This document shows, in pieces, positions 1 through 64,000 of a stretch of 64,000 bases of DNA (its first letter is position 1; the number at the start of each line of letters is the position of its first letter). A model generated the notes under the pieces. It saw only the letters and a list, made by a program, of their open reading frames with translations, ran no database searches and was not told the origin of the DNA. The stretch is from assembly GCA_016867265.1 (NCBI GenBank), contig VGJW01000003.1, positions 62,001-126,000 of the forward strand, written 5' to 3'. A program made the position numbers and the translations under genes. Source of the DNA: Candidatus Tanganyikabacteria bacterium. GTDB taxonomy: Bacteria; Cyanobacteriota; Sericytochromatia; S15B-MN24; VGJW01.

Positions 1-111
1 CACGATGACGAAGGCGTGCCACGACCAGAGCGTGGCCGCGCTGCCACCCTGCAGGGCCAGGGCGCTGAGCAGGAAGAAGATGAGGGCCACGAGGCCGAAC
101 ATGTTCCGCAT
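1..111 (-). CDS. Partial membrane protein, N-terminus only
   Basis: Only the first 37 codons lie in the window; the gene continues past the left edge. The ATG at 111 is followed by Arg-Asn and then a strongly hydrophobic helix (about residues 4-20), a Gly-Gly-Ser turn, and a second hydrophobic stretch containing LWSWHAFVIV. A short N-terminal membrane helix, a GG turn and a second helix resemble the start of MotA/ExbB-type proton-channel proteins, but 37 residues cannot prove it. It lies 50 bp downstream of the TPR gene on the same strand and may be co-transcribed with it. What is seen is a membrane protein start; the MotA-like idea is inference. Confidence 0.5.
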   Translation of the reverse strand, partial: MRNMFGLVALIFFLLSALALQGGSAATLWSWHAFVIV

Positions 112-161
112 CGCCGTTTCCTCGGTCGGTCAGGGCATCCTAGGATACCCGACCACCGCCC

Positions 162-1244
162 CTAGCGCACACCGGCCACACGGGGACGCGGCATGGTCCA
201 TCCCGAGCGGGGATCGCGGGGCGCCGTCAGTGCAGGCTCGGGCGTGAGGCTTTGCCGCAGATCTGCCGCCGGTTGCAATTTCTTGACCAGATCGAACTGG
301 AAGCGTGCGCGCAAGGCATCGCCCTCGGCCATCGCGGTCCGGCCCAAGTAGTAGCGGGCCACGCTGTTGCCCGGGTCGAAACCGACGGCGCGCTCGAGGA
401 AGCGGTTGGCCTCGGCCATGCGGCCGGCATCATGTGCCATGATGCCCAGCCAGGCGTTGGTGTCCGATGCCTCGGGGGCAAGGCGCCATGCCTTGCCGAA
501 CGCCTCGAAGGCTCGGCTGCCTTGCCCTCTCAGGTACGCGAGGCGGCCGACGGCCAGCCAGGCTTCGGCCCGATTGGGACGTTGGTCGGCCACCGCCTCG
601 AGGTGGGGTTCCGCTTCCAGGTAATGGCCCATGTCCGTGAGCAAGCCGCCCAGCATCGCCCGGGTCTCGAGATCGCCGGAGTGCGCTCGGGCCTGCTGGC
701 GCAGAAGAGCCAGGGCGCGATCCTGCTGGCCTGATGCCACCATGGACCGGATTTGCTGGAGTCGATCTTGCCGTTGCCGAGCCTGATCGCCCGGCGCCAG
801 GAAAAGGCGAGAGAGCCAGAGCGTAAGGCGATCCACGCCCTCGGCGAGCTGGCCCAGCAGGTTGTCCGCTTCTTGGCCGGGAAGGTCTCGGACTTGGTCG
901 CCTGTGGCCTGCTGCCACGCTTCGAGCACGCGCACGCGGGGGTGGTCCCCCAACCCGCGCCGACGCAGGCCTTCAAGAAGCTCCTGCGACGCCTCGGCTT
1001 CCTCGAGGCGACGAGTCGCCTTGGCAGACCGGTGGAATTCGTCATGAGGGAGAAGGGGTGCCGTCCGGGCGGCAGGAGAACCTTCCCAGTTCATCCGGGT
1101 GCGCGCGCCACGAACGGGCGTCCGCACGTCGCGAGGCAAGCGGATCACCTCGGCCTGCTGCGCGGTTGTCGGAGCGCCCATAGACGCGGGATTGGCCGGG
1201 AGGGCCAGCGCGCGGAAGTCCGCTTCGATGCGACGCATGCTCAT
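162..1244 (-). CDS. TPR-repeat protein
   Basis: A protein of about 360 residues. Residues 1-70 look disordered, 70-150 are charged and helical, and 160-325 hold four or five tetratricopeptide-type helical pairs with the usual Leu/Ala-Gly-Ala spacing and closing prolines (for example ERAVGFDPGNSVARYYLG). No signal peptide or membrane helix is visible, so it is probably a cytoplasmic scaffold. The open frame extends upstream to 1487, but that part reads like untranslated DNA. I place the start at the ATG pair 1244/1238, although neither has a good ribosome binding site. The partial membrane gene follows 50 bp downstream. TPRs mediate protein-protein contacts; the partner is unknown. Confidence 0.75.
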   Translation of the reverse strand: MSMRRIEADFRALALPANPASMGAPTTAQQAEVIRLPRDVRTPVRGARTRMNWEGSPAARTAPLLPHDEFHRSAKATRRLEEAEASQELLEGLRRRGLGDHPRVRVLEAWQQATGDQVRDLPGQEADNLLGQLAEGVDRLTLWLSRLFLAPGDQARQRQDRLQQIRSMVASGQQDRALALLRQQARAHSGDLETRAMLGGLLTDMGHYLEAEPHLEAVADQRPNRAEAWLAVGRLAYLRGQGSRAFEAFGKAWRLAPEASDTNAWLGIMAHDAGRMAEANRFLERAVGFDPGNSVARYYLGRTAMAEGDALRARFQFDLVKKLQPAADLRQSLTPEPALTAPRDPRSGWTMPRPRVAGVR

Positions 1245-1457
1245 TGTGCTGTACCCGCGAGGCAGCAGAATCGAAACTTTTAGACTTGGCTTGAGCGCGG
1301 TTGAAATGCGTGTTGCGGCAGGGGTGTGCACCCTCGCTCGGGTATGAAGGGCTCGGCAAGCCGCGGGTTCCCGCGAACCGGAGTGTTGCCGCTCGATTAA
1401 GCTTAGCGCCGCCCGGAGAAGCCGTGGCGACAAGCCCGATGTGAAGCCGAGGGTCCC

Positions 1458-1466
1458 GGGGGGGGG
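1458..1466. repeat. G9 homopolymer in 5' leader
   Basis: Nine consecutive G residues, 24-32 bp upstream of the ATG at 1490. Such a tract can slip during replication and could alter the promoter or leader. The effect is not demonstrable from sequence alone. Confidence 0.6.
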
Positions 1467-1489
1467 CCTGGCGCAAGAGGAGAGCAAAG

Positions 1490-2797
1490 ATGTCCAGCAT
1501 TCAGGGCGGATCGACTTGGACCCCGAGTTTCGACACAGTGAAGATGAAAGAGAACACCGCCGTGCCCCAGATCAAGGACGATGGTGTCGTCCCGACGGGG
1601 TCGACGCAGGACCGGCCTGTCACCGAGGAGGTAGTCACGGCCCTGCCGACCGGCAACGTGGACATCGACCGTCCTGCCGTCGATCGTGATGTCGTCGGGG
1701 GCAACCTGGTGCCGGATCGCGGTGGTGTCGTCGACAATCGACCGGAAGACGGCGGGCGGGTGCCCGATTACGCCACGGCCGTCCAGACGCCGAACCGCCC
1801 CACCAACCTGGGGGTGGATCAGCTGGGTTCCGACCCGCGCAGCACGGCTCCCGAACTGCCGCGCACCCCGGTCAACACCGTTGTGGGTGGCATCGGCCAA
1901 GTCCTTGACCGGGTCAACAACGGCGAGCGGGGCGACAAGATCGCCGGCGACCTTTCCTCGCTCATCGACAAGTTCAAGGATGATCCCGCCCTTCAGAAGC
2001 TGCTGATGAAGCTCTACGAAATCGCGATGGGCCAAGGCAATCCCTACGATGTCGCCGGTCTCATCAAGCAGATCGACGAGTACATGAACAGCAAGGCGAA
2101 GATCCTGTTCCCGCAGCACGAGCCCTGGGAAGCCATCGTCCAGCGCCCCGACGGTTCGAGCGAGCGGGTCTCCGTCCCGCCCGGCACGACCGAGGCCTCG
2201 TACAAGGCAAATCCGTTCCCGCTCAACACCTCCAAGGGCCCTGCCACGGCTGGTGGCGGCACCGGCACGCACGATCCGCTGAAGATCACGCTGGATGGTA
2301 CCGACGCCAAGGTCAACACCACGGACAACAGCCAGATTCGCCTGGATGACGGCCGTGAGGTGACCATGTCCGGCGGTCTCAACGACAACGAGGCGTGGCT
2401 GGTCAAGGACCGCAACGGCGACGGCACATCGAAGAACGGCGGGGTCATCGACGGCAACGAAATCTTCGGTGACCACCTGGGCAAGTTCAAGAACGCCTAT
2501 GACGAACTGGCCCATGAGTACGCCGCCGAGCTCAAGACGGACGATCAGGGCCGCAAGTACATCGACCTTGCCGATCCCAACTCGGTCGCGGCCAAGGAGC
2601 TCAAGCTGATGGACAAGGCCGGGAACTACATCCACGCCGCAGACAAGCTCCAGAAGCTGTATGTGACGTGGGACGAGGTGAACATCCAGGCGGGTGATGG
2701 TCAGACGTCGCTGCGTCAGCAGGCGCTTGTCCAGTACAACGACGGCAAGGTGGCCAAGTCGGCCGACCAGTGGTTCGGCGAGAAGCAGGCTGCCTGA
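1490..2797 (+). CDS. Unknown protein with EF-hand-like calcium loop
   Basis: 435 residues starting at an ATG with a strong ribosome binding site (AAGAGGAGAG, 1475-1484). Residues 1-130 are Pro/Asp/Val-rich and probably disordered; 130-200 are helical. At about residue 307 there is a DxNxDG loop followed by a Gly-rich stretch and the hallmark NEIFGD. That combination resembles the Asp-Asn-Gly-Asp-Gly...ELFGD elements of calcium-binding RTX-type surface proteins. The C-terminal 110 residues are helical with many Lys/Asp. There is no Sec signal peptide, so it is either cytoplasmic or exported by another route. A run of nine G residues (1458-1466) lies just upstream of the ribosome binding site. 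Function unknown. Confidence 0.8.
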   Translation: MSSIQGGSTWTPSFDTVKMKENTAVPQIKDDGVVPTGSTQDRPVTEEVVTALPTGNVDIDRPAVDRDVVGGNLVPDRGGVVDNRPEDGGRVPDYATAVQTPNRPTNLGVDQLGSDPRSTAPELPRTPVNTVVGGIGQVLDRVNNGERGDKIAGDLSSLIDKFKDDPALQKLLMKLYEIAMGQGNPYDVAGLIKQIDEYMNSKAKILFPQHEPWEAIVQRPDGSSERVSVPPGTTEASYKANPFPLNTSKGPATAGGGTGTHDPLKITLDGTDAKVNTTDNSQIRLDDGREVTMSGGLNDNEAWLVKDRNGDGTSKNGGVIDGNEIFGDHLGKFKNAYDELAHEYAAELKTDDQGRKYIDLADPNSVAAKELKLMDKAGNYIHAADKLQKLYVTWDEVNIQAGDGQTSLRQQALVQYNDGKVAKSADQWFGEKQAA

Positions 2798-2811
2798 GGC
2801 GGGGCGTGTCA

Positions 2812-2841
2812 GGGGCTTGCCATCCATCGATGGCAGGCCCC
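2812..2841 (+). terminator. Hairpin after the EF-hand-like gene
   Basis: A 13-bp stem: GGGGCTTGCCATC (2812-2824), loop CATC, GATGGCAGGCCCC (2829-2841), with a single T-G wobble. It lies 14 bp after the stop codon at 2797. There is no T-run after it, so termination strength is uncertain. It may instead protect the 3' end. Confidence 0.55.
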
Positions 2842-2895
2842 TCTGCGTTGGGGAGGTTTTGCCCCCCCTGACGGCAGGGTAGGATAACAGAACCC

Positions 2896-3831
2896 ATGGT
2901 TGCCCGTTCCGTCTTCCTTGTCCTCATTGCCTTCCTGAGTGCCGGCCTCGGTTTGGCTGCGCCGTCCCGGGCCGCAGGCCTCGATGAGGACGCCTCGGAT
3001 CTTCATCGCACGTTGCTTGCGCGTCTGGTGGAACAGTTGGTGGACCAGGGCTACTTGGCCGAGGGCGAGCGTGTCTGGTGGGAGCCTGCGAAACATCCCG
3101 AGGAGCCGGATGACCGCATCTTGAGGGCCATGGCGACCCACGCCCTGCTGGGGCGTGGGGTGCTCCTGGTCCGCAGGGAGGCAGACGCCGCGATTCGCCT
3201 GGAGGCCAGCCTGCTGCGTGCACCAGGTGAGATTCTCTATCGTCCGGAACTGCTGCAGGGGCGCCCGGGGCCTGCCTTCACGCTGACCCATCGTCTGGTG
3301 GCGCGCTCTGTTGTCCTTGCCACGGGCAAGGTCCGCAAGGCTGACGTTCTGGTGGTTCAGGACCAGCCGTTCGCGCCTGTCGAGAGGCGACAGGCCGCAG
3401 GACCCGACGCCGGTTCGGTGGAGACGGGCCGTCTGGTGCAGGAGATCCAGGGGTTCGGCGTGACCTTGTCCAACCTCGCGGGCTCCGGCTTTTCCTATCG
3501 CCGCTGGCTGGCTTCGGGGCGAGGGTTCCAGATCTCAGGCTTTCCGTACCTCAACGGCACGGATACGTTCGTCAACTTCGGCGGACAGGTCATGCAGTCC
3601 TTCTTCGAGGCACCCGGCGGTCGTGGCTATGGCTTGCTGGCGGCCGGGGGCGGCCTCGGCAGCCTCGCCACTTCCTGGTTCGGGGGGCCGGCGTGGAACC
3701 TGAGTGTCGGTGGTGGGGCGGACCTCCGCCTCGCGGCGAACCTGGTCTTCTCCGCCCAGCTCGGCTACAGCCTGTCCGCCGGGAACCGCATCGGGCCGGG
3801 CGGCGGGGCGGGCCTCTTCATCGAGTTCTGA
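2896..3831 (+). CDS. Exported protein with barrel-type C-terminus, copy 1
   Basis: 311 residues. The first 27 form a Sec signal peptide (hydrophobic LVLIAFLSAGLGLAAPSRA). The mature N-terminal half (about 30-150) is alpha/beta. The C-terminal part (160-311) alternates hydrophobic, aromatic and Gly residues and ends in Phe, as in outer-membrane beta-barrels recognised by the BAM machinery. It is a clear paralogue of the next gene: shared features include GERVxW, the YRPELL..RPGPA element, GSGF.RRW.ASG and a closing EF dipeptide. The family is not one I recognise. The two genes are 27 bp apart and probably co-transcribed. Likely location is periplasm or outer membrane; role unknown. Confidence 0.8.
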   Translation: MVARSVFLVLIAFLSAGLGLAAPSRAAGLDEDASDLHRTLLARLVEQLVDQGYLAEGERVWWEPAKHPEEPDDRILRAMATHALLGRGVLLVRREADAAIRLEASLLRAPGEILYRPELLQGRPGPAFTLTHRLVARSVVLATGKVRKADVLVVQDQPFAPVERRQAAGPDAGSVETGRLVQEIQGFGVTLSNLAGSGFSYRRWLASGRGFQISGFPYLNGTDTFVNFGGQVMQSFFEAPGGRGYGLLAAGGGLGSLATSWFGGPAWNLSVGGGADLRLAANLVFSAQLGYSLSAGNRIGPGGGAGLFIEF

Positions 3832-3858
3832 TGCCTACGGACAAGGATTGGTCCTGAC

Positions 3859-4896
3859 ATGCGCACGCGATGTGTCCTGAATGCCTTGCTGCTGGCAGCC
3901 GTTCCGCCATTCCTGCCCGCCGGGGTCGGCCTTGCGGCGCCGCCCCCGGATGCCACGGCCTACCATCGGGTCAACCTCGATGCCGTCGCCAACCACCTGC
4001 TGGAAGGAGACAATCCCTACGTGCGCAAGGGAGAGCGGGTCTGCTGGGTGCCGGATGCCGCGTTCCGGAGCCCGCCGGTGCTCGAAGCACGTGCCTTGGA
4101 CCACCTGTTGCTGGCGGCGCTTGTCCGGCGTGGCGTGGAGTTCGTCGACCACGAGGACAAGGCGGATGTCCTGCTTGCCGTGTCGTTCGCCGAAGTCAGG
4201 GATGAGCCCTATTTCCGCCCCGAGTTGCTGGGTATGCGTCCCGGTCCGGCCTATCGGCTGCGGGACAGGGTCGCGGTGCGCGCGGTCGAGCGGGCCTCCG
4301 GTCGCATACGTGGCGAGAACTACCTGGTGGTCGAGTTCAAGCCTTTCGATGGCGCGCTGGCGCCGGGTTCCTCGGAGGCCACGGGCTCTGCGGCCCAGCC
4401 CATGCCAGACCTGGGTTCGGTCCAGTCGGACCTGACGGGATATGGCCTGGCCGTGTCTTGGCTGTCGGGTTCGGGCTTTGCCTGGCGCCGATGGTTTGCC
4501 AGCGGCTGGGGCTGGCAGGTGGCGGGCATCCCCTACAGCGACGGTTCCGCCTACTTCCACAACGTCGGGGCGCAGGTCATGCGCCAGATGGTCGACGGCC
4601 GTCTTGGACGGATGTATCTGCTGGGCGCCACGGGGGTGGCGTATGGCACGGCAGGACCTACGGGCTGGTACCGGCGCGGCAGCGATGGGATCTCGTGGAC
4701 GCGCCAGCCTTCGTTGCTCTGGAACTTGAGTGCCGGGCTAGGTGCGGATTTCCGCCTGACGCCCAATCTGGTGCTGGCCTTTGGGGCGGGCTACAGCCTC
4801 GGACCGCAGGCGACCTACGATGATTTGAGCAATGATCGGATCGAGACGCTTGGTGTCACGCCCGCATTTTCGTTCGGTTCCTTCCTCGAGTTCTGA
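3859..4896 (+). CDS. Exported protein with barrel-type C-terminus, copy 2
   Basis: 345 residues, a tandem paralogue of the gene ending at 3831. It has a signal peptide (about residues 1-23, ending GVGLAA). Conserved blocks shared with copy 1 are GERVCWVP, YFRPELLGMRPGPA, the GSGFAWRRWFASGWGWQ element and the terminal EF. The last strand-like segment (GVTPAFSFGSFLEF) fits a barrel C-terminal signal. It is about 30 residues longer than copy 1 because of an insert near residues 265-285. A weak AAGGA lies 5' of the ATG. The gene converges on the ABC permease gene with only 15 bp between stops. Function unknown; duplication suggests partners or alternatives. Confidence 0.8.
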   Translation: MRTRCVLNALLLAAVPPFLPAGVGLAAPPPDATAYHRVNLDAVANHLLEGDNPYVRKGERVCWVPDAAFRSPPVLEARALDHLLLAALVRRGVEFVDHEDKADVLLAVSFAEVRDEPYFRPELLGMRPGPAYRLRDRVAVRAVERASGRIRGENYLVVEFKPFDGALAPGSSEATGSAAQPMPDLGSVQSDLTGYGLAVSWLSGSGFAWRRWFASGWGWQVAGIPYSDGSAYFHNVGAQVMRQMVDGRLGRMYLLGATGVAYGTAGPTGWYRRGSDGISWTRQPSLLWNLSAGLGADFRLTPNLVLAFGAGYSLGPQATYDDLSNDRIETLGVTPAFSFGSFLEF

Positions 4897-4911
4897 CGTC
4901 CGTCACAGGTC

Positions 4912-5712
4912 CTAGATCGACAGGTTGCGCCGTGCGAAGACCTGCCATGCCCCCAGCATCGTCACCAGCGGCAAGCCGGCGAGACATGCCCAGGCGGTCC
5001 AGGCGGTCTCCTTGCCGGCCAGCGGCTCGTAGGGGCGGAACCACGAGAAGGGTGAGAGCGGCTTAAGGGGTTCGAGCGCCCGGAAGACATCGCCGAAGAG
5101 GCTGACGAACAGGGCCATCATCATCAGGGCGATGGCGGGCCGGAAGGCATTGGCGGATTCGCTCGCTGCGGCGGAGAGCAGCAGCGTGACGCCGCCGATG
5201 CCAAGCATCAGTAGCAGGGCCTGCAAGGAAGCAAGCAGCCAACCGGCGAGTCCCCCGGGCAGGACGACGGCATGCCAGGCGAACATGGCGGCCACCGCAC
5301 CGACGCAGGCGGCGACGGTCACGGCTTGGCCGAGCACCAGCAGGCCGACCTGCGCCAAGATGAAGCGGGCCCGCGTGATGGGGCCAGACAGCGTGAAGGC
5401 GAGGGTGCCGCGCTCGATGGCCCCGGCGATGGCCGCCGAGGGAACGCCGATGGCCCACGTCGCCAGCATCGCGAGGCAGAGCGGGTGGATCAGGATCCAG
5501 GACACATAGCCTTCCGGCCGCGCCATCGAGACGCGGGCGCCCATCATCTTCTTGATGAACGAAGGCAGGAGCTTCATCGAGATCTCCGCCTGGGCGCGAT
5601 ACTCCGGGTACCACCAGGCCATCATGCCGAGGAACAGCGCGAGGCCGACGGCCAGGGCCAGCATGGTCGGCCATCTGTCCTTGAGGGCACGCAGGAAGAC
5701 GGCGGCGGTCAT
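4912..5712 (-). CDS. ABC-2 type transporter permease
   Basis: 266 residues with six predicted membrane segments: one near residues 15-35, a pair at 75-100, further ones at about 120-190 and 195-215, and a final one near 240-258. The architecture matches ABC-2 family permeases that work with a single-domain ATPase. The ATG overlaps the stop of the upstream ATPase gene by four bases (ATGA, 5709-5712), which implies translational coupling and a dedicated two-gene transporter. Extruded substrates of this class include polysaccharides, lipids, drugs and peptides; nothing here shows which. A polar loop at residues 45-70 lies between helices 1 and 2. Confidence 0.88.
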   Translation of the reverse strand: MTAAVFLRALKDRWPTMLALAVGLALFLGMMAWWYPEYRAQAEISMKLLPSFIKKMMGARVSMARPEGYVSWILIHPLCLAMLATWAIGVPSAAIAGAIERGTLAFTLSGPITRARFILAQVGLLVLGQAVTVAACVGAVAAMFAWHAVVLPGGLAGWLLASLQALLLMLGIGGVTLLLSAAASESANAFRPAIALMMMALFVSLFGDVFRALEPLKPLSPFSWFRPYEPLAGKETAWTAWACLAGLPLVTMLGAWQVFARRNLSI

Positions 5713-6599
5713 GCGTAGTACTCCAGGAACGAGTCTTCGAGGCTGGCTGGCTCGATGGCGACATCCCGCACGGGCAGCCGGGCCAGCAGGCCGAGGAGCG
5801 GACGGATGTCGCCCGTGATCTCGAGGATGCTGCTGGTACCCTCCCAGGCCACGATGCGCACGTCGGGCAGGGCGGAAGAGACCGTTTCCCGGTCGACTCC
5901 GGCGTCGAGGACGAGGCTGACGCGACGCGCCTTGTTCGCCTTGAGGGACTCGGTTCGCGCGACCTCGACGATGCGTCCGTCACGGATGATGGCGACATGG
6001 TCGCAGAGGCGCTCCACTTCCGACAGGACATGGCTCGACATGAAGATGGTGCCGCCTTCGTCGCGATACTGGGCCAGCAGGCGGTGGAAGGCCTGTTGCA
6101 CGAGGGGGTCGAGGCCCTCCGTCGGCTCATCCAAGATGACCAGCTCGCGCGTGAGAAGCAGGGCGTGGATGATCGCGATTTTCTGCTTGTTGCCCTTGGA
6201 GAGGGTCTTGAGCCTGGGAACCGGGTTGGCGTCGAGCGCCTCGACCATGGCGCGCAGGCGCTCTTCGGGCAGCGCGACGCCACGCAGGCGGGCGGCGTAG
6301 CGCAGGAACTCCATGCCCGTCAGGTTCTCCGGCAAGTGGACTTCCCCGGGCAGGTAGCCGATGCGTTGGCGCACGGCCGGCCCGTCGCGCCAGGGGTCAA
6401 GGCCCAAGACGGATGCCGCGCCCGACTGGGGTCGGAGGAAGTCGAGCAGCAGGCGGATGGTGGTCGACTTGCCTGCCCCATTGGGCCCGAGGAAGCCGAA
6501 GATGCTTCCCATGGGCACTTCGAGAGACAATTCCCGGACACCCTTGCCACCAGGATGGAGATGCGTCAGCCGCGCGAGGGTGATGGCAGGTCCTGACAT
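5709..6599 (-). CDS. ABC-2 type transporter ATP-binding protein
   Basis: 296 residues. The Walker A motif GPNGAGKST is at residues 38-46, the signature loop is LSKGNKQK, and Walker B is LVILDEPTEGLDP followed by the switch His in MSSHVLSE. Residues 225-296 form the C-terminal extension common in CcmA/DrrA-type ATPases. The open frame runs back to 6674, but I choose the ATG at 6599 because the core family start (ITLARLTHLHPGG) follows it and the upstream residues overlap the divergent transglycosylase gene. It energises the permease encoded immediately downstream. The signature has KGNKQK rather than SGGQ, as in many exporters of this subgroup. Confidence 0.92.
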   Translation of the reverse strand: MSGPAITLARLTHLHPGGKGVRELSLEVPMGSIFGFLGPNGAGKSTTIRLLLDFLRPQSGAASVLGLDPWRDGPAVRQRIGYLPGEVHLPENLTGMEFLRYAARLRGVALPEERLRAMVEALDANPVPRLKTLSKGNKQKIAIIHALLLTRELVILDEPTEGLDPLVQQAFHRLLAQYRDEGGTIFMSSHVLSEVERLCDHVAIIRDGRIVEVARTESLKANKARRVSLVLDAGVDRETVSSALPDVRIVAWEGTSSILEITGDIRPLLGLLARLPVRDVAIEPASLEDSFLEYYA

Positions 6600-6645
6600 G
6601 CCCGTCACAGTAGCACAGGCATTCGGGAGCGTCCGGCGTGTTACC

Positions 6646-7185
6646 ATGATCACCATGCGTAGGTTCATGAGCATCCTGTTGGCGTGCGCTGCGGTCGTCG
6701 CGGTGCAGGCCGCACCGGCCTTGGCCGATGCTCAGGACAGCCTTCAGGCGACCATTGCCCGTTCCGCGGGCGCCGACAAGGCCCGGCGCTATGCTCCGCT
6801 GTTACGCGCAGCCGCACGGAAGCATGGAGTGCCCGAACTGCTCGTGGCAGGCATCATCCGCCAGGAGTCCGACTGGGACCCGACGTGTCGCACGGGGCCG
6901 TCACGAGGCCTGATGCAGGTCAACCGGGGCCACGCCCGGCGGGGTGACAACCTCTTCGATCCGAAGACGAACCTCGACTATGGCTGCCGCATCCTCCGTG
7001 AGTATCGTGACTGGGCCGCCAGGCGCATGCCCAAGGGCTCGCCGGAACGGGCCATTTGGCACAAGGCCCTCACGGCCTATAATTTCGGCCCGATCGCCGT
7101 CGCCCATCGCGGCTTGTACCGCAGCCGCTACAGCGCCAAGGTCATGCGCTCCTACGAGCAGGCGAGCGACGCGCCCCGGCGCTGA
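6646..7185 (+). CDS. Lytic murein transglycosylase, SLT type
   Basis: About 176-179 residues; starts at 6646 and 6655 are both ATG and in frame. A signal peptide spans about residues 1-24 of the shorter form (ILLACAAVVAVQAAPALA). The SLT goose-lysozyme fold follows, with catalytic Glu71 in GIIRQESDWDP, then GLMQVNRGHA and the AYNFGP motif near the end. It cleaves the MurNAc-GlcNAc glycosidic bond of peptidoglycan in the periplasm, forming 1,6-anhydro ends. It is a minimal enzyme with no extra binding domain. It is divergent from the ABC pair (46 bp between starts) and convergent with the CsgG-domain gene. Confidence 0.9.
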   Translation: MITMRRFMSILLACAAVVAVQAAPALADAQDSLQATIARSAGADKARRYAPLLRAAARKHGVPELLVAGIIRQESDWDPTCRTGPSRGLMQVNRGHARRGDNLFDPKTNLDYGCRILREYRDWAARRMPKGSPERAIWHKALTAYNFGPIAVAHRGLYRSRYSAKVMRSYEQASDAPRR

Positions 7186-7211
7186 CGGCGGCAGGCGGTT
7201 CGGGGCCGGCC

Positions 7212-8684
7212 CTAGAATCGGAAGAAGAGGCCCACGGTCGGGGCGAGTCCCCCGTCTTGGACCGTCGTTATGTTGACGGCGTCGGCAGCCACGGGCGTGT
7301 TGGCGTTGCCGCTACCCAGGCTCCAGTCCCTGTAGATTGCTTCAGGGCGCCAGTAGGCACCCGCGCGCAGGTTGAGCGGACCCCAGAGGCGCAGGTCGAC
7401 GGCCGCACCCGCCACGCCCGTGACCGACGAGGATTGGGCGCTCGACACCGTCTCCTCGCCCACCCGGACGGGGGCCTTCAGGGGTTGGTTGACGGCATTG
7501 ATGCCGACGCCGCCTTGTAGGATCAGGCGAAGCGATTCGCCGAGCGGGAGTTGCCACTGCGCGAGCAGGTCGAGCTTGAGGGGCGAGACGTTCTGGCCGT
7601 AGGTTCCGCTGGCGGCGCCCAGAGCAACGCCGAAACTCTGCCCGGAATAGGGCTCGAGGATATCCACCTCGAATTGCACCCGCCCAAGGGTCGAAAGCGC
7701 GTCCGTGGCCGTGGCCCCGACCAACTTGGCGTTCTGCGACTGGCCGCCGACGAAGAGTCCGAGGCGCATCAGCGAGGCGCCCGGGTCCTCGACCAGCAGA
7801 TCGTCGTCGCGGATCCGGTCCGCTCCTTCGATGATGACGCCCATGGATCCTCCCGGCATCGTGCGTGTGACGGCAATGCGCCCGACCTCGAGGGTGGGCG
7901 CCTCGGCCAGGGCGCCTTGCATGACGGGAGGCAATGCCCGCAGGGCCGAGAAGACGTACCCATCCTGCATGCCGTTGTTCGAGCCCATCTCGAGCTGGAC
8001 CAGCTTGCCTTGGCGGCCCACGATGCGGGTCTGCAGCCTGAACACGTCCCGGAATCCCGCCAGTGCACTGGCGACGAACTGGTCGGCGGCGCGGCCACGG
8101 GCCTGCGCCATAGAATCCCCGGAGGCCCGGGTGTCGATGGGGAAGGAACGGGCCACGATGCCTCGACGGACCTCGATGAGGCGGCACGAGCCGATCCACT
8201 GGTCGTTGTAGATGATGGCTCGGTCCTTGCCCGTCTGCGTCATGACCTCGTTGGACACGTTGATCTCGACGAGGTAATCCACGCTGGTCAACTCCGTAAG
8301 GCGACCCTGGCCCTGCAGCAATCCGTCGATCCCGAGTTGGTTCTCGCGGAGGATGGCGTCGATGCGCCCGCGTTCGACCAGCGTGAAACGCCCGAGGTTT
8401 GCCAAGGCATTGCCCAGGCGTTCATAGGCCATGTCCTCGTCGTCGGCGAAGTTGCTGTAGCGGTCCGGCCGGAGCAGGGCGATACGCGGCAAGGCCGCCA
8501 CCGCAGCGGGAGCGGCCGGGGTGTTGATGGCGCTCGTCGCGCGACCGGGCGAGGGTGCCGCGTCTCCGTTCGAGCGACGGATCTGGGCGGAGGCTTGCGG
8601 CGTCGCGAGGATGGCGATGGAAAGGGCTGTGCTCAGGGCGGCCAGGCGATGCACGTTGGTTCCTCGATGCGGATGGTACGGCAT
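7212..8684 (-). CDS. CsgG-domain protein with outer-membrane barrel-like C-terminus
   Basis: 490 residues from the ATG at 8684. A signal peptide covers about residues 1-34 (cleavage near PQASAQ). After a Pro/Ala-rich linker, residues 65-200 show a CsgG-like fold: FTLVERGRIDAILRENQLG followed by VDYLVEINVS is diagnostic of this domain. Residues 200-300 form a second alpha/beta region. From 310 to the end, alternating strands close with LFFRF and a terminal Phe, consistent with an outer-membrane barrel. CsgG is the curli secretion pore, but the domain is also used in other envelope proteins, and no other curli genes are visible. I therefore call only the domain. Its partner and cargo are unknown. 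Confidence 0.8.
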   Translation of the reverse strand: MPYHPHRGTNVHRLAALSTALSIAILATPQASAQIRRSNGDAAPSPGRATSAINTPAAPAAVAALPRIALLRPDRYSNFADDEDMAYERLGNALANLGRFTLVERGRIDAILRENQLGIDGLLQGQGRLTELTSVDYLVEINVSNEVMTQTGKDRAIIYNDQWIGSCRLIEVRRGIVARSFPIDTRASGDSMAQARGRAADQFVASALAGFRDVFRLQTRIVGRQGKLVQLEMGSNNGMQDGYVFSALRALPPVMQGALAEAPTLEVGRIAVTRTMPGGSMGVIIEGADRIRDDDLLVEDPGASLMRLGLFVGGQSQNAKLVGATATDALSTLGRVQFEVDILEPYSGQSFGVALGAASGTYGQNVSPLKLDLLAQWQLPLGESLRLILQGGVGINAVNQPLKAPVRVGEETVSSAQSSSVTGVAGAAVDLRLWGPLNLRAGAYWRPEAIYRDWSLGSGNANTPVAADAVNITTVQDGGLAPTVGLFFRF

Positions 8685-8754
8685 GGTCCTACCCCCCGGA
8701 CGATGAACTGAAGCCACGGGTTCCGTCGGTGTCGGCGCCGGATCCGCGGACGCG

Positions 8755-9201
8755 TCAGCGAGGCTCCGGGCGGGCCGCCTCGAGCCGTGCCAAGGCTTCG
8801 GCGAGGCGCTGCTCCTCGACGTGGGCCGCTTGGGCCATGTCCTTGAGGCGTTCGTCGTTCCGACGCCGCCGACGCTCCTGTCGTGCTTCGGATACGGCAG
8901 CCTCCTGGCGTTCCGCCTGCAAGGCAATGGGCCGCGAAAGGAGCAGACCCTTCAAGGCTCCCGTGACCTTGGCCCGGGCGGCCTCGGCCGTCTCGGCGAC
9001 CTTGCGTGCCAGCAGGGCGGCTGCCGCCACGATGCCAACGGCCACGGCCGTGCGTTGCGTCTGCTCCTTGGGCGCCGAATCGAGGTCGAGCCTGTCCTCG
9101 TGCACCCTTGGCCCGAGCTCGCCGGATGCGGGAGTCATCCTTTCGGCCGGACGCCGTGCGTCGGCCCCGGGTTGGGTGCCGGTGCGGGGTGTCGTGCGCA
9201 T
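8755..9201 (-). CDS. Small membrane-anchored coiled-coil protein
   Basis: 148 residues. The start at 9201 has a ribosome binding site (AGGGAG about nine bases upstream). Residues 1-50 are polar. One hydrophobic segment (TAVAVGIVAAAALLA, about 51-65) is followed by a highly charged Ala/Glu/Arg-rich helix to the end, probably a coiled coil. No known family recognised. It lies 70 bp upstream of the CsgG-domain gene on the same strand and could share its transcript. Overlapping frames in this stretch are longer but lack family features, so this frame is preferred mainly for the ribosome binding site and the helix pattern. Confidence 0.55.
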   Translation of the reverse strand: MRTTPRTGTQPGADARRPAERMTPASGELGPRVHEDRLDLDSAPKEQTQRTAVAVGIVAAAALLARKVAETAEAARAKVTGALKGLLLSRPIALQAERQEAAVSEARQERRRRRNDERLKDMAQAAHVEEQRLAEALARLEAARPEPR

Positions 9202-9268
9202 GGCGGTCGTCTCCCTGATTCCCGATTGTCGGCCACGCGACGCGCGACTTGCGCCGAACGCAACGGGA

Positions 9269-9349
9269 TGCCCGAGGCGAGATTCGAACTCGCACGCCTT
9301 GCGGCGCCAGATCCTAAGTCTGGTGCGTCTGCCATTTCGCCACTCGGGC
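9269..9349 (-). tRNA. tRNA-Leu, anticodon UAG
   Basis: An 81-nt cloverleaf read on the minus strand. The acceptor is GCCCGAG paired with CTCGGGC plus discriminator A; the anticodon loop is CTTAGGA with anticodon TAG in a CAGA/TCTG stem. A long variable arm (GCGCCGCAAGGCGT region) marks a class II tRNA, and the T-loop is GTTCGAATC. CCA is not encoded, since the bases after the discriminator are TCC. It decodes CUA and, by wobble, other CUN codons. It sits between the coiled-coil gene and pckA. Confidence 0.96.
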
Positions 9350-9390
9350 CCGAGAGGATAGGTTACCTGTTCTCCGAGCCTTGCGGGGGC

Positions 9391-9419
9391 TTTATTAAAC
9401 GCCGATTAACTGTTACGAT
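9391..9419 (+). promoter_or_regulatory. Candidate promoter for pckA
   Basis: A TTTATT box (9391-9396), a 17-bp spacer and TACGAT (9414-9419) preceded by TG, which fits an extended -10 element. It is 41-53 bp upstream of the possible starts. The -35 match is poor. Confidence 0.4.
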
Positions 9420-9472
9420 GGTGTCGGCGGTTCAATGGCGAGCAGCCCCATAAGCTTTCGATGAGGACGGTC

Positions 9473-11077
9473 ATGGTGACGATTTCAGACAAGGAATTGC
9501 TGGCGTTGGGCCTCGGCGGGCTCGGACAGGTGCACGTCAACCTGTCGCGTGCCGCCTTGATCGAGGAGGCGCTCAATCGCGGCGAGGGCCGCCTTTCCGC
9601 AGGTGGTGCCCTGGTCTGCGAAACCGGCCATCACACCGGTCGCTCTCCCAACGACAAGTTCATCGTCGAGGAGCCTTCCTCGAAGGAGCGCATCTGGTGG
9701 GGCAAGGTCAACCGGCCGGTCTCCGAGGCCACGTTCGACCGCCTGCTCGGTCGCGTGCAGGCCTACATGCAGGGTCGCGAGGTCTTCGTCCAGGACTTGT
9801 TCGCCGGCGCGGATCCGCAGTTCCGCTTGCCTATCCGGGTCGTGACCCAGCACGCTTGGCACGCCGCTTTCGCGAACAACATGTTCGTGCGCCCGGTCGG
9901 CAACGAGCGCCAGGGCCTCGCGGCCGAGGCGACGGTCCTCCACGTGCCTGATTTCGAGGCCGTGCCAGAGATCGACGGCACGAACAGCGGCACCTTCATC
10001 ATGGTCCACTTCGGCCGCAGGCTCGTGCTGATCGGCGGTACGCAGTACGCCGGCGAAATCAAGAAGTCCATCTTCACGCTGATGAACTACCTGCTGCCGC
10101 AGCGGGGCGTCATGAGCATGCACGCCTCGGCCAACATCGGGACGCAGGGCGACGTGGCCGTGTTCTTCGGTCTTTCGGGGACCGGCAAGACCACGCTCTC
10201 GGCCGACCCGGACCGCAAGCTCATCGGCGATGACGAGCACGGCTGGGCCGATGGCGGCGTCTTCAACGTCGAGGGTGGCTGCTACGCCAAGGTCATCAAG
10301 CTTTCCCGGACGGCCGAACCCGAAATCTACGCGACGACGGCCATGCACGGCACGATCCTCGAGAACGTGGTGATGGACCCCCAGACCCGCGCCCTCGACC
10401 TGGACAGCGATGCGCGTACCGAGAACACCCGGGCCGCCTACCAGCTCGATGCGATCCCCAACTACGAGGCGACGGGCAAGGGTGGTCATCCCCGGACAAT
10501 CCTGATGCTGACCTGCGATGCCTTCGGCGTCATGCCGCCCCTCGCACGACTCACGCCCGAGCAGGCGATGTATCACTTCCTGGCGGGTTACACGGCCAAG
10601 GTCGCCGGCACCGAGCGGGGCGTCAAGGAGCCTTCGGCGACCTTCAGCACCTGCTTCGGCGCGCCTTTCATGTCGTTGCACCCTACGGTGTATGCCAAGC
10701 TCCTCGGTGAGAAGATCGCCCGCCACGGTACGACCTGCTACCTCGTCAATACGGGCTGGAGCGGCGGTGCGTACGGTGTCGGCAGCCGAATGAAGATTGC
10801 CCACACCCGGGCCTTGGTCCGCGCGGCGTTGTCTGGTGAACTGGACAAGACCGAGTTCGAGCAGGAAGCCGCCTTCGGTTTCCAGGTCCCCAAGGCTGTC
10901 GAGGGCGTGCCCGCCGAAGTCCTGCTACCGCGCAACACGTGGACGGACAAGGCTGCCTACGACGCCACGGCTGCCAAGCTCTCGGGCATGTTCCGCGACG
11001 CCATCGCCCAGTTCGAGGGCATGGTCGATGCGCACATTCTGGACGCTGGTCCCAAGGCCATCGCGGCGACGCACTAG
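9473..11077 (+). CDS. pckA: Phosphoenolpyruvate carboxykinase (ATP)
   Basis: Converts oxaloacetate and ATP to PEP, CO2 and ADP, the gateway of gluconeogenesis. About 534 residues, the usual family length. Diagnostic motifs are ETGHHTGRSPNDKF near the N-terminus, the oxaloacetate site region RLPIRVVTQHAWHAAF, the metal-binding Lys/His segment YAGEIKKSIFT, the P-loop GLSGTGKTTLS, IGDDEHGW and the adenine-binding GVMPPLARLTPEQAM. An ATG also exists at 9461, but only the ATG at 9473 has a spaced ribosome binding site (GAGG six bases upstream). This is the ATP-type enzyme of bacteria, plants and yeast, not the GTP-type. It stands alone with its own likely promoter. Confidence 0.96.
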   Translation: MVTISDKELLALGLGGLGQVHVNLSRAALIEEALNRGEGRLSAGGALVCETGHHTGRSPNDKFIVEEPSSKERIWWGKVNRPVSEATFDRLLGRVQAYMQGREVFVQDLFAGADPQFRLPIRVVTQHAWHAAFANNMFVRPVGNERQGLAAEATVLHVPDFEAVPEIDGTNSGTFIMVHFGRRLVLIGGTQYAGEIKKSIFTLMNYLLPQRGVMSMHASANIGTQGDVAVFFGLSGTGKTTLSADPDRKLIGDDEHGWADGGVFNVEGGCYAKVIKLSRTAEPEIYATTAMHGTILENVVMDPQTRALDLDSDARTENTRAAYQLDAIPNYEATGKGGHPRTILMLTCDAFGVMPPLARLTPEQAMYHFLAGYTAKVAGTERGVKEPSATFSTCFGAPFMSLHPTVYAKLLGEKIARHGTTCYLVNTGWSGGAYGVGSRMKIAHTRALVRAALSGELDKTEFEQEAAFGFQVPKAVEGVPAEVLLPRNTWTDKAAYDATAAKLSGMFRDAIAQFEGMVDAHILDAGPKAIAATH

Positions 11078-11087
11078 TCCGGACGAC

Positions 11088-11130
11088 GAAGCGCGGGTTG
11101 GGCCTGGTCTACAGGCGCAGCTCGCGCTTC
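11088..11130. terminator. Nested hairpin between convergent genes
   Basis: GAAGCGCG (11088-11095) pairs with CGCGCTTC (11123-11130), and inside it GCCTG (11102-11106) pairs with CAGGC (11112-11116). It lies just past the pckA stop and overlaps the 3' end of the AAA+ gene, so it could act on both transcripts. There is no T-run. Confidence 0.4.
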
Positions 11131-12803
11131 AGTCCTGTCAGGCCGGCCTGCACATCCTCCGCAGACATTGCCGCGTAACGCGGGGGCAGGTACCGGCGGC
11201 TCGAGCTTTCATAAACTGCGAGCAGCTCCATGAATCGGATCATGGCGGTGTTCCTGTTGGGGACGAACTCTCCCAATGCTTCCGCCATGCTGGCCATGGC
11301 CAGAGGCTGGCCTCCTGACCCGGCATCGTCGGCCAGTCGGGCTGCAAGCAGCAGCAGGGCCTCGATCTCGGCTGCCGAGAAGCCTTCGGTTCCCCGCGCG
11401 AGCGCAGCAGCGTCCCAGTCGTCTGCCGCCTGCAGGTGGTGTTTGCCCAGTTGCGCCTGCAGGATGCGCATCCGCTCTTCCTCCTGCCAGGGCAGGAAGA
11501 AAGGGATTTTCTCGTCAAAGCGCCCCGGGCGCTTCAGGTCGATGTCCAGTTTGTCGGGCCGATTGCTCATGACCATCCACAGCACCTTGCCGCGTTGGCT
11601 GGTGTCGCTCATGAAGGTCTTGAGCCTGGCGAAGACCCGGGAGGAAACGCCTGAATCACCGTCCTCCCCTCCCAGCGCCCGGTCGACCTCGTCCACCAGG
11701 ACCAGTACCGATCCCAGGCCTCGGATCATGCCGAGGATCTTCTCGAGATTGGCTTCCGTCGAACCGACCCAGCGATCGCGGAAATTCTTGAGTGCGAGGC
11801 AAGTGAGGCCGGAATCCCGGGCAAAGCCCTCGGCCAGCCAGGTCTTGCCGGTGCCCATCGGGCCCACGAGGAAGATGCCCATAGGCACTTCGCGGTGACG
11901 ACCTTCGTGAATGGCCCTGGCAATCCGGCCCAGACGCTCCTTGACGGCTTCCTGGCCGCCGACGGCGTCAAGGCCGTGGCTGGGCTCGATGAGTTCGACC
12001 AAACCCTGGCATTCGTGTTCGATGATTTCCTTGCGCTTGCGGGCGAGCATCGCGAGATCAAGCTGGGTCTTTCGGCCCTTTGCCCAGCGAACGATGCCCT
12101 CGAGCTGGATGCGACGCAATCCGCTTGAAAGGCGGGCGAGCTGTGCCATCGGGGCGCCAGCTGCCACTCCGTGGCGGTGCAGGGCTCTTTCCAGGAAGGC
12201 AAGGCGATCGGCCCCATCAGGCAAGGGGATCTCGATGGGGATGACCTGGGCATTTCGGACGACCCTGGGGTTGACGCTGCCCAAATGCTCGGCCACGAGC
12301 AGGATGATGTTGTGCGAGTGCAGCATCCGCGGTTCGTGGGCCCAGCGCTCGAGCGTCACCAGCGCGGCGCGATCCTCGGCCGACATGTGGGAGGGTTCTG
12401 CCGCAGGCACGATCGTTTCCACATAGTCGATGACAAGGCCGCATCGTTGGCCGGGCAGGGTCAGGAATGCCTCGAGCTGGGGGAGGACCCGGCGTGCTTC
12501 CCGCGTGCCCTCGACCAAGGGAGGCTCGCCCGTCAGGGCTTGGCGAACCTCGCCCGCGGTCCGGGCCTTGTCCCGCATGGCCGGCGTGGCGAAGGCCAGG
12601 CCCTCGGAGATGTCGTAGCGCAGCACGATGTCCTTGGCGGGCTTGAGAAGCGCCTCCTCCAGGAACGTGGCCAAGGGTACGTCCTGCCCCTCCCACGGCA
12701 CCAGATCCCGGACATTGCCGTGCAGCAGGAACTGGACTGCCTCGCCCGCGAGGTAGCGGGCCCTCAGATCCTCGGCCCATGCCGGCAGCGCAGGTGTGCT
12801 CAC
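11109..12803 (-). CDS. AAA+ ATPase of a PspA operon
   Basis: 564 residues, GTG start. Residues 1-260 form an AAA-like module without a Walker A. The C-terminal AAA+ domain (270-510) has Walker A GPMGTGKT (314-321), Walker B VLVLVDE (Asp371, Glu372), sensor I WMVMSNRP and arginine-finger-like RPGRFD (425-430). The layout resembles Cdc48/Vps4-like remodelling ATPases with one active and one degenerate ring. It is the third gene of an operon behind PspA and a membrane-anchored coiled-coil protein, overlapping the latter by four bases (GTGA). Because PspA/Vipp1 is homologous to ESCRT-III, an ATPase that remodels PspA polymers on membranes is a reasonable inference. Confidence 0.85.
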   Translation of the reverse strand: MSTPALPAWAEDLRARYLAGEAVQFLLHGNVRDLVPWEGQDVPLATFLEEALLKPAKDIVLRYDISEGLAFATPAMRDKARTAGEVRQALTGEPPLVEGTREARRVLPQLEAFLTLPGQRCGLVIDYVETIVPAAEPSHMSAEDRAALVTLERWAHEPRMLHSHNIILLVAEHLGSVNPRVVRNAQVIPIEIPLPDGADRLAFLERALHRHGVAAGAPMAQLARLSSGLRRIQLEGIVRWAKGRKTQLDLAMLARKRKEIIEHECQGLVELIEPSHGLDAVGGQEAVKERLGRIARAIHEGRHREVPMGIFLVGPMGTGKTWLAEGFARDSGLTCLALKNFRDRWVGSTEANLEKILGMIRGLGSVLVLVDEVDRALGGEDGDSGVSSRVFARLKTFMSDTSQRGKVLWMVMSNRPDKLDIDLKRPGRFDEKIPFFLPWQEEERMRILQAQLGKHHLQAADDWDAAALARGTEGFSAAEIEALLLLAARLADDAGSGGQPLAMASMAEALGEFVPNRNTAMIRFMELLAVYESSSRRYLPPRYAAMSAEDVQAGLTGLKRELRL

Positions 12804-13630
12804 GCGCGTTCGTCCTCCTGATGCCGGGAGACGGCGGGACCGTCCACGGTGCCTTCGTCCAAGGCTGTCTCGAGCGCACGCATCTCGGCCAAGGTCCGCT
12901 CGGCCACCGTAAGCCCCGAGAAGAGGGCGTCGAGATCCGTCGATCGCGACGGGTCGGCTTGCATGGCCAGGATTTGTTCGTAGGCAAGGTCCAGGGCGTC
13001 TTCCAGGACCTGGATACGTGCCCCGATGACCTGGACCTCGTCCTCGAGGCGATACAGGCGTTCCTTGCGCTTCTCGAGGATGGTGAGGTTCTCTTCGAGG
13101 GCTTCACGATGTGCGCTCGAGGCCGCCGACGCCAGATCGCGGCAGACCTGGTCGATCTCGCGACGTATCCGCTGCGGATCGTTCTGTCCCAGGTGCAGGC
13201 GTTGCCGATGCATCAAGCTGAGCAATTCGAGGTGTGCATCCTCGAGGGACTCGAGGCGTTCGAGCTCGTCCATCATCAGCGTACGGGCCCTGTTGCCCTG
13301 CAGCACCAGCAGCTCCCGAAGGGCACCGATGCGCTTGCCGAAGGCTGCTGCCTGCCGGGATATGGCGGGCGGCATGCCGTTTCGCAGGCTCGTCCGCCTG
13401 GCCTCGCGTTCCTGGTGCTCACGGGCCACGGCCTCGCGTGCCAACGTGTCCGAGACGTGCTTGCGCCAGTGGGGCAGCAGGGGAGCCAGCAGCAGCCAGA
13501 CTGTCGAACCCAATGCGGCCAGGACGAGCAACCGGAGGCCCATCCGGCCGACACCTGCGACCTGGCTCGTCAACCCGAAGAGCCCCAGCAGGCACCACCA
13601 AAGCACGTGAGGACCCGCCAGCAGCGTCAT
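12800..13630 (-). CDS. Membrane-anchored coiled-coil protein of a PspA operon
   Basis: 276 residues from the ATG at 13630. Two membrane helices lie at the N-terminus (about residues 5-25 and 30-52), followed by a long helical region to about residue 250. The heptad-like Leu/Glu/Arg pattern there (EENLTILEKRKERLYRLEDE) indicates an extended coiled coil. The C-terminal tail is acidic. It lies between PspA (31 bp upstream) and the AAA+ ATPase (four-base overlap), so the three are almost certainly one transcript. I know no name for it. It could be the membrane receptor linking PspA to the ATPase. The longer open frame upstream of 13630 overlaps PspA and is not used. Confidence 0.8.
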   Translation of the reverse strand: MTLLAGPHVLWWCLLGLFGLTSQVAGVGRMGLRLLVLAALGSTVWLLLAPLLPHWRKHVSDTLAREAVAREHQEREARRTSLRNGMPPAISRQAAAFGKRIGALRELLVLQGNRARTLMMDELERLESLEDAHLELLSLMHRQRLHLGQNDPQRIRREIDQVCRDLASAASSAHREALEENLTILEKRKERLYRLEDEVQVIGARIQVLEDALDLAYEQILAMQADPSRSTDLDALFSGLTVAERTLAEMRALETALDEGTVDGPAVSRHQEDERA

Positions 13631-13661
13631 CCGCCATCCGCCCGCCCCGAAGGCGGCGGGA

Positions 13662-14399
13662 TCAGGACTGCTCAAGGTTCTCGGAAGCTTGCCCCAGTTG
13701 CCGTTCGCTTTCGGAGGCCGGCGCCGCCATGCCCATCTGGCGCTTGTATTCCTCGAGCTTGGACTTGGCATTGGCACTGCGCATCTTGTCGTCTAGGCTG
13801 GCCATCTTGCCCGAGAGCGAGTTTTGGTTCATGTCGCGGGCAAGTTCGGCCTGGGCTTCGGTCTTGGCCACGGATTCGCGGATGCCGTCGAGCGCCTTGA
13901 GGTCCGCGTCCACGGACATCCCGGACAGTTGTTCCTGGACCTTGAGACGCGCCTTGGCACTCTCGTGACGGGCCAGGGTCTGGTTGCGCTCGGCTTTGAG
14001 CTTCTCGATTTCGGTCTTGAAGGTCTCGAGGTCCTGCTTGTGGCGCTCCGCATCGGCGACGATGCGATCGAGGTCCGCCCGCAGCCGCGTGATGCCGGCC
14101 TCGACGACTTCCTTGCGCTCGACTGCCTGCAGGGCCGTCTCCTCGTCGCCCGCCTGGATGAACTGGGGAATTCGGGCTTCGAGGGCTGCCCGTTCCGTCA
14201 GGTGGTCCTCGAGTTCCTTCTGGGTCTTGTTCTTGAGGTGCACGACGCCGCTGACGGCCTGCATCAGGTTCTGGTACTGCTTCTCGCGCGCCTGGATGGC
14301 CGCGTCGTAGACAGCGGCGGGATTGCGCGCCTCGAGTCCGCCGATGAAGAGGCCCAGGAATCCCCGGACCAGGTTGATCACCCGTTCCACCAAAGCCAT
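13662..14399 (-). CDS. pspA: PspA/Vipp1 (IM30) family membrane-remodelling protein
   Basis: 245 residues, nearly all helical. The amphipathic N-terminal helix MALVERVINLVRGFLGLFIG is followed by the family signature EARNPAAVYDAAIQ and long alpha-hairpins with Gln/Glu/Lys heptads. The length fits PspA (about 220) to Vipp1 (about 260). The start at 14399 has AAGGAAGGA upstream. PspA-family proteins polymerise on stressed cytoplasmic membranes and are structural relatives of ESCRT-III. It is first in a three-gene operon with a coiled-coil membrane protein and an AAA+ ATPase and is divergent from hisS. No PspF or PspBC genes are nearby, so regulation differs from the E. coli system. Confidence 0.92.
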   Translation of the reverse strand: MALVERVINLVRGFLGLFIGGLEARNPAAVYDAAIQAREKQYQNLMQAVSGVVHLKNKTQKELEDHLTERAALEARIPQFIQAGDEETALQAVERKEVVEAGITRLRADLDRIVADAERHKQDLETFKTEIEKLKAERNQTLARHESAKARLKVQEQLSGMSVDADLKALDGIRESVAKTEAQAELARDMNQNSLSGKMASLDDKMRSANAKSKLEEYKRQMGMAAPASESERQLGQASENLEQS

Positions 14400-14482
14400 C
14401 GGACGCCTGTCCTTCCTTGCGCGGGCCGCTCCGTGCGCGCCTTGTATCATGCCATGAACAAGCGCTCCACGCCGAGACCCAC

Positions 14483-15850
14483 ATGACCCAGAGAATCACA
14501 GCGCCTCGCGGCACCCACGACACCCTTCCCCCTGACGAGCGGCTGGTCGCACTCGTCGAGGAAACGGCCGCGCGGCTGTTTGCCCGTCACGGCCTGCGCG
14601 AGATCCGGACGCCGATCTTCGAGGCGACGGAGCTGTTCGCACGCGGGGTCGGCACCGAGACCGACATGGTTGCCAAGGAGATGTATACCTTCACGGACCG
14701 GGGCGATCGTTCCCTGACCCTGCGACCCGAGGGGACAGCCGGGGTGGTGCGTGCCTATGTCGAGGGGCGTCTGGACCAGGCCCTGCCCCAGCCGGCCCGG
14801 CTCTGGTACGGCGGGCCGATGTTCCGGTACGAGCGCCCCCAGAAGGGTCGTCAGCGCCAGTTCCACCAGATAGGTGTCGAGGTCCTCGGGTCGTCCTCGC
14901 CTGCCATTGATGCCGAGATGATCGTGCTGGCCCATGATTTGCAGCAGGAACTGCTGGATGCGGTCTGCGCCTGGCTCCGCGATTGCGGCGTTGAGGTTCC
15001 GGCAGGCTTGGAGCCGACGCCACTCGAGGTCCGGATCAACAGCCTCGGGGATGCGGCTTGTCGTCCTGTCTACCGTGAGGCCTTGCAGGAGTGGCTGCGC
15101 CAAGGTGCCGGGACGTATTGCGCGGACTGCCTGCGCCGGACCGAATCCAACCCGCTGCGCGTGCTGGATTGCAAGGTGCCGGCTTGCCGGACGCGCAATG
15201 CCGGGGCACCTCGCTTGCAGCCGTGTGCTTCCTGCCAGGATCATGCGGCGCAGGTCCGCGCGCTGCTCGAGGCGGCGGATGTGCGCGTGGTCGAGGACCC
15301 TGCGCTGGTCCGCGGCCTCGATTACTACAGCAGGACGGTCTTCGAGATGGTGCCTGCAGGCGGTGGCGAGGCGGCACAGGCCACGGTCTGCGCCGGCGGT
15401 CGCTACGACGGTCTGGTCGCGGAGCTGGGTGGGGCGGATACGCCGGCCTTCGGCTGGGCGTTGGGCCTCGAGCGGACGGTCCAGCGCCTGGAGACCTTGC
15501 TGGCGGACCTGTCGCCCCAGGATCGTTCCCGCCTGAGGGCGGATCGGCCCGTGCTTTTCATGGGGGCCCTCGAAGCCAGGGCCTTGCCCGAGGTGTTCCG
15601 TCTGGGTGTTGCGTTGAGACGCCTTGGCTTTTCTGTTCAATGGCTGCCGGCGGCTGCCAAGCCGGACAGGATCCTCAAGGCCGCCGTGCGTGCGGACGCC
15701 CGGCAGGTTCTGCTCGTCGGCAGTGACGAACTGAGCTCGGGTAGGGCGCGACTCAAGGATCTGGCGACGCGTGAGCAACGTGACGTGAACTTGGTCGCAG
15801 CGGAACTCGGGACTTGCCTGAAGCCGGCGGGTACAGGGTTGGCGTCGTGA
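14483..15850 (+). CDS. hisS: Histidine--tRNA ligase
   Basis: 455 residues, class II aminoacyl-tRNA synthetase. The N-terminus TQRITAPRGTHDTLP is the family start. Motif 2 FRYERPQKGRQRQFHQIG, the HisRS-specific region RGLDYYSRTVFEM, motif 3 GGRYDGLV and AFGWALGLER follow, then the C-terminal anticodon-binding domain (about 360-450). It charges tRNA-His in the cytoplasm. The in-frame extension to 14417 is not needed; the ATG at 14483 matches the family. Its last codons overlap a GTG start of the following glycosyltransferase (GTGA at 15847-15850), so the two are translationally coupled. Confidence 0.95.
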   Translation: MTQRITAPRGTHDTLPPDERLVALVEETAARLFARHGLREIRTPIFEATELFARGVGTETDMVAKEMYTFTDRGDRSLTLRPEGTAGVVRAYVEGRLDQALPQPARLWYGGPMFRYERPQKGRQRQFHQIGVEVLGSSSPAIDAEMIVLAHDLQQELLDAVCAWLRDCGVEVPAGLEPTPLEVRINSLGDAACRPVYREALQEWLRQGAGTYCADCLRRTESNPLRVLDCKVPACRTRNAGAPRLQPCASCQDHAAQVRALLEAADVRVVEDPALVRGLDYYSRTVFEMVPAGGGEAAQATVCAGGRYDGLVAELGGADTPAFGWALGLERTVQRLETLLADLSPQDRSRLRADRPVLFMGALEARALPEVFRLGVALRRLGFSVQWLPAAAKPDRILKAAVRADARQVLLVGSDELSSGRARLKDLATREQRDVNLVAAELGTCLKPAGTGLAS

Positions 15851-17802
15851 GCCGATTGCCTGAGGGCTGGGCCTCGCTTGCGCCCGGTTGGTGGGAGCGT
15901 GACTGGACGGGCGTCCGGTCGCTGGTGGTCGCCGTGGATCCGGAACGCCCCGAATGGTTGCGGGCGGCGGAAGAGACCACGGCGGCGTGGGCCTCGGAGC
16001 ACCCCGGCATCGAGGTCAGCATCCGCGCCGACAATCCGGCGGATGCCGATCCCGACTGGCAGGCGGCCGACGAGGTGCTCGACCTGCGGGACCCTGGGCC
16101 GTTGGCGAACGGATTGGGCGCTGCCGATGCCGTGGCCAACATGCTTGGCTGGCGCGTCCCGTCACCCATCGTGGGGGAGCCCGGTCCCGTGCACGCTGTG
16201 GCACGGCCCGGCGTGGCTTGGGAGGACGTCTTGTCCGCGGCGGTCGCCGGATCGGGTGAGGGGGCTCCGGTTCGGGTGTTGGACAGGGGAGGTTGGCTGC
16301 CTGAATGGGTGGCTTCCTGCCGCGGCGTCACGGTCCTGCGGGATGCGCCATTGCGTTTGCGCTGGGAAGGCACTTTCTTTCGCTGGCATTCCCTGTCCAT
16401 CATCAACCGCGCCATTTGTGCCCGCCTGCTGCGTCGGGGGCATGAAGTCAGCTTGGTGCCCTACGAGCCCGACCAATTCGACCCTGCGGCGGATCCTTCG
16501 CTTGCCGACCTGGCGCTTCGCGTTTCGGTTCCGCTGTCCGGCCCTGCGGAGGTTCACGTCCGGCACCAGTGGCCACCCGAGTGGCTCCCGCCGCCGGAAG
16601 GATCCTGGGTGATGATCCAGCCGTGGGAGCGCTGGGGGGCGCCGAGGACCTGGGTCGAGGAGGTCAAGGCCGGGGTGGACGCGATGCTCGTTCCGACCTC
16701 GTACGTGCGTGAAGGCTATGTGGCAAGCGGCATGCCCGCAGATCGGGTATGCGTGGTGCCCAATGGCGTGGACCTGGAGCGATTCCATCCGGGTGCGGCA
16801 CCGTGGCCGAGCGCGGGGACCCGGGGGACACGCTTCCTTTTCGTGGGCGGAAGCGTTCCACGCAAGGGGGTGGACGTCCTGCTCGAGGCGTGGGCCCTTG
16901 CCTTCACGGATGAAGACGATGTCTCCCTGGTCATCAAGGACATCGGGGCCTCGACCGTCTACCTCGGCCTGACGGCCGGATGCTCCATCGCGGCAGAGGC
17001 TGTGCGCGCGGGGGGGGCGCCCATCATCCACTTGACGGAAGAGGTGCCGGACGAGCACCTGCCGGGCCTCTACACGGCCGCCCACGTTCTCGTGCATCCG
17101 TACCGCGGCGAGGGCTTCGGCATGCCGATTGCCGAGGCGATGGCATGTGGTTTGCCCGTCGTGGTCACCGGGCACGGCGCGGCCCTGGATTTCGTGGACG
17201 AGGAGGTCGGATGGCTGATCCCGGCACGGGTCTTGCCGATCCAGCTACCGGACGACTTTCCGCCTTCGGATGCACCGTTCGTGCTGGCCGAACCGGATCC
17301 AGTCGCACTGGCCGAGCTGTTGAGGGCCGTTGCCGACAATGCTCCCGAGCGCATCAAGCGCGGGGCTGCGGGCCGTCGGCGCGTCGAGGCCGGATTGACC
17401 TGGGATGCCATTGTCGATGGCCTGGAGGACCTGCTCAAGTCCGTTGCGGCGACGACACCCGTTCGGGGGGCGGAGGCTACGGTCGAAGCGCGTCCCGGCG
17501 TCCGGATCGAGGGTCTGGATGGTCGCGCCGAGGTCTGGCTGCCGCGCTACGGCGACCGCTCATGGGAGCGTGCCCTGAGTAGACGCCTGGCTTCTGGTTC
17601 GCAACTACCGTTGGTCGTCTGGTTCGATACCGGCGAGGGTTGGTGTGAGGAAGATGCCCTGGCCAGGCTGGGCAGACTCCTCGACATGCATGGTCCGGAT
17701 GTTCCCGACGTCCACTTGGTTGTGGAAGATGCCCGGGCCATGGACTGGCGCGCCATCCAGGACCCGGGCGTGCCGGTGGGGCCTCCGGGAAGGATGGATT
17801 AG
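15847..17802 (+). CDS. Glycosyltransferase, GT4-like, with extensions
   Basis: About 651 residues if translation starts at the GTG overlapping the hisS stop. Residues 1-170 have no recognised fold. Residues 190-530 form a GT-B enzyme: an N-terminal Rossmann part (FRWHSLSIINRAICARLLRRG), the VPNGVDLERFHPG linker, the donor-domain start FLFVGGSVPRKGVDVLLEAW, and the sugar-nucleotide loop GEGFGMPIAEAMACGLPVV with its conserved E-x7-E. The last 110 residues are an extra alpha/beta region. It probably adds a sugar from a nucleotide donor to a surface glycan. Coupling to hisS is unusual and may simply borrow its expression. Eight consecutive Gs occur at 17010-17017. Confidence 0.82.
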   Translation: MSRLPEGWASLAPGWWERDWTGVRSLVVAVDPERPEWLRAAEETTAAWASEHPGIEVSIRADNPADADPDWQAADEVLDLRDPGPLANGLGAADAVANMLGWRVPSPIVGEPGPVHAVARPGVAWEDVLSAAVAGSGEGAPVRVLDRGGWLPEWVASCRGVTVLRDAPLRLRWEGTFFRWHSLSIINRAICARLLRRGHEVSLVPYEPDQFDPAADPSLADLALRVSVPLSGPAEVHVRHQWPPEWLPPPEGSWVMIQPWERWGAPRTWVEEVKAGVDAMLVPTSYVREGYVASGMPADRVCVVPNGVDLERFHPGAAPWPSAGTRGTRFLFVGGSVPRKGVDVLLEAWALAFTDEDDVSLVIKDIGASTVYLGLTAGCSIAAEAVRAGGAPIIHLTEEVPDEHLPGLYTAAHVLVHPYRGEGFGMPIAEAMACGLPVVVTGHGAALDFVDEEVGWLIPARVLPIQLPDDFPPSDAPFVLAEPDPVALAELLRAVADNAPERIKRGAAGRRRVEAGLTWDAIVDGLEDLLKSVAATTPVRGAEATVEARPGVRIEGLDGRAEVWLPRYGDRSWERALSRRLASGSQLPLVVWFDTGEGWCEEDALARLGRLLDMHGPDVPDVHLVVEDARAMDWRAIQDPGVPVGPPGRMD

Positions 17803-17953
17803 ACACCTGATCAAATTACTTGCCCTCCAGTTGAGGGATCGACCCGAGAGGATCGTCATGATCTAACTTTCCCAGCCCGATCTGCTGCGAGGGGGGCAAG
17901 TCTCATCTCGTGGTCTAACTTCCGCAGTCCTTCCCTTGGGATGACGGGTTGGG
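17803..17953. other. Gene-free stretch beside the IS256 remnant
   Basis: No gene. It contains two near-copies of a short sequence (GATCTAACTTTCCCAG around 17863 and GGTCTAACTTCCGCAG around 17913) and an inverted pair ACTTGCCC (17818-17825) / GGGCAAGT (17894-17901). These may be leftovers of a mobile-element end, but no matching terminal repeat to the 18371 end was found. Confidence 0.3.
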
Positions 17954-18311
17954 TCAGGCTTCGAGCATCATGGGTTCCTCCTTGGGATTTCTTTCCAGCA
18001 ACTCGAGGCTGACCAGGCTCAGGTACCGCTTGCCCACCAACCACTCGTCCGACTGCTCGGCAAGGACCATCCCGACGAGGCGCGTCAGCGCCTGACGGTT
18101 CGGGAAGATGCCCACCACCGCACAGCGACGGCCGAGCTCACGGTTCAGGCGCTCAAGGGGATTCGTCGAGCGGATCTTCCGCCAGTGGGCCTGCGGGAAG
18201 GCCATGTAAGCGAGGATGTCCTCCTCGCCCTCGCCCAGCACCTTGCCGACAACATCGCCCAACGTCCTGATCTTCTCCGCCACCGCCTTGAACCTCCTTC
18301 TTGTGTTCGCA
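17954..18311 (-). pseudogene. IS256-family transposase, C-terminal remnant
   Basis: About 110 codons survive. The block [20 protein letters not shown] is the conserved C-terminal segment containing the Glu of the IS256/Mutator DDE triad, followed by [14 protein letters not shown]. The first two thirds of the roughly 400-residue enzyme are missing. Upstream, a good ribosome binding site (AGAAGGAGG, 18294-18302) sits only a few bases from the truncated frame, and an in-frame stop lies just before it. The original leader therefore seems to have been fused to the 3' part by an internal deletion. It cannot encode an active transposase but may be moved by a full copy elsewhere. Confidence 0.8.
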
Positions 18312-18351
18312 ACTCAGAAAGGATCACGGCGGTGGTTTCGTATTCAAGCCG

Positions 18352-18389
18352 CCGGCGGATTTACACCAACTCTAGGGACGTGACCTGCG
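18352..18389. repeat. IS256-family terminal end and 19-bp direct repeat, copy 1
   Basis: The sequence TTTACACCAAC followed by TCTAGGGACGTGACCTGCG (18371-18389) looks like the outer end of the IS256 remnant. The last 19 bases recur exactly and in the same orientation at 28830-28848, on the far side of the accessory operon and the IS21 element. Confidence 0.65.
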
Positions 18390-18413
18390 CCACACCCCCG
18401 ATTATCCGGGAAT

Positions 18414-19700
18414 TCAGGCCTGCGGAATCTCCCTGAGCAATCCATGCTCCACCAACTGCGCAATCAGGGGCAGGCACGACGTCACGGGGACGTTGATGCG
18501 CTCGGCGAGGGCAATCAGGTCAAGCTCGCCGTCGGCAAATGCCAGCAGGTTGACCAGGCTCCGAATGGCATCCGCACTGCCCTTCTGGCTCAGTGTCGGA
18601 TAGAGCCCCCGCTTTCCCAACTGGGGCTCGCACATGACCGTTGTCTGCCAGACACGGTTCGCCTCGATGACCTCGACACAGCGACGGAGCGCCTCTAGGC
18701 CGTCAGCGAGGCCTGTGGGGGTAATCAGATCGAGGTCGTCCAGAGAGGTGTGGTACTCCGGATAGGTTCCATATTTCGACCGCATGACGGACGCTACGGG
18801 CAGGTCGACCCCCGGACTGCAGTATTGTCGTTCGTCGCTGCCTCCGGTCAGGAAGTCATAATCGGTAAAGCCCGGTGCCAGGTAACGGAGGACATGCCGG
18901 GCTGCTCGATCCGAGATGCTGTTGCCGCGCCTGGACGGCAGGAAGGACCATGCACGGTCGTCCCCGATGCAGGTCAGGACATATCCGGCCACGGTCTTTT
19001 TCTTCATCTCATCCAGGTGACGACTGAGATATACGATGGAACCAAGGGTCTCCGGTACCCAGACGAAGCGGTAGGTATACCGCCGGCGGGGCAGGGTGCG
19101 CACCCACCGGGCGAGGGCCGTGGCAACGACCGGACCGGACAACTCGTTGTTGGCCATCGAGGGATGACATATGTACGTCGAGATCAGCACTTCATCGCCT
19201 GTCTGGCCGGGAAGGAGCCAGTCGGCAAAGTCCATCCGTCCCGGGGCAAGCGTACTGTCGACCACGACGTGATACCGTCCCTCCGGTAGGTCTTCCCGTT
19301 GCCGATTGGTCAGGCAGAATCCCCAGCGAGGGCTGTAGTAGCTGGTGACGTAGGGGATTGCATCGGGTTGGTCCGGAAGCGAGTGCAGGTGGCCGTCCAA
19401 CTCCGCCCTGTCCATCCAGGCATCCACGGGCGTGGAATAGCCGACAAGGTGAAGGTTGTTCCTCCGGAAGTCCACGACGCGTTCGCCGGCCTCGTTGGCA
19501 ATGAACGCATCCCGAATGGTCCATTCGTCCGGAACTGTCCAGTCGAAGGCTTGGGTGCCACTGGGTACGGAGTGGAGGTCTAGGTCGGGCAGCAGGCCTT
19601 GCAGGTAGGCCAGCGTTTCTCGGACTCCGGGGCCCGTCAGGCTTCGGCACAGGGGCCACAGGTCGCGTGCCCATCCGTGCATTGTCTCGCCTGTATCCAT
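18414..19700 (-). CDS. DUF4910 aminopeptidase-like protein, glycan-cluster type
   Basis: 428 residues with GGGAG upstream of the ATG. It belongs to the DUF4910 (peptidase-M28-like) family seen in polysaccharide clusters: an N-terminal helix ([22 protein letters not shown]), a DUF2172-like beta insertion (70-170), and the metal-site region [18 protein letters not shown]. Later blocks are [12 protein letters not shown] and [15 protein letters not shown], and a winged-helix-like C-terminus spans about 365-428. The family fold is a zinc-dependent exopeptidase, but the substrate in glycan clusters is unknown; cleavage of an amide on a sugar or carrier is a possibility. It is the last gene of the minus-strand accessory operon, 80 bp after the decarboxylase. 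Confidence 0.85.
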
Positions 19701-19780
19701 AGGTTCTCCCGGCAGCCTAGCTCTGCCTCGCCTGCTGGTTCACGGCCCCGTTGCGGGCCAGAGGGCCATCGACAGGCCGA

Positions 19781-21025
19781 TCATCCCTTCAAAAACCGCT
19801 CCACCGGCGGGGCGTGCGACAGGAAGTCTCTCGGGCTTGCCGTGAACCCATAGGCACCCGCCTGAAAGAGGACGAGGATGTCCCCGATCTCGACCGGTGC
19901 CAGCGTGACATCCCGGGCAAAAACGTCAATAGGCGTGCAGAGGCGTCCGACAACGGAGACGGTTTCGGGTTCGCCATCACGTGGGTTTGCGGGCCAGACT
20001 GGGTGGTTGCGCCGGAAGACCTGACCGAAGTTTCCCGTAGCGGCGAGAAAATGGTGCAGGCCACCGTCCGTGACAATGTAACGCCTGTCTCCGGCCATTT
20101 TCTTGTCCACCACCCGTGTGAGATAGACACCAGCAGGCCCCACGAGGTAGCGTCCAAGCTCCACGCAAATACGGACCGCCGGAAAACGGCTACGGATGGT
20201 CCGGCAGGCTTCGGTCCAGGCCGTCGTGAGATCCCGGGGGTTCAGCGGAACGTCCTTGGGGCCATACGGAAGTCCGAGGCCACCCCCGAGGTTAATCAGG
20301 ACAGGGTTTGCGGGGACAGGTACCGTCCGCAGGAGTTCGGCGGAGGTCCGCAGCCCTTCGGCCAGAGCCGTGGCCTGGAGGATCTGGGTCCCGTGGAAGA
20401 GGTGGAAGCCCTCGAAGGCCACATGGGAAAGGGATGAGAACAGGTCCGGCCCGGTCTGAACGTAGTCCTCGAGATCCCATCCGAATACGGACCCCCCGCT
20501 CATGGTCAGGCCACCATTACGAACCTCACGATGGTCATTCAGGCGGACCATGACCGGCGCCATGCGGCCAAGCTCGCGAGCGACGGAATTAGTCAACAGC
20601 AGCTGATGGGGGGACTCGACAACGATGCGCACGCCAAGGGAAACCGCCCGGGACAACTCATCCCGGGATTTTCCCGGACCGGCGAAGGAGACTTCGGACA
20701 AGGTCCAGCCCGCCTTGGCAAGGCGTTCCACCTCCCCGCCCGAGGCAACGTCGAATCCATCGACCAGGCCGGCGATATGCGCCAGGACCTCCTTATTCGG
20801 ATTGGCCTTCACGGCATAGTGGAGCGACAGCCCGGCCGGCATCGCCCGGCGCAGTTCCGCAATTCTCCTAGAGATCACCGATCCCGAGTAGACATAGGCC
20901 GGGGTCCCGAGGGTGGACGCCAGGCTTTCAGCTGAAGTGCCGTCCACGAGGACAGCCCCGCCAAAGCCGAGGTACGGTGCCAGGACCTCGGAATGGTGCT
21001 CGGGAAGTAAATCCATCGACTTCAA
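19781..21025 (-). CDS. PLP-dependent decarboxylase, alanine-racemase fold (type III)
   Basis: About 414 residues. The PLP lysine lies in LHYAVKANPNKEVL, followed by GFDVASGGEVERL, the phosphate-binding NLGGGLGLPYG, CVELGRYLVG and the C-terminal RLCTPIDVFARDV, whose Cys reaches the partner active site. This is the DAP/ornithine decarboxylase family. The VGRLCTPID variant resembles decarboxylases that accompany AMP ligases and carrier proteins in exopolysaccharide (exosortase A-associated) loci. A TTG start at 21025 overlaps the ligase stop (TTGA); an ATG at 21016 is also possible. Likely role: decarboxylation of an amino acid, free or carrier-bound. The exact substrate cannot be read from sequence. 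Confidence 0.88.
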   Translation of the reverse strand: MKSMDLLPEHHSEVLAPYLGFGGAVLVDGTSAESLASTLGTPAYVYSGSVISRRIAELRRAMPAGLSLHYAVKANPNKEVLAHIAGLVDGFDVASGGEVERLAKAGWTLSEVSFAGPGKSRDELSRAVSLGVRIVVESPHQLLLTNSVARELGRMAPVMVRLNDHREVRNGGLTMSGGSVFGWDLEDYVQTGPDLFSSLSHVAFEGFHLFHGTQILQATALAEGLRTSAELLRTVPVPANPVLINLGGGLGLPYGPKDVPLNPRDLTTAWTEACRTIRSRFPAVRICVELGRYLVGPAGVYLTRVVDKKMAGDRRYIVTDGGLHHFLAATGNFGQVFRRNHPVWPANPRDGEPETVSVVGRLCTPIDVFARDVTLAPVEIGDILVLFQAGAYGFTASPRDFLSHAPPVERFLKG

Positions 21026-22506
21026 ACCGTCCCCAGCAGCGAGGCGCCATCGATCTTGCCGTTGCCACTCAGCGGAAATCGCGGGACTCTGCGAAACTCG
21101 TCCGGCAGCATGAATGATGCAAGATGGGGCCGCAGGGCGGTAATCAAGGCTGCGTCATCGGGCAGGGTTCTGCCATCGGTCTCGAGGAATGCCACGATTC
21201 TCTGCCCATGGACAGGATCCTCCACCCCCGCAACAAATACGGCCCCCGTTCCGGCGTGCTCGTGAAGCGCCTTCTCTATTTCATCGGGAGCGATGCGGAA
21301 ACCCTTGGACTTGATCATCCGGTCCTTCCTTCCCCCGAAGTGGAAGAATCCTTCCTCGTCCCGCCAGCCGAGGTCACCGGATCGAACCGCTTTGTCATAG
21401 GGGAGGTCGCCGAAGGCGGACGGAAGGACGAAAAAGCGCTCGGCCGTCAGTTCGGGTGAGTTCCAATAGCCCATGCCCATCAGCGGGCCGGTCTGGGCAA
21501 TCTCCCCCACCTCGAGAGGGGCAGCCTCCGATCCGTCCTCTCGAAGGATACGAACGTGGGCATAGGGAATCGGTTTGCCAATGGAGGTCCTTCGTTCGGC
21601 AAAGTCGTCCGGATGCAGTGCGGTGGCTCGGAATGCTTCGGTCAGGCCGTACATCACCCAGAACCTCATGCCGGGCATCTGCGAGGTCAATGCATCGATG
21701 ACCCCGGGGTCCATGCGGCCACCGGTGGAGGCACAGAACCGCATCTCGGGAAAGGTCGCATCGCCAGTTTCCGCAAGGGCGCGAAAAATTTGCGGAACGG
21801 CCAGCATGCCCGTGATCCCTCGGGCAGCGACGGCGTCCGCCAGTGATTTGGGAAAGATGTACTTCAGCAGGTCGATGCGGGCGCCGACCTGAAGGCCGGC
21901 CAGCACGAAATTCAGGCCGGCGTCGAAGGTCAGGGGCAGGACAGCGCCCAGGCGGTCCTGTTCGGCCATGGGCAGGTAGGTGCAGACGCTATCGATGCCG
22001 TGCATCAGGCTCTCATGGCTGATCATCACCCCCTTGGGACGTCCGGTCGATCCTGATGTGTAGAAGAGGATGCCAAGGTCCGCGGGGCGGCGTGCTGTCG
22101 GTTGAGGGCGGACGGTCTGGGATGTGGGCAAGCAGCTGACATCAAGGACGGGTTCGAAGGCAATCCGCTGTGCAAGGTCCCGCCGCGAGACCAGCAGGCG
22201 AACCTGGGCGTCCGCGAGGATATGCTGAATGTTGGCGGGTTGGTATCGCGGGTGAATGGGGACGAGGACCGCGCCGGACCGGAGAATGGCGAGTGCCGCG
22301 ATGACCATCTCCGGACTGTTCTCGAGCAACGTTCCGACGTGGTCGCCTTGGCCCACACCATGGTGTTCCAGCGCGGCCACCATGGCATCCACCTCGGCGT
22401 TCAGCGTGCCATAGTCGAGGACCTTGTCGCCTGCGAGCAGGACGGCGCTTTCCGGACGGACGGCCGCCCAGTGGGACAATGCGTCATCCGCGAACTGTCC
22501 TTTCAT
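21022..22506 (-). CDS. AMP-forming acyl/aminoacyl ligase
   Basis: 494 residues, ANL superfamily. Core motif LFYTSGSTGRPKGVMISH (P-loop), then FWVMYGLTEAFRAT, the SGDLGWRDEEGFFHFGGRKDRMIKSKGFRI hinge region and the C-terminal catalytic Lys in SGNGKID. It activates a carboxylic acid as the adenylate and transfers it to a thiol, here most likely the carrier protein encoded two genes upstream. The ATG at 22506 overlaps the stop of the acyltransferase gene by four bases, and its own stop overlaps the decarboxylase start. Ligase, carrier and decarboxylase in one operon match the exosortase-A-associated trio, although no exosortase gene is in view. Confidence 0.9.
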   Translation of the reverse strand: MKGQFADDALSHWAAVRPESAVLLAGDKVLDYGTLNAEVDAMVAALEHHGVGQGDHVGTLLENSPEMVIAALAILRSGAVLVPIHPRYQPANIQHILADAQVRLLVSRRDLAQRIAFEPVLDVSCLPTSQTVRPQPTARRPADLGILFYTSGSTGRPKGVMISHESLMHGIDSVCTYLPMAEQDRLGAVLPLTFDAGLNFVLAGLQVGARIDLLKYIFPKSLADAVAARGITGMLAVPQIFRALAETGDATFPEMRFCASTGGRMDPGVIDALTSQMPGMRFWVMYGLTEAFRATALHPDDFAERRTSIGKPIPYAHVRILREDGSEAAPLEVGEIAQTGPLMGMGYWNSPELTAERFFVLPSAFGDLPYDKAVRSGDLGWRDEEGFFHFGGRKDRMIKSKGFRIAPDEIEKALHEHAGTGAVFVAGVEDPVHGQRIVAFLETDGRTLPDDAALITALRPHLASFMLPDEFRRVPRFPLSGNGKIDGASLLGTV

Positions 22507-23318
22507 ACGGGCGAGGCGCACGATCTGGCCTTGTCTGCGCAGAATTCCCGAACCTCTTCCGGATTTGGCAGGAGCCAATAGGGGTCCGCCGCCAGTTCCG
22601 CGTCGATGATCGAGCAGAAGGCCCGGGACGACCCAACGTGCACCGGAATGCCCTGCAATTCCGCCGTGCGCCAGGATCCCGTGGCCACAAGGCGCTCGAC
22701 GACTTCGTCCTCACGCGCAGGAAAGATATCGATCTCCAGGTAACGGGCATAGAAAGACCACTTTCCGGGCCTCGGAGCCTCCCCGGGTGCCAGCCTGGCG
22801 ACACCTTCGACCGTCTTGGAATACCTGTAGGGAACCTTGGCCCGCTCCTCCGAGAGATGGGAGGCCGAGATGTGTCCGGGGGCTGCGCCCAGCAGCAGAA
22901 TCCTGAAGTCCTGCGCTACAAGCCGATCGAATGCTGACCCTGGGCCATAGGCCGAGGGTGTCTCCAGGGAGGAGAGATCACGGGCCATCGCCCCGATGGC
23001 GGCGATGGACTGGATGGGATGGCGGCTGCGGCGCGAGGAGGGATGGCGCCTGATAGCCTCGGCGAGGGTTCCCATACCGACAGAGGGAGTATCGGCAACA
23101 TCATAGAGGCCCGTCCTGATGAACCCGAAGGTGAAGGTCGGAGCGACCACCGTTCCCCGGGGGCCGACGGCAGCCAGCAAAGGGTCAAGGAATGTGGCGA
23201 CCCCGGCTTCTGGCGGACCGAAGGGCAGGAGTGAGGCGTGCACCATGACATGATCGCCCGCCACAAGGCCTAGGTTGTCTAGGACCTCCGCAACCTGCGC
23301 ACGGGAAATTCGCCTCAT
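22503..23318 (-). CDS. Aminoglycoside N3-acetyltransferase-family acyltransferase
   Basis: 271 residues of the AAC(3) (antibiotic_NAT) family. Visible blocks are GDHVMVHASLLPFG at the N-terminus, GTVVAPTFTFGF, the acceptor-region RRHPSSRRSRHPIQSIAAIG with the conserved HP.S...AAIG pattern, AYGPGSAFDRL and RILLLGA. Family members acylate amino groups of amino sugars. In a glycan/carrier-protein operon this enzyme more likely transfers a carrier-bound acyl group to an amino sugar than detoxifies antibiotics. It overlaps the carrier protein gene by four bases upstream and the ligase gene by four downstream, so tight co-production is expected. Confidence 0.85.
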   Translation of the reverse strand: MRRISRAQVAEVLDNLGLVAGDHVMVHASLLPFGPPEAGVATFLDPLLAAVGPRGTVVAPTFTFGFIRTGLYDVADTPSVGMGTLAEAIRRHPSSRRSRHPIQSIAAIGAMARDLSSLETPSAYGPGSAFDRLVAQDFRILLLGAAPGHISASHLSEERAKVPYRYSKTVEGVARLAPGEAPRPGKWSFYARYLEIDIFPAREDEVVERLVATGSWRTAELQGIPVHVGSSRAFCSIIDAELAADPYWLLPNPEEVREFCADKARSCASPV

Positions 23319-23560
23319 GGGCCGACCGCGGGATTCCTCTTGCGCTCGACGAAGGCCGCCGTGGCCTCGATGGACGCAAAGTTCTCGATTCGCATGTCGT
23401 CTTGGCTTACCTCGACGCCGAAGGCATCGGCCACGAACAGGGCAAGCTCCATGGCCTGAAGGCTGTCCAGATATCCGTGGTCGAACAGTGCGACGTCATC
23501 GGCGATGTCGACAAGGCCGGAAATCTGGGCCAGATACGAGCGGATGGTTTCCTGAACCAC
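23315..23560 (-). CDS. Acyl carrier protein
   Basis: 81 residues, GTG start with AAAGG five bases upstream. The phosphopantetheine attachment site is Ser33 in GYLDSLQAMELALFV, the classical DSL motif with following hydrophobic helix. Three or four short helices and acidic composition match standalone carrier proteins. It would carry the acyl or aminoacyl group made by the AMP ligase as a thioester. It overlaps the acyltransferase gene by four bases. It is not the fatty-acid-synthesis ACP by context, since no fab genes are near. Confidence 0.92.
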   Translation of the reverse strand: MVQETIRSYLAQISGLVDIADDVALFDHGYLDSLQAMELALFVADAFGVEVSQDDMRIENFASIEATAAFVERKRNPAVGP

Positions 23561-23572
23561 GGGGTACCTTTG

Positions 23573-24925
23573 TCAGAGTCGGGCCAAGGCCCGTTGACGA
23601 ATGTATCGGGCGGCGGCAACCCGACCGAAAATATGGGGCTCATTGTAGATCAAGGCCGGAAACTCGACATCCAGCCGGCGCATCACCTGATCGGCCGCAG
23701 CAGAGAAGCCGGGCAGGTACCTGACGAGGCAGCGCGGGGCGTGTACGTAGTGTGGCCTGCCATCGTGCCGCCCCTCGGCCAGGCCAAGTTGCCGCACCTC
23801 GGACCAGACGGTCTCCGCCCGGTCCGCGTCGGTGCCGAGTGCCCCGTGGTCGGGGATCTCGGTGCAACAGAAGGAGAGGCCCTCTGCTGTGCTCTGTCCG
23901 GTGTAGCGTCCCATGGCGCTCCAGCGAAACAGGGACACGTCGGGGTCGTAGTTCTGGAAGTATTCCAGCTCGCCAAGATTGCTCTCCTTGGTGAAGTGAT
24001 AGATGAGGTGCATGCCCATGGGGGCAAGATGCCGGGACAGGGTGTCCTCGCCCAGCAGCAGGGGCTCGAGTGAGGGGAAGCGCAGGGTCCACGCCACGGC
24101 GTCAAAGGTGTCCTTCCGGATCTGTCCTGTTCTGCTCGTGCGCAGGGTCACACGGGCGGGCACTCCCGGTTCCATTCCTACCAACTCGGTCTGCATGGTC
24201 ACGCGGACCCCGACTTCCTCCAAGGCAAGCCGGGCCTCGTCACAGAAGCCGACGAAGCTCTCGGGCACCGGCAGGAGGTTGGTGGCAGGCAGATGGGCCC
24301 ATGCCTCAGGGTAGAATCCCGGCCCATCCTTGCGCGGGATCGCGAGGCGTTCATCCAGTTCGGTGTTCAGGCTCCTGAGCAGCATCGAACGTTCGCTGTC
24401 GGCCAGCCTGATTCGGCCAAGGCCGACGTAGATGCGGCTGAGGGCATCCAGTTGGGTGGACGGCATCCCGAAAACCTTCAGGCAGGCAGGCTCAAGAAGC
24501 CTGGCTGCGGTAGGTCCCCATCGAGTCTCGCAGTGGGCCTTCAGGCTCAGGCCCGCAGGTGCGGGCACGGCTCGGGCCAGGACCTCCTCCAGCATGCGTT
24601 CCACCACTTCCGGAGGTGCGGAAGATAGGTCGGGGATGGCCATCTCCTTCGAGGTCCTGCCGTGGATGCGGCTGCCATAGGCAAGGGTCAAGCCCTTCCA
24701 CTTGCCCCGGCACAAGGCCTGGAGTGTCTGCGTGATTCCCGCATCGAAGTTGTCGAAGACCTGACATCCAAGGTCGAGGGCGACTCCGCGATGGCGCACC
24801 CCTGCCATGATCCCGCCAAACTTGGTGCACGGGTCGATCAACTCGACATCTGCACCTCGTTCGGTGGCCAGAAGATATGCGGTGTAGATGCCCTCGAAGC
24901 CGCTGCCGACTACCAGCGTTCTCAT
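23573..24925 (-). CDS. FAD/NAD-binding oxidoreductase, UGM/amine-oxidase-like
   Basis: 450 residues from the ATG at 24925. The N-terminus is a Rossmann dinucleotide site (VVGSGFEGIYTAYLLATERGADVELIDP, with the acidic residue ending strand 2), then FGGIMAGVRHRGVALDLGCQVFDN, which resembles UDP-galactopyranose mutase and protoporphyrinogen/amine oxidase-type flavoproteins. The central 150-320 part is a substrate domain. No membrane helix. Within a glycan-modification operon it may oxidise or isomerise a sugar or the carrier-bound group. Specificity cannot be assigned. It is 12 bp upstream of the carrier protein gene and 32 bp downstream of the methyltransferase gene. Confidence 0.8.
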   Translation of the reverse strand: MRTLVVGSGFEGIYTAYLLATERGADVELIDPCTKFGGIMAGVRHRGVALDLGCQVFDNFDAGITQTLQALCRGKWKGLTLAYGSRIHGRTSKEMAIPDLSSAPPEVVERMLEEVLARAVPAPAGLSLKAHCETRWGPTAARLLEPACLKVFGMPSTQLDALSRIYVGLGRIRLADSERSMLLRSLNTELDERLAIPRKDGPGFYPEAWAHLPATNLLPVPESFVGFCDEARLALEEVGVRVTMQTELVGMEPGVPARVTLRTSRTGQIRKDTFDAVAWTLRFPSLEPLLLGEDTLSRHLAPMGMHLIYHFTKESNLGELEYFQNYDPDVSLFRWSAMGRYTGQSTAEGLSFCCTEIPDHGALGTDADRAETVWSEVRQLGLAEGRHDGRPHYVHAPRCLVRYLPGFSAAADQVMRRLDVEFPALIYNEPHIFGRVAAARYIRQRALARL

Positions 24926-24957
24926 GATCGCTTCGTCACACCCCGATCCGGCCGCCG

Positions 24958-25650
24958 TCAGGCGGTCTTGCGTGCGACGACATACCACTCACAGTAGCTG
25001 TAGCTTTCCCCCCCTTTCGGGTCGGACTCGGTGTTGTCTTGGTGAACCAACTCGAGGATCTGCCAGCCGGGACCGTACATGGCCTCGATGTCCTCGCGGC
25101 TGTGGAATGCGGTCTGGCCCACCCCGACGAGCTTGCCGGCGTCAAGGTCAGTCCATAGGCCGTCACCAAGGTATGTTCCGCCCCGCAAGCTCCTATCCGA
25201 GAACATGTTCGACCAGAATACCCCCCCGGGCACCAGGCACCGATGGATTTCCCCAACAGCCACTTTGGCGCGGCTATGGCTCACCTGGGTCAGGGCTTGG
25301 CGGTTGATCGCCATGTCCACGGTGGCATCATCGAAGGGCAACTTGGTGAAGTCCCCGACACGAAGTTCGCCAGACAGATCCTCCGACAGAAATCGTTGCT
25401 GCGCAAACCTTACGCCACTTGGCGCTGCGTCAACGCCGCACACCCGAGCACCTTCGCGAGCGGCCATCCACAGGTTGTTACCTGCGCCGAAGCCAACCTC
25501 CAGCACCTTGACCTCGGAGATGGGCTTGGTTCTCGGCAGGAACCGGAAGAAGAAGTTGGGCACATTGTTGAACGGATATCTATTCAGGTGCTGGCCCTCA
25601 GCGTAGAGGCGCTCCCAAACGGGATCGAATTCAAGTCCGACGTCAGCCAC
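24958..25650 (-). CDS. SAM-dependent methyltransferase
   Basis: 230 residues, class I Rossmann methyltransferase. Motif I is VLEVGFGAGNNLWMAA, motif II VCGVDAAPSG and motif IV ITFTKLPFDDATVDMAIN-like (FTKLPFDDATVDMAI seen). A GTG start at 25650 has GAGAGGGG six bases upstream. It is the first gene of the minus-strand accessory operon and may methylate a sugar hydroxyl/amine or the carrier-bound group. The IS21 element lies 357 bp upstream, so the original upstream context of the operon has probably been disturbed. Confidence 0.88.
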   Translation of the reverse strand: MADVGLEFDPVWERLYAEGQHLNRYPFNNVPNFFFRFLPRTKPISEVKVLEVGFGAGNNLWMAAREGARVCGVDAAPSGVRFAQQRFLSEDLSGELRVGDFTKLPFDDATVDMAINRQALTQVSHSRAKVAVGEIHRCLVPGGVFWSNMFSDRSLRGGTYLGDGLWTDLDAGKLVGVGQTAFHSREDIEAMYGPGWQILELVHQDNTESDPKGGESYSYCEWYVVARKTA

Positions 25651-26007
25651 GGTTTCCCCTCTCGGTTTTCAAAATAATCGACAGGATGGGCTCGTCCTTT
25701 AACGGGTGGCGAACTCGGGGTCAGTATGCTTCCGTCTTGGGCGGTCTCGTCTGGCCAAGGGACGCAGACCTCCAACTGGCGGATCCTGGCCCGCCGAGAT
25801 TCGAGGACGTTCCGCAAATTCCAGCTGGTCTCGGAATGGTCCCATAGGGCCGAGTAGGTGGGCTGGGGAAATCTGCAGGTCTCGATCCTCTCTGGCATTT
25901 ACCTGCGGAATCTTTCCGCTGCAAGCCTGGGCCGTCTGGGGAGCTCGTTCCAGGACAGGGCTTCCGGGCATCCACCCAGACGGACGAATGGATCCCGCAG
26001 ATCCAAG
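25651..26007. other. Gene-free leader between operon and IS21
   Basis: 357 bp with no convincing gene. An AT-rich patch (25660-25680) immediately before the methyltransferase gene could hold its promoter (GATTAT with TTAAAG 17 bp upstream on the minus strand), but the match is weak. Confidence 0.4.
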
Positions 26008-26129
26008 TGTCAAGGACCGGCCAACCGGATCCACTTCAGTTCGGCCAAACGGATCCACGATTTGAGCGCATGAGCATGGCCTCGATCGTGCGATCGCTGA
26101 TCGCGTCTTAGCTCGGCCAAGCGGATCCA

Positions 26130-26882
26130 CTACTTTCCCTTGGGTTGCCTGGGCTTGGGATTGCGGTAGGAGTCGCCTTCCTTGATCTCGATGGTGTGGC
26201 TGTGGTGCAGGAGGCGGTCCATGGCGGCATTGCCGAGCAGTGGGTCCTGGAACAGGGCGGCCAGTTCCTCGGTGTCCCTGTTGGACGTGATGATGGTCGA
26301 GGCACGCTCGTACCGTTGGCGGATGATCTCGTAAAGATCGAGAGGCTCGTCATGGACAAGCCTGCGGAGTCCGAGGTCGTCGAGGATGAGAACGTCCGGG
26401 GTGGTATACCGGGCGATTTTCCGGTCGAGGGTGTTGTCGGCGCGGGCGGCCCGCAGTTGGGTGAACATCTCGTGTGCGCCGGTGAAGAGGACGTTGTAGC
26501 CGGTCTGGCAGGCCCGCAGGCCGAGGGCTTGTGCGATGTGTGACTTGCCGACGCCCGTCGGACCGACCAAGAGCACGTTCTCGTGCCGTGCGACGAAGTG
26601 GCAGGTTGCGAGGTCGATGACCCGTGCTTTGGGGACGGCGGGGTTGAAGTGGAAGTCGAAGTCCTCGAGGGTTCGTCCGTGCTCGAAGCTGGCTTTCCGC
26701 AGGCGCATGTCGAGCTGCTTGCCGTCGCGTCGCTCGACTTCGTCGGCGAGCAGTCGGAAGAGGAATTCGGGGTGGGAGAGGTTGTCGTCGACGGCCTGAC
26801 GCGTACGGAGGTCGAGAGTTTGCAGGATTCCGGACAGGCGGAGTTTTTTCAGGAAGGGTACGAGTTCGTCCACGGGGCTCAT
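26130..26882 (-). CDS. istB: IS21-family helper ATPase IstB
   Basis: 250 residues. A DnaC/DnaA-like AAA+ ATPase with Walker A GPTGVGKSH, Walker B VLILDDLG and sensor region STIITSNRDTEE. IstB assembles on target DNA and directs the IstA transposase in ATP-dependent fashion. The start overlaps the istA stop by four bases (ATGA at 26879-26882), as usual in the family. Full length, no visible damage. The stop at 26130 falls within the third copy of the left terminal repeat. Confidence 0.96.
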   Translation of the reverse strand: MSPVDELVPFLKKLRLSGILQTLDLRTRQAVDDNLSHPEFLFRLLADEVERRDGKQLDMRLRKASFEHGRTLEDFDFHFNPAVPKARVIDLATCHFVARHENVLLVGPTGVGKSHIAQALGLRACQTGYNVLFTGAHEMFTQLRAARADNTLDRKIARYTTPDVLILDDLGLRRLVHDEPLDLYEIIRQRYERASTIITSNRDTEELAALFQDPLLGNAAMDRLLHHSHTIEIKEGDSYRNPKPRQPKGK

Positions 26883-28465
26883 GGTTGACCTCCTTTGAGG
26901 TGGATGAAGTCGGCGAGCGGGCGAGCGAATCTGGGCCTTGCGCCGGTGGGTGCGGGAAAGGGCACGACGTCGTGGAGCGGTTCCTGGTCGAGGCCGCGAT
27001 CGAGAATGCGTTTGAGCGCCTGGAAGCTGAATGCGGCGAAGTGGCTTGCGCGGGTGCAGGCGGCCCTGGCCCGTTCCGGCGGTACGGTTTCGAGCAGGCG
27101 GACGATGGCCTGGACGACCTTGAGTTGGCTGAGTTCGTTGTCGGTCTGGAGGACTTCGCGTGCGAGCGTGCCGACCTCGGGGCCGATGGCGTCAGCGCGT
27201 TCCAGCCAGTGGAGCGGACTGCGATGTCGCAGGTCTGCCCGGTGCGTGGGCAGGTGTGCCTCGTTGGTGGTGCGAACACCGGGTCCGGTTCTCTCGTGTG
27301 TCGCGACGCGTTCGTCGTCGTGGTAGATGGCGACGGTTCCTCGGGTGGCGCGGACCCAGACCTTTTGTCCGAGGAGGCTCCATGGGACGGAGTAGAGTCG
27401 TCTCTCGAAGAGGACGTGGGTGTCCTGATGGACGGTGAGTTGTCGCCAGACCACGGGTTCATAGGGGATCTTGGGCAGTGGTTTCAGGAGCGGTTGTTCG
27501 TTGTGGCGGAAGAGTTCGAGGGGTCGTTTTCCGGTGGTGCCGTGTCGGCGCATGCCTGCGATCTCGCGCACCCATCGGTCGAGTTCTTGACGAGCCTGCT
27601 GAACGTCCGGGAAGGTGCGGGGTTTCCAGAAGTTGGTCTGGATGTACTTCACGGCGGACTCGACCTTGCCCTTCTTTTCCGGGGCCCGGACTGGCGTGGG
27701 GTCGATTTTGCATCCGTAGTATCGTGCGAGTTCGCGGTAGCTGCGGTTGAGTTGGCTTTGTTCGTCGATGGCGAACGAGGCTCGGATGACCGCGGCCTTG
27801 AGGTTGTCCGGGACGATGGTGTCGATGACGCCGCCCAGTTCGTGGAAGGCGTCGACGTGGAGTTGCTGCCAGGTTTCGGCCGATTGCTCGAAGACGAGCC
27901 GTGCGACCATGTGTCGACTGTAGGCAAGCACGAGTACGAAGACCCAGACCTTGCGGATGTTGCCTGTTTCCGAATCGAGCAGTTTGCCGAGGTAGCCGAA
28001 GTCGACCTGGGCGATTTCGCCGGGGTTCGAGAGGACGGGGATGGCGACGTCCTTGGGCTGGACGCCTTTCTCCTTGAGGATTCGGGCGTGTAGGCGCTTG
28101 ACGGCGGAGACGTTGGCCTTGAAGTCCGGGTCGTCGAATCGAAGCTTGTCGTAGATGGCCGTTGGCCCGGCACCCCGTTCGATCATCTCCGCGATGCTCG
28201 AGCGCCAGTTCTCGATGGTCGAGACCTGTTGCTGCGGCAGGGTCGGCGGCAGGTCCTCGCGGACGGCGCCCTTGAGGGCTGCGAGATCGGGGACTTGATC
28301 AGGGTCGCCGTCGAGCAAGCCTGCGTCATTCAGGCAACGCCGATACTGGCGTTGGGTATTGCGGCCCATCTTGAGGAGCCTTGCGATGTCACGGCTGCTC
28401 GAACCCAGTCGGTGCAGACGGACGAACTCTTGTAGGCGATGCATGTCCACCCTGTGTGCGCTCAC
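26879..28465 (-). CDS. istA: IS21-family transposase IstA
   Basis: About 528 residues from GTG 28465 (an ATG at 28444 is also possible). An N-terminal helix-turn-helix (LGSSSRDIARLLKMGRNTQRQY) is followed by the DDE integrase core: first Asp in GEIAQVDFGYLG, second Asp in IPDNLKAAV-like IVPDNLKAAV, and Glu in KKGKVESAVKYIQTNFW. The C-terminal beta domain begins near YEPVVWRQLTVHQ. It is intact and likely active together with IstB. Transcription runs toward the accessory operon on the same strand. Confidence 0.95.
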   Translation of the reverse strand: MSAHRVDMHRLQEFVRLHRLGSSSRDIARLLKMGRNTQRQYRRCLNDAGLLDGDPDQVPDLAALKGAVREDLPPTLPQQQVSTIENWRSSIAEMIERGAGPTAIYDKLRFDDPDFKANVSAVKRLHARILKEKGVQPKDVAIPVLSNPGEIAQVDFGYLGKLLDSETGNIRKVWVFVLVLAYSRHMVARLVFEQSAETWQQLHVDAFHELGGVIDTIVPDNLKAAVIRASFAIDEQSQLNRSYRELARYYGCKIDPTPVRAPEKKGKVESAVKYIQTNFWKPRTFPDVQQARQELDRWVREIAGMRRHGTTGKRPLELFRHNEQPLLKPLPKIPYEPVVWRQLTVHQDTHVLFERRLYSVPWSLLGQKVWVRATRGTVAIYHDDERVATHERTGPGVRTTNEAHLPTHRADLRHRSPLHWLERADAIGPEVGTLAREVLQTDNELSQLKVVQAIVRLLETVPPERARAACTRASHFAAFSFQALKRILDRGLDQEPLHDVVPFPAPTGARPRFARPLADFIHLKGGQP

Positions 28466-28656
28466 GCTCTTCTCCCAGACGCGGTCGGTACTGGAAGGTT
28501 TGTCGTGGCGCCTGTCGCTGCCCGGCTTCCTTGGCCGGGGCTCGCTAAGACGTCAGGTGGATCTCCTTGGCCGAACCACCCTGGATCCGCTTGGCCGAAC
28601 CCGGGTGGATCCGAATGGGCGACCCACAGGTGGATCTATTACGCCGGTCTGTCACA

Positions 28657-29982
<1,326 letters not shown>

Positions 29983-29986
29983 GCCG

Positions 29987-31138
29987 TTGTCCGGATTTCT
30001 GCCCTACGGTCGCCAGACCATCGATGCGTCGGATGTCGAGGCGGTCGTCGAGGCACTGCAGTCCGACTACCTGACGACCGGACCCACGGTGGCGCGATTC
30101 GAGGAGGCCTTCGCACAGTTCGTCGGTGTGCGTTACGCCGTGGCCGTGGCCAATGGTACGGCTGCTCTGCATACCGCCTATGCTGCACTGGGCATTGGTC
30201 CGGGTGACGAGGTCATCGTTCCCGCCATGACTTTTGCTGCCACGGCAAATGCGGCTTGCTACTTGGGTGCCAAGCCTGTGTTCGCAGACGTGGAATGCGA
30301 TACCCTGCTGCTGGATCACAATGTACTCGATCCCTTGGTGACGGAGCGGACCAAGGCGATTGTGGCTGTCGACTATGCTGGTCAGCCGTGCGCATATCCG
30401 GCCTTGCGCGCATTTGCGGACAGGCACGGTTTGGCCCTCGTGGCTGATGCCTGTCATGCCCTCGGGGGCAGCCTGAATGGCCGACGCGTAGGTTCGCTAG
30501 CGGATCTGAGCACCTTCAGCCTGCACCCGGTGAAGCCCATGACCACGGGCGAGGGCGGAGTGATCACGACGGATGATCCCGACTTGGCCGAGCGTATGCG
30601 TGTCTTTCGGAACCATGGCATTACGACCGATCATCGCCAGCGGGAGCAGGCAGGCACGTGGCACTATGACATGGTTGGCTTGGGATTCAACTATCGCCTT
30701 TCGGACCTGCAGTGCGCGCTGGGTCTCTCCCAGTTGGCCCGCCTGCCCGTCTGGGTAGAGCGTCGACGAGAGCTTGCGGCACGTTACATTGGCTTGCTGG
30801 CCGGACTTCCGGATGTCCGGCCGCTAGAGGTGCGCCCGGGAGTCGGACACGGCTGGCACCTGATGGTCGTCCGCCTGATTGGGGCCTGTCCCCCGGGCTT
30901 TCGTGACGTTGTCCTGGCCGGCCTCAGGGCGAGGGGGATTGGTGCCAACGTCCACTACAAGCCTGTGCATTTGCACGCCTACTACCGCGAGCATTTGGGG
31001 ACGCACCCGGGCCTGGTGCCCGTGTCCGAAGATGCGTTCGCGCGAATCCTGACCTTGCCTCTGTTTCCCGCGATGGGGGATGACGATGTCGACAGGATCG
31101 TAGGCGCCCTGGAAGAGGTCCTAGAAGATGTCCGCTAA
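29987..31138 (+). CDS. pseC: UDP-4-amino-sugar aminotransferase, PseC-like
   Basis: 383 residues, DegT/DnrJ/EryC1/StrS family. The PLP lysine is Lys183 in SLHPVKPMTTGEGG; other blocks are YLTTGPTVARFEEAFAQFVG, VANGTAALHTAYAALG, DEVIVPAMTFAATANA and GLGFNYRLSDLQCALG. It transfers an amino group from glutamate to C4 of the keto sugar produced by PseB. The start is TTG at 29987, chosen because AGGAGG lies nine bases upstream and the family N-terminus (FLPYGRQTIDASDVEAV) follows; the longer open frame overlaps pseB. Its 3' end overlaps the next gene by 11 bases. Confidence 0.93.
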   Translation: MSGFLPYGRQTIDASDVEAVVEALQSDYLTTGPTVARFEEAFAQFVGVRYAVAVANGTAALHTAYAALGIGPGDEVIVPAMTFAATANAACYLGAKPVFADVECDTLLLDHNVLDPLVTERTKAIVAVDYAGQPCAYPALRAFADRHGLALVADACHALGGSLNGRRVGSLADLSTFSLHPVKPMTTGEGGVITTDDPDLAERMRVFRNHGITTDHRQREQAGTWHYDMVGLGFNYRLSDLQCALGLSQLARLPVWVERRRELAARYIGLLAGLPDVRPLEVRPGVGHGWHLMVVRLIGACPPGFRDVVLAGLRARGIGANVHYKPVHLHAYYREHLGTHPGLVPVSEDAFARILTLPLFPAMGDDDVDRIVGALEEVLEDVR

Positions 31139-33968
31139 TGATGGCCCTCGTCTACTGTGCTTTTCGCCCTATACGTACTGGGAGTTGCACGGCCAGTGGG
31201 AGGCCGCGCTGCTCCACGGGGCGAAGGCTCGTGGAGCTGAAGTCCGGTACGTGCTTTGCGATGGGATCATGACCGAATGTGACGTGTTCTGGGCGGCTAC
31301 GCAGCCCCGGCACGCGCTGGCTTGCACAGATTGTCAGGGACGGGTAGCTCGCCTCATGGCGAGCTTGCGGATGCCGTACCAATGGCTCGGGCGCTGGACC
31401 ATGCCGGACGACGAGCGACAAGCCGTTGCTTGGGCCGAGGGACTTCCTTCGGAAGGCCTGCTCGAGGCATCCCGCGGTACTTGGTCGCTTGGGGCTTGGG
31501 TCATGTCTTCGGTCAACACCCATTTTCGGACCGCCCCGCCCGACATGACCAATCCTGAAGTCGTAGCTGTATTCCGTCGTTATCTGGCTTCCGCATTGCG
31601 TGTGGCCCTCGCTTTCGAGCGCCTGCTTGAGGATATTCGGCCAGATGTCCTCCTGCTGTTCAATGGTCGTCAGGCACCGACGCGCGTGGCCTTCGAGTTG
31701 GCCAGCCGCAGGGGGGTCCGCGTAATCTGCCACGAGCGGGGCGGACGATCGGAGTCCCTGATGCTCCTGGACGGCGTTCGCTGCGACAGCGCGGCCATGA
31801 TCCAGCAGGTACGCAGACAGTGGGAGGACATTCCCCTCGATGCCGTTGCATTGCGAACCATCGAGGGCTACATGCGCGGTCGGGCCGAAGGCAAGGGGCT
31901 GGGCTGGACCGCCTTCTCCAAGGGGCTCGAGGAATCCGGCTCGCTGCGTCGACGCCTCGGGCTGGATGACCGGCCCATCTGGGTGCTCTACCTCTCATCG
32001 GACGATGAGGTGGCAGCGAGCGAGGACTACCGCTCGGCCTTCAGTAACCATGCCGAGTGGCTTCAACGCACGATGGCCTGGGCCTCTTCCTGCTCGGACG
32101 TCCAGTGGGTGATCCGGGTCCATCCCAATATGGGCGGCCGCACCTCGACCGGTCGAAACGAGCGCCAACTTGCCGAAGTCCGGGAGCTTGCGGCCGGTGC
32201 GCCGCCGTGGATGCGGTTCGTCATGCCCGATGACGACGTCAGCTCTTATGCCTTGCTGGGATTGGCCGAGCAGGTGCTCGTCTATCACAGCACCATCGGC
32301 CTCGAGGCGGGCGCAAGGGGATTGCCGGTTCTGGTCGCTGGACATCCCCTGTGGGCTGGTGCCACGTTCGCTGAGTATGTCGTCGATGCCGCCGTCTACG
32401 AGGACTTGCTGGCGTCCCGGCTGAAGGTCGAAAGTCTTGCCCCTTCCCTCGAGATCCGACGGAGGGCCCTGAGGCTGGCTTATGCTGTTTACTTCCGCTA
32501 CTTGGTTGGCTTTGCCCCGGTGCGCATGCCGGATGCGCACACGGGGCGGCCGGCGTGGCGTGGCGCGGAAGGCCTGGCGCCTGGACAGGACCCCGGTCTT
32601 GATCGGGCCGTCTCCATCCTGGTGGATGGCCTGCCCGTCGTCCCCGTGCCGACCGAGGCGGATAGGAGACGTTCTACCGAGATCGAGGATGCGTGGCTCG
32701 GGGAAGGGCGCCTTTTGGCTGTGGCCCCTTTGGTCTCTGTCGTCATCACCTGCTACAACTACGCGGCGTACGTGGGTGCGGCCATGGAAAGCGTGCTTGC
32801 ACAGACGTTCCAGGACTTCGAATTGCTTGTCATCGACGACGGCAGCACGGACGAGAGCGTGGCCGTGGCCGAAGCCGTGGCGGCGGCTTATCCGGACCAC
32901 GTCATCAGGATCTGGTCCCAGCCCAACTCGGGCCAACCGGCCCATGCGCGCAACGCCGCCATCGCGCAGGCGCGAGGCCGCTATGTCGCGTGTCTTGATG
33001 CGGATGACCTGCTCGAACCGCATTTCCTGGCGGGTTGCGTCGCTGTGCTCGAACGCCGACCCGAGGTCGGCCTCGCATATGTCGATCTGCAGGATATCGG
33101 GGGAGACGAGCGGCGCTGGCCCGGGGTCGACTGGCATTTGGAGACGCTTGCGCGGTTCAACTACATTCCTTGTTGCTCCTTGTTTCGCAGGGAAGGCTGG
33201 GAGCGTGTGGGTGGTTACCGTACGAACGTGCGCGGCTATGAGGATTGGGACTTCTGGCTGGCCCTTGCGGCAGCCGGCTATCAGGGTTACAGGGTGGCCT
33301 ATCCGTGGTTCCGGTACCGGCGTCATGCCTCGGGGGTCTATCATCAGGCCCTCAAGACCGCCCTGAAGCTCGTGGCCGGTGTCCGGCGCAACAATCCGAG
33401 CCTCTTCTCCCCTCAGGCCCTGCGTGAAGCCGGTTGGTGGGAGCGACTTGAGGTTCGCCTGGATGGACGGGATCCGGGGCGTATGCCCCCTCTCGTCGTG
33501 GTGATCCCGCTGGATGGGGATCGCCCCGATCTCGAGGTCGTATTGGGCGAACTGATTGGCAGCCTCGATGCGGAGTTGTTCGAACTGATACTGGTGCAAC
33601 GAGGACCATCCCCTTCGCTGGATGCGTTGCAAGGGGACATGGAGGGTGATGTCGTCATCCTGGACGAGCCGGCTTCCGGCGAGGGCGGGGCGGGTCTCAA
33701 CCGCGCGATATCCGTCTCTCGCGGCAAGTGGCTCCTCTGGCTCGAACCCGGTACCACCTGGGATCTCGGTTGGCTGGATCCCCTGCTGGCCACCGTTTCC
33801 GGCAATCCCGAGGAAGCAGGGCCATCCCGGGGCGGGCCGCCGTGGGTGTCGCGCGAGGCCCTGGTCTCGGCCGGTGGCGTGCCGGATGCGCTGTCCTGGG
33901 CCGACCTGAAGCCGTGGCTGGAAGCCTTCGCCCGTCGATCACGGGGCGGACTCAAGCCCGTCCCGTGA
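31128..33968 (+). CDS. Two-domain glycosyltransferase (capsule-type + GT2)
   Basis: 946 residues. Residues 1-480 resemble capsule polysaccharide biosynthesis (KpsS/LipB-like) GT-B proteins: VICHERGGRSESLML, WVIRVHPN, and the late VYHSTIGLEAGARGLPVLVAGHPLW block. Residues 535-780 are a GT2 domain: VSVVITCYNYAAYVGAAMESVLAQ, VIDDGSTDES, LDADDLLEPHF (the DxD-type metal site) and YEDWDFWLALAAAG. The last 150 residues look like a degenerate second GT2 fragment. The start is ATG with GAGG upstream and overlaps pseC. It probably transfers the nonulosonate and/or linking sugars. The fusion of these two folds is uncommon. Confidence 0.82.
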   Translation: MSANDGPRLLCFSPYTYWELHGQWEAALLHGAKARGAEVRYVLCDGIMTECDVFWAATQPRHALACTDCQGRVARLMASLRMPYQWLGRWTMPDDERQAVAWAEGLPSEGLLEASRGTWSLGAWVMSSVNTHFRTAPPDMTNPEVVAVFRRYLASALRVALAFERLLEDIRPDVLLLFNGRQAPTRVAFELASRRGVRVICHERGGRSESLMLLDGVRCDSAAMIQQVRRQWEDIPLDAVALRTIEGYMRGRAEGKGLGWTAFSKGLEESGSLRRRLGLDDRPIWVLYLSSDDEVAASEDYRSAFSNHAEWLQRTMAWASSCSDVQWVIRVHPNMGGRTSTGRNERQLAEVRELAAGAPPWMRFVMPDDDVSSYALLGLAEQVLVYHSTIGLEAGARGLPVLVAGHPLWAGATFAEYVVDAAVYEDLLASRLKVESLAPSLEIRRRALRLAYAVYFRYLVGFAPVRMPDAHTGRPAWRGAEGLAPGQDPGLDRAVSILVDGLPVVPVPTEADRRRSTEIEDAWLGEGRLLAVAPLVSVVITCYNYAAYVGAAMESVLAQTFQDFELLVIDDGSTDESVAVAEAVAAAYPDHVIRIWSQPNSGQPAHARNAAIAQARGRYVACLDADDLLEPHFLAGCVAVLERRPEVGLAYVDLQDIGGDERRWPGVDWHLETLARFNYIPCCSLFRREGWERVGGYRTNVRGYEDWDFWLALAAAGYQGYRVAYPWFRYRRHASGVYHQALKTALKLVAGVRRNNPSLFSPQALREAGWWERLEVRLDGRDPGRMPPLVVVIPLDGDRPDLEVVLGELIGSLDAELFELILVQRGPSPSLDALQGDMEGDVVILDEPASGEGGAGLNRAISVSRGKWLLWLEPGTTWDLGWLDPLLATVSGNPEEAGPSRGGPPWVSREALVSAGGVPDALSWADLKPWLEAFARRSRGGLKPVP

Positions 33969-33976
33969 TCGACGGG
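33931..33976. terminator. Bidirectional hairpin between convergent glycan operons
   Basis: A perfect 15-bp stem: CCCGTCGATCACGGG (33931-33945) pairs with CCCGTGATCGACGGG (33962-33976) around a 16-nt loop. It spans the stop codon of the two-domain glycosyltransferase and ends four bases before the stop of the opposing gene at 33980. There is no T-tract, but the position suggests it ends both transcripts or blocks head-on read-through. Confidence 0.7.
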
Positions 33977-33979
33977 TGT

Positions 33980-35980
33980 TCATCCCCGTTGCCGCGTCGC
34001 GCGCCGGATGATGTCACGCAGGTCGTCGTCCATCGGTCGATGGAGGACGGGCAGGCCGCAAGCCCGTGCTTCCTCTTCTCGATTGGGCTGGCCAAGGGAC
34101 CATAGGGCATCGCAGGCCCGGTAGAGACTACCGATGGTGCTGCCGGTGAGCGCGGCGTCCACCAGTACGATGTCCGGGCCCGGAACCGGGTTGTCGGCCT
34201 CTTCGTCCACACACGCCACGAGACGTGCCTGCAGGTCCGGCCGACCGGGGGGCATCAGCAGGACGAGTGCCAGATCCAATCCAGCGGGGATGGCAGCCAG
34301 GAATTGGCGAACGGCTTGGCTCCAGGGGTCTTCCTGCCACTCCGGGCAGAGCAGCAGGCGTCGACCAGGTGCGTCGGGAAGCTCCAGCGCGGGGCCCGAG
34401 TCCGTCAGGTCGAGAGATGTTCGGTAGCGCCGGGGTGTTCGTCCCCGCCAACCGGCCCACTTCGCGACAGGATCGGCGATTTCAGCCGTATTCAGTACAC
34501 CGTCGACTTCCGGGTCGTTCGGCTTTCCTGCATGCGCAAACCACAGCCCCTGTCGGGGCGGATCGTTCTGCAGCGAGATGTCCGGCGGCTTGGAGAGCGT
34601 CTGGCCCGCTATCCGGGCTCCGTGGCGATCCAGGATCTCCACCTCGAGATCGTCCCGGCTTTCCGAAAGGTTGATCGTTCCGAGGTTGGCGGTCGATTCC
34701 AGCACGATCCGGAGGGCCGTCGGCCGCGCGCAGGCGTCCTGCGGCGGAGCTTTGCCTGCGTAGAGATCCTCCAGGCGGTCCAGATAGTCCCCGAAGCCGC
34801 GCGGTGGCCGGATGGCAGCTTGCCAGGTCGCGACCAGTTCCGGAGTGGCCATGACCCGGTTCATGGCATGGGCCAAGGCTTTCGGATCCCGAGCCGGGAA
34901 GAGGAGGCCATCGGTACCATCCCGGATGAAGTCAGGAATCCCGCCGATTCGTGCACCCAGAACGGGTACCCGCGCCGCATGGCTTTCCCAGATGGCGAGC
35001 GGGGCACAGTCGTCGGAGATGCTGGTCATCAGCATGACATCAATCCTTGCGAGAATGTCCGGGAGGTCGCCCGGCTTGTAGGCCCCGTGGATGCGCAAAC
35101 GACCCGGAGCGGCGTCCGCTTCGATGGTGGCTTTCAACTCCGGTGTCACGTCCCCGAAGACGTCGATGGTGCCCGCGCCTTCCATGTGGTGGGTGGCGGC
35201 GGCGATCAGACGGATGCCTTTCAGGGCGCTGACGGTGCCGAGTGTCCCGAAGCGGACGGGACCGGTCGGTGTCGCCGGGAGACGATGGGCGCCCACTTGG
35301 TTCCACAGCTTGTCGAAAGGTTCATGGCCTTGGAAGAGGAGGCGAATCTGGCCCGACGGGATGCCCTGCTGGATCAGGACGTCCCGCACGGACGTCGATG
35401 GTGCGAGCAGGGTGGTGCGCGTGCGGATGAGGGTCTCACGGAGCCCGGCGCGTCGTGTCACGAAAGCGGCTGCAAGCTCGGGATGCTTGTTGCAGGACCC
35501 GCACGCCGATCCGTTCCCGGGGCCGTCGCATCGGTCCAGGCGTGCATCGAGGAGGTAGAGGCTTGGACACGCGACCCAGTGGTTGTGGGGGGTGAACCAG
35601 GTCGGAATTCCCCGTTCCGAAAGGCTGGTGAGCAGGGATGCACCCAGCCCATGAAGGTTGTGGACGTGGGCGGCATCCGGTCGCCATGTGTCCAGCAGGT
35701 CCTCGAAAGCCTCTCGCACGGGGGGATCGTCGAGGTCCAGCAGGGGGTTGTCCACGGCGTGGAATGCAACCCGTCGATGATAGAGGCCGTGGAGCCTGAC
35801 GCCGGCATCTTCCCGATGGAGCATCCTGTAGGGACTGGAATCGTCCGGCAGTCTGCCCACGCCGGCGTGGAAGACCCGGACCTCGTGGCCACGACTCGCC
35901 AGTGCCTTGGCGATCGCGCGTGGCAGCATGGTGCCCCCGCCCGAGTCCTCCCAACCGAACATGACGAAGAGCAGGCGCAC
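33980..35980 (-). CDS. Glycosyltransferase, GT4-like, with C-terminal extension
   Basis: 666 residues. Residues 1-390 form a GT-B glycosyltransferase: FGWEDSGGGTMLPRAIAKAL at the N-terminus, AHVHNLHGLGASLL, TPHNHWVACPSLYLLD with a Cys cluster CDGPGNGSACGSCNKH, then the donor domain FGTLGTVSALKGI and PLAIWESHAARVPVLGARIGGIPDFI. Residues 400-666 are a second region with an alpha/beta fold whose end (LWSLGQPNREEEARACGLPVLHRP) resembles a partial GT-B donor site. The Cys-rich loop may bind a metal. It is the last gene of the minus-strand nonulosonate arm; upstream is a decayed aminotransferase. Donor and acceptor unknown. Confidence 0.82.
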   Translation of the reverse strand: MRLLFVMFGWEDSGGGTMLPRAIAKALASRGHEVRVFHAGVGRLPDDSSPYRMLHREDAGVRLHGLYHRRVAFHAVDNPLLDLDDPPVREAFEDLLDTWRPDAAHVHNLHGLGASLLTSLSERGIPTWFTPHNHWVACPSLYLLDARLDRCDGPGNGSACGSCNKHPELAAAFVTRRAGLRETLIRTRTTLLAPSTSVRDVLIQQGIPSGQIRLLFQGHEPFDKLWNQVGAHRLPATPTGPVRFGTLGTVSALKGIRLIAAATHHMEGAGTIDVFGDVTPELKATIEADAAPGRLRIHGAYKPGDLPDILARIDVMLMTSISDDCAPLAIWESHAARVPVLGARIGGIPDFIRDGTDGLLFPARDPKALAHAMNRVMATPELVATWQAAIRPPRGFGDYLDRLEDLYAGKAPPQDACARPTALRIVLESTANLGTINLSESRDDLEVEILDRHGARIAGQTLSKPPDISLQNDPPRQGLWFAHAGKPNDPEVDGVLNTAEIADPVAKWAGWRGRTPRRYRTSLDLTDSGPALELPDAPGRRLLLCPEWQEDPWSQAVRQFLAAIPAGLDLALVLLMPPGRPDLQARLVACVDEEADNPVPGPDIVLVDAALTGSTIGSLYRACDALWSLGQPNREEEARACGLPVLHRPMDDDLRDIIRRATRQRG

Positions 35981-35989
35981 GGTTCAGCG

Positions 35990-36420
35990 GACCTTCAAGA
36001 GCGGCACTAGGGGCTTGCAGCGCAGCAGGGTTTCCACGCGATGTTGGCGCACGGCTTCGACCAGTATATGCAGGACGTCGTCGCGCTCAGGCGGTTCCTT
36101 CTGAACCGGAGCGTGTCTGCGCAGCCCACCGTGCGGACGTTTGATGCCGCGCCTCCTGACTTGACCGGGCGCGGGAGGATGGCTTGGAGATCCTCCGCCA
36201 GCTGGCACAGTACGACGTTTATGCCATGCGGGTCTGAGCGAACCAGGATCGCAAACGCAAGCCTTCCGGTCGAGTCCAGCATCCTGTTGCCGTCCACATC
36301 CTGGAATCAGCAGTCTTCTCACTGTTGGATGCGGTCGGGCGATACGTCTCATGGGAACCAAGACAGGCTCACGTTGAACATTTGCGAGCCAAGGGGACTG
36401 AACCAGACTACAGGTTCGAT
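35990..36420 (-). pseudogene. Decayed class III aminotransferase (GSA-aminomutase-like), N-terminal part
   Basis: Broken frames on the minus strand still show, in order, LGSQMFNVSLSWFP (near 36385), a stop, DVSPDRIQ-like codons in another frame, DVDGNRMLD (near 36300), then AFAIL.RSDP..NVVLCQLAEDLQAILPRP and a degraded LRF..N..SATT segment. This order matches class III PLP aminotransferases of the glutamate-1-semialdehyde aminomutase group, which often sit next to an SpsF-type gene in glycan clusters. Stops and frame changes interrupt it and the catalytic C-terminal half is absent. 36420-36615, between this remnant and the SpsF-like gene, has no recognised coding content. Confidence 0.6.
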
Positions 36421-36615
36421 CGGGGCCTCGGCTTGCGAAAATGACGGCGTCTGGAGTGCCCCTCGTGGTGGCGTCCCGGGAGTTCAGGAAGCTTTCCTGG
36501 ACGGTGACGGCCAATGCATTGTTGTCCGACAAGCCGTTTACGACGTCACGATTGCGATGCAACCGGCTATCACCCATATTGTCGAGGAAGGCTGCACTCC
36601 GGGGATGGCCCCGGT

Positions 36616-37368
36616 TCATGTCGATTCCCGGGAGAGGGAAGGCCTGGAACCCTCATGGTGCAGAATGCCCCCGTTAAGTGCCAACCAGTCTGGGTGGGCC
36701 TCAAGGAGGTTCAGGATGTCGTTGAGATCGAAGTCCGGCCTTTCGGGCAGCAGCGCTGCATAGATGCGGCATACCAGTTCGAAGTCCTGTGGTTCGTCCA
36801 CGGTGAGCCTTAGGCCGGAAAGGTCGCGTGGTGCCCTTAGGGCACCGTGACTGAATCGCTCGGGTTGCCGACGAAGGAAGGGGGTCACGTGCTCCCGGTC
36901 TGACGGGCGGTGGGCTTCGCGAAAGGCACTGCGCAGGGCGTCCATGCGGATGACTTCCACGTCCATGCCGACCGGCCACGTCCGGGGTTCTATGTTGGAA
37001 AAGTAGTCGCGCTTCGCCTGTACGGCACCGTCCACCGTGCGGTCGATCAGGCCGGGATCTGCCAGCGGGCAGTCCCCTGTCAGGCGGATCACCCAAGAGG
37101 CAGCGTAGGCTTCGGCTGCATGCATATAGCGCGTCAGCACGTCCTCGAGGGGACCCCGATATACGGTATGGCCTTCGTTCTGACACCAAGCAACCAAGGG
37201 ATCGTCGGAGGCATCAGTGGATGTGGCGACGATCACTCGATCGAGGGAACGGCAGCGTGCGAGGCGTTCAAGATGTCGCCCCAGCATCGGTACGCCCAGT
37301 ATATGCTTCAGCACTTTGCCGGGAAGTCGTTGAGAGCTCATTCTCGCTTGGAGAAGGGCGATTTTCAT
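36616..37368 (-). CDS. SpsF-type nucleotidyltransferase, candidate CMP-nonulosonate synthetase
   Basis: 250 residues. COG1861/SpsF-type fold: ALLQARMSSQRLPGKVL (nucleotide loop with the Arg..Lys pair), VPMLGRHLERLARC, VIVATSTDASDDPL, GPLEDVLTRYMHAAE, VIRLTGDCPLADP and VDEPQDFELVCRIY. Relatives are cytidylyltransferase-like proteins (KdsB/NeuA superfamily). In this locus it is the only candidate to activate the nonulosonate as a CMP sugar, but SpsF proteins also pair with class III aminotransferases for other sugars, and a remnant of such a gene lies directly downstream. The ATG at 37368 is preferred to the earlier in-frame start. Confidence 0.82.
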   Translation of the reverse strand: MKIALLQARMSSQRLPGKVLKHILGVPMLGRHLERLARCRSLDRVIVATSTDASDDPLVAWCQNEGHTVYRGPLEDVLTRYMHAAEAYAASWVIRLTGDCPLADPGLIDRTVDGAVQAKRDYFSNIEPRTWPVGMDVEVIRMDALRSAFREAHRPSDREHVTPFLRRQPERFSHGALRAPRDLSGLRLTVDEPQDFELVCRIYAALLPERPDFDLNDILNLLEAHPDWLALNGGILHHEGSRPSLSREST

Positions 37369-37711
37369 GGCTGGGACCACCGATCTGGCTGCATTAGATT
37401 GCCTACCAGACTGTCCTGCGCTGCTCGGGCCAAGTCCGGATTCGCACAGGCTGCGCGATGAATCACCGGGAAGTCGAATATGGATCGCCCGAGGCGCTTA
37501 GCCCGGTGCTGGATTGCTGACTTGGCGTTAAGGGTCGAGATTCGCGTTTGCAGGTTCGTCAAGATGGGTGTTGCTGCCCTGTCCAGCACTCCGATTTCGG
37601 CGGCTTTCGGCGCATCCAGCAGCCTTTCCGTGCTGCGTGTCCCGACTGGCCCTGGCCCGTCGGGGTCCAAGGCAGGCATTCTTTCTCTGGTTTGCCCTGT
37701 CGCGGAACTGG
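37369..37711. other. Gap between pseI and the SpsF-type gene
   Basis: 343 bp on the transcribed strand of the minus arm. No known family was recognised in any frame. A long overlapping open frame passes through it from within pseI but looks like a by-product of high GC. It could be the scar of a lost gene. Confidence 0.4.
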
Positions 37712-38791
37712 TCACGGGGCACCTGCCGGACTTTGCAGCAGGGGCCAGTCGAGCGGGGTGCCCTTGCGCACCGGGACTGTCGTTCTCAGGCCCAGAACCT
37801 GGTCCAGGTGCCTCGGGCTCAGGCCATGGCCGGGCCGAATCGCACGGACATTGCTTTCGGTCAGGAGCGCGCCGGCCTCGAGATCCTCGACGATATAGAG
37901 CGAGCGGCGGAACAACGTGGACGGACGCTCGACCTCGGAGACGCCATACCGGACTTCCCCAAGAGCCTCCCACGCGCGTTCGGTCTCGACCACCAGCGCG
38001 GCCATTTCCTCGGGTTCGAGCGAGAAGGAGGCGTCTACGCCGCCGTCGGCGCGGCGCAGCGTGAAGTGCTTCTCGATGACGACCGCGCCAAGTGCGATCG
38101 ATGCCGTCGCAGCCCCGATGCCGCCCGTGTGGTCCGAGAGGCCGACGTGCGTGCCGAATGCCTCGCGAAGATGGGGAATGGTCCGAAGGTTGCTGTTTCG
38201 GGCCGCTGCGGGGTAGGTGCTGGTGCACTTCAGGAGGACGAGTTGCTGGCAGCCATTCGTCCGAAGCACCCGGACGGCGTCGTCGAGTTCGGCCAGCGAG
38301 GCCATGCCTGTCGACATGATCACGGGCTTCCCGGTGCGTGCCACCCTTGCAAGCAGGCGCAGGTCCGGCACCTCGAACGACGCGATCTTGTAGGCGGGTA
38401 CGTCGAGGGATTCGAGCAGGTCGACCGCCGTCGCGTCGAACGGGGTGCTGAAACAGAGCATTCCGAGGTCGGCACAGCGCTGCATCAGGGGGGCGTGCCA
38501 CGCCCACGGGGTGTGGGCTTCCTGATAGAGCTCGTGCAGGTTTCGGCCGAACCACGGGCTGTCAGGATTGGTGATCTCGAAATCGCCGCCCCGCACGTCG
38601 AGCGTCATCGTGTCGGCGGTATAGGTCTGCAGTTTCAGAGCGTGTGCCCCGGCGCGGGCCGCCGCGTCCACGATGGCGAGGGCGCGCTCGAGCGACTGAT
38701 TGTGGTTGCCGGACATCTCGGCGATGACCAAGGGGGGGGCGTCGGGTCCAATTGTGCGCTGGCCGATGCGGAAACTCGGAATTGCCGTCAA
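37712..38791 (-). CDS. pseI: Nonulosonate synthase, PseI/NeuB family
   Basis: About 359 residues from a TTG start that overlaps the stop of the deacetylase gene (TTGA). NeuB-type barrel motifs: PPLVIAEMSGNHNQSLERAL, AGAHALKLQTYTADTMTLD, GMLCFSTPFDATAVDLLE, KIASFEVPDL, VIMSTGMAS, LKCTSTYPA, GLSDHTGG and VIEKHFTLRRADGGVDASFSLEP. The C-terminal 60 residues are an SAF antifreeze-like domain (RRSLYIVEDLEAGALLT). It condenses PEP with the free 6-deoxy diamino hexose released by PseG. The AEMSGNHNQ and YxADTxT elements favour PseI over NeuB/LegI. A G8 run (38732-38739) lies within the 5' coding part. Confidence 0.92.
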   Translation of the reverse strand: MTAIPSFRIGQRTIGPDAPPLVIAEMSGNHNQSLERALAIVDAAARAGAHALKLQTYTADTMTLDVRGGDFEITNPDSPWFGRNLHELYQEAHTPWAWHAPLMQRCADLGMLCFSTPFDATAVDLLESLDVPAYKIASFEVPDLRLLARVARTGKPVIMSTGMASLAELDDAVRVLRTNGCQQLVLLKCTSTYPAAARNSNLRTIPHLREAFGTHVGLSDHTGGIGAATASIALGAVVIEKHFTLRRADGGVDASFSLEPEEMAALVVETERAWEALGEVRYGVSEVERPSTLFRRSLYIVEDLEAGALLTESNVRAIRPGHGLSPRHLDQVLGLRTTVPVRKGTPLDWPLLQSPAGAP

Positions 38792-39480
38792 GGGTGGCCC
38801 CCTTCCCTGAGAACCCGGCGCAAGGTCACGAAGGCTTCGGCTGCCTCGACACCCACCTGATGACCACGGTGGCGGATGCGGGTCTCCCACGCCTCTCGGG
38901 AGCGGGTGTGAGGGTGTTCCCTCAGTTCTTCTGCATAGCAGTCGAGCGCCCTGCGGGCCGGTCCGAGATCGGTCGAGACTTCGACCCATGTGTCAGGCAG
39001 GAAGGGGGGGGTGACGGCAGGTGAGGACCATTCGGTCGCGCTGGCGACCTCGAAGGCAAGCAGGGCCGTGCAGCGCTCCCCCGGTTGCGGTCGAAACGCC
39101 GTCATGACGGCCTGTGAAGCGAGGCGATGGTCGATGTTCAAGTCCCCACCGTGGTGCGTATAGACTACGTCCGGCAGGAAGGTGTGCTTGCAGTGTTCGA
39201 TGAACCGCGTGAGGTGGAGAAGGGGAACGGTATCCAAAGCGTTGTCCGGAAATCGCCCGAAGCCCAAGATATCGATGCCGAGGTGTCTTGCCGCCACAGA
39301 AGCCGCCTGCTCCCGGCGCCGGATGGAAGTCTCGTCGATTGCGCCGCGTGAGGAGACCCCCTCGCCGAGGAAGAGCACGCCTACCTTATCGCCTTGGCGC
39401 GTGTGCCGATGCAAGGTTCCAGCCATCCCGAGCACCTCGTCATCGGGATGGGCTGCCACCACCAGTACCTTGCGACTCAC
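38788..39480 (-). CDS. PIG-L family N-deacetylase
   Basis: 230 residues from GTG 39480, one base after the stop of the upstream formyltransferase-like gene. Zinc motif AHPDDEVLG (His11, Asp13, Asp14) and the second site THHGGDLNIDHR are those of GlcNAc-PI de-N-acetylase/LmbE proteins. These remove acetyl groups from amino sugars. In a nonulosonate pathway it may free an amino group so that a formyl or other acyl group can be installed. Tight coupling upstream (1 bp) and downstream (TTGA overlap with pseI) supports a pathway role. A C8/G8 homopolymer (39004-39011) lies in the coding sequence. Confidence 0.88.
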   Translation of the reverse strand: MSRKVLVVAAHPDDEVLGMAGTLHRHTRQGDKVGVLFLGEGVSSRGAIDETSIRRREQAASVAARHLGIDILGFGRFPDNALDTVPLLHLTRFIEHCKHTFLPDVVYTHHGGDLNIDHRLASQAVMTAFRPQPGERCTALLAFEVASATEWSSPAVTPPFLPDTWVEVSTDLGPARRALDCYAEELREHPHTRSREAWETRIRHRGHQVGVEAAEAFVTLRRVLREGGHP

Positions 39481-39481
39481 G

Positions 39482-40174
39482 TCAGGGTTGCTCCCGCATG
39501 ACCATTCGGACGGATGCGCGGAGTTCTTCAGTGCCGGCATGGGCTTCGCGGAAATAGATCCGGAAGGGGCCGACATCCAGAAAGGCATGCGGATACCCTT
39601 CTGCGTCCAGCATCCGGACGTGATCGTAGACCTGTGACAGGCTTTGCAATGCGCTCATCGAAGACTCCTCTGGCCGCCTCCGCTTGAAGACCGTCACCTC
39701 GCCACTTTGTGGCATCGGCTCGGGTTTCTCGATCAGGATGGTGGCGATCATGTCCTCGATGAGGGCATAGGCCCGGCTGTAGATTTGCTCGGCCGAGCCC
39801 TCGAGGCTCAGGGGGCGCTTGATGTAGACGGGTCCCGCATCCATTTCCGCGACACACCGCAGGGCTGACATCTGCGTGTCCCGGTGCCCACGGAGGATCA
39901 GATTCTGGAGCGGTGAGCCACCGCGACCATAGGGCAGGTCCGTCATGTGGAAGATGACGCACGTGTAGCGGGAGAAGATGGTTTCAGGAATGCGATGGGA
40001 CCAATGGGGGAAGAATATGAAGCCGGGATTCAACTCATTGAGACGTTCGATCGAGAGCGACGTCGGTTCCTCGACGAGGAGGAAGCGGCAGCCGGTACGT
40101 GCCTCCAGTCGCTCGACCGCAGCCCTGAATGTGTCCGGACGGCGCGACGCGATAATGTGCAGCAAGGTTCTCAC
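39482..40174 (-). CDS. Formyltransferase-like protein, altered active site
   Basis: 230 residues, GTG start. The formyltransferase fold is recognisable from FFPHWSHRIPETIFSRYTCVIFHMTDLPYGRGGSPLQN (around residues 54-91) and AEMDAGPVYIKRPLSL. In canonical 10-formyl-THF sugar formyltransferases the triad is Asn-His-Asp; here His76 and Asp112 are kept but the Asn position is Ile74. Residues 150-230 are a small C-terminal domain. It lies 21 bp downstream of pseG. It may transfer a formyl group with an altered mechanism, use another acyl donor, or act as a partner of the second formyltransferase in this operon. Confidence 0.75.
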   Translation of the reverse strand: MRTLLHIIASRRPDTFRAAVERLEARTGCRFLLVEEPTSLSIERLNELNPGFIFFPHWSHRIPETIFSRYTCVIFHMTDLPYGRGGSPLQNLILRGHRDTQMSALRCVAEMDAGPVYIKRPLSLEGSAEQIYSRAYALIEDMIATILIEKPEPMPQSGEVTVFKRRRPEESSMSALQSLSQVYDHVRMLDAEGYPHAFLDVGPFRIYFREAHAGTEELRASVRMVMREQP

Positions 40175-40195
40175 CTCGGATCGTGATCCCCGCCA

Positions 40196-41353
40196 TTATC
40201 CACGCTGAGATGCCTCGCTGATGACCGATTGAACCGATTCCTCCGCCGCCATCGGGTTGGCGTGCCAGGCGAGGTCTTCGAGGAGCGCATCGACCACGCG
40301 GCCGGCACCGAGCCCATCCACGAGGCCTCGGCCACGCAGGGCGAGGTGGCGCCTTCGGCCAGGGTGGGTCCACAGGGTCCGGATATGGCGCTTGATGTCG
40401 TCCGAGGTCAGTTCGTCCGCCCGACCCATGAGGTGCACGTAACCGGCTTGATGGAGGGCTTCGGCGCATGCTTCCTGATTCTCGGCGATCGTGGCGACGA
40501 TCGAAGGCAGGCCCATCAGGAAACGCTCCCATTGAGTCGACCCGCCAGCCCCGAGGGCGAGGTCGGCCTGGCGCATCAGGCGCGGCATGTTCGAGCCCAC
40601 CCCGGTCATGGGGGGATAGCCGAGATGGGTGGCTTCCCTCGCTATGGCGGCACTGGCCGGGTCCGTGGCGCCGACCAGTACCGTGACAAGGCGGGGTGGA
40701 AAGCCCAGGCTTGCCAGTGCGCGCAGCGCCATCAGTGTCAGACCGTATCGGTCCGATCCGCCGAAGTAGACCAGGACCCGTGGGCGACCCGAGTGCGTAC
40801 GCTTGCCGACGCGTTCGTGACGGACGAACTCTCGGCGCAGCGGCGCGAACCGCGGTCCGAGCAGCAGCAGGCAGTCCTCAGGGACAAGCGCCCGATAGCG
40901 TCCTGCCGGATCGACATGAAAGTTGGGGTCGAGCAGAATCCGGGTCGCGTGCGGCCTGTTGGCCAGATCGTCGATGGTGAGCATGCGTCGGACGAGGGGG
41001 GCGACGGCACGCTCCCATTCTGCACCCAGGCCATAATGATCGACGATCATCGCGTCCCAAGGGCCTGAATCCTCGAGGACGCCGCGGGTCTCGGCGGCAT
41101 CCTCTTCCTCGCTGCAGCCGAGGGCACCCGATTCCGGGCGGGCATTCCCGGCGATCGCGGTGGCGGGGAGCCTGGCGACCCGGATGTCCTGCGTGCGCTC
41201 GACCCAGTCGCAGAGATGCCCCGGCAGGCTGCGGCTGATCATCAGTACCTCGCAGCCACGATGCCTGAGCGTCCGCGCCAGGACGAGGCAACGCATCAGG
41301 TGTCCGGTGCCCAGCACGTGAGAGGCGTCGACCCGCAAGGCGATCTTGGCCAT
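40196..41353 (-). CDS. pseG: UDP-sugar hydrolase, PseG-like
   Basis: 385 residues from ATG 41353, whose A is shared with the upstream stop (TGATG). The N-terminal motif LRVDASHVLGTGHLMRCL contains the catalytic His18 of PseG enzymes; then VDHYGLGAEWERA, LTIDDLANRPHA, VYFGGSDRYGLTL and the donor-binding loop LALGAGGSTQWERFLMGLPSIV with Glu. The fold is MurG-like GT-B. It removes UDP from the diacyl-amino 6-deoxy hexose before condensation by PseI. The C-terminal 30 residues are extra. Some PseG proteins are fused to the PseH acetyltransferase; this one is not. Confidence 0.92.
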   Translation of the reverse strand: MAKIALRVDASHVLGTGHLMRCLVLARTLRHRGCEVLMISRSLPGHLCDWVERTQDIRVARLPATAIAGNARPESGALGCSEEEDAAETRGVLEDSGPWDAMIVDHYGLGAEWERAVAPLVRRMLTIDDLANRPHATRILLDPNFHVDPAGRYRALVPEDCLLLLGPRFAPLRREFVRHERVGKRTHSGRPRVLVYFGGSDRYGLTLMALRALASLGFPPRLVTVLVGATDPASAAIAREATHLGYPPMTGVGSNMPRLMRQADLALGAGGSTQWERFLMGLPSIVATIAENQEACAEALHQAGYVHLMGRADELTSDDIKRHIRTLWTHPGRRRHLALRGRGLVDGLGAGRVVDALLEDLAWHANPMAAEESVQSVISEASQRG

Positions 41354-42144
41354 CAGTCCATCTTGGCTGACGGCGGGGGCCATGTGCCGCGCAGGATGGC
41401 TGCCATCCGGGTCGCATCAAGCGGCATGCCGTCGGTCCAACGCTTGTCCACGTCATCGGCCATGGCGCGCAGCATCCTGGGGTCCGCAAGCAATGCGCGC
41501 CTGAGGATGGCCTTATCTCGGACCGGATCCAGCGAACACGCCGGATCGGCGAGAAGCACCCCGAGCACGCGCGCGGCATCTTCCGAGGCCTGTCGATGCA
41601 AGCCTGCTATCGCCTCCGCGATGTTGGCGTCCCAGCCACCCGCCCACTCGGGAAGTTGAGCGGATCTGTGGTACGAGCCGGGTCCTCCTTGCGGTTTGGC
41701 AACCAACTGACCGTCAAGGTACGCGTCAAGATGCTCGAGGAAGAGGTCCTCGGCTTCGCGAAGCAATCTCACCCAGGCCTTCCTGAAGGTCAGGCGTTCA
41801 GGGTCGAGGGTGATCCCCCGCTGCAACAGGAGTGCACCCGTATCAAGTCCCGGTTCGATTTCGTGGAGAGTCACACCGTGGGGGGTTCCGTCGTGGAAGG
41901 CCCAGAAATTCGGGTGCCTGCCCCTGTTCCACGGGAGCATCGAGATGTGGAGGTTGACGCCCTTGCGGGGCAACCTCGCCAGCTGGTGCCCGGGGATGAG
42001 ATGCGGGTAGCCGAAGCTGACGAGCCCGTCCACCTCCGGCATCTCGGTCAGCGGCTCCATGGTCTGGAGGACCTCGACGCCCTTCTTCTCCAGGGCAGGC
42101 AGGATGGCCGAGTCCGGATAGCCGCAGAACAGGAGTCGTGGCAT
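41353..42144 (-). CDS. Sugar N-formyltransferase, canonical triad
   Basis: 263 residues. Residues 1-150 match the catalytic domain of methionyl-tRNA/sugar formyltransferases: GVNLHISMLPWNRGRHPNFWAF with Asn64 and His66, then HEIEPGLDTGALLLQR with Asp101, giving the complete Asn-His-Asp triad. The 110-residue C-terminal part (from about 150) is helical and not recognised. The family uses 10-formyl-tetrahydrofolate to formylate an amino sugar. It is the first gene of the minus-strand nonulosonate arm and overlaps pseG by one base, so its substrate is most likely the PseC product or a later intermediate. An N-formylated nonulosonate is inferred. Confidence 0.85.
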   Translation of the reverse strand: MPRLLFCGYPDSAILPALEKKGVEVLQTMEPLTEMPEVDGLVSFGYPHLIPGHQLARLPRKGVNLHISMLPWNRGRHPNFWAFHDGTPHGVTLHEIEPGLDTGALLLQRGITLDPERLTFRKAWVRLLREAEDLFLEHLDAYLDGQLVAKPQGGPGSYHRSAQLPEWAGGWDANIAEAIAGLHRQASEDAARVLGVLLADPACSLDPVRDKAILRRALLADPRMLRAMADDVDKRWTDGMPLDATRMAAILRGTWPPPSAKMD

Positions 42145-42243
42145 GCCTCAAGAGCTTAGCCCCCGGATGCTCCGGCGGCAAACTTAAACGCCCCTTGAGC
42201 CTTGCATAAGAACCTGCGGCAGGTCGTCTGCCGATATTCCGGT

Positions 42244-43743
42244 ATGACTTCTCCCGCCACGATCGCTGCCTCGGCCGCCTCCTCCCAGGGGCTGGTCGGC
42301 GTACCGGCGCTCGGAGCAACTGCCGGTACGGTCCGTACCCAGATTGAACCGCCTGTGAGCCTCGGGTTCGACCGCATCTCGCAAGGACTGGCGAACCTCT
42401 TCGGCCAGCAGCAGCCGACTCCTCCCGTCCTGGCTCCGGTTCCGGCCCCGGGGCCTGCGCCCCAGCCCGGTCCGGCTCCCACGCCGGCTCCTCCTGTTCC
42501 GCAGCCACAGCCTCAGCCTGTCCCGATGCCCAAGCCCGGCGGCTCGGACCTGCTGAACAACCTCCCCGGCATCATCGGCGGCGTCGTGGGTGTCATCGGT
42601 GCCATCGGCGCCATCGGTGGCGCTTTCGGCAAAACGTTTCAGAAAGATCCCCAGCCCACGCCCCCGACGCCGGCACCCGTGCCGCCCGGCACGCCGACCA
42701 CCCGTCCGCCCTACGCCATGCCGCCCGGGGCCCCGGTCTACTTGCCCCCGCCCGGCTCGGCCACGCCTGCACCCGCACCGCAACCTCGCGATGGGGCCAC
42801 GCCCCTGCCGATCGGTCGTCCCCCGGTGCAGGCTCCGGTCGCGCCCGCGCCGGTCCCCGCTCCCGTTCCCGCCGCGCCCGCCCCGGTCGTGGTCGCGCCG
42901 CCCCCGGTCTCACCCGTGACGCCTGCCCCGGCTCCTGCCCAGCCGGTCGCCGCCACCCCGGCACCTGTCGTCCCCGCGCAGCCGGCGTCCCCGGTTCCGG
43001 CCGATCGCAGCGTGACGGTCGTCAAGGGGGATACCCTCTGGGCCATCGCGGCCCGCGAACTGGGCGACGGCCGCCGGTGGCGCGAGATCTACGAGGCCAA
43101 CCGCGGCATCATCAAGGATCCGAACATGATCTTCCCCGGCCAGAAGTTCGTCATCCCGGGCAAGTCCGCCCAGCCTGCCGCACCGGTCGTCGACCGCCCG
43201 GCACCCATTGGCGGGGATGATCGGACCCAGGTCCGCGCGCACACGCCTGCCATCAACCAGTATCGTCCCGACGGAGCCGCCTCGGGCTATCGCAACGGCC
43301 CCTCGAATTGCGGCCCCACCTCGATGGCGATGATTGCCCGGGCCATCGGGTGGCGCGACGGTGTTTCCGAGGCGCGTCTGATCAATGCCTTGGGGGATAT
43401 CGGCGGCACGACGGCAGCGGGCACGAGCGTGGCCGGCCTCGGCAAGATGGCGCAGGCGATGGGGCTTTCCGTGACCAGCCAGGCCGGGTCTTACCTCGCC
43501 TGGGCCAATGGCCAACTGGCTGCCGGCAAGTGGGTGATCTTCAACGGTGACTACCACGAGATGAATCCCCATCGGAATCCCGCGCGGACCTCCGGTCACT
43601 ACGTGCTCTGCTACGGACTCGAGAACGGCCAGTACCTGGTCCACGATCCGGCCGACGATCGGGTCAAGCGTGTTTCCCCCGATGAGATGTACCGCTTCGT
43701 GAAGGCGCATCCCTCGGGTGGCCATCAGATTGCCGTCGGCTGA
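42244..43743 (+). CDS. LysM and C39-type peptidase protein
   Basis: About 499 residues from ATG 42244. Residues 1-65 are Ala/Gly-rich. A Pro-Ala-rich region (about 65-255) is broken by a glycine/isoleucine-rich stretch ([21 protein letters not shown]). A LysM domain follows (256-306: [21 protein letters not shown]...[13 protein letters not shown]), then a C39-like papain-fold peptidase with nucleophile Cys356 in [10 protein letters not shown], His452 in SGHYVLCYG and Asp in LVHDPADD. No classical signal peptide. LysM binds peptidoglycan, so the enzyme probably acts at the cell wall after export by another route. An earlier TTG at 42202 is possible. Transcribed divergently from the nonulosonate arm. 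Confidence 0.85.
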
Positions 43744-43757
43744 ATGAAGCCGGTGTC

Positions 43758-44231
43758 GTGACGGATCCGCTGAGCCACCTCCCGGAACAGGCGACGCTGA
43801 GTGCCGTGCGTTTCGGGCCTGCCTCGCGGGACCTGCTGCTGACCTTCGCACATGGTCCGAGGCTGGCGCTGCCCGCAGCCTTGCTGGCCCCCCTGCGGCG
43901 GCTTTCGACCGACCAACTGGCAGGTCTGGAGGTGGCTGAGGACGGTCGCGCCGTCACTTGGCCGGCCCTGGGTCTCGTTCTGCCCGTGGCGACCCTGGTG
44001 CCGTTGCTCTTCGGCCTTTCGGCCCAGGACACCGGCGCTCCCCGGCCCGGGGGGCTTGGTCTCGAGGGCGCGGGGCCCGTGCCGGGGACACCTGCCCCAG
44101 AGCCATGGACCGAGCGGGACCTGATGCGGGCTTGGGCAAGGGCGGCCGGTTCCCGTCGGAGCGAGGCCAAGGCCGAGGCTGCGCGACGCAATGGTCGCAA
44201 GGGCGGCCGGCCCCGCAAGCCCGCTCTTTAA
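43758..44231 (+). CDS. DUF2442-like protein with basic tail
   Basis: 157 residues, GTG start, 14 bp after the peptidase gene. Residues 15-85 resemble DUF2442: a strand pair (LLLTFAHGPRLALP), a short helix (LRRLSTDQLAGLEVAEDGRAVTWPALGLVLPV) and VATLVPLLFG. The last 35 residues are strongly basic and end in an AT-hook-like RKGGRPRK, which suggests nucleic-acid binding. DUF2442 is often found near toxin-antitoxin genes, but no toxin gene is adjacent. Function unknown. Confidence 0.6.
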   Translation: MTDPLSHLPEQATLSAVRFGPASRDLLLTFAHGPRLALPAALLAPLRRLSTDQLAGLEVAEDGRAVTWPALGLVLPVATLVPLLFGLSAQDTGAPRPGGLGLEGAGPVPGTPAPEPWTERDLMRAWARAAGSRRSEAKAEAARRNGRKGGRPRKPAL

Positions 44232-44238
44232 CGGGATA

Positions 44239-44267
44239 TTTACAAATCCTGAATAGAGCCTTATTGT
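44239..44267 (+). promoter_or_regulatory. Sigma-70-like promoter, probable leaderless transcript
   Basis: TTTACA (44239-44244), a 17-bp spacer and TATTGT (44262-44267). The ATG at 44274 begins six bases after the -10 box, so transcription would start at or within a base or two of the start codon. No ribosome binding site is present between. Confidence 0.55.
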
Positions 44268-44273
44268 TAAGGC

Positions 44274-45617
44274 ATGCGTTCAGCCAAGCTTCGTGCGCTT
44301 TTCGTTTTGGTGGCCGTCCTCCTTTCGGCGTGCGGTTCTCCTTTGCCCCCATCGGTCATGGACCGCTCCGCCACGGGCGCCATGGCGACGGCGCCGGCCG
44401 CGGATCGCGAGGCCTATGTCGCCGGCACGGCGGATGCCCTCGAGGCCGCCCTGCGCGGCGGCGATGCGCGCTCCTTCGAGGCCTTCGTCGCCTGGGCCGG
44501 GGGAGCGGACCCCGATCCCGTCGCCACGCGCGCCATCATCGCCCGGGTTCTTGCGCGGACCGGGGGGGTAGGTGTCCTCACCGGCGTGGCCGCGGCTTGG
44601 CGCGAGCGCCTCGTGTCGCTCTCCCGGCAGGTCGCCCCCAAGGTCCGGGCCGCGGCCGCCAAGGCGCCTATCCGCCTGCCCGTCGATGAGACGGCGCATC
44701 CCCGTGCCCTGACGGAGTGGTGGTATCTCAACGGTCATCTTACGGACGGCAAGCGTCGCTATGGCTTCGAATACACCCTCTTCAAGGTCGGACCTCTCCT
44801 TCGCTGGGCCCATGTGGCCTTGACGGAGGAGTCTTCAGGCCGCTTCCGCTACCTGCGCGAGGGCATTCGTCGTCGTGAGGCGCTCGAGGCGACGGATCGT
44901 CTGGACCTTGCCTACGGACCACACCGCTTCCGCACGACAGGTCCGGATGCCTGGTCCCTGACGGGCCGGACGGACGGCGCCCAACTGGATCTCGATTTCA
45001 CGACCACCAAGGCCCCGATGCTGATGAACGGCGACGGCATCATCGACATGCCCGAGGGTGACTTCTCCTGGTACTACTCGCGGACGCGTCTCGAGACCCG
45101 CGGCAGCCTGCTGCTGGATGGCCGCCGCCTTGCCGTCACGGGCCTGTCGTGGTTCGACCACCAGTGGGGGCCGTTCTATGTCACGGGCTTCAAGGAGCGC
45201 TGGGACTGGTTCTCGGTCCAGACGGACGACGGCGTTGATTACAACCTCTTCGGCTTCCGGAACGGCGATGGCACGGTGGTTGCCCGCTATGCAAACGTTC
45301 TGGACGCCGAGGGGCGCCTGACGACGGCGCGTGCCTTCGATCTCGAACGCAAGGCATGGTGGCAGAGCCCGCGCACCCACAAGTGGTACACCACCTCATG
45401 GGTCTTGGCCCTGCCGGATCGTCAGGAGACCATTCGTCTTGACGCCACCGTCACAGCCCAGGAGCTGGCCCGTCGCGTCCCGTTCCTGATGGACCCCCTG
45501 CCGGAATACTGGGAGGGGTCGATGAAGGTTGCCAAGTCCGGTCCTGATGGCCAGACGACGTCAGGCGTCGCCTACTGCGAGCACTTCGGCTTCACGGAGC
45601 GACCGACGGCACCCTAG
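44274..45617 (+). CDS. CrtC/AttH-type lipocalin-like lipoprotein
   Basis: 447 residues. A lipoprotein signal (LFVLVAVLLSACGS, lipobox Cys about residue 20) places it in the envelope. Residues 30-125 are Ala-rich helices. From about 140 it matches the CrtC/AttH lipocalin-like fold: EWWYLNGHLTDGKRRYGFEYTLF, WSLTGRTDG, DFSWYYSRTRLETRG, LSWFDHQWGPF and NLFGFRNGDGT. Relatives include carotenoid hydratases and the AttH/YcfL-type proteins linked to LolCDE-like transporters; no carotenoid genes are nearby, so hydroxyneurosporene synthase is not assigned. Its 3' end overlaps the convergent CPXCG gene by four bases. Confidence 0.82.
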   Translation: MRSAKLRALFVLVAVLLSACGSPLPPSVMDRSATGAMATAPAADREAYVAGTADALEAALRGGDARSFEAFVAWAGGADPDPVATRAIIARVLARTGGVGVLTGVAAAWRERLVSLSRQVAPKVRAAAAKAPIRLPVDETAHPRALTEWWYLNGHLTDGKRRYGFEYTLFKVGPLLRWAHVALTEESSGRFRYLREGIRRREALEATDRLDLAYGPHRFRTTGPDAWSLTGRTDGAQLDLDFTTTKAPMLMNGDGIIDMPEGDFSWYYSRTRLETRGSLLLDGRRLAVTGLSWFDHQWGPFYVTGFKERWDWFSVQTDDGVDYNLFGFRNGDGTVVARYANVLDAEGRLTTARAFDLERKAWWQSPRTHKWYTTSWVLALPDRQETIRLDATVTAQELARRVPFLMDPLPEYWEGSMKVAKSGPDGQTTSGVAYCEHFGFTERPTAP

Positions 45618-45805
45618 CCATCCAGGGGTTCGGTGCTGATGGTGGCCGAGTAGTCCTCCTCGTCGAAGACCAGGAAGAACTGCATCGGTCGGCAGCAGAC
45701 TTGGCAGTCCTCGATATACTTCTGGCGCATGCCTTGGGAGACGTCGACTTCCGTGATGCTCTCCTGACCGCACCAGGCGCACACATACGTCGCAGTGGTA
45801 TCCAT
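45614..45805 (-). CDS. CPXCG-motif cysteine-rich protein
   Basis: 63 residues from ATG 45805. Two Cys pairs, CAWC and CQVCC in YIEDCQVCCRPMQF, followed by an acidic tail, are exactly the layout of the small CPXCG (Cys_rich_CPXG) family; SQGMRQKYIEDCQVCCRP is its signature. The Cys pairs probably bind zinc. Function unknown. It overlaps the end of the convergent lipoprotein gene by four bases and is 32 bp from the divergent hydroxylase-type gene. Confidence 0.85.
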   Translation of the reverse strand: MDTTATYVCAWCGQESITEVDVSQGMRQKYIEDCQVCCRPMQFFLVFDEEDYSATISTEPLDG

Positions 45806-45837
45806 GTTGTAGGGTCTACCCGGCAAGGGAGGTCAGC

Positions 45838-46722
45838 GTGCAGGCAAGAGCCTTCTTGGCGTGGCTTCCGTTCGCTGGCGTCGTCGTGCTGGTGGGCTTC
45901 ATCCTGCGTGCCTGGTTGCGGCCCGAAACGCCCATGACCCTGTTGCTGCCCCTGCTGGGCCTCGCGACGGTCGTTCGGTTCGTCCTGCTCGCAGGCGGTG
46001 CTTGCTGGGTCTACTACGGACCCGTGCGTGACTGGGTCGGGGCGCCACAGATCCAGCAAGTCTGGCCGACCCGCCAGCAGATGCAGCGGGAACTGGCCTG
46101 GTCCGTCAGCACGGCCCTCGTCTTCACGGCCATGGCCGGTGTTGTCTTCGTGGCGGCCCGTGCGGGCGTGACCCGCATGCTCACGACCCCACCGGATGCC
46201 ATGGAGGGGTTGCGTCTGCCGCTCACGGTAGGGGCCATGCTGGTCGTGCACGATGGCTACTTCTATGCCTTGCATCGATTCCTGCATTGGGGGCCGCTTT
46301 ATCGTCTGGCGCATCAGGTCCACCATCGCTCGACGTATCCGACGCCCTTTGCTGCTTTTGCGTTTCATCCTGTGGAAGCCGTGCTTGAGGCTGGCATCCT
46401 GCCCTTGCTTGCGTTCCTGCTGCCGTGGCGCCCCCTGGACCTGGGCCTGTTTGCCCTTGCAAGCCTTTCCCTCAATGTTCTGGGACACCTTGGCCATGAG
46501 GTCTTCAAGCCCGGCTGGGCCAGTCATCCCCTGCTTGGCTGGCTGAACTCGTCGACGCATCACAACATGCACCACCAGTACGTTCGGGGTCACTACGGCC
46601 TGTACAGCAATGTCTGGGATCGTTGCTTCGGCACCCAGCGACCTGATTACCTCGACCGTTTCTCACAGGTTCACGGCGGCGCGCAGGAGGCGCGCTTGAC
46701 ATCTCGCAGTATACCCGGGTAG
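45838..46722 (+). CDS. Fatty acid hydroxylase / sterol desaturase family membrane enzyme
   Basis: 294 residues, GTG start with GGGAGG upstream. About five membrane helices (5-25, 33-55, 85-110, and a pair around 175-205). The three histidine boxes of the di-iron family are HDGYFYALHRFLH, HQVHHRSTYP and HHNMHHQYVRG. The enzyme would hydroxylate or desaturate a lipid or isoprenoid using O2 at the inner membrane. Substrate not readable; hopanoid, fatty-acid and carotenoid substrates are all known for the family. Confidence 0.9.
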   Translation: MQARAFLAWLPFAGVVVLVGFILRAWLRPETPMTLLLPLLGLATVVRFVLLAGGACWVYYGPVRDWVGAPQIQQVWPTRQQMQRELAWSVSTALVFTAMAGVVFVAARAGVTRMLTTPPDAMEGLRLPLTVGAMLVVHDGYFYALHRFLHWGPLYRLAHQVHHRSTYPTPFAAFAFHPVEAVLEAGILPLLAFLLPWRPLDLGLFALASLSLNVLGHLGHEVFKPGWASHPLLGWLNSSTHHNMHHQYVRGHYGLYSNVWDRCFGTQRPDYLDRFSQVHGGAQEARLTSRSIPG

Positions 46723-46742
46723 GGTATTTCCGGAGGTGTCTC

Positions 46743-47069
46743 ATGTTCGGATTCGGTGCGGCGTCTGTTCCGGTCCTGGAACCTGAGGCTCTTGCTACCC
46801 GTCTGGCGGCGGGCGAGACGCCCTGCATCGTCGACGTGCGGGAGCCCCACGAAATAGCGGCCGGGCATATCGCGGGCGCAAGGCTGGTTCCGCTCGGAAC
46901 GCTGGAGGGTCATCTCACCGGGTTGCCGGCAGACCAGGAAATCATCATGGTCTGCCGCAGTGGCGGTCGCAGTGCCATGGCGACCCAGATGGCTCTGGCC
47001 GTCGGCTTGCGCGCGGTCAACATGACCGGCGGCATGCTGGCGTGGCGGGGGCCCGTCGTCCGACCCTGA
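46743..47069 (+). CDS. Rhodanese-like protein
   Basis: 108 residues, a single rhodanese domain: CIVDVREPHEIAAGHIAGARLVPLG, the active-site loop MVCRSGGRSAMA with the catalytic Cys, and NMTGGMLAW. The six-residue loop fits sulfur transfer. No signal peptide, so cytoplasmic. Its stop overlaps the ATG of the next gene (TGATG at 47067-47071). Confidence 0.92.
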   Translation: MFGFGAASVPVLEPEALATRLAAGETPCIVDVREPHEIAAGHIAGARLVPLGTLEGHLTGLPADQEIIMVCRSGGRSAMATQMALAVGLRAVNMTGGMLAWRGPVVRP

Positions 47070-48148
47070 TGGTGCGGCGATCCGGGGCTTCGTGGAGCAA
47101 GTTGGCGCTCTGGGCGGCGATGGGGCTTTTGGCGGCCATGGTGAGCCTCCCCGTGTCCGCAGCAGTGGGGCCCCTCGAGCATCTGGAGCAGCGTGCGCGT
47201 GAGACGGATGCCGATCAGGTGGTGGTCGTGCATCACGGCAGGACCTTGCTGCAGCGTCAGCCGGGACCGGTGCGGGGGGCCATCGACACCTGGTCCGTGA
47301 CCAAGAGCGTGGCCGCCTTGGCCCTTGGACCGCTGCTGGCGTCGGGGCGAATCGGCTCGCTGGATTGGCCGCTCACCCATTGGTTTCCCGGCCGTATCCA
47401 GGGTCGTGGTCGCCGCGCGACCTTGCGCCATATCCTCGAACATTCGTCGGGCCTCGCCTGCTCGGATATGGTAGGGCCTCTGAATCGTGCTCCGGACCGC
47501 GTGAGCCGTGCGTTGGCGGGTGGTTTCACCGACGAGCCCGGGACAGTCTTTGCCTACAACAATGAGGCCACGGCCCTTCTGGCGGCCATTCTCGCCATGT
47601 CTTCCGGCATGCCGGCCGATCGTTGGGTGTCACGGACCCTCTTCCAGCCCCTTGGTATTCGCAACTGGTCTTGGCCCCCGGATCGTGCCGGGCATCCACC
47701 GACCTACTCCGGCCTGGCGATGACGGCGCGTGACCTGGCCCGGGTCGGGGAGCTTCTGGCCACCGATGGCGTATGGCATGGGCGGCGCCTGCTGGAGCCC
47801 GGCTGGATTCGCACGATGACCACGCCTGCGCGTCTCTACCCATCTGCAGGGTTGCTGTGGTGGTTGCTGGGGGACACGCGGCCGGAGGCAGCAGGCATTT
47901 CCCGTCAGGCCTTCCTCGCCGATGGCTGGTTGGGCCAGTATCTGGTCGTTTTGCCCCGCGAGCAGTTAGTCGCCGTACGTCTGCGTGCGCGGCGTCGTGA
48001 CCATACGCTGTCGGCACGCCAACGTCACAGCCAGGAAGACTTTCCCGAGGACGTCTGGCGCCTGGGCATGACGTTACGCGCCGTCGCGGGCATCGAGACG
48101 GCGCGTCGTCCGGCGGAGCCACTTCCGGGTACCGAACACGTCGAATGA
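47069..48148 (+). CDS. Class C beta-lactamase-family serine hydrolase
   Basis: 359 residues. A signal/anchor helix at 11-31 (LALWAAMGLLAAMVSLPVSA). The penicillin-recognition fold has the SxxK motif Ser76-Val-Thr-Lys79 in TWSVTKSVAALALG, the YxN motif in FAYNNEATALLAAI and a third-motif region near FLADGWLGQYLVVLP, where HxG/KTG is replaced by DGWLG. Members include esterases, peptidases and true beta-lactamases; this one is probably a periplasmic esterase or peptidase and not a resistance gene. Translation is coupled to the rhodanese gene. Confidence 0.87.
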   Translation: MVRRSGASWSKLALWAAMGLLAAMVSLPVSAAVGPLEHLEQRARETDADQVVVVHHGRTLLQRQPGPVRGAIDTWSVTKSVAALALGPLLASGRIGSLDWPLTHWFPGRIQGRGRRATLRHILEHSSGLACSDMVGPLNRAPDRVSRALAGGFTDEPGTVFAYNNEATALLAAILAMSSGMPADRWVSRTLFQPLGIRNWSWPPDRAGHPPTYSGLAMTARDLARVGELLATDGVWHGRRLLEPGWIRTMTTPARLYPSAGLLWWLLGDTRPEAAGISRQAFLADGWLGQYLVVLPREQLVAVRLRARRRDHTLSARQRHSQEDFPEDVWRLGMTLRAVAGIETARRPAEPLPGTEHVE

Positions 48149-48537
48149 GGTGGAGGCACCAGCGATCGGGCCCCTTGCCGGCAGACCTTGGATGCCACGT
48201 AGACGGCGATCTTCCTTGCAGGCATCGTCCATCATCTGTAGTAGCCGTCGCGCGGCATCGGACAGGGCTTTCAGGGCGCGCAGGCGTTGGACGCGTGTCT
48301 CGGGGGGGCCCTGGACGAGTTGCGTCCCGGACGCAGGGTGTCGCGCTCCGGGACGACCGGGTATCGGACGGGTGCCGTGGGCAGGGTGGGGTGGCGCCGG
48401 CAAAGGAAAGGTTCGCACGCTTCCCTTGTCGGACGCCGCGGGGATGTTCAGGCGTGGGTTGCCTGCTCTTGGGGGAGGCTTAACCCAGCCTCAGGCCCGG
48501 TTGCCGCGTCAGAACGTTGGTCTTTCCAAAGTGCGAT
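48149..48537. other. Gene-free stretch
   Basis: About 390 bp with no supported gene. A minus-strand open frame (48418 to 48074) has a helical middle part but overlaps the serine hydrolase end and lacks family or ribosome-binding evidence. Confidence 0.4.
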
Positions 48538-48571
48538 GGGCGTCCAGCACCGCGCTGGGTGCTGGACGCCC
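48538..48571 (-). terminator. Strong hairpin after the subtilase gene
   Basis: A perfect 14-bp stem: GGGCGTCCAGCACC (48538-48551) and GGTGCTGGACGCCC (48558-48571) with a 6-nt loop. It lies 14 bp after the subtilase stop, on the minus strand. Only a weak T-containing stretch follows. Confidence 0.75.
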
Positions 48572-48585
48572 GTCGTCGACTCGCC

Positions 48586-49845
48586 TTAGAGCTGGACAGC
48601 CTTCAGGGCGTTGACGCGGCCGTGGCCGAACCGAACGTCGAACCCGACACCGCCCTTGTCCTCGGTGGCCTTGTGCAGCAGCTCCTTGACCTCGGCCTGC
48701 TTCAGCTCGGGGTGCTGGCTGCGGATCAGGGCGACCACGCCGGCCGCGCCAGGAGCAGCCATGCTGGTGCCGCTCATCTTGCCGTACTTGCCATTGGGCA
48801 GGGTCGAGATGATATCCACGCCCGGGGCCGCAACGGTGACGGTCTTGCCCCAGTTGCTGAAGGACGCGGTCTTGTCCTTGCTGTCGGTCGCGGCCACTTC
48901 GATGACGCCAGGGTAGGTCGAGGGCAGATGGGGCTTCTTGACCGGGTCGTTCTCGGCACCGTTGTTGCCAGCCGAGGCGACGATCGAGCAGTCCCGATCC
49001 AAGGCGTACTGGAGGGCTTCCTCGATGACCTTGTCGGAACGATAGATGCCGAGGCTGGCGCTGATGACCTTGGCCCCTTGGTCGGCTGCATAGATGAAGC
49101 CGGCTGCGATGGACTTGGAATCACCCGAGCCGTTGGCGTCGAGCACCTGAACGGCCATCAGCGAGACGCCGGGAGCCATGCCTGCACCGCCCTCGCGGTT
49201 GTTGGCGGCCGCGGCGGCGATGCCGGCGGTGTGCGTGCCATGGCCGTGGGTGTCATTGACCTTGGCGTCCTTGGTGAAAACATTGTAGAGGCCGACCTGG
49301 GGGTCGAGCTGGGGCAGCAGGTCGGGGTGCTTGGGGTCGATGCCGGTGTCGACCAACGCGAGGCGGACGGACTTCTGGCCGGGCTGGATGTCCCAAGCCT
49401 TTTCAGCCTCGGTCAGCGCCAGATGATACTGCGCGCCGGCCTGGGGGTCGTTCAGCACGAACTTGGGTGCGAGGGCCGCAGGAAGGAAGGTCTCGACGCT
49501 GACGGGGCGGTCGAACGTGTAGCGACGGTTGAGCGAAGCACCGGCCACACCTGCCTTGCCGGCGAGTGATGCCACCACGGCTTCGGGCGACTGGCCCTGG
49601 GGCACGGCCACGCTGATGACGCCCAGGCGCTCCAGGCTGCGGTCGAGAACCTTGTAAGGCATAGCGGCATCGGCCATCGGGTTTGCCAGGCGGACGAGGA
49701 CCTCGCGGGTCGACACGCCATCCGCCCGGAAGTCACCGGAGCGCAGGCCCGCCAGCTGCAGGGACGGCTGGTTGGCGACGGCCGCGCCGCAACCGGCGAG
49801 GACAGAGGCGGTGACGCTGGCGGCGATGACTGCGCGCATCTTCAC
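48586..49845 (-). CDS. Subtilisin-like (S8) protease, lipoprotein
   Basis: 419 residues from GTG 49845 (AGGAG six bases upstream; an ATG lies two codons later). Lipobox VLAGC with Cys19 suggests lipid anchoring. Residues 60-145 look like an inhibitor I9-type propeptide. The catalytic triad is Asp166 (ALVDTGID), His202 (HGHGTHTAG) and Ser361 (GTSMAAPGAAG), with oxyanion Asn in SAGNNG. It is an extracytoplasmic serine protease with a probable self-cleaving prodomain. A promoter and a C11 tract lie just upstream; a strong hairpin lies downstream. Single-gene transcript. Confidence 0.94.
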   Translation of the reverse strand: MKMRAVIAASVTASVLAGCGAAVANQPSLQLAGLRSGDFRADGVSTREVLVRLANPMADAAMPYKVLDRSLERLGVISVAVPQGQSPEAVVASLAGKAGVAGASLNRRYTFDRPVSVETFLPAALAPKFVLNDPQAGAQYHLALTEAEKAWDIQPGQKSVRLALVDTGIDPKHPDLLPQLDPQVGLYNVFTKDAKVNDTHGHGTHTAGIAAAAANNREGGAGMAPGVSLMAVQVLDANGSGDSKSIAAGFIYAADQGAKVISASLGIYRSDKVIEEALQYALDRDCSIVASAGNNGAENDPVKKPHLPSTYPGVIEVAATDSKDKTASFSNWGKTVTVAAPGVDIISTLPNGKYGKMSGTSMAAPGAAGVVALIRSQHPELKQAEVKELLHKATEDKGGVGFDVRFGHGRVNALKAVQL

Positions 49846-49856
49846 GAGGAACTCCT

Positions 49857-49867
49857 GGGGGGGGGGG
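49857..49867. repeat. G11/C11 homopolymer in the subtilase leader
   Basis: Eleven consecutive Gs (Cs on the coding strand) directly abut the AGGAG ribosome binding site of the subtilase gene, between promoter and start codon. Such tracts are common sites of slippage. Confidence 0.85.
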
Positions 49868-49890
49868 CGGGCCGAGGGTTGCTTGCCTCG

Positions 49891-49918
49891 ATATTAACAG
49901 GCTTTTAATGGTAGTCAA
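49891..49918 (-). promoter_or_regulatory. Sigma-70-like promoter of the subtilase gene
   Basis: Read on the minus strand: TTGACT (49913-49918), a 16-bp spacer and TAATAT (49891-49896), followed by a leader of about 40 nt that holds the C11 tract. Surroundings are AT-rich compared with the window. Confidence 0.65.
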
Positions 49919-49948
49919 CCCTCTTTTGAAAGATTCTCCAGAATGCAT

Positions 49949-49981
49949 GAAGCCCCGTCACCATGAAGGTTTCGGGGCTTC
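49949..49981 (-). terminator. Hairpin after the M16 operon
   Basis: GAAGCCCCG (49949-49957) pairs with CGGGGCTTC (49973-49981), 45 bp beyond the stop of the inactive M16 gene and just upstream of the subtilase promoter. No T-run. Confidence 0.5.
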
Positions 49982-50025
49982 CGGATGGCTGCCTGGCGGC
50001 GGCAGATTATTAAATCCGTGTCCTG

Positions 50026-51447
50026 TCAGTCGAGGAGGGCGAGCGCTTCGAGCCGCACGACGGTGCCGAAGCGACCCAGCTCTCCGCCCAGTGCATCCTC
50101 GGGACCGACGACCGCAAGGCTGTAGCGGCCCGTTCGCAGGTACTGGGCGGCCACGCCTTGGATGCGCGCGGCCGTCAGGGCACGGACCCTGTCGGGATAG
50201 ACGCGGAACCAGTCCTCGCCCAGGTCGTGGAAGCGCAAGGCGGCGACTTGGCCGGCGACATCGGATCCGGATTCGAACCGGCTGCCCCACGAGCCCGTGA
50301 GGTAGTCCTTGGCGGCGTCCATTTCCGCGCGCGTCGGTCCCTCCGCCGCCATCCGCCGCATCTGGACCAGGAGGCTGTCGATGGCCTTGCCCGCGCTGGC
50401 GACCTTGGTCTGCAGCTCGAGTACGAGGCGTCCCTCGGCCGCCTGCGCCTGCTGGGAAGCGTAGGCGCCATAGGCCAGGCCCTGCTTGTCGCGGATGTCC
50501 GCGTACAGGCGCCCCCGCGACGATCCACCCAGGATATAGGCCATGACCGCCAAGGGCAGGTGATCGGGATGCCGGCGCGCCACGGAGGGAAGATCCAGCT
50601 GGATGTAGGCCTGCGTCACCGGCATCGGCACGAACAGCACACGCCGGCCCGCCTGAACCTGCAGGGGGGGCAGGGGCTTCGCCGTTTCCGCCCGGGGGCT
50701 TGCGCACCACGTCCCGAGGCCCGTGCGCAGCGCTTCGGCAAGTCGCTCGGGGGCGACGTCGCCCACGGCCACGAACTCGACGTTCCCCGGTCGCACGGCG
50801 CCATCCCGGAACTGGCGCAGGTCTCCCGTCGTGATGGCCTTGAGGCCTGTTCGCGTGCCCTGCCCCGGACGTGCGTACGGGTGGCTGCCGAAGTGGTTCC
50901 GGGCAGCTGCCAGCCCGGCGATGGCGTTGGCATCGTCCAGGGTGCTGCGCATCGCTGCCAGGCGTTGGTCGCGCTCGCGCTCGAGCTCGGCCGCAGGGAA
51001 GTCTGCACGGGTCAGGATGTCGGCCAGCAGGCCCGTGCCCAGTGCCAAGTGTTCGGACAGGCCCGTGAACCGGACGAGGATGCGGTCGTCGTCGACCTCG
51101 ACCGACATGTCGGCACCGACCGCATCGAGCGCCTCGTCGATTTCCGCGCCGCTGCGGCCGGCTGCACCCCGCTTGAAGAGGGCACCTGCGAGGCTGGCGA
51201 GTCCGACGCGCATCGCGGGGTCCTGCGCCGAGCCGGTACGGACCAGCGCGAGCAACGTCACGATCGGCATGCCCGGCCTGCGGACCACGTGCAGGGGAAC
51301 GCCCGGAGCGATGGCCAGTGTCGCGGGCCTCGGCAGGGAGTCCCGGGTGGCACGGCCGCCAGCAAGGGCCGGCTGCGGCGCAGGGAAGCCGGCCCCGAGG
51401 ATCAGCCCGGTGGCGAGGAGCAAGGTGGCGAAGGGGCGACGCGGCAT
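50026..51447 (-). CDS. M16 family peptidase-like protein, inactive type
   Basis: 473 residues with a signal peptide (about 1-29, LLLATGLILGAGFPAPQPALA). It has the M16 two-domain fold (VRTGSAQDPAMRVGLASLAGALFKRG at the place of the zinc helix; GGSSRGRLYADIRDKQGLAYGAYAS in the C-terminal domain with the Arg-Tyr pair that binds substrate). The HxxEH zinc motif is missing (SLAGAL in its place). It is therefore the non-catalytic partner of the preceding gene, whose stop is one base away. Such pairs form heterodimeric periplasmic processing peptidases. Confidence 0.88.
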   Translation of the reverse strand: MPRRPFATLLLATGLILGAGFPAPQPALAGGRATRDSLPRPATLAIAPGVPLHVVRRPGMPIVTLLALVRTGSAQDPAMRVGLASLAGALFKRGAAGRSGAEIDEALDAVGADMSVEVDDDRILVRFTGLSEHLALGTGLLADILTRADFPAAELERERDQRLAAMRSTLDDANAIAGLAAARNHFGSHPYARPGQGTRTGLKAITTGDLRQFRDGAVRPGNVEFVAVGDVAPERLAEALRTGLGTWCASPRAETAKPLPPLQVQAGRRVLFVPMPVTQAYIQLDLPSVARRHPDHLPLAVMAYILGGSSRGRLYADIRDKQGLAYGAYASQQAQAAEGRLVLELQTKVASAGKAIDSLLVQMRRMAAEGPTRAEMDAAKDYLTGSWGSRFESGSDVAGQVAALRFHDLGEDWFRVYPDRVRALTAARIQGVAAQYLRTGRYSLAVVGPEDALGGELGRFGTVVRLEALALLD

Positions 51448-51448
51448 C

Positions 51449-52813
51449 TCAGTTGCCTCCTTCGGCGCCTGTCTCGGGCTCGAGCACGATCACCGAACGG
51501 TTGGCCTTCCTGAAGGCCCGATCAGCGACGGCCCGGACCTGCTCCGGCGTCACGGCCGCCAGACCCGGGACGAAGTCGAGGGCCCAGCGCCAGTTGCCCA
51601 GCATGGCGGCTGTCCCCAGCTCGATGCCGAGGTCGTGGTTCTTCTCGAGGCCCACCAAGTGTGCGGCACGAGCCTGATCGAAGGCCTTGCGGCGCTCCTG
51701 CTCGGTGATGGGTTCCCGGGCAAGTCTGTCCAGCGCGGCCTGGAGTTCCTGTTCGAGTTCGGCTGCATCGTGGCCGGGCATGGGGACGGCGTAGACCAGG
51801 AACAGGCCGGGATCGAGGCCGGCCATCGCGCTGGCACCCACCTCCTGAGCCAATTTTCGCGTGTCGACCAGATCCTTGTGCAGGCGCGACGAGCGGCCCG
51901 AGGACAGGACCCGCTCCGCCACGGCAAGGGCATGGTAGTCGGCATGGCCGCGCGCCCCGGTGTGGTAGGCCAGCATCACGGCCGGCGCCTGCACGGGCCG
52001 GATGAGCGTCGTGCGCCGCTCGCCACGCTGGATGGGCTCCTCGGGGACCCGCCGGTCCACCCCGGGGCTCCGGGGGATGCTGCCGAAGGCCGTCTCGACC
52101 GTCCGGAACGCTACATCCGGCTGCACGTCGCCCGTCACGATGACGACGGCCTGGTCCGGGTGATAGTGGCGCTTGTAGTAGGCCATCGCCTTGGCCCGGG
52201 TCATCCGGTCGAGGTCGTCCATCCAGCCCACCACGGGCCAGCGGTAGGGATGCTGGACATAGGCGGTGGCACCCAGCATCTCCCACATCATGCCGAAGGG
52301 GTCGTTCTCTGTACGCCAGCGACGCTCTTCCTTGACGACCGACAGCTCGGAGCCGAATTTGCCCGGGGGCATCAGCAGGCCACGCATCCGGTCGGCTTCG
52401 AGGGAGGCCGCGAGCGCGAGGCGATCGGCGGGCAGATCGACGTAGTAGGCCGTGTAGTCCTCGGTCGTGAAGGCGTTGTTGCTGCCCCCGTTGCGCTCGA
52501 CGAGCTCGTCATAGCGTCCGGTCGCGAACTTGGGAGAGCCCTGGAACATCAGGTGCTCGACCAGGTGCGAGATGCCCGATTCACCGACGGCCTCGTCCCG
52601 CGAGCCCACCCGGTACCAGACCTGGAAGCTGATCAGCGGCGCGTGGTGGCGCGGCGCCACCAGGACCTCGAGACCATTGGCCAGCTTGCGGTGGTGCACC
52701 TCGACGGCTGGCGTGCGGACCGGTGCGGCAGCCGCCCGGGCCGGTACGGCCCACGCGTGGCCGGTGAACAGGAGGGCGAGGGCGGTCGTGATGCCGGCGA
52801 GATTGCGACGCAT
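51449..52813 (-). CDS. M16 family zinc metalloprotease, active type
   Basis: 454 residues from ATG 52813. A signal peptide spans 1-29. The inverted zinc motif HLVEHLMF gives His83, Glu86 and His87; the distal Glu ligand lies about 75 residues on in VVKEERRWR. The second domain has AYHTGARGHADYHALAVAERVLSSGRSSRL and a C-terminal PEQV region. It cleaves peptides in the periplasm together with its inactive partner encoded one base downstream. It starts five bases after the CoA-transferase beta gene and is probably on the same transcript. Confidence 0.92.
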   Translation of the reverse strand: MRRNLAGITTALALLFTGHAWAVPARAAAAPVRTPAVEVHHRKLANGLEVLVAPRHHAPLISFQVWYRVGSRDEAVGESGISHLVEHLMFQGSPKFATGRYDELVERNGGSNNAFTTEDYTAYYVDLPADRLALAASLEADRMRGLLMPPGKFGSELSVVKEERRWRTENDPFGMMWEMLGATAYVQHPYRWPVVGWMDDLDRMTRAKAMAYYKRHYHPDQAVVIVTGDVQPDVAFRTVETAFGSIPRSPGVDRRVPEEPIQRGERRTTLIRPVQAPAVMLAYHTGARGHADYHALAVAERVLSSGRSSRLHKDLVDTRKLAQEVGASAMAGLDPGLFLVYAVPMPGHDAAELEQELQAALDRLAREPITEQERRKAFDQARAAHLVGLEKNHDLGIELGTAAMLGNWRWALDFVPGLAAVTPEQVRAVADRAFRKANRSVIVLEPETGAEGGN

Positions 52814-52817
52814 CGTC

Positions 52818-53492
<675 letters not shown>

Positions 53493-53501
53493 GGGGTGCT
53501 C

Positions 53502-54215
53502 CTAGGCCTGCGCTGCCGCGCGGGGCCGGGTCGTGCGTTGCTCGATGCGCTTCTCGTACCGGGTGCCCTGCAGGATGTGCCGGACATAGATGCCGGGTGT
53601 GTGGACATGGTCGGGATCGAGGGTTCCGGGTTCGACCAGCTGCTCGACCTCGGCCACCGTGACACGCGCAGCCGTTGCCATCATCGGGTTGAAGTTGCGC
53701 GTGGTCTTCCGGTAGACGAGGTTGCCCATCGTGTCACCGGTCCAGGCCTTGACCACGGCCAGGTCCGCGAACAGGGCCCGCTCCATGACGTACCAGCGCC
53801 CATCGAACTCCCGCGTTTCCTTGCCTTCGGCGACGAGGGTCCCGTAGCCCGTCGGCGTGAAGAAGGCTGGGATGCCTGCCCCGCCCGCCCGGATGCGTTC
53901 CGCGAGCGTCCCCTGAGGGACGAGCTCGATCTCGAGCTCTCCGGACAGGACCAGCTCCTCGAAAAGCTTGTTCTCACCCACGTACGAACTGATCATCTTG
54001 CGGACCTGACGACGCTGCAGCAGCAGGCCGATGCCGAAGTCGTCGACGCCGGCGTTGTTCGAGATGAATGTCAGTTCCCGGACGCCCGAGTCGCGGATGG
54101 CCAGGAGCAGGTGCTCGGGCAGACCGCACAGTCCGAAGCCCCCGGCCATGATGGTCATGCCGTCCCGCAGCAGGCCGGTCAGGGCCTCGACCGCGTCCTT
54201 GCGAACCTTGTTCAT
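53502..54215 (-). CDS. scoA: 3-oxoacid CoA-transferase, subunit A
   Basis: 237 residues. Alpha-chain motifs are MTIMAGGFGLCGLPEHLL (CoA-binding loop), SNNAGVDDFGIGLLL, VPQGTLAERIRAGGAGIPAFFTPTGYGT and RKTTRNFNPMMA. It forms a heterotetramer with subunit B and acts in ketone-body or short-chain acid metabolism. The upstream cyclophilin gene ends 11 bp before its ATG, so it probably shares a transcript with it. The basic C-terminus (EQRTTRPRAAAQA) is a short extension. Confidence 0.94.
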   Translation of the reverse strand: MNKVRKDAVEALTGLLRDGMTIMAGGFGLCGLPEHLLLAIRDSGVRELTFISNNAGVDDFGIGLLLQRRQVRKMISSYVGENKLFEELVLSGELEIELVPQGTLAERIRAGGAGIPAFFTPTGYGTLVAEGKETREFDGRWYVMERALFADLAVVKAWTGDTMGNLVYRKTTRNFNPMMATAARVTVAEVEQLVEPGTLDPDHVHTPGIYVRHILQGTRYEKRIEQRTTRPRAAAQA

Positions 54216-54226
54216 GGCTTCCGCTC

Positions 54227-54904
54227 CTACAGGATCCGGGCCTTGACGATGCGATCCGGTTTGATGCCGGGTCGCGGCGCGTTGTCCGGCGTCATGGTCC
54301 GGGTCAGTTTGGCGAGGATGGCTTGGCCCTTGACCACCTGGCCGAAGACGACGTAGCCCCCGGTGGGGACGCCCTTGTCGTCGAGCCGGGTGTCGAGCTG
54401 CGGCAGGGCGATGAAGTCGATGAAGAACTGGCTGCCGGCCGAGTCGAGCGAGGCGGACCGCGCCATGCCGATGGCGCCCGAGATGTGCTTGAGGGGCGTC
54501 TTCTCGAACTTGACCGTGTATCCGGGGCCACCGGTGCCCGTGCCGGTGGGGTCCCCGCCCTGGGCCACGAAGCCCTCGATCACGCGGTGGAACGGCGTGT
54601 TGTCGTAGAAGCCCTTGCGGACCAGGCGCAGGAAGTTGTCGGTGGTCTTGGGGGCGTCCTTCTCGAAGAGTCCGACGACGAGCGTGCCCTTGCTGGTCTC
54701 GAGGGCGACGCGGCGGCCAAGGACCAGTTTCTTCCCTGCTGCCTCGGAGGCTGCTGCGACGGCCTGGGCTTCCTCCGTCACGGCCGTCGCGGCCTTGCGA
54801 GCGGGCTCATTGGCGGGTGCTGCCTTGCGATTCGCGAGTGCGGGTGCGGCCACGAGGGCCAGCAGGGTCACGGCCAAGAGGGCAGGCTGGATACGACGGT
54901 GCAT
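54227..54904 (-). CDS. Exported cyclophilin-type peptidyl-prolyl isomerase
   Basis: 225 residues from ATG 54904, with GGAG seven bases upstream. A signal peptide covers 1-24 (LLAVTLLALVAAPALA). An Ala/Glu-rich linker precedes a bacterial cyclophilin domain: VALETSKGTLVVGLFEKDAPKT, NTPFHRVIEGFVAQGGDPTGTGTGGPGY, GMARSASLDSAGSQFFI and YVVFGQVVKG. It catalyses cis-trans isomerisation of prolyl bonds, here in the periplasm, helping exported proteins fold. The substitution pattern is normal for small bacterial cyclophilins. Confidence 0.93.
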   Translation of the reverse strand: MHRRIQPALLAVTLLALVAAPALANRKAAPANEPARKAATAVTEEAQAVAAASEAAGKKLVLGRRVALETSKGTLVVGLFEKDAPKTTDNFLRLVRKGFYDNTPFHRVIEGFVAQGGDPTGTGTGGPGYTVKFEKTPLKHISGAIGMARSASLDSAGSQFFIDFIALPQLDTRLDDKGVPTGGYVVFGQVVKGQAILAKLTRTMTPDNAPRPGIKPDRIVKARIL

Positions 54905-54973
54905 GTTCGACTCCTTCACGAGACCCCACGATAGCGCAACGGCAAGGAGATCGTCGAACGGCAGACTGGGGGC

Positions 54974-55609
54974 ATGCAGATTGCCGAACGTGGCCTCGTC
55001 GTCATCGCCCGGACCGTCGTCCTGATGGGCGCCATCCGCGCGTGGGCAGCCGCGCCGGGCCTGGCACCCGCCCTTCTGGTGCTGTTCCAGATGGTGGTTC
55101 TCCGGCAGTTTTTGCGCAGGTTGCCGGCCCAGGCTCCGGCCAGCCTGCCGGGCGCGCTGCTGGCGTTGGCGGGGACTGCGGCCCCGCTGCTCTTCCGGCC
55201 GGGCCGCAGCGGCCCCCCGGGTGTCTGGTCATGTCTCTGGCCCGTGAGCCCAGCCACAGCCGTGCTGGCTGGCATCATTAAGGTCGCGGCGATGTTCCTC
55301 ACGGTGGCCTCGGTGGCGGCACTCGGCAGGTCCTTCGGGATCCGGCCCGCGCGGCGCCGCTTGGTGACGCGCGGACCCTACGCTGTCATGCGGCACCCGC
55401 TGTATGTGGCCGAGTGGCTCTGCGGGGCTGGCCTGTGCCAGATTCACCCCTCCCCGGGAAACTTGGCCGTGCTTGTCCTGACCGGTGCGCTGCTCGCGGC
55501 GCGGGCCCGCCTCGAGGAGCGCGTGCTCGCCGGAGATCCGGGCTGGGAGCCCTATCGTCATCGCGTTCCTGCGGGACCTTGGCGGGCCGTCAAGCCTCCG
55601 GTGGCGTAG
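54974..55609 (+). CDS. Isoprenylcysteine/phospholipid methyltransferase-like membrane protein
   Basis: 211 residues with four or five membrane helices. The conserved block LVTRGPYAVMRHPLYVAEW followed by Glu-rich EERVLAGDPGWEPYRHRV is the hallmark of ICMT/PEMT-type integral membrane methyltransferases, in which the RHP..Y and E..E residues bind SAM. Substrate in bacteria is usually unknown. It is divergent from the cyclophilin gene and 10 bp upstream of the gamma-carbonic-anhydrase-like gene, so the two may be co-transcribed. Confidence 0.82.
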   Translation: MQIAERGLVVIARTVVLMGAIRAWAAAPGLAPALLVLFQMVVLRQFLRRLPAQAPASLPGALLALAGTAAPLLFRPGRSGPPGVWSCLWPVSPATAVLAGIIKVAAMFLTVASVAALGRSFGIRPARRRLVTRGPYAVMRHPLYVAEWLCGAGLCQIHPSPGNLAVLVLTGALLAARARLEERVLAGDPGWEPYRHRVPAGPWRAVKPPVA

Positions 55610-55619
55610 AATCGGAAAT

Positions 55620-56786
55620 ATGGATGATCAGGAAGAAGGCAAGGGCAAGGGCAAAGGCCCCACCCCTGCCGAGCGGATCAAGGCGCTGCTCGATAGGTTC
55701 CCCCTGCCCAAGGTCGACGTCGGCATCATTGCCGGGGCGATCGTGATCGCCGGCTTGTCGGCGGCTGCCTCCGTGCTGGGCGTGCGTGTCTTCATGCCGG
55801 AGCATCAGGTCCGCATGGCCGAGCCCGGCCACGAGGCGCAGAAGGCGCGCAAGCTCAATCCCTTCGGCCTGCAGGGCTTCACGATCGGCCCGAACGTGCC
55901 GACCTCCTTCGTGACACACTTGGCCGACCCCGTGGTCGCGGACGATGCCTTCGTGCATCCGCAGGCCACCGTCGTCGGGGCCGTGACGGTGGGGGCCGAG
56001 GTCTTCATCGCTCCCCAGGCGAGCATCCGTGGCGACGAGGGCCAGGGCATCCAACTGGCGACGGCGTCCGCAGTGCTCGATGGCGCCGTCATCACGGGCC
56101 GTCCCACCGAGCAGCGCGGCCTGTTCCTGGAGCGCAACACCGTGCGCATCAACTATGTGCGCTATTCGGTGCATGTCGGGGAACGGACCACGGTCGGCGC
56201 GCACACCGTGCTTCGCGGGCCCGTGGCGCTCGGGAGTGATGTCTGGGTCGGCCCCCAGTCCGTCGTCGACGATGCGACGGTCGGCAAGGGCTGCATTCTC
56301 GAACCGCGTAGCGTCGTGCAGGGGGGCGTCCGAATCGGCGAAGGCCGCTACGTGCCTGCGGGCCGCGTCGTGTCGACCCAGGCCGAAGCAGACGCCCTGC
56401 CAGCCGTTTCGGCGGCCTATGCGCGGCGTGACGAGGCCATTCGGGCCGCTGAAGTCAATCGCAGTCTCGCCCTCGCCTACGGGGCACTCTACCCGCGTTC
56501 CGGGCTCGAAGGCGTTGGTCACGGCGCCCACGGTGGCCATGATGGAGCGGGCGGTGACCATGGTGCGTCGTCCCATGGCGCATCTGGTCGCCAGCCGGTC
56601 ACGCCCGAGCACGAGCCCGTCGCCGCCGGCCACGAGGAGGGTGCGGCAGCCGCCCCGCCGCCGGATGCCTCCCAGCATGCGCCCGGGGCCGTGCACGGCG
56701 AGGCGCCCGCGGGTGTCCACGAAGAGCACCTGCCGCCGCGTCACGAGGCCCCGGCCGAGCATCACGACGCCGGGCACGCCCCCTAA
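55620..56786 (+). CDS. Gamma-carbonic-anhydrase-like beta-helix protein, membrane anchored, His-rich tail
   Basis: 388 residues. One membrane helix near 37-60 (VGIIAGAIVIAGLSAAASVLG) anchors it. From about 100 to 260 it has hexapeptide repeats of a left-handed beta-helix; ASIRGDEGQGI matches the Arg and Asp-Glu-Gly of gamma-carbonic anhydrases such as Cam and CcmM. The zinc ligands are not clearly complete: the first His position reads VITGRP, and only the VGAHTV histidine is obvious. The last 90 residues are disordered and contain about 15 His. It could be an inactive scaffold, a metal-storing protein or an atypical anhydrase. Which side of the membrane the helix faces is unclear. Confidence 0.8.
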   Translation: MDDQEEGKGKGKGPTPAERIKALLDRFPLPKVDVGIIAGAIVIAGLSAAASVLGVRVFMPEHQVRMAEPGHEAQKARKLNPFGLQGFTIGPNVPTSFVTHLADPVVADDAFVHPQATVVGAVTVGAEVFIAPQASIRGDEGQGIQLATASAVLDGAVITGRPTEQRGLFLERNTVRINYVRYSVHVGERTTVGAHTVLRGPVALGSDVWVGPQSVVDDATVGKGCILEPRSVVQGGVRIGEGRYVPAGRVVSTQAEADALPAVSAAYARRDEAIRAAEVNRSLALAYGALYPRSGLEGVGHGAHGGHDGAGGDHGASSHGASGRQPVTPEHEPVAAGHEEGAAAAPPPDASQHAPGAVHGEAPAGVHEEHLPPRHEAPAEHHDAGHAP

Positions 56787-57793
56787 GGCCGGAGGCGCCA
56801 CAGCGTCCGGCCGTCGGCACCGGCAAGCGCGCTGCCGTCCTCGAGCAGCTGTAACCAAGGCTGCCAGCCGCTGGTCAGCCGAGCATCACCCTCGATCCAC
56901 GTGCGGCCGCCATCCAGAGTCGTCAGGATGCCGAACCGGGTCAGCATGATGCCCCGACGCTCCGCCCCGAAGGCCATGGCGAGGGCGGTCGGCTGCCGCA
57001 GCCACCGGTCCTGCGTCGCGAGGGAGGTCACCGGATCCCACGTCAGGCCGCCGTCCGTGCTGTGCAGCATGCGGCCCCCACTGGCGAGTGCCCAAAGCTC
57101 GAGGCCCTCGTCGTTCACCTCGTGCAGGCTGACGAGTCCGTTGACCCGGGCCAGCTGCGCCAGCCCATGAGGCCCCCAGTGCATCAGGCGCTGGTCGTCA
57201 TGCAGCAGCGCCGAGCCATCCCGGAGGACCTTCATGCCCCGTGCCCCGGTTCGCATCCGCTCGGACCAGGTGCGGCCACCGTCGGTCGTGGCCAGCAGCG
57301 TGCCGTCGGTCGCCAGGGCGTAGCCCCGGGACATGTCGGCAAAGGCGACGTCCACCAGATCCTGGTCGGTGCCGGCATCCTGCAGGGTCCAGCGGGCACC
57401 GCCATCCTCGGTCCGGAAGACCACGCCGCCACGGCCGACGGCGACGGCACTGGCGTCGCCGAGTGCGGCCACGGCCAGCAGGTCCAGCCTGCCGCGGTCC
57501 TGCATGGTCCAGGAGAGGCCGCCGTCCACCGTGTGGCGGATCACGGCCTTGCCTCCGGCGCCCTGGGCCTTGCCGACCAGCCAGCCCTGCCCGGAAGGCC
57601 GCATGGCCACCGCCTCGTAGGATACGCCCGGATTGAGCTCCAGCCAGCGGCCACTCCCGGCGAGGCCGGGCAACGTCTCGTCGCCACTGCGGGCCGGCAG
57701 CGTGCCGCCCGTTCGGGGCAAGGTGCCCGTCGTCTGGATCACGCAGCCAGGAAGCGCCACGATGGCCAGGGCCACGATCAGTTCGCGCAACAT
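56783..57793 (-). CDS. Ycf48/BNR-repeat lipoprotein
   Basis: 336 residues. Lipoprotein signal with lipobox ALPGC (Cys about 17). The mature part is a beta-propeller of BNR/Ycf48-like blades: repeated D-G-G-x-x-W units (VDGGLSWTM, EDGGARWTL, TDGGRTWSE, TDGGLTWDP, LDGGRTWIE). Ycf48 is a photosystem II assembly factor in cyanobacteria, but the fold is widespread and no photosynthesis genes are visible here. It lies six bases downstream of another lipoprotein gene and converges with the beta-helix gene (four-base overlap). Likely an envelope protein of unknown role. Confidence 0.85.
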   Translation of the reverse strand: MLRELIVALAIVALPGCVIQTTGTLPRTGGTLPARSGDETLPGLAGSGRWLELNPGVSYEAVAMRPSGQGWLVGKAQGAGGKAVIRHTVDGGLSWTMQDRGRLDLLAVAALGDASAVAVGRGGVVFRTEDGGARWTLQDAGTDQDLVDVAFADMSRGYALATDGTLLATTDGGRTWSERMRTGARGMKVLRDGSALLHDDQRLMHWGPHGLAQLARVNGLVSLHEVNDEGLELWALASGGRMLHSTDGGLTWDPVTSLATQDRWLRQPTALAMAFGAERRGIMLTRFGILTTLDGGRTWIEGDARLTSGWQPWLQLLEDGSALAGADGRTLWRLRP

Positions 57794-57799
57794 CGGTCG

Positions 57800-58930
57800 T
57801 TACCTCATTTCACGGGGCAGGATCGCGAGCTTGCCGGAGCGGGACAGGGCCCAGGCCGTCCCGTCGGTACCGAGGACCAGTCGCAACCAGATGTCGCCGG
57901 TAAGGCCAGGAAGAAGCACCTGGCGCCACGGCTTCTCGCCGTCCTGCACCAAGGGGCCGTCGGTACGCTCGAGCATCGTCCTCGGCCCGCGCTCGTGGAC
58001 CGCGAGGACATCACGCAGCGTCAAGTAGCGGTCCTCGAGCGGCACCCGGGCAACGGGCACCCACGCGCCCGACGGCTCCCGACGCTCGAGGGTACGGCCG
58101 GTCAGCCGGAACCGGCGCGTGGCGACGGTGGCCACGGGTAGCCCGGTGCCTGCAGCCGTCCAGCGCAGGCCATCCGTGGTCCGCACGCAGGCGCCGCCCT
58201 CTCCCTGCATCCACCAGCCTGCGGTGTCGTGGCCTGCGGCGACAGGCAAGGCCGACGCCGTGGCGCCCCCGACCCAATGGCCCCCGCCGTCCACGGTCCG
58301 GTCGATCCGGTAGCCCGTGCCCTCCCGGCGCCATGCGAGGGCCTGAAGCGCGTCTCCTGGCTCGATACGGAGCGTAGCCCCCGGCTGGGGTACCTGGTAC
58401 CAGACGAGTTCCCTCGACGCGGTGCCGACGGAGGGTGTCGGTGGCAGCAGGCTTGCTGATGCAGGGTCCGTCACCACGCGGAAGGCCGGTGGTCCCATCG
58501 TGCTCCGCCCCTCGGCATCCACGAGGAGGGCCAGTGTCCCGCTCCGGGCGCCTCCTGTCGGACTGCTGACGAGGACCTGAACGAGGTGGGTGCCTGCTTC
58601 CCGGGGGGGCAGCCACCAGGTGCGGGTGCCGGCGGTAGCGCTCAGCGTCCCGCCCGTGGCCGACCAGTGATAGGAGGGCGTGCCGGCGCGGTCCGCGGCT
58701 TCGGCGATGATCTGCCATCGCGTCACCGTCGGATCGGCTTCACTGGGGATGGCCTCGAGTCGCTGCAGCACCGGGACGGATACGGCCTCGGCGTCCGCCG
58801 CGGTCGGCGCTGCCGCGCTTGGCGCTGTCGTGGCAGCCGGCGTCCCTGCGAGAGGCATGGCTCGCGTCGTGAGGATGGTGCAACCCGGCAGCAGCAGGAC
58901 CGGGAGCAGGGCGAGCGACGTGTGGCGCAT
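57800..58930 (-). CDS. Lipoprotein with Ig-like and propeller-like regions
   Basis: 376 residues. Lipobox LLPGC (Cys17), followed by an Ala/Pro/Thr-rich linker. Residues 50-130 look like a PKD/Ig-type beta sandwich (YHWSATGGTLSATAGTRTWWLPPREAGTHLVQVLVSS). Residues 200-376 hold DGG..W-type blade fragments (VDGGGHWVGG, TTDGLRWTAAG), linking it to the downstream Ycf48-like gene. No known family assigned. The two are probably one transcript and partners on the envelope. Confidence 0.8.
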   Translation of the reverse strand: MRHTSLALLPVLLLPGCTILTTRAMPLAGTPAATTAPSAAAPTAADAEAVSVPVLQRLEAIPSEADPTVTRWQIIAEAADRAGTPSYHWSATGGTLSATAGTRTWWLPPREAGTHLVQVLVSSPTGGARSGTLALLVDAEGRSTMGPPAFRVVTDPASASLLPPTPSVGTASRELVWYQVPQPGATLRIEPGDALQALAWRREGTGYRIDRTVDGGGHWVGGATASALPVAAGHDTAGWWMQGEGGACVRTTDGLRWTAAGTGLPVATVATRRFRLTGRTLERREPSGAWVPVARVPLEDRYLTLRDVLAVHERGPRTMLERTDGPLVQDGEKPWRQVLLPGLTGDIWLRLVLGTDGTAWALSRSGKLAILPREMR

Positions 58931-58986
58931 GCCCGGAGGACGAAGCAGCTCCGGCCGATGTTCCGTCGTTTGGTAAACTGCCCCTT

Positions 58987-60225
58987 GTGCAAGTGAACCG
59001 GATGGGGCGCGTCCTCCAGACCCGGGCCTTCCGCTGGCTCTGGCTCGGGCAAGTCTTCAGCCAAGTGCCGGACAAGGTCTACTTCGTCCTGATGGTCGAG
59101 CTCGTCGCCCGCAGGACCGACCGGGATCCGACGTGGACCAGCGCCGTGCTGCTGGCCTACACGTTGCCGACGGTGCTCTTCGGAGCCCTGGCGGGTGCGC
59201 TGGTCGATCGCTGGCATCCGGTGGTGACGCAGGTCGTCTCCAATCTGCTGCGGGCGGCGTGCATCGCCCTCGTCCCCTGGGTCGCGCCCGAATCCCCCTG
59301 GCCCGTGGTGGTGCTGTCTTTCCTGGTGTCGACATTCTCCCAGCCCTACTCCCCTGCAGAGGGTGCCACGATCCCGCGGGTCGTCGCCCGGGATGACCTG
59401 CTGGGCGCGAACGCACTCTTCGCCGCCACGGTCATCGGGTCGATCCTGGTGGGGTTCCTGCTCGGGGAGCCCGTCGTTGTCCGTCTGGTGCCGGAGGCGC
59501 CGTGGCTGCCGGCGTTCGCCGTGACAGCCATGTATCTCGTGTCGACGGCTTTCCTGGCTTTCGTCCGGCTGCCGCCGGGGGATCACGCTCCTGCCGCCCG
59601 CAAGGGTTCACTGCTTGCGGATTTCCGCGAAGGGATGGGGTATCTGCTGCGCGAAGATGCCATCCGGGGCGCCATCCTCAGGCAAGTCGCCCTCTATGCG
59701 ATGTTCGCGGCGGTGGCGACCCTGGCCATCCTCTATGCCCAGGCGCGCTTCGGCCTGCCCTATACGTGGCTGTTGTCCGCGGCGGGTGCCGGCATGGCGG
59801 CCGGTTCATGGCTGGTGGGCCGGTGGGGGGACGGGCGCGCTCGCTTCGTCATGATGCGCGGGGGATTCCTCGGGGCGAGCCTTGCCCTTGCAACCATGGC
59901 GCTGTGGGTGCGTGGCGATGGCCCGACCACCATGGCCGGCATCTCGCCATGGCCTTGCCTGATGGCGGTGGGGGTGGGCCTCGCCTCGGCGTGGGTCGCG
60001 ATCCCGGCGCAGACCCTGCTGCAGGAAGAGGTGCCCGAAATGCTGCGTGGCAAGGTCTTTGCCGCTCGGGACGTCGCGACCAACCTGGCCACCTCCCTGC
60101 CGATGGGGGGCGTCGGCCCATTGGCCGCGCAGTTTGGCCTGACGCCGGTCCTTGCGGTCATGGGGGCCGGGATGTTCGCGCTCGCGCTGTTGCCCTCGCC
60201 GCGTCCTGCTGTCCGGGAGGACTGA
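58987..60225 (+). CDS. MFS exporter, EntS-like
   Basis: About 412 residues with 12 predicted membrane helices. LGQVFSQVPDKVYFVLMVELVAR at the N-terminus, the loop GALVDRWHPV (MFS motif A-like), and AFVRLPPG before the central loop. The closest type is the enterobactin exporter/MFS-3 group that extrudes small molecules. Starts at GTG 58987 or ATG 59002; neither has a clear ribosome binding site. The following glycosyltransferase starts one base after its stop. Substrate unknown. Confidence 0.88.
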   Translation: MQVNRMGRVLQTRAFRWLWLGQVFSQVPDKVYFVLMVELVARRTDRDPTWTSAVLLAYTLPTVLFGALAGALVDRWHPVVTQVVSNLLRAACIALVPWVAPESPWPVVVLSFLVSTFSQPYSPAEGATIPRVVARDDLLGANALFAATVIGSILVGFLLGEPVVVRLVPEAPWLPAFAVTAMYLVSTAFLAFVRLPPGDHAPAARKGSLLADFREGMGYLLREDAIRGAILRQVALYAMFAAVATLAILYAQARFGLPYTWLLSAAGAGMAAGSWLVGRWGDGRARFVMMRGGFLGASLALATMALWVRGDGPTTMAGISPWPCLMAVGVGLASAWVAIPAQTLLQEEVPEMLRGKVFAARDVATNLATSLPMGGVGPLAAQFGLTPVLAVMGAGMFALALLPSPRPAVRED

Positions 60226-60226
60226 G

Positions 60227-61456
60227 ATGCGCCTGCTCTATGTCGCTGACATGTACTATCCGCCGACCCTCGGAGGGAGTGCGATCGCCGTGCGCAGGCT
60301 CGCTCATGGCATGGCTGCGCGGGGTCACGAGGTGCAGGTCGTGGCGCCGGGCCACGGCCTGTTCGATACCGCGGAGAAGGATGGCCGGACCGTCGTGATC
60401 CGTTGCGGGGCGATTCCGGACCTTAGGCCCGGCATGGACCCTCGCAAGACCGGTATCCGCCTGCCCCTGCTGCCGGCCATCGCCATCCGCCGGGCCATGG
60501 ACCGTTTCCGTCCCGATCTGATTCACCTGCAGGTTCCGGGCTACACGGCGGCCACGGCAGCCGTCCTGGCCCGCCTCGACGGCACTCCCCTGGTCGCCAC
60601 GTGCCACGGCATCCCCGAGAACTTTTGGGCCCCGGGTGATCGCAGCCAACCGCTGTTCCAGGCGTTCGGGCGCTTCATCTGGTCGCTGATTCTCGAGAAC
60701 CTCGAGCGCTGTGACGCCGTCCTCGCGCCGACCCGAATCGCGGCGGACCTGCTGCGGGCCCAGGGGCTCAGGAAGGCGGCCCTGCCCGTATCCAACGGCG
60801 TGGACCTCGAGGTTTACCGACCGCCGGTCGACGCGGGGGAACGCCGGATGCTCCGGGCACGCTTCGGACTGCCTGACGAGGGGCCGGTCGTCCTGTATGC
60901 CGGCCGCTTTGCTCCCGAGAAGCGGCTGGAGGTGCTATTCGACGCGATGGCGCACATGTCGCCGGATGCCGCCGCCACGTGGGCCTTCGTGGGTCGTGGC
61001 GTGCTGGACCCCGTGGCGGAGCTTGGCCGGCGTGGCGTCGATACGTCCCGAGTCCGGATGCTCGGCCTGCTGATGGATCAGGACATGCCCCTGATCTACC
61101 GGGCCGTCGATGTCCTCGTGCTGCCGAGCGAAGCCGAACTTCAAGGCCTGGTCCTGCTCGAGGCTGCGGCCAGCGGCTGTGCACTGGTCGGGGCGCGGGC
61201 ACTGGCCATTCCCGAGGCCATCGAGCACGAGGTTACGGGCTTCCTCCACGAGCCGGGCGATGCGCCGGGGCTGGCGGCAGCCCTCTGGAGGCTGATCCGG
61301 GAGCCTGGCTTGCTCGACCGCATGGGATCGGCTGCCCAGGAGGCTGTCCGGCACCATGCCATCCCGGCCTGCCTCGACCGCACGCTGGCCATCTACGAGG
61401 AGGTCATGGCGCGTCGGGAGCGTCGGGGAACCGCGCCCGATCCAGAAGGCGCCTGA
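60227..61456 (+). CDS. Glycosyltransferase, GT4
   Basis: 409 residues from ATG 60227 (GGGAGG eight bases upstream). A standard GT4 GT-B enzyme: YVADMYYPPTLGGSAIAVRRLAHGM, LIHLQVPGY, VATCHGIPENFW, VSNGVDLEVYRP, YAGRFAPEKRLEVLFDAM and PSEAELQGLVLLEAAASGCALVGA with the E-x7-E nucleotide-sugar site. The organisation is like PimB/GPI-type mannosyltransferases acting on lipid acceptors, but the acceptor is not determined. Its 3' end overlaps the opposing RqcH-like gene by 53 bp, an unusually long convergent overlap. Confidence 0.9.
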   Translation: MRLLYVADMYYPPTLGGSAIAVRRLAHGMAARGHEVQVVAPGHGLFDTAEKDGRTVVIRCGAIPDLRPGMDPRKTGIRLPLLPAIAIRRAMDRFRPDLIHLQVPGYTAATAAVLARLDGTPLVATCHGIPENFWAPGDRSQPLFQAFGRFIWSLILENLERCDAVLAPTRIAADLLRAQGLRKAALPVSNGVDLEVYRPPVDAGERRMLRARFGLPDEGPVVLYAGRFAPEKRLEVLFDAMAHMSPDAAATWAFVGRGVLDPVAELGRRGVDTSRVRMLGLLMDQDMPLIYRAVDVLVLPSEAELQGLVLLEAAASGCALVGARALAIPEAIEHEVTGFLHEPGDAPGLAAALWRLIREPGLLDRMGSAAQEAVRHHAIPACLDRTLAIYEEVMARRERRGTAPDPEGA

Positions 61457-63146
61457 CCACGTCAGGATCGGGCGCCACGAGGACGGTCCGTGCCTGCCGG
61501 TGCAGGACCTTGCCTGGGGGCAGACCCTTGGCCTTGCGGATGTGGCGCCTCTGGGTCACGAGAACGGTCACGCGGCTGTCTTCCCTGCCACTGGATCGGC
61601 AGGCCGCCCACGTGGCGGCTTCGTGTAGCGTGCGGTCCGGCAAGGCGGTTCCCGGAACCGGAGGCCGGGCCAGGATATGGCCGCCGGCGTGGCGATCCGC
61701 GTGGAACCACCAATCGTCGGGCCTGGCCCAGTCCCTGAGCAAGAGGTCGCTCTCCCTAGGGGATCGACCGGCGACGATGAGCCAGCCGTCCGACGAGCGC
61801 CCCCTCAGGCCCGGTCCCTTGGGTGCCGGATCGGCAGTCGGGCGAGGTGAGGCAGGGAGTGGGGCGGGATCAGCTGCAGGATCGGGGTCTGTCCACGCGA
61901 GGCGGTGGCAGCGGGCCTCGGCTTCCGCAAGCCTTGGCAGGAGGTGCTGGCGCGTGCCTTCGGCCTTGCGCACGGCTGCATGGCGCCGGGAGGCCTCGGC
62001 TGCGGCCGTAGGGCCCGAACCGAGCTTCACGAGGATTTCGTCGTCATCCGCGAGGTTCCGCAGGCTGATGGACGTGGCACCGGCCTGCAGGGCTTCCGTC
62101 ACCTGCGGCAGCCATGTCAGCAGCAGGCTTGCCTCGAGGCGCAGGTGATCGGTATCGGGCAGCTGGTCCAAGACCTCGCACAACCGTGCGACCTCGGCAC
62201 GGGCCTCGCGCAGCAGGCGCTCGTGCTGCAGGCGGGCCTGATCCGTGTCCCGGGCGGCTTCCTGCATCCGGCCGGCTTCCGCCATGATCTGCTCCACGGC
62301 ATCGCTGGCGGTTGCGTCGGTCCGCGTGTCCAGGCGCCATGACCCGGGTCCCAGCCGCCGTGGGACCAGTTTGCCGGCTTCGGCACCGGTGCGCAACAGC
62401 GCCAGGTGCGCATCCAGCCGCTGCCAATCCGCCGGTGAGAGCTGGCGTGCCTGAAGCTCGGGCTGGATGCCGATTTCCTCGAGGCGATCCCGGGCATCTT
62501 CGCGGGACAGGCCTTGGACCCATGCGGGCAGGAGTTCGACGATAGTGCGTTCCTCTGGCATGTCCCCTGCCGGCAGCCCGCGTCCGGGCTGCCGGCAGCC
62601 CGGACGCACCGGCGGGAGCACATAGGGCAAGCCCGGCAAGATGCGGCGGACCCGACTCATGTGCCCCGGGACGCGTCGATCCGCCTCAAGCACGATGCCG
62701 TCCTCGTCTGCGAGGATGATGTTGCCGTGGCGCCCCGTCATCTCGACATGCAGGTGATGCGTCCGCATGTCCCCGAGTGCGTCCCGCCCACGGAAGGCCA
62801 GCGAGAGCAGCCGCTCGCCACCGGGTTGCGACACGCGCTCGAGGACGGTACCCGTCAGGTGCCGCCGCAGGGCCGACACGAAGCTGTCCGGATCCCCGGT
62901 GCCGGATGGATGGGCGGACGTGATCGCATTCGCGAAATCCTCCGCGACGCACGTCACTCTTGCGAGGCGTCCCGCGGCGCAAACGACGAGGCACGCCGTG
63001 CCCGGCCGAAGCCGGAGAACTACATGGCCCTGACCCACCCGGCGCACCCGGTCGATCCGAAGCCCGGTGGCCCGTTCCCTCAGGTCGGCACCCAGCGCCG
63101 TGACCGCAAGGCCGTCAAGGGGACGGGGGGCCCTATTTGAGGACAC
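61404..63146 (-). CDS. rqcH: Rqc2/RqcH-type NFACT protein
   Basis: About 580 residues from GTG 63146. The NFACT-N domain starts RPLDGLAVTALGADLRERATGLRIDRV, followed by EMTGRHGNIILADEDGIVL. Then come helix-hairpin-helix (WVQGLSREDARDRL), a long coiled coil (about 260-400, ARLQHERLLREARAEVARL) and the NFACT-R domain (DDWWFHADRHAGGHILAR). RqcH binds stalled 50S-peptidyl-tRNA complexes and adds C-terminal Ala tails in ribosome-associated quality control. The N-terminus overlaps the CheY-like gene end by about 14 bases, and the C-terminus overlaps the glycosyltransferase. Confidence 0.9.
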   Translation of the reverse strand: MSSNRAPRPLDGLAVTALGADLRERATGLRIDRVRRVGQGHVVLRLRPGTACLVVCAAGRLARVTCVAEDFANAITSAHPSGTGDPDSFVSALRRHLTGTVLERVSQPGGERLLSLAFRGRDALGDMRTHHLHVEMTGRHGNIILADEDGIVLEADRRVPGHMSRVRRILPGLPYVLPPVRPGCRQPGRGLPAGDMPEERTIVELLPAWVQGLSREDARDRLEEIGIQPELQARQLSPADWQRLDAHLALLRTGAEAGKLVPRRLGPGSWRLDTRTDATASDAVEQIMAEAGRMQEAARDTDQARLQHERLLREARAEVARLCEVLDQLPDTDHLRLEASLLLTWLPQVTEALQAGATSISLRNLADDDEILVKLGSGPTAAAEASRRHAAVRKAEGTRQHLLPRLAEAEARCHRLAWTDPDPAADPAPLPASPRPTADPAPKGPGLRGRSSDGWLIVAGRSPRESDLLLRDWARPDDWWFHADRHAGGHILARPPVPGTALPDRTLHEAATWAACRSSGREDSRVTVLVTQRRHIRKAKGLPPGKVLHRQARTVLVAPDPDVVRRLLDRARFPDAPDAP

Positions 63147-63492
63147 GCTCCAGCGTCCGCAGCACGTCCTCGGCCTGGAAGGGCTTGCCGATGAAGGCAT
63201 CCGCGCCGCCGGCGAGGCAGCGATGGATGATCTCGTCCTGGACCTGGGAGCTGCAGACAATCACCCGGGCCGCGGGATCCCGGCGCTTGATGGCCGCCAG
63301 AGCTGACTCGCCGTCCATGGTCGGCATCGCAAGGTCCAGCGTCACGACGTCGGGATGGTGCGCTGCCCAAGCATCGATGCCGGCTGCGCCATCTCCCGCT
63401 TCGGCCAGCACTTCGTGACCTGCCCGGGAGACAATGTCCTTCAGCATGCGTCGCATGAAGGAGGAATCGTCGACGATGACGAGAGTCGCCAT
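63133..63492 (-). CDS. Single-domain CheY-like response regulator
   Basis: 119 residues, a lone receiver domain. Acidic pair Asp8-Asp9 (VDDSSFMRRML), phospho-acceptor Asp53 (LDLAMPTMDG), Ser/Thr switch region VCSSQVQ near 80-83 and Lys103 in FIGKPF. The VDDSSFMRRMLKDI start is typical of chemotaxis-type regulators. No kinase or output domain is adjacent. It is followed by RqcH on the same strand with overlap. Confidence 0.94.
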   Translation of the reverse strand: MATLVIVDDSSFMRRMLKDIVSRAGHEVLAEAGDGAAGIDAWAAHHPDVVTLDLAMPTMDGESALAAIKRRDPAARVIVCSSQVQDEIIHRCLAGGADAFIGKPFQAEDVLRTLERVLK

Positions 63493-63515
63493 GTCCCGAT
63501 TGTGCGCCTCAGGGC

Positions 63516-64000
63516 TCAGGCGCGCAACCGGAGGGCGCCGGGCAGGACATGGAATTCCGCAGGTGTCGTCCCCAGGACCTCGCCATCGGCCTCGACAGGC
63601 ATGCGGACGGGGCTCGTCACCTTGATGCGCTCGCCCAGCATGACCTCGACCCGAGGATGCATCAAGTGCTGGCCGCGCAGCAGGGCCAGCAGCATCGAGG
63701 GCAGCTGCCAGGCAGGCAGGGCGCCCAGAAGCGCCAGGTCCAGGTGCCCGTCGTCCATCAGGGCCTGAGGTATGACCGGCAGGCCGCCCCCGAAGGCCCG
63801 GCCGTTGGCGATCACGATTTCCAAAAGTGGCATGGCCCGGGTCCAGGTGCCATCGACCTCGACGACGGCGTGGTCCGCCATCAGCTGGCTCCACGAGGCG
63901 AGGGTCGCCAGGATGTAGCTGGCCTTGCCCCAGGGCTTGCCTGTCCGGGCAAGGCGGTCGGCCACCCGTGCCCCCAGGCCCACCTCGGCCACGTTCAGAA
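63516..64000 (-). CDS. Diacylglycerol/lipid kinase family protein, C-terminal part
   Basis: Partial: the reading frame is open past the right edge. It begins (in view) with the conserved NVAEVGLGARVADR, then the DAGK/LCB5 C-terminal fold: VIANGRAFGGGLPVIPQALMDDGHLDLALL and PVRMPVEADGEVLGTTPAEFHVLPGALRL. The family phosphorylates diacylglycerol or related lipids; the ATP-binding half is outside the window. 23 bp separate it from the CheY-like gene downstream on the same strand. Confidence 0.88.
   Translation of the reverse strand, partial: LNVAEVGLGARVADRLARTGKPWGKASYILATLASWSQLMADHAVVEVDGTWTRAMPLLEIVIANGRAFGGGLPVIPQALMDDGHLDLALLGALPAWQLPSMLLALLRGQHLMHPRVEVMLGERIKVTSPVRMPVEADGEVLGTTPAEFHVLPGALRLRA

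Follow-up and report, generated by a model that had tools for sequence, protein, structure and literature searches.

A divergent PspA and a p97/Cdc48-like tandem AAA+ ATPase in Sericytochromatia: a candidate ESCRT-III-like module in bacteria

The pspA operon and its host genome

Three genes lie head to tail on the minus strand of the window (the whole stretch of 64,000 nucleotides that was analysed) in the order pspA, mid and AAA+, and a recheck of the open reading frames confirmed both the positions and the operon order proposed in an earlier note on this DNA. The first gene, pspA (13662..14399, 245 aa), ends 31 nt before the ATG of mid (12800..13630, 276 aa), and the stop codon of mid and the GTG start of the AAA+ ATPase gene (11109..12803, 564 aa) share the previously described 4-nt overlap (12800-12803). 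Upstream of pspA lies the divergently oriented hisS, while a pckA-like gene (9461-11077) converges on the AAA+ gene from the opposite side. Elsewhere in the window, a 109-aa fragment (17954-18283, minus strand) represents the C-terminal part of a Mutator/IS256-type transposase (PF00872).

The host genome, 98.2% complete, belongs to Sericytochromatia, a non-photosynthetic sister lineage of cyanobacteria, and pspA is single-copy in a genome-wide search. Its product scores 62.1 bits against PF04012 (cut-off 33.9), which upholds its identity as a PspA/IM30 family protein, and membership of PspA in the ESCRT-III superfamily is well established. Although superfamily and phylum (Cyanobacteriota) are shared with Vipp1/IM30 and cyanobacterial PspA, the full-length proteins of that group mostly reach about 140-230 bits to PF04012, far above the values of about 62-64 bits found here. 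The protein clusters with PspAs linked to the AAA+ gene and was placed with them in a divergent, AAA-associated subfamily. With the classical Psp system (PspFABC) the operon has PspA in common, but PspB and PspC are missing from the entire genome, as had been claimed, and identical searches recover both in E. coli. No PspF-like gene was found among the called open reading frames adjoining the operon, and the AAA+ protein itself is not a sigma54 activator.

The tandem ATPase and the middle protein

The Pfam match of the AAA+ protein to PF00004 is confined to residues 310-435. In a fold search, its structure model (pLDDT 84.7, pTM 0.78) could be aligned along its whole length to D1-D2 of p97/Cdc48, over about 550-600 columns, and the N-terminal half is therefore a second AAA module. 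The C-terminal module D2 (residues ~275-564; 11109..11981, minus strand) contains Walker A (GPMGTGKT, 314-321), the pore loop (WVG, 345-347), Walker B (DE, 371-372), sensor-1 N414 and the Arg fingers R425/R428. Walker A (GPMGTGK), Walker B, the sensor-1 asparagine and both Arg fingers are retained in 82/82 homologs, and the pore-loop tryptophan in 78/82. In D1 (residues ~1-274; 11982..12803, minus strand) the Walker A lysine is lost throughout the same 82 homologs and a conserved F-x-x-H-G-N-x-x-D (F-L-L-H-G-N-x-x-D) motif replaces the P-loop. This agrees with the earlier description of one active and one degenerate module.

An identity as Vps4 was rejected, as scans of Pfam and NCBIfam found no MIT domain in the protein, its N-terminal half has an AAA fold that makes it a tandem, and the CDC48 profile outscores CdvC (91.3 versus 54.9 bits). 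The ATPase is thus a p97/Cdc48-like tandem and not a Vps4. With p97/Cdc48/VAT it shares the full-length D1-D2 fold and type II tandem organisation, but its D1 is devoid of Walker A and there is no space for an N-domain ahead of D1. A second AAA+ protein of 621 aa is encoded in the same genome (L046:4424-6289, minus strand; G000:C2 about 100423-102288). It is 37% identical, also has a QFLLHxNxxD motif, and adjoins genes for a TerC-CBS membrane protein and a PEP carboxylase.

The middle protein matches no family in Pfam or NCBIfam. In its model (mean pLDDT 82.8), a helical hairpin (7-24/30-51) leads into long helices that extend to residue 258, consistent with the twin-helix, coiled-coil protein that had been predicted, and a basic segment after TM2 suggests that the coiled coil is cytoplasmic. 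Homologs occur in at least four groups (Sericytochromatia, Myxococcota, Lysobacterales and Armatimonadetes), and mid is a real family of TM-anchored coiled-coil proteins. Besides Sericytochromatia, several Myxococcota and Lysobacterales have it together with the AAA+ gene. The earlier note had suggested that it may be a receptor; an obligate receptor role was not supported, given that several genomes with PspA and AAA+ lack it (G007 and the majority of deltaproteobacterial genomes with unlinked genes) and that it is linked to ABC transporter genes elsewhere.

Distribution of the ATPase and of a PspA C-terminal tail

Scanning GTDB species genomes for the AAA+ protein returned 80 loci in three settings, with gene calls in the high-GC loci being based on codon usage and approximate. 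The first setting is the pspA-mid-AAA order of Sericytochromatia; G007 has pspA-AAA without mid, and locus L061 of Armatimonadetes likewise has pspA-AAA. The operon was found in both the family and the order of the window: it recurs in G001 and G002 of the same family and in G008, while in G004 it is divided between two contigs, and it is therefore not a product of chance. In one further member of Sericytochromatia, G017, the PspA is split into two frames (L156/L160; G017:C8:5729-6353) although its AAA+ is intact, reflecting either sequencing error or decay. The second setting is a large set labelled mostly 'Deltaproteobacteria', where the AAA+ gene often adjoins rpmA/obgE and pspA is located elsewhere. 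Loci of this delta type are also found in MAG records (L064, L065, L082, L102) whose titles name Klebsiella pneumoniae or Bifidobacterium breve and which appear to be mislabelled. In the third setting, Myxococcota and Lysobacterales, pspA-AAA is partly joined by genes for a PBP-OmpA protein, a permease, an ABC ATPase and mid. A TerB-family gene stands directly 3' of the AAA+ gene in 19 loci of this type (L113:6924-7367, L118:7145-7594, for instance), a linkage of Ter stress genes to PspA.

A PspA match was obtained in 26 of the 27 AAA-bearing genomes searched (25 above the cut-off), and the copy is nearly always divergent (62-87 bits), even where a separate canonical PspA exists. Within the sample of the window's own phylum, the divergent adjacent PspA was seen only together with the AAA+ gene, and no close AAA+ homolog was found in the photosynthetic genomes sampled. 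Co-occurrence was then counted in 141 genomes of a Myxococcota-level phylum (that of G218, a Myxococcales MAG), with a score of 235 bits or more against A4, the profile of AAA-linked PspAs, defining the subfamily. All 30 subfamily PspAs fell in AAA-bearing genomes, 30/34 AAA genomes had one and 0/107 AAA-less genomes did, counts that come from related genomes and hence do not represent independent trials. The four AAA genomes without one comprise G213, with a strong AAA+ hit, and three with weaker hits. In about 20 of the 30 genomes the two genes are on different contigs. The genes thus co-occur in other genomes both linked and unlinked, and this supports the AAA+ protein as a genuine partner of PspA and answers the refuting condition of the earlier note that co-occurrence be lacking.

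The PspAs linked to the AAA+ gene end in a conserved [KR][TSQN][LIM]-COOH, preceded by a linker that varies in length and sequence (alignment A4). This tail is present in 63/65 distinct subfamily PspAs versus 1/67 other PspAs, against a chance expectation from composition of about 0.4%. The pattern was defined on the PspAs of AAA loci, where 23/25 distinct sequences have it, and was tested on the further subfamily PspAs outside that set, most of them unlinked (40/40), and on two controls: canonical PspA/Vipp1 (1/51, a chance match) and a related class from AAA-less genomes (0/16). One of the two exceptions is the window PspA itself, whose C-terminus (...ENLEQS; 13662..13676, minus strand) is degenerate at the site of the tail; the other is L109 (...QRTMG). 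Changes in the window ATPase that might compensate for the lost tail were sought, and it departs from its homologs at 6 conserved columns only, none of them telling.

In a quick tree the window PspA has a long branch (0.9), and the best topology nests AAA-less PspAs within the AAA clade. A tree that holds the AAA-bearing PspAs as one clade fits equally well (AU p=0.56), and correlated losses of tail and AAA+ were consequently dropped as independent replicates. Judging from these trees the AAA-bearing PspAs may be one clade, in which case a single origin could account for both tail and ATPase, with no independent replicate. As one clade is possible, the tail pattern is one of conservation and co-retention and not of repeated independent association; likewise, with a possible single origin the co-distribution supports the mechanism proposed below without proving it. 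The closely related PspA class of AAA-less Myxococcota-level genomes (L238-L253) is tailless and sits on an exceptionally long stem, as though constraint had been lifted.

A putative unfoldase for PspA polymers

Members of the PspA family polymerise on the inner membrane, and in ESCRT systems Vps4 reads the MIM tails of ESCRT-III. We lean, with some reservation, towards a bacterial remodelling system akin to ESCRT-III and equipped with a dedicated unfoldase, in which the tandem AAA+ protein would pull PspA from its polymer by the C-terminus. The basis for this is the content and linkage of the genes, their co-occurrence at genome level, the conserved active site, the full-length fold match to p97/Cdc48, which threads its substrates, and the distribution of the tail, from which we infer a physical interaction, a threading direction, disassembly and a role for the middle protein. 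A PspA polymer would form on the inner membrane and the tandem AAA+ would assemble as a hexamer, with the catalytically dead first ring probably serving in docking or substrate recognition and the second ring presumably hydrolysing ATP and threading the polypeptide. By analogy with the MIM tail of ESCRT-III, the [KR][TSQN][LIM] tail would be the handle: the hexamer would grip this extreme C-terminus and extract subunits, and their extraction would permit turnover or constriction of the polymer. For the two-TM coiled-coil protein, the most likely role is that of a membrane anchor or scaffold for the complex. In the window lineage, where the tail is degenerate, contact with the ATPase may be made through another surface or may be weakened. 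Counting against the mechanism are the tailless, long-branched window PspA itself, the possible single origin of tail and ATPase, the delta-type loci, where the AAA+ gene adjoins rpmA/obgE and not pspA, and the AAA genomes that have no subfamily PspA (G213 and the three with weaker hits).

Compared with ESCRT-III/Vps4 (CdvB/CdvC), the system would likewise pair a polymer-forming protein of the ESCRT-III superfamily, putatively marked by a short signal at its C-terminus, with an AAA+ protein that has a WVG threading pore loop. It differs in the absence of MIT, in a tandem AAA nearer to Cdc48 than to CdvC and in a membrane-anchored third protein; the tail of the PspA subfamily occupies just the last 3-4 residues. 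The reading of the earlier note is partly supported: the partnership of the AAA+ protein and PspA holds up, and the ATPase is not of the Vps4 type. More tentatively, and at slightly less than even chances in our estimate, bacteria could have evolved their own ESCRT-III/unfoldase pair, in which the handle of the PspA subfamily is read by a half-dead, Cdc48-type tandem AAA+: a functional equivalent of MIM-MIT/Vps4 with unrelated recognition parts.

Alternatively, the AAA+ protein could mainly serve a transporter and middle-protein module, or Ter-type stress genes, with PspA recruited as a membrane-stress accessory and not as the substrate of disassembly. Such a role would fit the occurrence of mid in a PBP-OmpA/permease/ABC operon away from the AAA+ gene (G205, G206, G215, G201), the Myxococcota and Lysobacterales in which that same operon is joined to pspA and AAA+, the TerB-family genes that follow the AAA+ gene, and the TerC neighbour of the related AAA+ in the window genome. 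We nevertheless regard it as unlikely, since neither the window genome and its relatives nor most of the delta genomes with unlinked genes yielded the operon, while the AAA-PspA pair persists there, and since the conserved tail is on PspA. For the window system the transporter was rejected as a component, as the PBP-OmpA protein is absent from the genome, with an OmpA-domain match only. Within the transporter operon, a protein of ~287 aa without a Pfam match repeatedly adjoins mid (L202:6477-7340; within L118 3359-4270).

The tail itself could have a meaning unrelated to the AAA+ protein, as a quality-control degron (for FtsH or ClpXP, for example) or as a membrane or regulator contact, its co-distribution with the ATPase arising from shared ancestry only. 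Hydrophobic C-terminal tails are typically degrons, and the fit of a single clade leaves no independent replicate to speak against common descent. Yet FtsH and ClpXP are common among genomes whose PspA has no tail, whereas the tail follows the AAA+ protein across several phyla, also when unlinked, and is missing from the 'intermediate' PspAs, close relatives that occur in AAA-less genomes. These points render such a meaning of the tail doubtful.

Less probable still, though compatible with the unfoldase mechanism except for the role of mid, is the middle protein as a membrane-anchored, Snf7-like ESCRT-III subunit in a two-component polymer with PspA: passages of PMC11237479 mention 'Snf7 homologs with a TM segment' in PspA/AAA/ABC/PBPB-OmpA operons that resemble those of Myxococcota here, and the mid profile has weak matches to Snf7 chains (E about 0.1), but none of 16 mid members has a Pfam Snf7/PspA match at E<=1, the mid and PspA profiles compare at 1.2% probability, and no PDB fold matches at E<=0.001, the weak best matches being BAR domains.

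Association of PspA with an AAA+ protein, to which the earlier note had also referred, is already published. In the parts of their paper considered here, Ravi et al. (2024, mSystems, PMC11237479) describe PspA with a two-AAA protein whose N-terminal copy is inactive and propose a Snf7/Vps4-like role. The gene pair and the architecture of the ATPase are as in the window operon, and the long operons they report, which include an ABC ATPase, a permease and PBPB-OmpA, correspond to those of Myxococcota and Lysobacterales, but these main-text passages include neither the PspA tail, nor co-occurrence of unlinked genes, nor the compact pspA-mid-AAA operon of Sericytochromatia. A description of the tail was likewise not found in the literature searched, the main texts of mostly open-access papers. 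New here are the conserved C-terminal tail of PspA and the co-occurrence of the unlinked genes.

A dedicated disassembly ATPase for bacterial ESCRT-III proteins has been named as an open question (PMC8281802), chaperones or PspF have only been suggested for this task (PMC11746142), and ESCRT systems that include a Vps4 are regarded as exclusive to archaea and eukaryotes (PMC11188069). The locus is also present in a named cultured strain, Tahibacter aquaticus DSM 21667 (L118). Together, the conserved tail and the unlinked co-occurrence make the mechanism proposed here, a Cdc48-type unfoldase that would act on PspA, specific and easily testable.
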